This document shows positions 1 to 21,830 of a DNA stretch of 21,830 nt, piece after piece. Position numbers and translations under genes: made by a program. The stretch is from a virus, in the IMG/VR virus record IMGVR_UViG_3300025141_000892, positions 1 to 21,830 of that record, one strand, 5' to 3'. Every line of letters starts with the position of its first letter. Position 1 is the stretch's first letter. Under the pieces are notes generated by a model. That model was not told where the DNA came from, did no database searches, and saw only the letters and a program-made list of their open reading frames with translations.

Positions 1-152
1 AATCTATTCTGAGCGTTTGTTCTAATATCTTTTGCCTCTCTTACTTCAATAACAATTTTAATATCATCATCAAATTTAGCAATATCATTCATAAACTTTG
101 CCTTGTCATCAAAGATAATTTTTCCTTTAACTATTTTTCCAAAGGCTTTCAA
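1..152 (-). CDS. Partial NinB-like recombination/replication protein (N-terminal part only)
   Basis: The gene runs off the left edge, so only about 50 N-terminal residues are visible. They end in the pattern IVIEVREAKDIRTNAQNR. The combination of a beta strand, a basic stretch and an R-[ST]-x-x-QN motif recalls the N-terminus of NinB-like and related phage recombination proteins (lambda NinB has a similar 'QN' region). The best start is a TTG at 152-150, directly after an in-frame TAG, because the residues from there (KAFGKIVKGKIIF) look like real protein. An ATG at 92-90 is the alternative. It overlaps the end of the small membrane protein gene upstream by 26 nt. The frame and its partial nature are seen directly; the family is inferred from a short motif. 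Confidence 0.45.
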   Translation of the reverse strand, partial: MKAFGKIVKGKIIFDDKAKFMNDIAKFDDDIKIVIEVREAKDIRTNAQNR

Positions 153-261
153 GCGATCCTAATATTAAAGTTATTAAATATATTATAAAAAGTATTGGAA
201 TTAAAAAAATAGCATTTAACATTAGAGTTATAACTTTAAATGTTTTTATTATTATTTCCAT
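127..261 (-). CDS. 44-residue single-pass membrane protein
   Basis: This short frame starts at an ATG (261-259) and ends at TAA (129-127). The product starts MEIIIKTFKV. Residues about 10-36 are almost continuously hydrophobic (Leu, Ile, Phe, Val, with a single Pro), which would make one or a tight pair of membrane passes, and the tail LESLWKNS is polar. It has no recognisable family. It fills an otherwise empty gap between the HTH gene and the NinB-like gene and overlaps the latter by 26 nt, which suggests translational coupling. AT-rich DNA readily yields hydrophobic frames by chance, so reality is likely but not certain. Confidence 0.45.
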   Translation of the reverse strand: MEIIIKTFKVITLMLNAIFLIPILFIIYLITLILGSLESLWKNS

Positions 262-327
262 TTTACAAATTTATAAATAATTTTTAAATATGTTTCTTTT
301 GTTGTTAAAGTTGTAAACATTGAATTG

Positions 328-555
328 TTAATTATCTTCAATTAAAGAAATAACAAAATCAAAACTTACATCAGTATATTCGCAAATATCAAATATATTT
401 TGAACTCTTAGTTGTTTTGGATTTGTCATTAGTTTTTTTAAAGTTACTGTTGATATATTTAAAAAGTCTGCAATCATTACATTACTAAGTCCTTCCTCAT
501 TTAAAAATCTATGTAGTTGAGAATGAATCTTTATTTGTTTGTGTGGTTTTCTCAT
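328..555 (-). CDS. Small helix-turn-helix protein
   Basis: A 75-residue basic protein. Residues around 23-50 (LSNVMIADFLNISTVTLKKL) have the shape of a helix-turn-helix: a first helix with MIADFL, a turn at NIS, and a recognition helix starting TVTLKKL. This fits a small XRE-like DNA-binding protein, perhaps a phage regulator. I chose the ATG at 555 because it forms an ATGA overlap with the stop of the preceding gene, as elsewhere in this operon. A TTG at 564 would add three residues. The target is unknown; it could act on a phage promoter such as the one at 6633. Family assignment is by pattern only. Confidence 0.65.
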   Translation of the reverse strand: MRKPHKQIKIHSQLHRFLNEEGLSNVMIADFLNISTVTLKKLMTNPKQLRVQNIFDICEYTDVSFDFVISLIEDN

Positions 556-914
556 AAGTTCCAATAGTTTAAATTAATTATATAAGGATTACATTCATTT
601 TCTTTATACCATTCTTTAAATTCAGTTTCCATTTTAAAATCCCAACTATCTTTAATTTGCCATCCGTTTTGTTGCATTAAATAACTCATTAAACGATATT
701 GTTGAAGTTCTGTTCCAACTATAATAATATCCACACCAAAGTATTTACAATCAACTTTTTGTTGTACTCCATTATCTATTGTATTAATTAAAACAGTAGA
801 GTTTTTTATCTGTGTAGGTTTTAATAAATGATTTGTTGCTGTTACCTTTTTTGTTTCCATCCATTTATTATCCCAGAACCTTTTTTTGTTTACATTTATT
901 TTAGGTATTATCAT
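552..914 (-). CDS. Hypothetical protein, 120 residues
   Basis: I do not recognise this protein. It is 120 residues long, with a basic N-terminus (IPKINVNKKRFWDNKW), a central hydrophobic strand segment (YFGVDIIIVGTELQQYRLM) and an acidic, aromatic C-terminus with the repeated pattern EFKEWYKENE. No signal peptide or membrane segment is visible. Its ATG overlaps the stop of the upstream gene as ATGA, and its own TGA overlaps the ATG of the HTH gene in the same way, so it is clearly part of the translationally coupled chain. It is probably cytoplasmic. No function can be assigned from sequence. Confidence 0.7.
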   Translation of the reverse strand: MIIPKINVNKKRFWDNKWMETKKVTATNHLLKPTQIKNSTVLINTIDNGVQQKVDCKYFGVDIIIVGTELQQYRLMSYLMQQNGWQIKDSWDFKMETEFKEWYKENECNPYIINLNYWNL

Positions 915-1267
915 AATAGTTTTTTAATAGTTAGCAGTCCAGTTCCTTTTCTACTTCTGTAAATTAATCTTTTGTCTGGTCTGTACGTTACCTGATTATT
1001 CTTTTTCCATATATCTTCATCAATCAATTTCTTTTGAGCTCTTAACCAAATGTAATAAGTTTGTACGTTCACTACAAAACGCTCTCCTCTTATTCCAGAT
1101 CTAAAAGCCTCCTCTACATCATTCCAACTTAAATTACTCCAATCTCTCATTAAATCCTCAGCAAGAGTAGAAGCAAGAATAAGAATATCTTTATCAGATT
1201 TTGTTTGTCCTAATTGAACTAAGGTGTTTGATATTAGTCCTATGCATTTTTTAGTTAGTTCTTTCAT
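911..1267 (-). CDS. Hypothetical mostly helical protein, 118 residues
   Basis: 118 residues, predicted largely helical by eye. The core reads SWNDVEEAFRSGIRGERFVV, then VNVQTYYIWLRAQKKLID. A pattern of 'AFR-x-G-x-RG' followed by a tryptophan helix occurs in small proteins of flavobacterial phage replication regions, so a role as a replisome or helicase-loading accessory is possible, but this is a guess from context. The C-terminus is strongly basic (KRLIYRSRKGTGLLTIKK), compatible with nucleic acid contact. The start is fixed by an ATGA overlap with the 85-residue gene upstream, and its stop overlaps the next start in the same way. Confidence 0.68.
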   Translation of the reverse strand: MKELTKKCIGLISNTLVQLGQTKSDKDILILASTLAEDLMRDWSNLSWNDVEEAFRSGIRGERFVVNVQTYYIWLRAQKKLIDEDIWKKNNQVTYRPDKRLIYRSRKGTGLLTIKKLL

Positions 1268-1521
1268 AATTTTAACTTTAATTGTTTTCCATAATATTCC
1301 CTTTGATCTATTTCTATTCTTTTCAAAATTGAATAATATTTACTTTTTTTTGGAATATATCCTAAATCCTTATAATCATTTTTTAATATTGATAAACAAA
1401 TTTTTTTATATGAAGGTACTTTATCACTTATTTGAATTGGAGCTTCATCTGGTATTCCTTTTTTATAACATCTTGATTCCCATAATTTAATATATTGTTT
1501 AATTTTATTTTGTACTCCCAT
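1264..1521 (-). CDS. Free-standing PAPS-reductase C-terminal (DUF3440-like) domain protein
   Basis: 85 residues. Residues 36-58 (PSYKKICLSILKNDYKDLG...) align with residues 390-413 of the PP-loop protein at 2788-4083 (TSWKRFVITILKNDHTCKYLG...). Shared positions are S-[WY]-K-[RK], the ILKND core (45-49 here, 399-403 there) and a following K..LG..P. It therefore looks like a detached copy of that C-terminal module, preceded by its own conserved-looking segment LWESRCYKKGIPDEAP. It may be a subunit acting with the PP-loop protein. It overlaps the 146-residue gene by 94 nt in another frame and is ATGA-coupled to the next gene. The similarity is seen directly; the role is inferred. Confidence 0.72.
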   Translation of the reverse strand: MGVQNKIKQYIKLWESRCYKKGIPDEAPIQISDKVPSYKKICLSILKNDYKDLGYIPKKSKYYSILKRIEIDQREYYGKQLKLKL

Positions 1522-1868
1522 CTTTTAATATGTTTTATAGCTTCATTATTTGCTAATATACTTTTTTCTTTAGTTAAACTTTTCCAAACTTGTCTTGTAA
1601 TATATTCTGGTATTTGATATTTGTAATAACACGCACATTGACCAACAAAAGCTTTTCTGTTTAAACTTTTATTTGAAAGATGATTTAACATTGTTAAATT
1701 CCATAATTTAACTACATCATACATTGATCTGCTAAATTCTTTTGTATCGTTCATTAAATTAAAACATAATTCTTTTTTAATATCTTCATCTTCTTTTGAT
1801 ATTTTGTTATACATTTTACTTTTATAGCATTCCCATTTCCAGTAAGGAATAAAAATTTGTTTTATCAT
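1428..1868 (-). CDS. Unknown protein associated with the ParB/PP-loop cassette, 146 residues
   Basis: 146 residues, rich in Trp, Tyr, Cys and Lys. It opens IPYWKWECYKSKMY. The centre is SLNRKAFVGQCACYYKYQIP, followed by EYITRQVWKSLTKEKSILAN and a terminal IKRWEYKIKL. The ordered set 'NR-KAF-GQCAC', 'PEYITR-x-W', 'LT.E....AN' and a closing 'WE' looks like a real conserved fold rather than a chance frame. I cannot name the family. It is ATGA-coupled to the ParB-like gene, which ties it to that cassette. The last ~31 residues lie in a 94-nt overlap with the 85-residue gene and may be an unconserved tail. Confidence 0.7.
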   Translation of the reverse strand: MIKQIFIPYWKWECYKSKMYNKISKEDEDIKKELCFNLMNDTKEFSRSMYDVVKLWNLTMLNHLSNKSLNRKAFVGQCACYYKYQIPEYITRQVWKSLTKEKSILANNEAIKHIKRWEYKIKLNNILNYGNQDVIKKEYQMKLQFK

Positions 1869-2389
1869 ACCTCAGCATCCCAACTTTGTGAAAAGTCTTT
1901 ATTTTGAAATAAAGAAGATAATCCAGTTATTTGTTTCATTCTTAATAATTCATCTTTACTCATTCCAATATGTTTGCATATCCAAGCATCTCCTTTTCCC
2001 ATTTCAACTAATTCACTTACAATTGTACTCATTAAATCTATATTATGACTTCCTCTAGCTCTATTATGTCTAATTGTGGAGGCCATTCTGTCTGAAATAT
2101 CTTTATTTAAAACACTAATTGGCAAATGATCTTCCTCTCTTTCTCTTATCCTTTTACTGTTAATCATTGTTGAGTATCTATGGAATCCATCTACTACAAT
2201 ATACATTTCTGATTCTGGATCATAAACAGTAACAATTGGCATAGTATAACCATCTTCCCAAATAGAAGTTTCTAATAGCTCCATTTCTGGAGGAGCAACT
2301 GCGTTTGGATTATAATCATTTGCCTTTACTTTGCTTATATGTACTCTTAATACATTGTAAACTGGAGATAAAAATTTTTCTGTTTTCAT
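1865..2389 (-). CDS. IbrB/YbdM-like ParB-fold protein
   Basis: 174 residues with a ParB/sulfiredoxin-like N-terminal domain: VHISKVKANDYNPNAVAPPE (16-35), LLETSIWEDGYTMPIVTVYD, then VDGFHR (66-71) where ParB proteins carry their G-x-R-R-type motif. RHNRARGSH (107-115) follows, and a helix-turn-helix-like region comes after it (WICKHIGMSKDELLRMKQIT, 136-155). The pattern closely matches IbrB and E. coli YbdM, which are encoded next to the PP-loop proteins IbrA and YbdN. The same pairing is seen here, with a cupin gene in between. IbrAB are known to activate eib genes in E. coli; the biochemical activity of the family is not settled. A plasmid-partition role is unlikely because no ParA is present. 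Confidence 0.85.
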   Translation of the reverse strand: MKTEKFLSPVYNVLRVHISKVKANDYNPNAVAPPEMELLETSIWEDGYTMPIVTVYDPESEMYIVVDGFHRYSTMINSKRIREREEDHLPISVLNKDISDRMASTIRHNRARGSHNIDLMSTIVSELVEMGKGDAWICKHIGMSKDELLRMKQITGLSSLFQNKDFSQSWDAEV

Positions 2390-2408
2390 TTTCTTTTAAT
2401 TTTTTTAG

Positions 2409-2786
2409 TTAGTTTTTATATGATCCATCTTTTTGATGTATTTCATTTCCTTTAATTGGAGGATTAAATACAGATATTAAAATAACATCTTCTAATGATT
2501 CAAAAGTATGATTATCATAATTATCTAATATGTAAATATCTCCAACATTAATTTTATGTTTTTCTTTAGTTGTTAAATTTGTTAATATTCCCTTTCCTTG
2601 TATGCAATAGCATGATTCTTTATGATATTTATAGTGCCAATGTCCTTTTTGCCCCTTTGGAATAATAGTTTTGTGAAATGAGAATCCCATTCCATCCTTT
2701 TCTAATATCATTCTAATACTTCTACCTTCTTTAAATTTAACATCTCTTTCTGTTCCTGTTAAATCGTTTTCATTAATTACTTTCAT
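2409..2786 (-). CDS. Ectoine-synthase-like (EctC-type) cupin
   Basis: 125 residues, one small beta-barrel cupin. Landmarks are FSFHKTIIPKGQKGHWHY (35-51), CYCIQGKG (59-66), VGDIYILDNYDNHTF (81-95), VFNPP (106-110) and EIHQKDGSY (115-123). These match ectoine synthase in order and spacing. The three iron ligands I recall for EctC, Glu57, Tyr85 and His93, fall on E57, Y85 and H93 here. The length equals that of EctC. No ectA, ectB or ask gene is visible, so either the host supplies the substrate or the enzyme acts on another small molecule or side chain. It sits one base after the PP-loop gene and upstream of the ParB-like gene, so it is probably part of that cassette. Confidence 0.82.
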   Translation of the reverse strand: MKVINENDLTGTERDVKFKEGRSIRMILEKDGMGFSFHKTIIPKGQKGHWHYKYHKESCYCIQGKGILTNLTTKEKHKINVGDIYILDNYDNHTFESLEDVILISVFNPPIKGNEIHQKDGSYKN

Positions 2787-2787
2787 T

Positions 2788-4083
2788 TTATATGTTTTTA
2801 TATTTGTTTTGAATTATTCTTTGTCGTTTTGCCTGTTCGTGTGTAGGAGCCAACCCTAAATATTTGCAAGTATGATCATTTTTTAATATTGTAATTACAA
2901 ATCTTTTCCAACTTGTAACATCTGAATTATGACATTTTAACATATCTAAATGATCTGGAGGAATCATTCTTACGCATGTTTTATCTTTTCTCCCATGTCT
3001 TGTTTTTTCTCCTAACTTAAAATCAATTTTATTTTTAGTTAAATCTTCTATCACTTCATCTTCTAAGCCCCGCCCTACTCTCCACCAATATTTTAATGAT
3101 TGAATAAAGCGCAACTTAAAATTTTCTCCAGATTCTTTTGGTAGCGTATCTAATAAAAATTTACAGAAACTTTTCCAAGTGTGACCATCTGGCAAGGTAA
3201 AGGATTTGTAAGTTAATTGTTTTCCATAAGTAGCTATAAAATTAGCGCCTGAAACTCTAGCACACAATCTACTCCAAACATGACCATCAATAATTCTATA
3301 TAAATTTAGACTTGATTTAGATTCACTCATAAAAGGACTTGCAACTCTCATTTGAGCAATGGTTAGTCCTGCCTTCCAAAATATGTCGTAAAGTTCATTA
3401 TATATCCAATTGTATTTTTCATTAGCTATCCAAACATCTTCTGTTCTCCAATCATAAATAGGATATACATTATAACAATTTTTTGTATTTTTTTTAGTCC
3501 AACATAAATTATTGATCATGGTTTTGTTTTTGTTCATTATAGCTCTATACCTATTTAAACTTTCATCAGTTCTAATTCCTATAAAATTTGCACATTTTTT
3601 ATCTTGTGCATACCATTCTCCAAATTTATCCCAAAATTCATCATAAGACATATTTTCAATAAAAAAATCAAATTTATGATTATCTATATTAACTATATAG
3701 TCTTCATCTGGCATAGGCCTTATCCATCTTTTTTCATCATTAACTCCCCAACATTGCCAATCTATTTCATAACTACTAACAGTGCAAGGAAGTGTTACTG
3801 GTAAACAGCACCAATAAACATCTAATAAATCTATATTTTCTTTTATTATTTTATGCATAAATTTTAAAGAATATTCATAATTAGCTTCATTATCTAAAAC
3901 CATTAATCCTATTTTATCAGTTATATTATTTTTCCTCATGTAGTCTAATACAAGATTTAACATTACTCCAGAATCTTTACCACCACTAAAAGACATGTAA
4001 ATTCTTTCAAAATTATTAAAGATAAAATCAATTCTTTCATTTGCAGCTTCATAAACATTTTTGTTTTCGTTATAGTTTTTCAT
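2788..4083 (-). CDS. IbrA/YbdN-like PAPS-reductase-family PP-loop protein
   Basis: 431 residues. The PP-loop SGGKDS is at 33-38 within YMSFSGGKDSGVMLNL, so the protein should bind ATP and probably adenylate a substrate. GIRTDES (169-175) and VYPIYDWRTEDVW (206-218) are typical of the phosphoadenosine phosphosulfate reductase family. The long middle and the C-terminal SWKRFVITILKNDHTCKYLG (391-410, DUF3440-like) match IbrA/YbdN rather than sulfate-assimilation CysH, which is much shorter. Cys-rich stretches at 92-111 and at 164, 194 and 203 could bind a metal or take part in thiol chemistry. The neighbouring IbrB-like gene supports the call. Substrate unknown; by analogy with DndC a sulfur transfer is possible but not shown. 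Confidence 0.88.
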   Translation of the reverse strand: MKNYNENKNVYEAANERIDFIFNNFERIYMSFSGGKDSGVMLNLVLDYMRKNNITDKIGLMVLDNEANYEYSLKFMHKIIKENIDLLDVYWCCLPVTLPCTVSSYEIDWQCWGVNDEKRWIRPMPDEDYIVNIDNHKFDFFIENMSYDEFWDKFGEWYAQDKKCANFIGIRTDESLNRYRAIMNKNKTMINNLCWTKKNTKNCYNVYPIYDWRTEDVWIANEKYNWIYNELYDIFWKAGLTIAQMRVASPFMSESKSSLNLYRIIDGHVWSRLCARVSGANFIATYGKQLTYKSFTLPDGHTWKSFCKFLLDTLPKESGENFKLRFIQSLKYWWRVGRGLEDEVIEDLTKNKIDFKLGEKTRHGRKDKTCVRMIPPDHLDMLKCHNSDVTSWKRFVITILKNDHTCKYLGLAPTHEQAKRQRIIQNKYKNI

Positions 4084-4087
4084 TATT

Positions 4088-4726
4088 TTAGTTTTTGTAT
4101 TTCTTTTCTAATAAATTTAATGCTCCAACATAAGAATCAATTTGAGCATCTATTTTTGATGTTTTTTTATTGTTCCATTTGTTATCATTCTTGGACCATG
4201 TTTTTAATCTTCTTTCAGTGTTCCAAGTACGCTGGAGGGATTGTCTTGTCTTTCCACTTTTCGTTTCCTCTAACCAGTAACTTTTAAAATCTTCTTTCAT
4301 TTCTTTTGGATAATTTAAGTCTTTAATTTCATCAATCCAATATATCTTATTTAGATTAGTAGTTATTTTATTATCTTTACTTATTTGTGTGCAGTTTTCC
4401 ACATCTGGTTTTTTAAGTTCTGGTTTTTTGGTAAGTGGTTTTTCATAAACAAGAAGTTCCCATTTAACAACCTTTCCACTAAGATTTGTTACTCTGTTAC
4501 GTTCTACATATCCAAACCCATTAAGTTCCTTTAAAACGGAGTAAATGGTGTTCTTTGACTCTTTTACTATAGCAACTAATCCGTTCACAGTTAAATCCCA
4601 TGAATCTGGTAAAGATAATATTAAACTCATCAATCCTTTTGCCTTTAAACTCAAATCTTTTCTTCTTAATATTTCATTAGAAATAATAGAATAGTTCTTA
4701 CTTTTCTGGATTCTTTTTATGTTCAT
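4088..4726 (-). CDS. Phage replication initiator-like HTH protein
   Basis: 212 residues. The N-terminal half (1-95) is a winged-helix/HTH domain of the phage replication-protein type: NYSIISNEILRRKDLSLKAK, then GLMSLILSLPDSWDLTVNGL and a helix ending LKELNGFGYVERNR. A polar linker (about 96-130) leads to a C-terminal segment (FKSYWLEETKSGKTRQSLQR, then WNTERRLKTW) that recurs at the end of phage replisome organiser proteins. Likely role: binding the phage origin and recruiting host helicase. Its ATG overlaps the upstream stop (ATGA). No DnaC/DnaB-type ATPase is in the window, so a helicase loader, if phage-coded, must lie outside or be one of the small unknowns. Confidence 0.75.
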   Translation of the reverse strand: MNIKRIQKSKNYSIISNEILRRKDLSLKAKGLMSLILSLPDSWDLTVNGLVAIVKESKNTIYSVLKELNGFGYVERNRVTNLSGKVVKWELLVYEKPLTKKPELKKPDVENCTQISKDNKITTNLNKIYWIDEIKDLNYPKEMKEDFKSYWLEETKSGKTRQSLQRTWNTERRLKTWSKNDNKWNNKKTSKIDAQIDSYVGALNLLEKKYKN

Positions 4727-5094
4727 TCAAAATCAGTTTGTTCTCCAGTTCCTCCAAACATAACAGATTGTTTTTCAAGAGCGTTTAATATTTCTATTTG
4801 AGATGAAATTCTTTGTTGTAAACTTTTATTATTGTCCTCAAGTTCTTTAATGTTTTTTGCAACATAATATCCTTTTGAGTTAGAACACAATCCGTAAAGT
4901 AAATTATTTATTCTTATGAAGTGAATTATTTTTCTAAGTCTTACCCCAATCAAATTCATTTTCTTGCAAATAATATTAGAAGTTACTGCATTTTCTTTTC
5001 CAATACGTTTTCCAATACCTTTAATAATAGATGGAACTTTCTTAAGTTCATCATCCGTTAATTCATCTGTTAGTTTTTCAAATCCTTTTAACAT
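4723..5094 (-). CDS. Small winged-helix-like protein with C-terminal coiled coil
   Basis: 123 residues. Residues about 20-80 alternate helices with a basic region (NLIGVRLRKIIHFIRINNLL, then GLCSNSKGYYVAKN), which fits a small winged-helix DNA-binding fold; the SKGYY wing-like turn recurs in Bacteroidetes phage proteins. Residues about 82-112 (IKELEDNNKSLQQRISSQIE and onward) form a likely coiled coil for dimerisation. It lies between the ssDNA-binding-like gene and the initiator-like gene, with an ATGA overlap to the latter, so a DNA replication or origin-binding role is reasonable. I cannot name the family. Confidence 0.68.
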   Translation of the reverse strand: MLKGFEKLTDELTDDELKKVPSIIKGIGKRIGKENAVTSNIICKKMNLIGVRLRKIIHFIRINNLLYGLCSNSKGYYVAKNIKELEDNNKSLQQRISSQIEILNALEKQSVMFGGTGEQTDFE

Positions 5095-5096
5095 AA

Positions 5097-5705
5097 TTAA
5101 AATGGCATATCATCAGTTGGAGTATCTTTAAATTTTTTCTGATTCATTTTATTTTGGTACTCATCAGTATTTTTAATCTGTTCTTTAATCCATTCTGGCT
5201 GTAGTTCTAACCATTCTTCATTAAAATTATCTTCATAATTAAAAATAAAAGAATCATTGATTTGTTTCGGGCACTTAGTTCCTTTTGATATTCCTGAGAT
5301 ACTTCCTATTTGAGCAAATTCATTTCCACTTTTTGAAGTCTTATGAATAACAGATATATTACATTCTTTACTTATTAAGTTAGTTATATCAAAATGAGCC
5401 AACTCTTTATTATTAAAAGATTTACCTCTCCATCCTTCCAAATCTCTTCTTAGATTAGATTTTTCGTGTAATGATAAAGTATATTCTTTACTTATTACCA
5501 TTGGATTTTCATCCCCTCCAAAATCTCTCATCTCAAATGGAAGTTCAAAATTAACTCTTATTTTATTTGAGTGTTTCTTTTCTCCTTGATATTCCCATTC
5601 TACTGTTCCAATATGGATCATAGAGTAACATCTTGCAACATGAGTTCCAGATGGTACAATTTCTCTTTTTGTTTCGGTGTTTCCTGTAGCTAAAATTCCT
5701 TTCAT
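5097..5705 (-). CDS. Phage single-stranded DNA-binding-like protein
   Basis: 202 residues. The N-terminal ~145 residues look like an OB-type beta-barrel: ARCYSMIHIGTVEWEYQGEK, NKIRVNFELPFE, EYTLSLHEKSNLRRDLEGWR, a basic WRGKSF at 92-97, and the strand pair CNISVIHK / FAQIGSISGI. The C-terminal ~50 residues are acidic and charged and end DDMPF, the acidic-aromatic tip used by SSB proteins to recruit replication partners. The position among replication genes agrees. This is probably a phage protein of the DUF669/gp2.5-like functional class that coats ssDNA during replication. The acidic tip is seen directly; the fold is inferred from pattern. Confidence 0.72.
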   Translation of the reverse strand: MKGILATGNTETKREIVPSGTHVARCYSMIHIGTVEWEYQGEKKHSNKIRVNFELPFEMRDFGGDENPMVISKEYTLSLHEKSNLRRDLEGWRGKSFNNKELAHFDITNLISKECNISVIHKTSKSGNEFAQIGSISGISKGTKCPKQINDSFIFNYEDNFNEEWLELQPEWIKEQIKNTDEYQNKMNQKKFKDTPTDDMPF

Positions 5706-5717
5706 AGTTTTTTTTAT

Positions 5718-6065
5718 TTATATTATATATTTAGTTTGCATATCTTTTATGCTTGATTGTTGTTTCCATTCTTGATAGTCTGCAAAAAACAAAAATGTTT
5801 GCCATTCCATAGCAACTGAATCATAAGTTTTCATATCATGTTCTAATTTGTTTTTTAAGTATATGCTTGTTGCATGATGCATTCCCTCAATATAGTTTTT
5901 TATATGGTTGTGAGGAATCTTATGTTTTTTCCATAAGTAATAGTTATAAAACATTCTTGCATGCACTATTGGTTGTTTTCTACTGTTCATATATAGAATA
6001 TCTTTTTCCAATACTTCAAACATAGTCATTAATGCAAATCTTGCTTCTTTTAATTTCTTTTCCAT
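5718..6065 (-). CDS. DnaA domain IV-like DNA-binding protein
   Basis: 115 residues counted from the ATG at 6065, chosen because it begins one base after the upstream stop; an ATG at 6095 would add ten unconvincing residues. Residues 29-72 follow the DnaA C-terminal domain: RKQPIVHARMFYNYYLWKKH, a short turn, HNHIKNYIEGMHHATSIYL. The last part corresponds to the DnaA signature (GRDHSTVLHA-like) that contacts the DnaA box. The AAA+ domain is absent, so the protein can bind DNA but not form an ATP-driven initiator by itself. It may mark the phage origin, recruit or compete with host DnaA, or regulate transcription. A polar C-terminal region (about 75-115) is unassigned. Confidence 0.72.
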   Translation of the reverse strand: MEKKLKEARFALMTMFEVLEKDILYMNSRKQPIVHARMFYNYYLWKKHKIPHNHIKNYIEGMHHATSIYLKNKLEHDMKTYDSVAMEWQTFLFFADYQEWKQQSSIKDMQTKYII

Positions 6066-6066
6066 A

Positions 6067-6273
6067 TTAAAGAGTTGAAAAGTACATAACACCAATTGTA
6101 AACGTACCCATTAAAATTAAGAACACAATAAAGGCAAAGAAGTTTCCAAAGTCATATCCTTTAATTTCTTCTATTTTATAATTATCAGTTCCGTTATGGT
6201 AAATAAAGTTAGCCGCTTCTGCATCGCTCATGTACTGTTGAAACCCTGTTTCCTTATTAGTTATTTTATGCAT
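6067..6273 (-). CDS. 68-residue membrane protein
   Basis: 68 residues. The first ~42 are soluble and polar (TGFQQYMSDAEAANFIYHNG is in this part). Residues about 45-66 (FFAFIVFLILMGTFTIGVMY) form a clear transmembrane helix near the C-terminus, so the N-terminal domain probably faces the cytoplasm in a tail-anchored arrangement. No family is recognised. Its leader AAACTAAATAAAATG is shared with the gene at 6318-6602. It lies early in the operon, where phages often place host take-over or superinfection proteins, but no such function is shown here. Confidence 0.65.
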   Translation of the reverse strand: MHKITNKETGFQQYMSDAEAANFIYHNGTDNYKIEEIKGYDFGNFFAFIVFLILMGTFTIGVMYFSTL

Positions 6274-6290
6274 TTTATTTAGTTTTAAAT

Positions 6291-6308
6291 GGGGGCTTTT
6301 ACACCCCC
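6291..6308 (-). other. GC hairpin between two early genes
   Basis: On the minus strand GGGGG and CCCCC flank an 8-base loop (TGTAAAAG). This is conspicuous in such AT-rich DNA. It sits ten bases after the stop of the 94-residue gene and just before the start region of the 68-residue membrane protein. Only a short UUU follows, so it is a weak terminator at best; it may partly attenuate transcription or protect the 3' end of a short first-gene transcript. Confidence 0.4.
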
Positions 6309-6317
6309 TTTATTTTA

Positions 6318-6602
6318 TTATTTTTCTGTCCCTATTATAAAAGAACCACAACAATTGTAAACATAAATTCCTGAAATATTTTCATCTTCATATAATTCAA
6401 AATAATCTCTACCTCCACCAACTAACCAAGCTCCGTTGATTCCATAAGTGTTTTTTATGCTACTTGTTGTTTTTTCTACCTTTTCAAACCCACCATTATA
6501 AGACTCACAACAATCAGTCATTCCGCTGAATGCAGATTTTATCTTTATAAATAAGTTTTCTTTTTTTGATACTTTGTTAAATGTGTGTTTTGTTGTTTTC
6601 AT
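6318..6602 (-). CDS. First gene of the early operon, 94-residue protein with two Cys-Cys pairs
   Basis: 94 residues, unrecognised family. The middle and C-terminus read SAFSGMTDCCESYNGGFEKV, NGAWLVGGGRDYFELYEDEN and ISGIYVYNCCGSFIIGTEK. Two CC pairs, one in each half, could bind zinc or form disulfides; they are the most striking feature. No signal peptide or membrane segment is seen, and the N-terminus is basic. It is the first gene after the promoter at 6633-6663, about 25 bases downstream of the expected transcription start, so it should be strongly expressed early. Its leader has the A-rich AAACTAAATAAAATG form. The role is unknown. Confidence 0.66.
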   Translation of the reverse strand: MKTTKHTFNKVSKKENLFIKIKSAFSGMTDCCESYNGGFEKVEKTTSSIKNTYGINGAWLVGGGRDYFELYEDENISGIYVYNCCGSFIIGTEK

Positions 6603-6632
6603 TTTATTTAGTTTTATTTGTTAAACTTGGTA

Positions 6633-6663
6633 CAAATATAACTAAGTTTTTAACATCTACAAA
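6633..6663 (-). promoter_or_regulatory. Bacteroidetes-type promoter of the early/replication operon
   Basis: On the minus strand TTTG (6663-6660) is followed by exactly 19 bases and TATATTTG (6640-6633). This matches the known Bacteroidetes primary sigma consensus, TTTG about 19-21 bases before TAnnTTTG. The transcription start is expected near 6627, giving a ~25-base A-rich leader before the ATG at 6602. It lies in the only sizeable non-coding gap of the window, downstream of the late-block terminator, which is where a new operon would start. Confidence 0.8.
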
Positions 6664-6702
6664 CTTTTTTACATTTATTTTTAACCTAGCAAATGAAAGT
6701 TT

Positions 6703-6751
6703 TTTCGTTTTTTGTGTGTTTTGGTTACTAACATTTCGTTGATTTTTCGTT
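6703..6751 (-). repeat. Three AACGAAA repeats upstream of the early promoter
   Basis: TTTCGTT on the plus strand (AACGAAA on the minus strand) occurs at 6703-6709, 6734-6740 and 6745-6751. Steps are 31 and 11 bases, close to whole helical turns, so all three copies face the same side of the DNA. A short inverted repeat ACTAAC/GTTAGT (6727-6732 and 6749-6754) overlaps the last two. They lie 40-90 bases upstream of the -33 element, a place for an activator or repressor, or for origin iterons. Seven-base AT-rich words can recur by chance, so this is suggestive only. Confidence 0.4.
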
Positions 6752-6769
6752 AGTTATAACGTAAACTAT

Positions 6770-6811
6770 AAAAAAAAGGAGCAGAACCCCTTTAAAATTC
6801 CACTCCCTTTT
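6770..6811 (-). terminator. Intrinsic terminator ending the late (structural/lysis) operon
   Basis: On the minus strand AAAAGGGAGTGGAA (6811-6798) pairs with TTCTGCTCCTTTT (6786-6774), with one bulged G and two G-U pairs. The 11-base loop is TTTTAAAGGGG, and a T8 tract runs to 6770. It lies 39 bases after the stop of the metallophosphoesterase gene and upstream of the early promoter, so it separates the two transcription units. Confidence 0.8.
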
Positions 6812-6849
6812 CCACTAACTAAATTTACTAAAACAAATACAGTACAATA

Positions 6850-8079
6850 TTAAATAATTATTTTAAATATTGTTTCTTTTTTATGAGTTTTTTGTGCACT
6901 CTTTGCATTATAAGCAAATAACTCTTCTTTTATGTTATATCCATCCCATCCTTTTGTTTCTTGTAAGTCTATCCTTACATCATGTCTGCCATCATCAGTA
7001 AAGCAATAGATATTCTGAGCGGCTGTTCCACTTAAATTTAAAGCGTTTTCGCTGTAAGAATTACTCCCGACAAGGCTCGCCGATCTTGCAATGTTATCAC
7101 GAATCATAGTTTCATGGAGGTGCCCACATATTATAAAGTCTATTATAACTCCTTTTGCACTATATTTACTTATTACTTTTCCAACCTGATTACTATCCAT
7201 TCTTCCTAATTGGTGACCATGGATCACTAACATATTTTTTCCGTTTATTTCTACAACCAGTTCTAAAGCATCTCCCCTTAAAAAATTAATATCTGGTAAA
7301 AGTAACCTCAACATTTCAAATATTGTAAAATCGTAATTATCAGAAGCAACCATATCAACCCAACCCAAATCTATATTTACTCTGGATTCGTTTCCAGTAA
7401 CGCAACAAACCTGAACTTCTGCAATTTCGTTTATATCCAATATAAAATGTTTTAATAGATGAACTCCTAAAAAGGTTGCTTTTGCTCTATTGGTTGCCAT
7501 GCTTAGTTTTTCATCTAATCTTCTATCGGAATTTATTAAATCTCCAGTAATTGCAATTAATACTTTATTTGCTTTGTGGAATTTAATATATTCTTTTACT
7601 TTATAAGCGTATTTTTGTAGCCTCTTTGAAGCAATATCAAAATCATATTTATTGCTTTCAATCTCAACTAACTCGTTTAGGTGCAAATCAGCTAACTGGA
7701 TAACTATTACAGATTCGGTATTGTGTTTCTTTTTACTGAGTTTAGTGTTTAAAGACTCTCTCTTTAATAGTTTTATTATTTCGGTGTTATACTCTATTAA
7801 AGCGTTTTCTTGTCTTGTACCCTCTCTAAATGATTTGCGTTCAATTCTATTTAGATCCTGAAACTTTTGTTTTTGTTTTGCAAGTCTGATATTATATTCA
7901 ACAATATCTTTGTCTGCAATTAAATAATGTACTACTTCTCTAACTTGTTTTCTGAGGTAATCAACTGAAACATCCAGACTATATGTATCTATAAGGTAGT
8001 CGGATATTTCAATATAATTTTGTCCATTGTCAAAAAGCTCTAATATTTCGTCCTTATATTCTAAATACTTGCTTTTCAA
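6850..8079 (-). CDS. Calcineurin-like metallophosphoesterase with N-terminal HTH-like region
   Basis: 409 residues. The metal-site motifs appear in order: DLH (131-133), GD (179-180), GNES (229-232), HGH (287-289) and GHLH (319-322). This is the DxH, GD, GNH, H, GHxH set of the calcineurin-like superfamily, with Glu in place of the usual His after GN. Residues about 5-50 (ILELFDNGQNYIEISDYLID, then a second helix pair) resemble an HTH, and 60-115 is a charged helical linker. Known relatives range from nucleases (SbcD/Mre11 type) to phosphodiesterases; the HTH-like part favours a DNA substrate. The start is a TTG at 8079, since no ATG lies between the upstream stop and the conserved region. 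It is the last gene before the terminator. Confidence 0.82.
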   Translation of the reverse strand: MKSKYLEYKDEILELFDNGQNYIEISDYLIDTYSLDVSVDYLRKQVREVVHYLIADKDIVEYNIRLAKQKQKFQDLNRIERKSFREGTRQENALIEYNTEIIKLLKRESLNTKLSKKKHNTESVIVIQLADLHLNELVEIESNKYDFDIASKRLQKYAYKVKEYIKFHKANKVLIAITGDLINSDRRLDEKLSMATNRAKATFLGVHLLKHFILDINEIAEVQVCCVTGNESRVNIDLGWVDMVASDNYDFTIFEMLRLLLPDINFLRGDALELVVEINGKNMLVIHGHQLGRMDSNQVGKVISKYSAKGVIIDFIICGHLHETMIRDNIARSASLVGSNSYSENALNLSGTAAQNIYCFTDDGRHDVRIDLQETKGWDGYNIKEELFAYNAKSAQKTHKKETIFKIII

Positions 8080-8084
8080 AATTC

Positions 8085-8270
8085 TTATTTAGAATTTTTA
8101 CCCCAGTCTGATGCAGATTGACCGATTATCAATAACAAAGCTGTTTTCCATACTTGATCAGCTAACTCAGCATCCAAGTCAAAAGCCTTCATTATTACTG
8201 GTATCACGATTCCTGAAATTCCTAAAAGAAATTTCTTTGATTTTAAAATTGCCATTAATGCGTTTTTCAT
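8085..8270 (-). CDS. Holin-like small membrane protein
   Basis: 61 residues. A basic N-terminus (KNALMAILKSKKF) precedes a first hydrophobic stretch (FLLGISGIVIPVIMKAF, about 14-30), a short acidic loop (DLDAELADQ) and a second shorter hydrophobic stretch (KTALLLIIGQSA, about 42-53), with a polar end. Size, two membrane segments and position next to the endolysin gene fit a class II-like holin. Such proteins form the membrane lesion that releases or activates the endolysin. No sequence family can be named with certainty. Confidence 0.6.
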   Translation of the reverse strand: MKNALMAILKSKKFLLGISGIVIPVIMKAFDLDAELADQVWKTALLLIIGQSASDWGKNSK

Positions 8271-8343
8271 TTTTTTTATTTTTTTAAATTTATTTATTTT
8301 TAAATTTGTTGAGATAAATTTTCAGTCTTATCCCTTGACTGTT

Positions 8344-8745
8344 TTAGTATATCCATAATCTTGGATTAGTCTTTTCTTCATCTATATCTATATGACAAAA
8401 ATTACCTTTTGATTTCCCAGCTATTCCAACACGAAAAGGTAGTCCTAATTCATGGACAAGTTGTAAAGCGTGGCCTACAAATAACGCTCTCTTTACACTA
8501 TCTGAAATAGCTATATCTGCAGCAAGTCCTTTTAAATGTGCAGAATTTTTTATAGTGTGGTAACCTCTTTTAGTTAAAGAATCATGGTAATCTTGTGTTC
8601 TGAATCCACTGGTTACTCTAAAAGAAAAATCACATCTAGCTCTTAACTCATCTATGAAGTCTAAAAACAATGGACTCATGTTTTTTCCAGAACCTTTTTC
8701 ATTAGGCAATCCAGAATCAAATTCAGATATATTAAAATATCTCAT
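8344..8745 (-). CDS. M15-family peptidase endolysin
   Basis: 133 residues, a single Peptidase_M15-type domain. The zinc ligands are visible: SAHLKGLAAD (68-77) gives His70 and Asp77, matching the SxHxxGxAxD motif, and CHIDID (117-122) gives His118. FRVTSGFRT (42-50) is the usual strand leading to the active site. These enzymes cleave peptide bonds in peptidoglycan stem peptides (L,D- or D,D-endopeptidase/carboxypeptidase). No signal peptide is present, so a holin is needed for access to the wall. It lies between two small membrane protein genes, which supports a lysis cassette. The 73-base gap downstream (8271-8343) shows only A/T-rich sequence. Confidence 0.88.
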   Translation of the reverse strand: MRYFNISEFDSGLPNEKGSGKNMSPLFLDFIDELRARCDFSFRVTSGFRTQDYHDSLTKRGYHTIKNSAHLKGLAADIAISDSVKRALFVGHALQLVHELGLPFRVGIAGKSKGNFCHIDIDEEKTNPRLWIY

Positions 8746-8812
8746 TTTGTAAAATTATAAAAAATAATATTATAAAACATTGATTATCTAAAAGTTATTA
8801 ACTTTATTGTGT

Positions 8813-8959
8813 TTATTTCTTGGATAGTTTATAGAATTTATAAATAGTAAAAATAATTGCAAGACTAATTGAAATAAGAGTTAATATTGAATTACATTCC
8901 GTTATTGTCAATGCTGTTGCTCCTCCATTTGCTAATAAAACTTGTGTTGTATCGTTCAT
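8813..8959 (-). CDS. 48-residue membrane protein, second holin/antiholin candidate
   Basis: This short frame from ATG (8959-8957) to TAA (8815-8813) encodes MNDTTQVLLANGGATALTIT, then a hydrophobic stretch, ending YKFYKLSKK. Residues about 22-41 (CNSILTLISISLAIIFTIYK) form one transmembrane helix with a polar N-terminus and a basic C-terminus, so an N-out/C-in topology is likely. It occupies the gap between the tail gene at 8969 and the endolysin gene. Single-pass proteins with this layout serve as class III-like holins or as antiholins/spanin-like helpers in many phages. The frame is seen directly; the role is inferred from position. Confidence 0.62.
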   Translation of the reverse strand: MNDTTQVLLANGGATALTITECNSILTLISISLAIIFTIYKFYKLSKK

Positions 8960-8968
8960 TTTTTTAAT

Positions 8969-9790
8969 TTAATTTTGCGTTAAAGTAACTTGACCTCCAT
9001 AAATTCTCTGAGAAGCAGCGTTTACTTTTACTAATATTAATAAATAATTTGTTGTTGTTGCGGCTGTATCGTCTATATCTATTGCCACTCCATTAGTAGT
9101 TCCTGTTCCAATTGTAGATCCAATTCCATTTGTGCTAACTCCACATTCATAAACTTCAACTGTTTTGGTAGTATTAGAACCCCAAATAGTTACATGAGTT
9201 GCAGTTGTACCATAAGGAATGTTTACTGTTGCTAGCATTTCTTGAGCAGCTGTTCCAACCTGAACACCGGAATTAGAAGAATCTTTAAAATTTAAAGCTT
9301 CATCAGAACCATCATCATTAATCATAAAATCTCTTGGCAATATTTTTACATAAGTTGGATCAACACCAGTAATGTTAAAAGTATCCTCAGCAGAATTATA
9401 ATAAATTGGACCAAACGTATCAGCACTAACTGTCATCCCAGCAATTGATCCAGCAGTTTTTCTTTGGTATTGAACAAAAAGATCTTGTTTGTCAATTTCA
9501 ATAAGATCATGTAACTCAATATCAAAATCAAGAACTGTTGAACTAACTGCCAATGTAGTTGATCCAGCAGCCTCATCAGCGCTTAATGTTAGTTTTTGCC
9601 CTCCAATATTAATTACATCCCTTTGCTTCATATCATAAGCAGTAGCAGTAACATCTATTGAGGTTATAGTTAGTCCGTTATATAAATTAATAGAATTTAC
9701 ACGAGCCAAACCTATTCTTTGTCCAGAGTTCTTTGAAGGTTCAAAAGTATTTCCTCCAATAGATGAATTATTTACTATTTTATAGTCCAT
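8969..9790 (-). CDS. Putative tail fibre/adhesin-type structural protein
   Basis: 273 residues, rich in Thr, Ser, Gly and Asn and predicted mainly beta. A segment at about 57-90 (RDVINIGGQKLTLSADEAAG, then STTLAVSS) is a pattern common in phage structural proteins. The C-terminal ~90 residues (TATHVTIWGSNTTKTVEVYE and onward) look like a beta-sandwich. No catalytic motif is seen. It follows the 801-residue tail protein by two bases and precedes the lysis genes, which is the usual slot for a receptor-binding or fibre protein of a siphovirus. It could also be an accessory baseplate or decoration protein. Confidence 0.62.
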   Translation of the reverse strand: MDYKIVNNSSIGGNTFEPSKNSGQRIGLARVNSINLYNGLTITSIDVTATAYDMKQRDVINIGGQKLTLSADEAAGSTTLAVSSTVLDFDIELHDLIEIDKQDLFVQYQRKTAGSIAGMTVSADTFGPIYYNSAEDTFNITGVDPTYVKILPRDFMINDDGSDEALNFKDSSNSGVQVGTAAQEMLATVNIPYGTTATHVTIWGSNTTKTVEVYECGVSTNGIGSTIGTGTTNGVAIDIDDTAATTTNYLLILVKVNAASQRIYGGQVTLTQN

Positions 9791-9792
9791 TT

Positions 9793-12198
9793 TTATATTG
9801 TTACTGAATTTGCCGCCACTTGTTGCTCTCCTATATTTACTGTTTCAGAAGGTACTTCATAAAAAACTTGATTCATTGTGGTGTTCCATTCATCGGTTAG
9901 TAAATTAAAAGTTCCTCTCATTAATTGATATTGGTTGCTATCCAAATCTGTTAGTTTCCCAATTGGATTCATATATTTCATTAAGGTAGTTCCACTATAA
10001 TTTTTATTTGTTTCAGATAATGCAGTTGTTCCATTAAATTGTTTTAAAAATACACTTTGATTGTAAAGAATATTTAACAAAAGCAATTCAGCTAATTTTT
10101 TGTCATAAGCGCCTACTGTATAATCAAAAACTGAAGTTCCGTTATTCCAAGCATAAGTTGGTTTTACCCATTTACCATCTGAAGAAGCAAAAACATAATT
10201 AGTACCATCAGAAGAAACTTTGGTCGTTTCTCCATCCCCCCAAAAATAATTGAGAGCGTTATAAATATATGTATTTTTATTTACTACATCTATTTCAATA
10301 TTTGTTGCAATATTTTGCCCTGCACTTGATAAAGATAAATTCCCCAGAAAAGGAGTTACACCACTTGCGTCAATCGTGTTATCGTAGTCATACTGATATT
10401 TTGTTAAATCTCTCCATATCTTTACAGGAGTTCCATCATAATTTGTTTGGGATGAAGAAGCAAAGCTATAAATTTGTCCATGATTGTGAGTAGAACCATA
10501 ATTAGTTGCTCCTACCGTTCCATCAAAACCTCTCAGTGTAGAATATACGTCTGAATCATAACAAGTAAAAGTTAAAATTGTAAAATCCCATGAACCAGTA
10601 AAAGCAGCATCCACTGGGAAAACTCCATTTGAACAAAAAGGATCTTGAGCAGTAGAATAAGCTTTTATTCCAACAGTTTGGTCTATTACTGCAGCTGTAG
10701 GAATGTGACATCCCTGCCTAGCCCCTCTTAATAGTCCACTCGATCCAGTGTAAGGTTGTCCAATAGGTCCATCCCAATCATCCCAAGCATATTCAAGGGG
10801 AGCAGAAACTGATCTTTTGCATACCTTCCAAGGTTCTGGAACTGACGGATCTCCAGTGTAAGAGCTAGGTTTTGCAACTAAATAAAACAATGATCTAAAA
10901 AACAGTGTATCGCTTGTAGTGTTTTTAAAACTTAAATAAACTTCTAAATTTATTCCATCTGCATTTGCAGCATCTACCATTGTACCCCAAGCTCTAGCTC
11001 CTGTTGCGTCATAAGGATATCTGCTGTAAACAACTTCAGATCCTGACGTACTCCAAGTAGGTGGAAATAAAGGAAATCCCCTATAAACATTTGTTCCAAC
11101 ATTTGAAAAATAAGTTCCATTTGCTGTTTTTATTGCAGGAAGTCCAGAATAAATTGTTCCAGATAATTTTTGTAACCCTTCGCCTGGAGCAGATAAATTT
11201 TCTAAGGTTAAATCATAAGGAGTTAAATCTTTATTTCCAACATAATTTTGATTTGCATCAAACCCTCCTTGATAAAAATATTGTCTTGTAGGAATATTTA
11301 TGGGGTTCAAAGCAGTTCCAGCAGCATCTTCATCTGTATTATATGCATCTATTTCTACAAAATAGAAAACGTGCCGCCAATAAATACATCTCATTCCAAA
11401 ATTCTTACACAGATATTCCATAACTTGATAACAGTTGGGAACATTTACATTGTTATCAGTATCAAAAGAATAAAGCCTTTGCATATCTAACTGAGTATAC
11501 CGTAAAGGATCTATATCTGCAGCGGGAGTTGGATGGCCTTCATTATATAAATTAACTGCTGTTTGTATTTTATAATTTTCTAAATATGTTGCGCCATCTC
11601 CATCATCCTCTAAAACCATCCCAGTATTAAAAAGTAATTCTGGCAACCATTTTATTGTGGATGTTCCTCCAATAATATTAGAAAACCCACTATTGTAAAA
11701 AGTATCATTTGTTATGTATGGAAATGTAGGCACTGCTCCAGTATCAAGATTCGTCTCTCTTATAAATGGTTTATCTTTTAAAGCAGCTAACCCATCAACA
11801 GCCGTTAAACTCACTTCATAAGGATAACTAACGTCTTGTTCATCTTTTAAATCTAATAACACATATCCACACCATAACAAAATATTTGTTCCAGTTGTTT
11901 CTCTAATTGTTATCCATACATCTCTTTCCTGATAAGTTGTTGCAAGAGATAAAATAAAAGCTTTATCAGTTGCATTTTGAACTAAAAAAGGAATAGTGCA
12001 TTTAGAACTTAAAATATAGGAATTTTTATCTTTGTCGTTTGGATTTTCATAGGATATTTGAGCTCCACTTGCTCCTAAAGTCATATCAGTTAAATCTTCT
12101 GCTCCAGTCCATAAAATATTTAAAGTATATTCAGTTCCATTAGAAGAAACTAAAGTTGTATCTCTAGCGGTATTTAAATCATAATCTGCTCTTGCCAT
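9793..12198 (-). CDS. Large tail-tip/baseplate protein
   Basis: 801 residues. The N-terminal ~145 residues are the most conserved-looking: TEYTLNILWTGAEDLTDMTL, then ILLWCGYVLLDLKDEQDVSY and YEVSLTAVDGLAALKDKPF. The 'L-A-A-D/VDGL-LKD' type of region is seen in tail-tip/hub proteins of Bacteroidetes phages. A long Ser/Thr/Gly/Tyr-rich remainder (about 300-700) is predicted beta and may include carbohydrate-facing modules. It starts ten bases after the tape measure gene, the place of Dit/Tal-type proteins. I expect it to close the tail tube end and hold the fibre, but the exact equivalent (distal tail protein or tail-associated lysin) cannot be decided; no peptidase or lysozyme motif is seen. 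Confidence 0.65.
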   Translation of the reverse strand: MARADYDLNTARDTTLVSSNGTEYTLNILWTGAEDLTDMTLGASGAQISYENPNDKDKNSYILSSKCTIPFLVQNATDKAFILSLATTYQERDVWITIRETTGTNILLWCGYVLLDLKDEQDVSYPYEVSLTAVDGLAALKDKPFIRETNLDTGAVPTFPYITNDTFYNSGFSNIIGGTSTIKWLPELLFNTGMVLEDDGDGATYLENYKIQTAVNLYNEGHPTPAADIDPLRYTQLDMQRLYSFDTDNNVNVPNCYQVMEYLCKNFGMRCIYWRHVFYFVEIDAYNTDEDAAGTALNPINIPTRQYFYQGGFDANQNYVGNKDLTPYDLTLENLSAPGEGLQKLSGTIYSGLPAIKTANGTYFSNVGTNVYRGFPLFPPTWSTSGSEVVYSRYPYDATGARAWGTMVDAANADGINLEVYLSFKNTTSDTLFFRSLFYLVAKPSSYTGDPSVPEPWKVCKRSVSAPLEYAWDDWDGPIGQPYTGSSGLLRGARQGCHIPTAAVIDQTVGIKAYSTAQDPFCSNGVFPVDAAFTGSWDFTILTFTCYDSDVYSTLRGFDGTVGATNYGSTHNHGQIYSFASSSQTNYDGTPVKIWRDLTKYQYDYDNTIDASGVTPFLGNLSLSSAGQNIATNIEIDVVNKNTYIYNALNYFWGDGETTKVSSDGTNYVFASSDGKWVKPTYAWNNGTSVFDYTVGAYDKKLAELLLLNILYNQSVFLKQFNGTTALSETNKNYSGTTLMKYMNPIGKLTDLDSNQYQLMRGTFNLLTDEWNTTMNQVFYEVPSETVNIGEQQVAANSVTI

Positions 12199-12208
12199 TT
12201 CTTTTCTG

Positions 12209-14395
12209 TTATACTGTTCTCAATCTATCCACACCAGTTTTTGCATTACTCAAAAATATATCATTTCCAATTAATTTTCCAGTTACTGTTATATGTTGAC
12301 TACTACCTCCAATCATGCCTTTAAGTTTATCTAAAGGAGCTACCACCTCTGGATTAGCAGTTGTTGTTCCTGGTCCTTCTCCAATTAATGCGGTAGTTGG
12401 TCCAGTTACCAAACCTCCTTCTGCAAATTGTGGTATATTCATAACCTTCATTGCGTTTCCAGTCAATAAAGCCTTACTGAAATTTTTCCCTCCAAGTAAA
12501 ACGTCAATCATTGTCATTATAGCCAATTCAATTAATAAACTTGTTATTGCTTTTTTTATGTTTCTAATAAATATTGTAAAAAAGTTTTCCTGAGACTCTA
12601 AAGCAGATTCTAAAGAAGAAGATAAAATATCTCCAAATAAAGCAGCTCCTCCACTTAATAATTTTTGCGAATCTGTTAGTCTGGTGGTCCATGTTACCAT
12701 TCCTTCCATTTGCTCTTCCACTAAAGAATATTGTTGGAATTGATCCCCTAAGTCAATAATGTTGTCATAAATGGCATCCGAATATTGTTTTGTTGAGTCT
12801 GTTAAATCTTTTGTTCCTTTATTTAAATCTTTTGTTTCTTTATTTAAATTTTTTGTTTCATGACTAACTTTCTTTACTGTTGGAATAACAGATGTACCAA
12901 GTTCTGCACTTAATTTCTCAAATTCTGATGTGTATAATTTTAATAACTGTTTATTTTCTTTTAAACTCCCTTCATCCACTTTTGTACTCCATGACCTCCA
13001 CATATCGCCCGCTTTATTAGCATGGCCTAAAAATTTCTCAACACTTGTTTTAGCTGTAGTAGATCCTTTTATTTCAAGATCAATAATTGAAGCGGTAATT
13101 TTTTCTATTCCTTCACTAAATGCAACCAGCCTAGCTTTATCCATTAAAGACTTAGTTAAATCATTTGTTGCGGCTTTTAAAGTCCCTGTTGAAAAGGTAG
13201 TTTCATCAATAGCCCCATAATAGTCTGGATATAATTTTTTTAATTCTTCTAAAGCTTTCTTTTTATCATCTAAAGTGCTGTTTTCGCTATCATAAACAGA
13301 AACCAATCTTTGAATGCTCGCTAGTTGGGGAGCTATAGATGCGGCCGCTGTTCTTTCAATATTATTTAATTCTTCTTTTTTATCTATTACTCCAGAAGTC
13401 GCTTGCATATATGCTTCTAAAGCAACAGCAACCCCAATAATTGCAGCAGCTAAAGCTAAATAAGGATTTGCAATAATAACTGTAGTTAATTTTTTAAACA
13501 AAGGAATTAAAGTACTGACTCCCACACTCATTTTCCCAATAATTATAAGGACTGGTCCTATTGCAGCAAGTATTAATCCCCAAAACACTATATTGTCTTT
13601 TGTTGAATCTGAAAGGCTGTCAAATTTCTCTCCTATATCTGTTAGCCATGTCACAAAAGTTTTTATATAAGGTAAAAGTCTTGCTCCTATTTGTTCGCTT
13701 AAATCAGAAAGTTGATTGTTAAGTTGAGTAATTGGCCCCATTCCAGCTAAAGCAGCAGCCTCAGCACTTCCTCCATATTGTTTCTCTAATTCTGCAAGAA
13801 TAAGAGTTTGAGCTCCCGCCAAATCATTTGTTTCAACTAAAGATTTTACTGTTGCTTTTTGTTCTTCTGAAAATTGAATCCCCGCTCTACTTAATGCAGA
13901 TAAATTGGCAACTGGATCATTTAAAGCTTTTCCAAGCATTATTGCAGAACTTTTTAAATCTCCATCTAATCTGGTTGCTAAATCTAAAGTAATTTTTTGT
14001 GTTTTCTTAAATTGTTCTCCAGTTATATTTGTAAAAGTTAAAAGTTGTGAGGTAGCTCCTTTTAAAATTTCTTCATCTCCAAATAAAGTTGTTTTTTGTA
14101 AATCAGCAGCCATTTTTTGCAATTCTTTGGAAGTTAATCCAACTGTTCCAGCTGTTGATTTTAAACCAGCTTCCACTTGTGCAATTGCTTTTTGTTGTTC
14201 ATCAAAAGCTTTTACCGAAGAAGCCCCTAAAGCTACAATAGGCAAGGTCAATCCCATTGTTAAAGATTTCCCAGTTTTTTGTATATTCTTTCCAAACTTT
14301 TTTAGCTTCTTTTGAGCTTTGTTCATTGCTCTTTCAAAAGAGCTTAAATCAGCACCAAATTTGAAATTTAAAAATCCTATTGCTTTACTTGCCAT
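12209..14395 (-). CDS. Tape measure protein
   Basis: 728 residues. The N-terminus (FGADLSSFERAMNKAQKKLK, then KKFGKNIQKTGKSLTMGLTL) is the standard start of phage tape measure proteins (TP901/PhageMin_Tail type). Residues about 75-230 carry the family's helical core (ELQKMAADLQKTTLFGDEEI, GKALNDPVANLSALSRAGIQ). Hydrophobic helices lie at about 268-290, 305-327 and 610-635, as expected of a protein that enters the host envelope. A heptad-like TKxLxx repeat lies at about 512-538. By the usual rule of ~0.15 nm per residue the tail would be near 110 nm. It overlaps the chaperone extension frame by 11 bases. Confidence 0.93.
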   Translation of the reverse strand: MASKAIGFLNFKFGADLSSFERAMNKAQKKLKKFGKNIQKTGKSLTMGLTLPIVALGASSVKAFDEQQKAIAQVEAGLKSTAGTVGLTSKELQKMAADLQKTTLFGDEEILKGATSQLLTFTNITGEQFKKTQKITLDLATRLDGDLKSSAIMLGKALNDPVANLSALSRAGIQFSEEQKATVKSLVETNDLAGAQTLILAELEKQYGGSAEAAALAGMGPITQLNNQLSDLSEQIGARLLPYIKTFVTWLTDIGEKFDSLSDSTKDNIVFWGLILAAIGPVLIIIGKMSVGVSTLIPLFKKLTTVIIANPYLALAAAIIGVAVALEAYMQATSGVIDKKEELNNIERTAAASIAPQLASIQRLVSVYDSENSTLDDKKKALEELKKLYPDYYGAIDETTFSTGTLKAATNDLTKSLMDKARLVAFSEGIEKITASIIDLEIKGSTTAKTSVEKFLGHANKAGDMWRSWSTKVDEGSLKENKQLLKLYTSEFEKLSAELGTSVIPTVKKVSHETKNLNKETKDLNKGTKDLTDSTKQYSDAIYDNIIDLGDQFQQYSLVEEQMEGMVTWTTRLTDSQKLLSGGAALFGDILSSSLESALESQENFFTIFIRNIKKAITSLLIELAIMTMIDVLLGGKNFSKALLTGNAMKVMNIPQFAEGGLVTGPTTALIGEGPGTTTANPEVVAPLDKLKGMIGGSSQHITVTGKLIGNDIFLSNAKTGVDRLRTV
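12783..12866 (-). repeat. 21-bp tandem repeat in the tape measure gene
   Basis: Two nearly identical 21-base units (12804-12824 and 12825-12845), differing at one base, are flanked by more diverged copies on both sides. They encode the seven-residue series ETKNLNK, ETKDLNK, GTKDLTD, STKQYSD, a heptad fit for a coiled coil. Unit gain or loss would change length by seven residues without breaking the frame. Confidence 0.75.
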
Positions 14396-14734
14396 GTTCT
14401 TCTAATTTTTTAAATAATTCTGCTTTTGCTTTTAATTCTTCAAAATCTATTTTTAATGCTTCTTCCTCCCATTCAAACCTCATAAGATCTGTTGGTTTGA
14501 TACTTTTGTTTTTCGGGAGTTGTATGTTTAATAATAAACAAGTGCTCCATCTGGTACGTTCCCAATCACTTCTTTGCCTCATATTTTCAAGTTCATAAAA
14601 CCCATCTACTTTGTTCCAGAACTCTCTTGGTAACATATCGTAAAAATCATCAACATTCATTCCTAATTGTCCAAATGCTATCTGTTCCAATTTAGGCCAA
14701 GTTAGTTCTATTTCTTGACCTTCTTGGCCTTTAC
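14385..14734 (-). CDS. Tail assembly chaperone C-terminal extension, reached by -1 frameshift
   Basis: This frame has no convincing start of its own; its only early candidate is a TTG at 14690. It is open without a stop all the way back to the A_AAA_AAG heptamer at 14741-14735 in the preceding chaperone gene. A -1 slip there would give one 220-residue protein: 104 residues of the short form, a 15-residue linker (GKGQEGQEIELTWPK), and about 101 residues of this frame (LEQIAFGQLGMNVDDFYDML and onward). That copies the lambda gpG/gpGT arrangement, where the long form brings the tape measure protein to tail tube subunits. Position directly before the tape measure gene agrees. The frameshift is predicted, not shown. 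Confidence 0.8.
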
Positions 14735-14741
14735 CTTTTTT
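14694..14741 (-). promoter_or_regulatory. Programmed -1 ribosomal frameshift signal
   Basis: The heptamer A AAA AAG (14741-14735) lies in phase with GAA AAA AAG of the chaperone short form. After a 4-base spacer, AGGCCAAG (14730-14723) pairs perfectly with CTTGGCCT (14701-14694) around a 21-base loop. A slippery site plus a downstream stem-loop is the standard form of bacterial -1 frameshifting. The zero-frame stop (14710-14708) lies inside the loop. Confidence 0.82.
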
Positions 14742-15046
14742 TCGTTACCATCCCCCATTGCTCTTCCTAATATCTCGAAAGCTTTTTCCATACAATCCAT
14801 GTTACCATCAAACATATCAGTAACATCATCTATATTATATGTAAATGGTTGTTTTGCCGCTCTGTAACCATCTTCTAAACCGCAATAAATTAAACAAAAA
14901 GCATCATTAAAAGTTAATTGTCCAGATGCTAATTTATTTAAATCATTCATAGTTGCTCCAGTTTTTAAGCTGTATTTTCTAAGAGCGTTAAATCCAAATC
15001 TTATTGGCATTTTATTATCTCCAATTTCTAAAAATTCATATTTCAT
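14708..15046 (-). CDS. Tail assembly chaperone, short form (gpG-like)
   Basis: 112 residues. It reads MKYEFLEIGDNKMPIRFGFN, then ALRKYSLKTGATMNDLNKLA, and is followed by a helical region with LTFNDAFCLIYCGLEDGYRA. The N-terminal beta-strand 'L-x-I-G-D-x-x-x-P-x-R-F' and the helical follow-up match phage tail assembly chaperones of the gpG/TAC class. The Lys-rich tail (EKKVKAKKVKK) holds the slippery site. In lambda the short form outnumbers the long form roughly 30 to 1 and both bind the tape measure protein during tail building. Between tail tube and tape measure genes, as expected. Confidence 0.82.
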   Translation of the reverse strand: MKYEFLEIGDNKMPIRFGFNALRKYSLKTGATMNDLNKLASGQLTFNDAFCLIYCGLEDGYRAAKQPFTYNIDDVTDMFDGNMDCMEKAFEILGRAMGDGNEKKVKAKKVKK

Positions 15047-15061
15047 TTTTCTAAGTTTTTG

Positions 15062-15121
15062 TCTTTTCTGATATTAAAAGAAACCTACCCCCGCACTCAG
15101 AAAAGAAAACGCAAGGGCAGG
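15062..15121 (-). terminator. Leaky terminator/attenuator after the tail tube gene, with alternative pairing
   Basis: On the minus strand CCTGCCCTTGC (15121-15111) pairs with GCGGGGGTAGG (15094-15084) over 11 positions, including three G-U pairs, and is followed by TTTCTTTT. This begins 15 bases after the tail tube stop. The loop contains TCTTTTCTGA (15106-15097), which can instead pair perfectly over 10 bases with TCAGAAAAGA downstream (15071-15062). That gives either a rival fold or a pseudoknot. Since the next gene is still in the operon, the terminator must be partial. Confidence 0.72.
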
Positions 15122-15135
15122 CTCTAATTACTTAT

Positions 15136-15585
15136 TTAACTTACAGTTTGTGTTAATGCTCCAGTTCCTTGAAAACTTGCACTAAAAGTTGAAGAATCTT
15201 CATTCGGTGCCGAAAGACTCGCAGAAGTCATCCACACATCTCCAGTGTATTTAGTATCGCCACCAGCTGTTGTTGTTACTCCAAAAGTTACCGAAGTAGT
15301 TACTCTTGTGTCAATCATTGTAGAAAATAACTCACTAAGAGTTAACCCTCCAATTGCACTACCAGCCGCATCTAACCAAGCATACATTGCGTCTACTGAC
15401 ACATCCCAGTTTCTGTAGCCCTCCATAGCACTTTCCCAACCCCCATCTTCCTTATTACTGGTCGATCTTGGGGAGTGGTTAATATTAATTGTTGCACTTG
15501 TTGCGTACGCGATTAAGGTTGCAGTACCCCCAGAAGGAGTTATATACACCTTTAAATCCGTACCATTTAAAATTCCATTTGCCAT
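15136..15585 (-). CDS. Major tail tube protein
   Basis: 149 residues, all-beta by eye and rich in Thr, Ser, Gly and Ala. It starts ANGILNGTDLKVYITPSGG, continues with TINHSPRSTSNKEDGG-type text and ends in DVWMTSASLSAPNEDSSTFS and a Gly-Thr-rich strand. 'LNGTDLKVYI' at the start and 'S-A-P-N-x-x-x-x-x-F-S-A-x-F-x-G-T-G' near the end are typical of the TP901-1-like major tail protein family. Rings of this subunit build the tail tube. Position (after neck genes, before chaperones and tape measure) is as expected. The terminator directly behind it should allow extra transcripts of this abundant protein. Confidence 0.88.
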   Translation of the reverse strand: MANGILNGTDLKVYITPSGGTATLIAYATSATININHSPRSTSNKEDGGWESAMEGYRNWDVSVDAMYAWLDAAGSAIGGLTLSELFSTMIDTRVTTSVTFGVTTTAGGDTKYTGDVWMTSASLSAPNEDSSTFSASFQGTGALTQTVS

Positions 15586-15617
15586 TTTTTATTTTTTTAA
15601 ATTGTTTATAATTATAA

Positions 15618-15845
15618 TTATTGCTCCTTCTCTGAAGCTTCTTTTTTTGTTTTCGTTTCTTTTTTTACCTTCTTCTTTTCTGGTTCTCCATATCCATTCT
15701 CTAAAAACCATTCAATTCCCTCTTGAGTTGTTGTTATTTTAACTCCAGCAGGCAATAATTTTTCACCTCTTTTGTAATCTTTTTTTAATTCAAATTCATA
15801 AGTTTTAGAAACTGAATTATAGTATAATGCATAAATATCTTCCAT
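15618..15845 (-). CDS. Small unknown protein with Lys/Glu-rich tail
   Basis: 75 residues from the ATG at 15845, five bases after the upstream stop; the frame could start at 15875 but that would overlap the preceding gene. The N-terminal ~50 residues (MEDIYALYYNSVSKTYEFEL, then KDYKRGEKLLPAGVKITTTQ) look like a small beta-rich domain. The C-terminal ~20 residues are a charged Lys/Glu tail without fold. Not recognised. Placed between the tail terminator and tail tube genes, it may be a minor virion or assembly protein. Confidence 0.6.
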   Translation of the reverse strand: MEDIYALYYNSVSKTYEFELKKDYKRGEKLLPAGVKITTTQEGIEWFLENGYGEPEKKKVKKETKTKKEASEKEQ

Positions 15846-15849
15846 TTTT

Positions 15850-16083
15850 TTATTCGTTTGTATCAATCCACCCATTATCTGGATTGTTGATTGTTTCTAT
15901 TATTTCACTATGAGAATATATTTTATCCCCACTTAAAAAATCTGGAACATCTCCAATAAATTTTACTATTGTTTTAATTCCATCTAAATTATATCTTAAT
16001 GTTGCTTTTGAAGTTTCAATTACTTGTTGGAAGTCTATTGAATCAACGTAGCTTTTTTCTATTATAACATATTTTTTATCCAT
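15850..16083 (-). CDS. Small unknown protein in the neck/tail region
   Basis: 77 residues from the ATG at 16083, four bases after the stop of the LamG-fusion gene; an upstream ATG at 16110 would overlap that gene. The sequence (MDKKYVIIEKSYVDSIDFQQ and onward) alternates hydrophobic and polar residues as in a small beta domain and contains VKFIGDVPDFLSGDKIYSHS. No family recognised, no signal peptide or membrane segment. Tight packing with both neighbours shows it is translated as part of the late operon. Confidence 0.6.
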   Translation of the reverse strand: MDKKYVIIEKSYVDSIDFQQVIETSKATLRYNLDGIKTIVKFIGDVPDFLSGDKIYSHSEIIETINNPDNGWIDTNE

Positions 16084-16087
16084 ATCT

Positions 16088-17176
16088 TTATTCTGGAACA
16101 TCAGCTTCAAAGTCTGCTAATGCCATGTTAGTCATTGTTCCGTTATTGCTATTTGTGCTATCATCTGGAATAGTTGGAAAAGTTGCAATTGCATCTCCAG
16201 TTATAGTTCCATCCCCCATTCTCCACCATCCAATCAATCCAGTATCTGCCGCAACTGTATAAGGTAAACCATCATTATATAAAGTTGTAATATCTGCAGC
16301 AGATAGTTCCACATTAAACAAACTAACTTCATCTATATTTCCTATATAATAAGAAGATGAAACCCCACTACTTCCAATAGAAGCATAAGCAGGAGTTCCA
16401 GCAAAAGTTCCAGATATTGCAGTAGTAGCTTTTAAAGTAGAATCTAAATAAAGTTTTACATTTCCTGAGCTATTCCATGTTCCTGCAATATGGTGCCACA
16501 ATCCATCATTTTCTATAGCATCAGTTAAAACAGAAGAATTTTCTGTTCCTCCTGCTTTATAGTTCATTCTTACTTCATTTGAAGAAGCGTGATACAATAA
16601 TTGAATTTGGTTATTAGCGTCAACTCTATAATTAATAAAATAACCACTTGAACCCATTGTTCCTAATTTTGCCCATAATGAGAAACTTCCAATAGATGTA
16701 TTTATTGTAGATCCACTTGAATCAATATCAACGTAATCATCAACTCCATCAAAAGCAGTTGAATAAATATTATTAAATGAATTTAAAATTCTAATATCAA
16801 AATTTAATGATTTTCTGTAAATTCCATCCGAACCACTCATATCATCAAATACATCATCGTAACCTTGAAAATTAATTGCTTGAATGTTTACTCCAACATA
16901 TAAACCATTTACTCTATCCAGAGCAGTTCTTATATAGTTTGCAAGAGTTGAAGCTTCTGAATAAGTTTTAGAATATGCAGAAATCATTATTGTTGCAGTA
17001 TCTAATAAAGCAACGGAATCTTTTTGTCCTTCTGGAGTATCAGATGAAACATCATAAATAATAAAAGGAAATGCAGACGTTTGTTTCATTACATTTGGAG
17101 CAATCCTTGTTCCTACCAAAGATGCAACAGCTATATTATCACTTAAAATTTTATATATTGCTTTTCCTATATCCAT
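16088..17176 (-). CDS. Tail terminator (DUF3168-like) protein fused to a LamG-like domain
   Basis: 362 residues in two parts. Residues 1-133 (MDIGKAIYKILSDNIAVASL, FPFIIYDVSSDTPEG, TIMISAYSKTYSEASTLANY, KSLNFDIRI) match the DUF3168/gpU-like tail terminator, which caps the tail tube at the neck and usually ends here at about 130-140 residues. Residues about 140-320 carry LamG/concanavalin-like landmarks: AFDGVDDYV (141-149), GSFSLWAK (163-170), DGLWHHIAGTW (224-234), GNVKLYLD (238-245), YIGNIDEVSLFNVELSAADI (277-296) and LIGWWRMGD (314-322). The extra domain would be displayed around the neck and may bind glycans or the cell surface. Both domains are inferred from motifs in sequence. Confidence 0.82.
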   Translation of the reverse strand: MDIGKAIYKILSDNIAVASLVGTRIAPNVMKQTSAFPFIIYDVSSDTPEGQKDSVALLDTATIMISAYSKTYSEASTLANYIRTALDRVNGLYVGVNIQAINFQGYDDVFDDMSGSDGIYRKSLNFDIRILNSFNNIYSTAFDGVDDYVDIDSSGSTINTSIGSFSLWAKLGTMGSSGYFINYRVDANNQIQLLYHASSNEVRMNYKAGGTENSSVLTDAIENDGLWHHIAGTWNSSGNVKLYLDSTLKATTAISGTFAGTPAYASIGSSGVSSSYYIGNIDEVSLFNVELSAADITTLYNDGLPYTVAADTGLIGWWRMGDGTITGDAIATFPTIPDDSTNSNNGTMTNMALADFEADVPE

Positions 17177-17177
17177 T

Positions 17178-17705
17178 TTAATATGCGGCTCTTCCCCATT
17201 TTTTCATTCTTCTTAAATCTGCTTGCACTGCTTTGATGTATATTTTTTCAGCTTCTGAAAATCCATCTGCTAAAACCACTGCATTTTTTTGATTCCAAGC
17301 TCTCATCATATAAGGATTAGCTGTTGTCATTCCACCACCCTTTTTTCTATGTCCGTATTCCACCCATGCGCCGTAGTAACCACCCATATTTTTTTTATAT
17401 TTTCCTTTTACTCTTGGTCCAATATACGCTCCATGAACATCTTTTTTTCTTGAAGCTGATGTTCTGAAAAATATAAGGGATTCTTTTAATGTACCTCTAG
17501 CAATTTTTAAACTTTTATCTGGTGGGTAAACAACATCCCTATCAGCTACTGGAGCTTGATCGATAGCAGCATCTAACAAAGGAACAGTAATTTTTTTCCA
17601 AAACCTTCCCCATACCAAATCTTTATTAACTCTTTTTGGAAGTCCATTAAACATTTGTCCAATCTCTTTAAGTCCTCTTGTTTCAACTGTAACACCATCA
17701 GCCAT
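17178..17705 (-). CDS. HK97 gp10-like neck/tail completion protein
   Basis: 175 residues, basic. It begins VTVETRGLKEIGQMFNGLPK and has the family's 'L-x-x-A-A-x-x-x-A-P-V' stretch (LLDAAIDQAPVADR), then a central strand pair (GAYIGPRVKGKYKKNMGGYY) and the conserved AWVEYGHRKK followed by an 'NPYMMRAW' segment near 128-142. This matches HK97 gp10-like proteins, which sit at the head-tail joint and are needed to complete the connector/tail interface. The start ATG overlaps the TGA of the upstream gene (TGATG). Confidence 0.82.
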   Translation of the reverse strand: MADGVTVETRGLKEIGQMFNGLPKRVNKDLVWGRFWKKITVPLLDAAIDQAPVADRDVVYPPDKSLKIARGTLKESLIFFRTSASRKKDVHGAYIGPRVKGKYKKNMGGYYGAWVEYGHRKKGGGMTTANPYMMRAWNQKNAVVLADGFSEAEKIYIKAVQADLRRMKKWGRAAY

Positions 17706-18034
17706 CAGTTATTATCTTTTAATTTTGTTTCTATTTCTAAAAATTGTTCTCTTCCATCTATTTCTTTTATCCCATGAATAATATAAGTTTTAGAATCATA
17801 TTCTATTCTATAAGTTCCTAAAATTGTAACTCCTAAATTACGTACATAAAAAACTAAATCTGTTCCTTGTACTTGTTCCTGAGATTCTTCTTTTCTTCTG
17901 CTTGCCTTCCAATCTGCATGAGCCCATAAAGTGTAAAGAGTAGCATAAACTTTTGTTTCCCCTCCATAACTATCTTTTCTATAAGTTGGAGATTGTACTT
18001 CTATTCTTCTATCAAGTTGCCCGATGCTTAACAT
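17705..18034 (-). CDS. Head-tail joining (head closure) protein
   Basis: 109 residues. It opens SIGQLDRRIEVQSPTYRKDS, then GGETKVYATLYTLWAHADWK; the 'G-x-L-x-x-R-I-x-[IV]' start followed by a Trp/Ala strand and 'R-x-E' loop is the pattern of phage head-tail joining proteins (SPP1 gp16-like). The second half (DLVFYVRNLGVTILGTYRIE, then YIIHGIKEIDGREQFLEIE) gives the remaining strands of the small beta-barrel. It seals the connector after packaging. It overlaps the gp6-like gene by 7 bases and the neck gene by 1. Confidence 0.85.
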   Translation of the reverse strand: MLSIGQLDRRIEVQSPTYRKDSYGGETKVYATLYTLWAHADWKASRRKEESQEQVQGTDLVFYVRNLGVTILGTYRIEYDSKTYIIHGIKEIDGREQFLEIETKLKDNN

Positions 18035-18606
18035 ACTTGTATTTTATATTGGTCTAATAAGTATTGACTTGATAAAGGAAGTTCTGTTGCTGTTCTTCCT
18101 GTTATTACAGTTTGTCGGTTTTCATACCAATTTCCCAAAGTGAGAAGTACAGCCTGTTTAATTCCATCTGGAACATCTGTTGAGGCTGTTCCATATCCAA
18201 CTGTATATTTAACATGAACAGCGTTTATTCTTTTTGATAAGGATGGTAGTTCTCCATCTACAGCCAAACCAATTCTTGCAGGTTTTGAAACATCATCTAA
18301 AATATAATTTGCAGAAGCTAAAGTTTGTTCTGTATCGTCAGTATCATAATATTTGATATGAGTAATTGCAGAAACTGGACTTTTATACAGTGTATAAATA
18401 CCATCCCAATTATCTGAATATTGGGAGACAGTGTGTCTAATAAAATATTGATTTGTATAAATTTGGCAAGATTCTGTTGCCGCAAAAACTAAATTATCTA
18501 TTAAAGTATCATCTGCCGTAGTATCAACTTTAAGGAAATACTTAGCTTGAGCAGTTGTAAATAATGGAGTAGTTGGTGTGATATCAACTTTTAAACTTCT
18601 ATGCAT
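18028..18606 (-). CDS. gp6-like head-tail connector protein
   Basis: 192 residues. The N-terminal part (FTTAQAKYFLKVDTTADDTL, then IDNLVFAATESCQIYTNQYF) is the four-helix start of HK97 gp6-like connector proteins: 'L-x-x-A-K-x-[FH]-L-[KR]-V' then 'D-D-x-x-[IL]-x-x-L-[IV]-x-A-A-x-x-x-x-[EQ]'. A beta section follows (ITHIKYYDTDDTEQTLASAN) and the terminal helix pair contains IKQAVLLTLGNWYENRQTV. It forms a ring below the portal. Its leader AAACTAAATTAAAATG resembles that of early genes. It is the first gene after the capsid terminator. Confidence 0.88.
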   Translation of the reverse strand: MHRSLKVDITPTTPLFTTAQAKYFLKVDTTADDTLIDNLVFAATESCQIYTNQYFIRHTVSQYSDNWDGIYTLYKSPVSAITHIKYYDTDDTEQTLASANYILDDVSKPARIGLAVDGELPSLSKRINAVHVKYTVGYGTASTDVPDGIKQAVLLTLGNWYENRQTVITGRTATELPLSSQYLLDQYKIQVC

Positions 18607-18620
18607 TTTAATTTAGTTTT

Positions 18621-18656
18621 AAAAAAAAAGGACTGGCTTTGAAACCAGCCCTTTTT
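18621..18656 (-). terminator. Strong intrinsic terminator after the major capsid gene
   Basis: On the minus strand AAAAAGGGCTGG (18656-18645) pairs with CCAGTCCTTTTT (18636-18625) around the 8-base loop TTTCAAAG, with one G-U pair, and a T9 run ends at 18621. It starts 20 bases after the capsid stop. Because the head-tail genes follow with no clear promoter between, it probably acts as a partial terminator or is overcome late. Confidence 0.88.
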
Positions 18657-18675
18657 AAAAATTATTACTATTGTG

Positions 18676-19914
18676 TTACGCTGTTAAAGTAGTATATTTA
18701 ACAAAAGAAGCACCAGAAGCAACTCCCCAGTCAAAGTAGTTGTTCATAATTAAACGAACACAACCAGTTCCAGCTGCAGAATAAGGATCAACAATTATGT
18801 TTGATGGTCCAAATTGAGCAAAATAAACTCTACCAAAATCCCCGAACATTCCATCCCCAGACGCACCAGCAGAAGAAGCAGGAGCAGAAGAGAAATATCC
18901 TGGATATCCAGCTAACCTATCATCTACATATAAAGGATAAGTTGAAGAAACTTGAGCTTCTTTCTTGATAGCTGAATAAAGCTCCCAAGAGTTAACAAAA
19001 GAAAGATTTCCATCTAATCCATGGTCATCAGCAACTGTTTGAATAGCTTCTAACATATCAGAAGCAATTGAACCAGTAGCAAAAGTAGCTTCAGTAAATG
19101 TTAAAGTTCCTGAAGTTCCAACTATACAACCAGGAGCACTTGTTACATTTGAAGAACCAAACATAGCAGCGTCAATTTGAGTTGCCATATTTCTTCCCAT
19201 ATCTCTCATAACAGATGCTTCAGCAGCAGGTCCGTTTTGAGCTAATATAACATTTGATAAATCTGCATAACCAGTTAATCTATTTGGAGATAATGTTACT
19301 TTTCCAAAGTCTGCGCCACCATCAGCAGAAGCAGCGTTTTCAGCAGCCCACGCAACAGTTGAACCTCCAGCAATAGGAAGTACAGTATCGGCTGCGACCG
19401 TTCCTAAGTCATTGATTCCAACTCTATTATAAAGACCAGAAGCAGCTAAACTATCTACATAAGCACCAACAGCAGTTGGAGCAATTGCAGAAGTTCCTTG
19501 ATCAATTGCAGCTCTTTCTTCTTTTAACATTGTTGGAATACCAATACCTTGTAAACCTTTTCTTGCTTCAGTTTCTGCTTCTTGATGCATTTCTGCCTCA
19601 ATCCCAGTAAGTTGTCCACCATTAGAAACTTCTCTAACAGCTTTAAATAAACTCCATCCTCTTGTTGCTTTATCAGTGTTTACTTTTTGAACTGGAGTTC
19701 CAGCTAACTTTACATTATTTCTAATTTCAGTTTCAACTTTCTCAGCTCTTTCAATTTTTGCAGCTAATTCATCTGCATTTTTTAGAAGTGAATCCATGTT
19801 ATCATTTTCTTCTGAAGTCAAATCTCTTTCTTCTGCAGTTGCAGTTTCTTTGATTATTTCTAAAGAATCAATAATATCATTTCTCATTTCTTTCAATTCA
19901 ATACTTGATTTCAT
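18676..19914 (-). CDS. HK97-fold major capsid protein
   Basis: 412 residues. Residues 1-~105 are charged and helical (ELKEMRNDIIDSLEIIKETA, then LLKNADELAAKIERAEKVET), the scaffolding-like delta domain cut off by the prohead protease in this family. The fold itself starts near 125 (TSAIAPTAVGAYVDSLAASG) with the N-arm and E-loop, then the P-domain helix (RDMGRNMATQIDAAMFGSS, about 240-258) and ends SFVKYTTLTA. The order portal, protease, capsid is the standard HK97 one. The cleavage point is not clear by eye; around residue 95-120 is likely. Protein-coding GC content is higher than in neighbours, with many Ala/Gly codons, as usual for a highly expressed protein. Confidence 0.93.
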   Translation of the reverse strand: MKSSIELKEMRNDIIDSLEIIKETATAEERDLTSEENDNMDSLLKNADELAAKIERAEKVETEIRNNVKLAGTPVQKVNTDKATRGWSLFKAVREVSNGGQLTGIEAEMHQEAETEARKGLQGIGIPTMLKEERAAIDQGTSAIAPTAVGAYVDSLAASGLYNRVGINDLGTVAADTVLPIAGGSTVAWAAENAASADGGADFGKVTLSPNRLTGYADLSNVILAQNGPAAEASVMRDMGRNMATQIDAAMFGSSNVTSAPGCIVGTSGTLTFTEATFATGSIASDMLEAIQTVADDHGLDGNLSFVNSWELYSAIKKEAQVSSTYPLYVDDRLAGYPGYFSSAPASSAGASGDGMFGDFGRVYFAQFGPSNIIVDPYSAAGTGCVRLIMNNYFDWGVASGASFVKYTTLTA

Positions 19915-19927
19915 TTTAAAAAATTTT

Positions 19928-19942
19928 TTATTATTATTATTA
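19928..19942. repeat. Short TTA trinucleotide repeat
   Basis: Five perfect TTA units (TAA on the coding strand) lie in the 25-base gap between the prohead protease and capsid genes; the last unit is the protease stop codon. They make back-to-back stops and an A/T-rich leader in front of the capsid start. Probably just an unstructured start region. Confidence 0.6.
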
Positions 19943-20545
19943 TTTTGTTCGTTTTATTAATTCAATTTTTAGTTTCGCCAACGAACGCGCAACCAAATCT
20001 GTTTCCTCTTCTTTTATTTCTTGTTTTTCTTTATACATTGCCAAACCTCTTTGAGCTACTACTAAATCAGAATCCGCTTGACTGTATGCCGGATATGTTA
20101 CTACAGCTACATCATACAATCTATCAATAGAAGTTATAGTTCTAATATCATTCCCTTCATCATCTGTACTCCATTCATCTGCTCCAACAGTAAACGCAAA
20201 TGAACTTTGGTTTATATTTCCATTTTTCATATTAATAGCCAAGTCTTTTCCATAAGAAGTTTCTGGAATAGAAAATTCATATCTTAAACCTTTTTCATCA
20301 ACAGTTAAATCAAGAGTTCCAGTTGTAGAACGTGCTAAAATTAATGATTCATCATGATTAATTAATGCACGCACATCTGATCTTGCAATTGTTTCTTGAC
20401 TAATTGCAGTTGGAGATATATACTCATAAAATCCTCCCAAGTTTTCGGATCTGCTGTTAAATATGCTTCCATATCCGACAACGACATCTTGATTATCTTC
20501 TTTTGTTTCAAATCTGTTTTCAATGTTAAATATTCTTTTTTCCAT
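19940..20545 (-). CDS. HK97-type prohead protease (S78)
   Basis: 201 residues counted from the ATG at 20545. From this start (MEKRIFNIENRF) the likely catalytic residues fall at His64 (INHDES), Ser115 (NQSSFAF, second Ser) and Asp145 (LYDVAVVTYPAY), close to positions I recall for HK97 gp4 (His65, Ser115, Glu146). VVGYGSIFNSRSENLGGFYE near the start and PAYSQAD after the last catalytic strand are typical. An in-frame ATG at 20599 would add 18 residues and overlap the portal gene by 23 bases; it is less likely. The enzyme removes the capsid delta domain during head maturation. The C-terminal tail (KEKQEIKEEETDLV and onward) is charged and may be self-cleaved. Confidence 0.88.
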   Translation of the reverse strand: MEKRIFNIENRFETKEDNQDVVVGYGSIFNSRSENLGGFYEYISPTAISQETIARSDVRALINHDESLILARSTTGTLDLTVDEKGLRYEFSIPETSYGKDLAINMKNGNINQSSFAFTVGADEWSTDDEGNDIRTITSIDRLYDVAVVTYPAYSQADSDLVVAQRGLAMYKEKQEIKEEETDLVARSLAKLKIELIKRTK

Positions 20546-20576
20546 AATTGTATTGTTATATTTTTTGTCCCAGATT

Positions 20577-21767
20577 TTAATCTTCTCCATCTGTTCCAAT
20601 TTTGTTTATTGTAGTCATATTCATTTGAAGATAATTTTCATCTCCAGAATCTATTTTGTTTAAATCTTCTTTTTGTCTTACTTCATTAATACTCATCCAT
20701 CCATTTGTAATTGCAGTTTTATAATAATCTGCTCTATCTTTTACGTTTCCTCTAAGTAATCCGTTTACATTAAACTTAATATATTCTCTTCCAATAGCAT
20801 TTCTTCTAAATAATTTAAGACTCATCTCCAATTCTATTTTTGAAATAAAAGGCATGAGAGAATAAGTTACATATTCCTGATTTTGCATTTCTATATTATT
20901 AAAACTTGATTTACTTAAATCAGCCAGCATGTGAGGTTTGATTGAGAAAATACGACAGACTTCTTGCACGCTAAATTCTCTGGACGCCAAAAACTGGGCC
21001 TGATCTGGAGTAACGGATATGCTTTTGTATTTCAATCCCTCCTCTAATACTGCCGTTTGGTTACTACCATTCAAAGTTCCATAATTTTTATTGAAGCTAT
21101 TCCTCAATCTATCTATGGCCTGTTCTGACAGTGCTCTATCTGATTCCAATATCCCCGACAATTTTCCACCATTCTTAAAGAATGTTGAACTGTACTCTTG
21201 CACATCCATACCCCATCCAATAGCGTTCTTGCATTGCTGAATTGGCGAAAGTCCACTAATACCATCTGGTCCTGTAATCAATTTGAAATGAAGAATGTTT
21301 TCTGAGTCATAAGTTTCTCCAGATTTATCAACTCTATAATAAAGTTTATTGTCTAAAACATAAGTATCAACATTCACATAGTTTAATGGAATCAATTCTA
21401 ATACTCTCCCGTTTCTATTTCTTACAATTTGAACATAAGAATTTCCATCTGATAACATATCCATCATAATCTTTTCGTAAAAAGTTATTTTGTTTTGATA
21501 TGAATTAGGTTGGTATTTAACTAAAAAAGATAAATCAGAATCCACTTCTACTCTATCTCCATTGTTTTCTTTTCTAAAAACTCCAACTGGTAAAGTTGAA
21601 ACGCTTTCAGAAAGTAATCTCATTGCAGCCCAAACAGCAGAAAAAGTTAAAGCTGTTGTTGGAGAAACTTGTGTTGTTGGTCCAAAGGGAAGTTGATAAT
21701 TTACACTTCTTTGTTCTTTTTTCTGAGGTCTGGAAAAGATGTTTTGAATTGATTGCAGTATGCCCAC
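20577..21767 (-). CDS. Portal protein (HK97 family)
   Basis: 396 residues. It begins GILQSIQNIFSRPQKKEQRS and runs through VSPTTALTFSAVWAAMRLLS, ESVSTLPVGVFR, MMDMLSDGNSYVQIVRNRNG, LELIPLNYV and YDSENILHFKLITGPDGISG, then LSPIQQCKNAIGWG. That is the full N-terminal series of HK97-type portals. SREFSVQEVCRIFSIKPHML and the final GNVKDRADYYKTAITNGWMS, NEVRQKEDLN complete the family pattern. The portal ring is the DNA gate at one head vertex. The start is a GTG at 21767; the same frame is open for 21 further codons to the window edge, but MGIL.. is the usual family start. Terminase must lie beyond the right edge; the 63 bases to 21830 hold no assignable gene. Confidence 0.92.
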   Translation of the reverse strand: MGILQSIQNIFSRPQKKEQRSVNYQLPFGPTTQVSPTTALTFSAVWAAMRLLSESVSTLPVGVFRKENNGDRVEVDSDLSFLVKYQPNSYQNKITFYEKIMMDMLSDGNSYVQIVRNRNGRVLELIPLNYVNVDTYVLDNKLYYRVDKSGETYDSENILHFKLITGPDGISGLSPIQQCKNAIGWGMDVQEYSSTFFKNGGKLSGILESDRALSEQAIDRLRNSFNKNYGTLNGSNQTAVLEEGLKYKSISVTPDQAQFLASREFSVQEVCRIFSIKPHMLADLSKSSFNNIEMQNQEYVTYSLMPFISKIELEMSLKLFRRNAIGREYIKFNVNGLLRGNVKDRADYYKTAITNGWMSINEVRQKEDLNKIDSGDENYLQMNMTTINKIGTDGED

Positions 21768-21830
21768 TATATAATTTTTTGCAATTATACTATTAAAACT
21801 ATCTTTTGTTATGTAACATTGTTTCCTTTG

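Follow-up and report, generated by a model that had tools for sequence, protein, structure and literature searches.

The closest described relative of the locus studied here is the IbrA/IbrB pair, YbdN/YbdM in E. coli, in which the PP-loop/DUF3440 protein IbrA likewise lies beside the ParB-fold protein IbrB. A PP-loop enzyme is also combined with a ParB-fold protein in DndC/DndB of DNA phosphorothioation, and Mycobacterium phage Gaia and Pseudoalteromonas phage XCL1123 carry an 'Ectoine synthase/ParB multidomain protein'. The cassette described here comes from IMG/VR virus record IMGVR_UViG_3300025141_000892, positions 1 to 21,830, and this whole stretch of 21,830 nucleotides is referred to as the window. 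Compared with the IbrA/IbrB pair, the cassette has an additional metal cupin and two further genes, g4 and g5, its IbrA bears a long tail, and an SNF2 partner is missing. The window IbrA is about 40-47% identical to its counterparts in two-gene loci of Streptococcus phages and bacteria, and about 32% identical to the IbrA of an E. coli phage. In Gaia and XCL1123 we found the same cassette with all five genes; their records name just the PAPS-reductase and cupin/ParB genes, with g4 and g5 hypothetical or unannotated. The IbrA/IbrB pair is already known, but the five-part module appears to be undescribed.

All five genes lie on the minus strand between positions 1264 and 4083, where the open reading frames were re-checked in the window. 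The parts named in the original prediction were recovered at these positions, with profile matches for g1, g2, g3 and g5 and none for g4. Spacings of 1, 19, -4 and -94 nt from g1 to g5 indicate that the genes are tightly coupled, the 94-nt overlap of g4 and g5 being out of frame. Equally short distances separate the cassette from its flanking genes (4088-4726 and 911-1267). Profile matches identify replication genes around it (an NGO0469-type initiation protein, the exonuclease phrog_284 and an HTH_36/replication initiation protein), and beyond these lie tail and head genes. A search of the window for a palindromic ParB-type site returned just one AT-rich palindrome with more than one occurrence.

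The first gene, g1 (2788-4083, 431 aa), encodes an IbrA-like protein with an N-type PP-loop (SGGKDS) adenine-nucleotide hydrolase domain followed by DUF3440 in its long-tail form. It matches Pfam DUF3440 with an E-value of 3.1e-55 (187 bits against a cut-off of 25), PAPS_reduct at 2.1e-11 and phrog_2302 at 2.5e-107, and a DUF3440 score above the Pfam cut-off together with a PP-loop domain places it in the IbrA (DUF3440) family. The nearest folds to its AF2 model are the FAD synthase PAPS domain, CysD and the APS/PAPS reductases, with Z values of 11-14. Across 40 sequences the SGGKDS and GIRxxES residues are invariant. The IbrB-type ParB-fold partner is adjacent in the window, and IbrA and IbrB also occur together in two-gene genome loci.

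That partner, g3 (1865-2389, 174 aa), is an IbrB-like ParB/Srx-fold protein with a DGFHR motif and a predicted C-terminal HTH. It matches the ParB-like phrog_2159 at 2e-74, searches with the profile of its family hit ParB and Noc structures, and its relatives match Pfam ParB_N. By this homology IbrB is predicted to share the ParB-like CTPase/NTPase fold. The parallel to DndC/DndB drawn in the original prediction holds for the pairing of a PP-loop enzyme with a ParB-like protein, but the resemblance of g1 to DndC itself is weak: the match is local, around the GxRxxES motif, and TIGR03183 scores 22.9 bits against a cut-off of 290.4. A PADLOC scan of the five cassette proteins gave weak local DndC matches and no other Dnd component. 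To our knowledge, the cupin, g4 and g5 have no Dnd counterpart.

The cupin g2 (2409-2786, 125 aa), a putative iron-type protein, exceeds the cut-offs of the EctC models, scoring 144 bits against 27 for Pfam Ectoine_synth (E-value 2.6e-42) and 147 bits against 128 for NCBIfam PRK13290, and with its metal-ligand triad E57/Y85/H93 it qualifies as a member of the EctC family. In an alignment of 77 phage cupins, compared with EctC functional residues taken from PMC6344544, the three ligands are kept and S23, R25, T40 and Y52 are also conserved, as are the fold and the C-terminal FNPPxxGxExH segment. The phage cupins differ from EctC in the region of the substrate-clamping Trp, which is absent in 76 of the 77 (a Trp stands there in one) and present in 7/7 bacterial EctC; they share an invariant Cys-59 and form a branch of their own in the tree. 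In EctC, Trp-21 clamps the substrate and the W21A variant retains 9.7% activity (PMC6344544). Pfam and PHROG profiles found no ectA or ectB in the cassette and its immediate neighbours. With the Trp lost and ectAB missing, we rejected true ectoine synthesis by g2. Residue 38 was dropped as a second difference from EctC because bacterial EctC is also variable there, and the fecal 'phage' MT835761, an apparent exception with a cupin, was set aside as its region is a bacterial-type ectBC.

The product of g4 (1428-1868, 146 aa) appears to belong to a new family. It has no family match in Pfam, PHROG, NCBIfam or PADLOC, and its AF2 model, all-helical with a pLDDT of 92, finds no clear match among solved folds with Foldseek or VIA-align (best VIA Z 3.5). 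Among viral models the sole strong match is A0A649V0K8, its own phage homologue, at an rmsd of 1.0. The product of g5 (1264-1521, 85 aa) can be assigned as a stand-alone C-terminal tail of IbrA, matching positions 137-173 of DUF3440 at 2e-6. It had been anticipated as the free-standing C-terminal domain of the PP-loop protein; the DUF3440 tail is borne out, but it is the short form, aligning with short-tail IbrA lineages and unlike the long tail of the same phage's own IbrA. In all 114 loci that carry it, g5 immediately follows g4. Among complete loci with g4, a long-tail IbrA is accompanied by g5 in 82/82 cases, and a short-tail IbrA, the form that g5 resembles, lacks g5 in 18/18. g4 is thus accompanied by a short IbrA tail, whether this is part of IbrA itself (in cis) or encoded separately by g5 (in trans). 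Judged from these co-occurrences and alignments, g5 seems to provide the short tail in trans. IbrA of the E. coli type is short-tailed and occurs without g4, which counts against the DNA-acting complex considered below.

A survey of 267 distinct loci shows the cassette recurring as one unit in many unrelated phages. The complete set of five genes occurs in 96 distinct loci in several shuffled orders, an arrangement far from chance, which confirms the claim that the five genes form one unit and runs counter to the possibility that they co-occur in this phage alone. The cupin is tied to IbrB by fusions of the two in 27 loci, those of the cultured phages XCL1123 and Gaia among them; g4 is also found fused to g5, and g5 to IbrB. 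On the IbrA tree the cupin state changes once. All ten recurrent neighbouring families are DNA replication or recombination families.

The same survey points to a further partner. Sister-phage IbrAB loci carry an SNF2-like helicase, with motifs I, II and VI kept in 10/10 viral proteins, and g4, with or without g5, never stands alongside it: g4 is present in 165/267 loci and the helicase in 53/267, with an overlap of 0 that persists at an E-value of 10, although once phylogeny is allowed for this exclusivity is only weakly significant (sign test, p 0.06-0.125). Close relatives that differ in g4 versus SNF2 are L165/L061, the L188 group, L093/L102 and L094/L105. The combination of g4 and g5 therefore seems to substitute for the helicase. 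L013, closely related to the window phage, has genes 1-3 and lacks g4, g5 and SNF2, which counts against the complex proposed below. In Flavobacterium phage FCL-2, the ORFs upstream of IbrA/IbrB were considered as g4/g5 and rejected, since the neighbour of IbrB is an SNF2-like protein.

We tentatively favor a phage enzyme complex of modular build whose target, during early replication, is DNA or a DNA-held substrate, while granting that this falls short of an even chance. The nucleic-acid modification raised in the original prediction stays an inference, favored because IbrB combines ParB and HTH regions, the cupin is fused to the ParB-like protein, SNF2-like helicases recur next to the sister loci, and the cassette lies among replication genes. 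Early phage modules also hold many unrelated accessory genes, an observation that speaks against a DNA-acting complex. IbrB would serve as a ParB-like, nucleotide-switched DNA-binding platform, and the PP-loop of IbrA would activate the substrate by adenylation or by transfer of sulfur or another nucleophile, as in DndC, FAD synthase, CysD and the tRNA thiolases. The metal cupin may then act on the IbrA product, handed over on IbrB, in a subsequent elimination, cyclisation or hydration step, and g4-g5, substituting for the helicase, may dock IbrA to its nucleic-acid substrate or partner. The likeliest result would be base modification of phage DNA, shielding the genome from nucleases or altering expression. 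In line with this proposal, the protein that inserts the modified base in Dpd systems, DpdB, is a ParB-like ATPase (PMC12839542). A bolder form of this proposal, rather unlikely as a whole, is an undescribed DNA hypermodification in which the PP-loop enzyme activates a base, the ParB-like protein serves as the carrier of the complex on DNA, an iron cupin resembling ectoine synthase brings about closure or rearrangement of a ring on that base once modified, and g4/g5 are interchangeable with an SNF2 translocase. IbrAB pairs stand alone, with varied neighbours, at bacterial loci (33 complete genome loci), suggesting that DNA machinery may be dispensable for the core reaction.

A small-molecule pathway is possible, if on the unlikely side: IbrA would adenylate or sulfur-modify a metabolite (an amino acid or nucleotide), the cupin would cyclise or dehydrate it, and IbrB would bind NTP or phosphorylate, giving a product that alters host metabolism or blocks nucleotide-based defence. 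The EctC substrate is a free amino-acid derivative (PMC6344544), EctC-family genes adjoin adenylating enzymes and carrier proteins (L309, L310), and the small-molecule adenylators FAD synthase and CysD are among the nearest folds of IbrA. The similarity of g3 to the free serine kinase SerK of NCBIfam points the same way, but at 18 bits it lies far below the cut-off of 380, and the kept HTH region of IbrB, the replication-module location and the SNF2 association argue against this pathway. Quite unlikely is a regulatory complex that binds DNA and controls early or host gene expression, its enzymatic activity secondary or lost. The ParB/HTH architecture of IbrB and the history of IbrA/IbrB annotation, with the E. 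coli proteins named as co-activators of prophage genes, would fit, but divergent phages show hardly any change in the PP-loop residues or in the metal triad of the cupin, which is better explained if the chemistry has been retained.

Modification of tRNA or mRNA rather than DNA is more doubtful still. The PP-loop superfamily covers tRNA thiolases and TilS, and NcsA and TilS are among the structural matches of g1, but both rank below FAD synthase, CysD and PAPS/APS reductase, and the ParB and SNF2 partners indicate DNA. That g1 is a CysH-type PAPS reductase of auxiliary sulfur metabolism, with unrelated neighbours, is very improbable despite its PHROG and GenBank names and the report of the XCL1123 gene as a sulfur-cycle AMG (PMC10232697). 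Two CysH models give 21 and 14 bits against cut-offs of 154 and 165, and CysH models overall 14-21 bits against 154-254; the C-terminal ECGxH motif of CysH is absent from the g1 translation, and DUF3440 and the partnership with IbrB are constant. We accordingly rejected g1 as a CysH or sulfur AMG, so that the grouping with ordinary CysH enzymes that would have undone the original prediction is not seen.

Phages of many hosts carry IbrA-type genes, and reports often list these as AMGs of sulfur metabolism (cysH), as in XCL1123. Their context here marks them as components of a dedicated multi-protein machine, with consequences for claims of viral sulfur cycling. The unsolved IbrA/IbrB pair gains clear partners in the metal cupin and in either g4/g5 or an SNF2 helicase, and the cultured phages Gaia, Nebkiss and XCL1123 carry the module, making its chemistry directly testable.

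All five open reading frames of the cassette lie on the minus strand as originally predicted, with spacings of 1, 19, -4 and -94 nt, and family searches returned the expected parts: IbrA (DUF3440 plus PAPS_reduct; 2788-4083), an EctC-family cupin (2409-2786), a ParB-like IbrB (1865-2389) and a stand-alone DUF3440 C-terminal piece, g5 (1264-1521). The 146-residue g4 (1428-1868) had no family match in these searches. The out-of-frame overlap of g4 and g5 (1428-1521, 94 nt) is probably real, since g5 homology starts near its start codon; within g4 it lies toward the C-terminus, where the final residues have low model confidence. A weak match of g5 to Pfam RTP (replication terminator protein; E 0.002) lies under the RTP cut-off. 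In this 21.8 kb viral record, replication genes adjoin the cassette and tail and head genes form most of the remainder; two proteins (273 and 801 aa; 8969-12198), between the exonuclease and tape measure genes, lack a PHROG family match.

The five genes form a conserved modular unit, found together in 96 distinct loci; restriction of the set to this phage, which would have refuted the original prediction, is clearly contradicted. With IbrA, cupin, IbrB, g4 and g5 numbered 1 to 5, the orders are 1-2-3-4-5 (70 loci), 4-5-1-2-3 (9), 1-2-4-5-3 (7), 3-4-5-1-2 (4), 2-3-4-5-1 (3) and others. A cupin-IbrB fusion is seen in 27 loci, g4-g5 and g5-IbrB fusions each occur, and g5 directly follows g4 in 114/114 loci. 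The case for one functional unit rests most strongly on the survival of the set when genes are reordered or fused. The complete set, in varying order, was present at nearly all of 80 viral loci whose IbrA is at least 67% identical, and separate scans using g4 or the cupin as query led to IbrA/IbrB neighbourhoods wherever the contig continued. Among cultured phages, tblastn placed the cupin beside IbrA in Pseudoalteromonas phage XCL1123 and Mycobacterium phages Gaia and Nebkiss, with cupin and ParB a single protein in Gaia. Family models built here detected the whole set in XCL1123 and Gaia, but in the tested Streptococcus and Lactobacillus phages, of the five, only IbrA and IbrB. L013, a close relative of the window phage, carries IbrA-cupin-IbrB lacking g4, g5 and SNF2 (an SNF2-like helicase gene), directly followed by homologues of window genes 4088-4726 and 911-1267.

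Within the 80 closest IbrA loci of bacterial and archaeal genomes, all but two show 40-47% identity and contain IbrA-IbrB only or SNF2-IbrA-IbrB. The exceptions, in a Saprospiraceae and a Planctomycetota MAG (L222, L223), hold all five genes, so the full set is essentially viral in this sample. The SNF2-like proteins keep motifs I, II and VI in 10/10 viral loci; those of bacterial genomes keep motifs I and VI in 4/36 and have lost them in most. Many such genes in L225-L288, mostly alphaproteobacterial genomes, are retained directly upstream of IbrA despite this loss. Flavobacterium phage FCL-2 (L306, 4145-7009) displays a further variant, SNF2-IbrB-IbrA, with an IbrA lacking the DUF3440 C-terminal tail.

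The IbrA tail has a long form (~43 residues from the conserved W to the PD motif) and a short form (~10 residues), which g5 also takes. Among complete loci with g4, g5 accompanies long-tail IbrA in 82/82 and short-tail IbrA in 0/18, although the latter are one lineage, the short tail having a single state change on the tree, and PhiR5_2, whose IbrA is of the E. coli type, lacks g4 despite a short tail. The rule also holds in cultured phages Amjad_SA and Mwe-JY13 (short tail, g4, no g5). Hence g4 seems to depend on a short tail, whether in cis or in trans.

On an IbrA core tree of 154 sequences, built without the tail columns, the cupin changes state once, being present in 67/67 members of one clade (support 100) and in none outside it; g4 and SNF2 change 8 times each. 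Of 267 distinct loci, 165 have g4 and 53 SNF2; in the 173 uncut by contig ends the numbers are 100 and 35, with overlap 0. No SNF2-like match lies near any g4 in the 267 loci, even at E 10; 6 g4 loci have another type of SF2 helicase nearby. Close relatives split between the two states: L165 (SNF2) from L061 (g4-g5), the L188 group (SNF2) from other cupin loci, L093 from L102, and L094 from L105, where L094 is an unsure, long-branch placement. Under a phylogeny-aware sign test this exclusivity is only suggestive (p 0.06-0.125).

The phage cupins keep, with almost no exceptions, the EctC iron ligands (Glu-57, Tyr, His) as well as Ser-23, Arg-25, Thr-40 and Tyr-52. In contrast, the window cupin lacks a Trp that EctC proteins conserve without exception and require for activity (PMC6344544); a Trp occurs in that region in 1/77 phage cupins versus 7/7 bacterial EctC. 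Together with an invariant Cys-59 and a separate branch (98*), this suggests that the metal chemistry is related but the substrate different. On Streptomyces and Rhizobium plasmids (L309, L310), EctC genes adjoin those for an adenylating enzyme and a phosphopantetheine-binding protein, which suggests a possible role of EctC-like enzymes in carrier-bound pathways. MT835761.1 (L307), a human fecal record labelled 'Bacteriophage sp.', has an ectB-ectC region of bacterial type and is probably a bacterial contig.

As judged from profile comparison, IbrA is not an ordinary CysH, the models of which score far under cut-off. Its AF2 model (moderate, pLDDT 75) matches the FAD synthase PAPS domain (Z 14.0), CysD (13.8) and APS/PAPS reductases (11-13), with tRNA enzymes ranking lower. 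The IbrB profile matches ParB and Noc structures. The g4 model is confidently helical (pLDDT 92), and no solved counterpart of its fold was found. IbrA, IbrB and the EctC fold are already known, and the IbrA-type gene of XCL1123 has been reported as a sulfur AMG (PMC10232697); we found no open-access paper on the five-gene module or any DUF3440 function, and what seems new is the combination, together with g4 and the tail rule.

Around the full cassette, ten neighbour families recur, all of them from phage DNA replication or recombination. A small-molecule pathway seems rather unlikely as the function of the cassette; regulation is improbable, and RNA modification slightly more so. We tentatively favor DNA-directed modification, at somewhat below even chances. 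In Dpd systems, the ParB-like DpdB takes part in modified-base insertion (PMC12839542), a precedent for the theme rather than evidence of homologous function. We tentatively infer that the substrate of the cassette is DNA, or is held at DNA, and that the cupin acts after IbrA.
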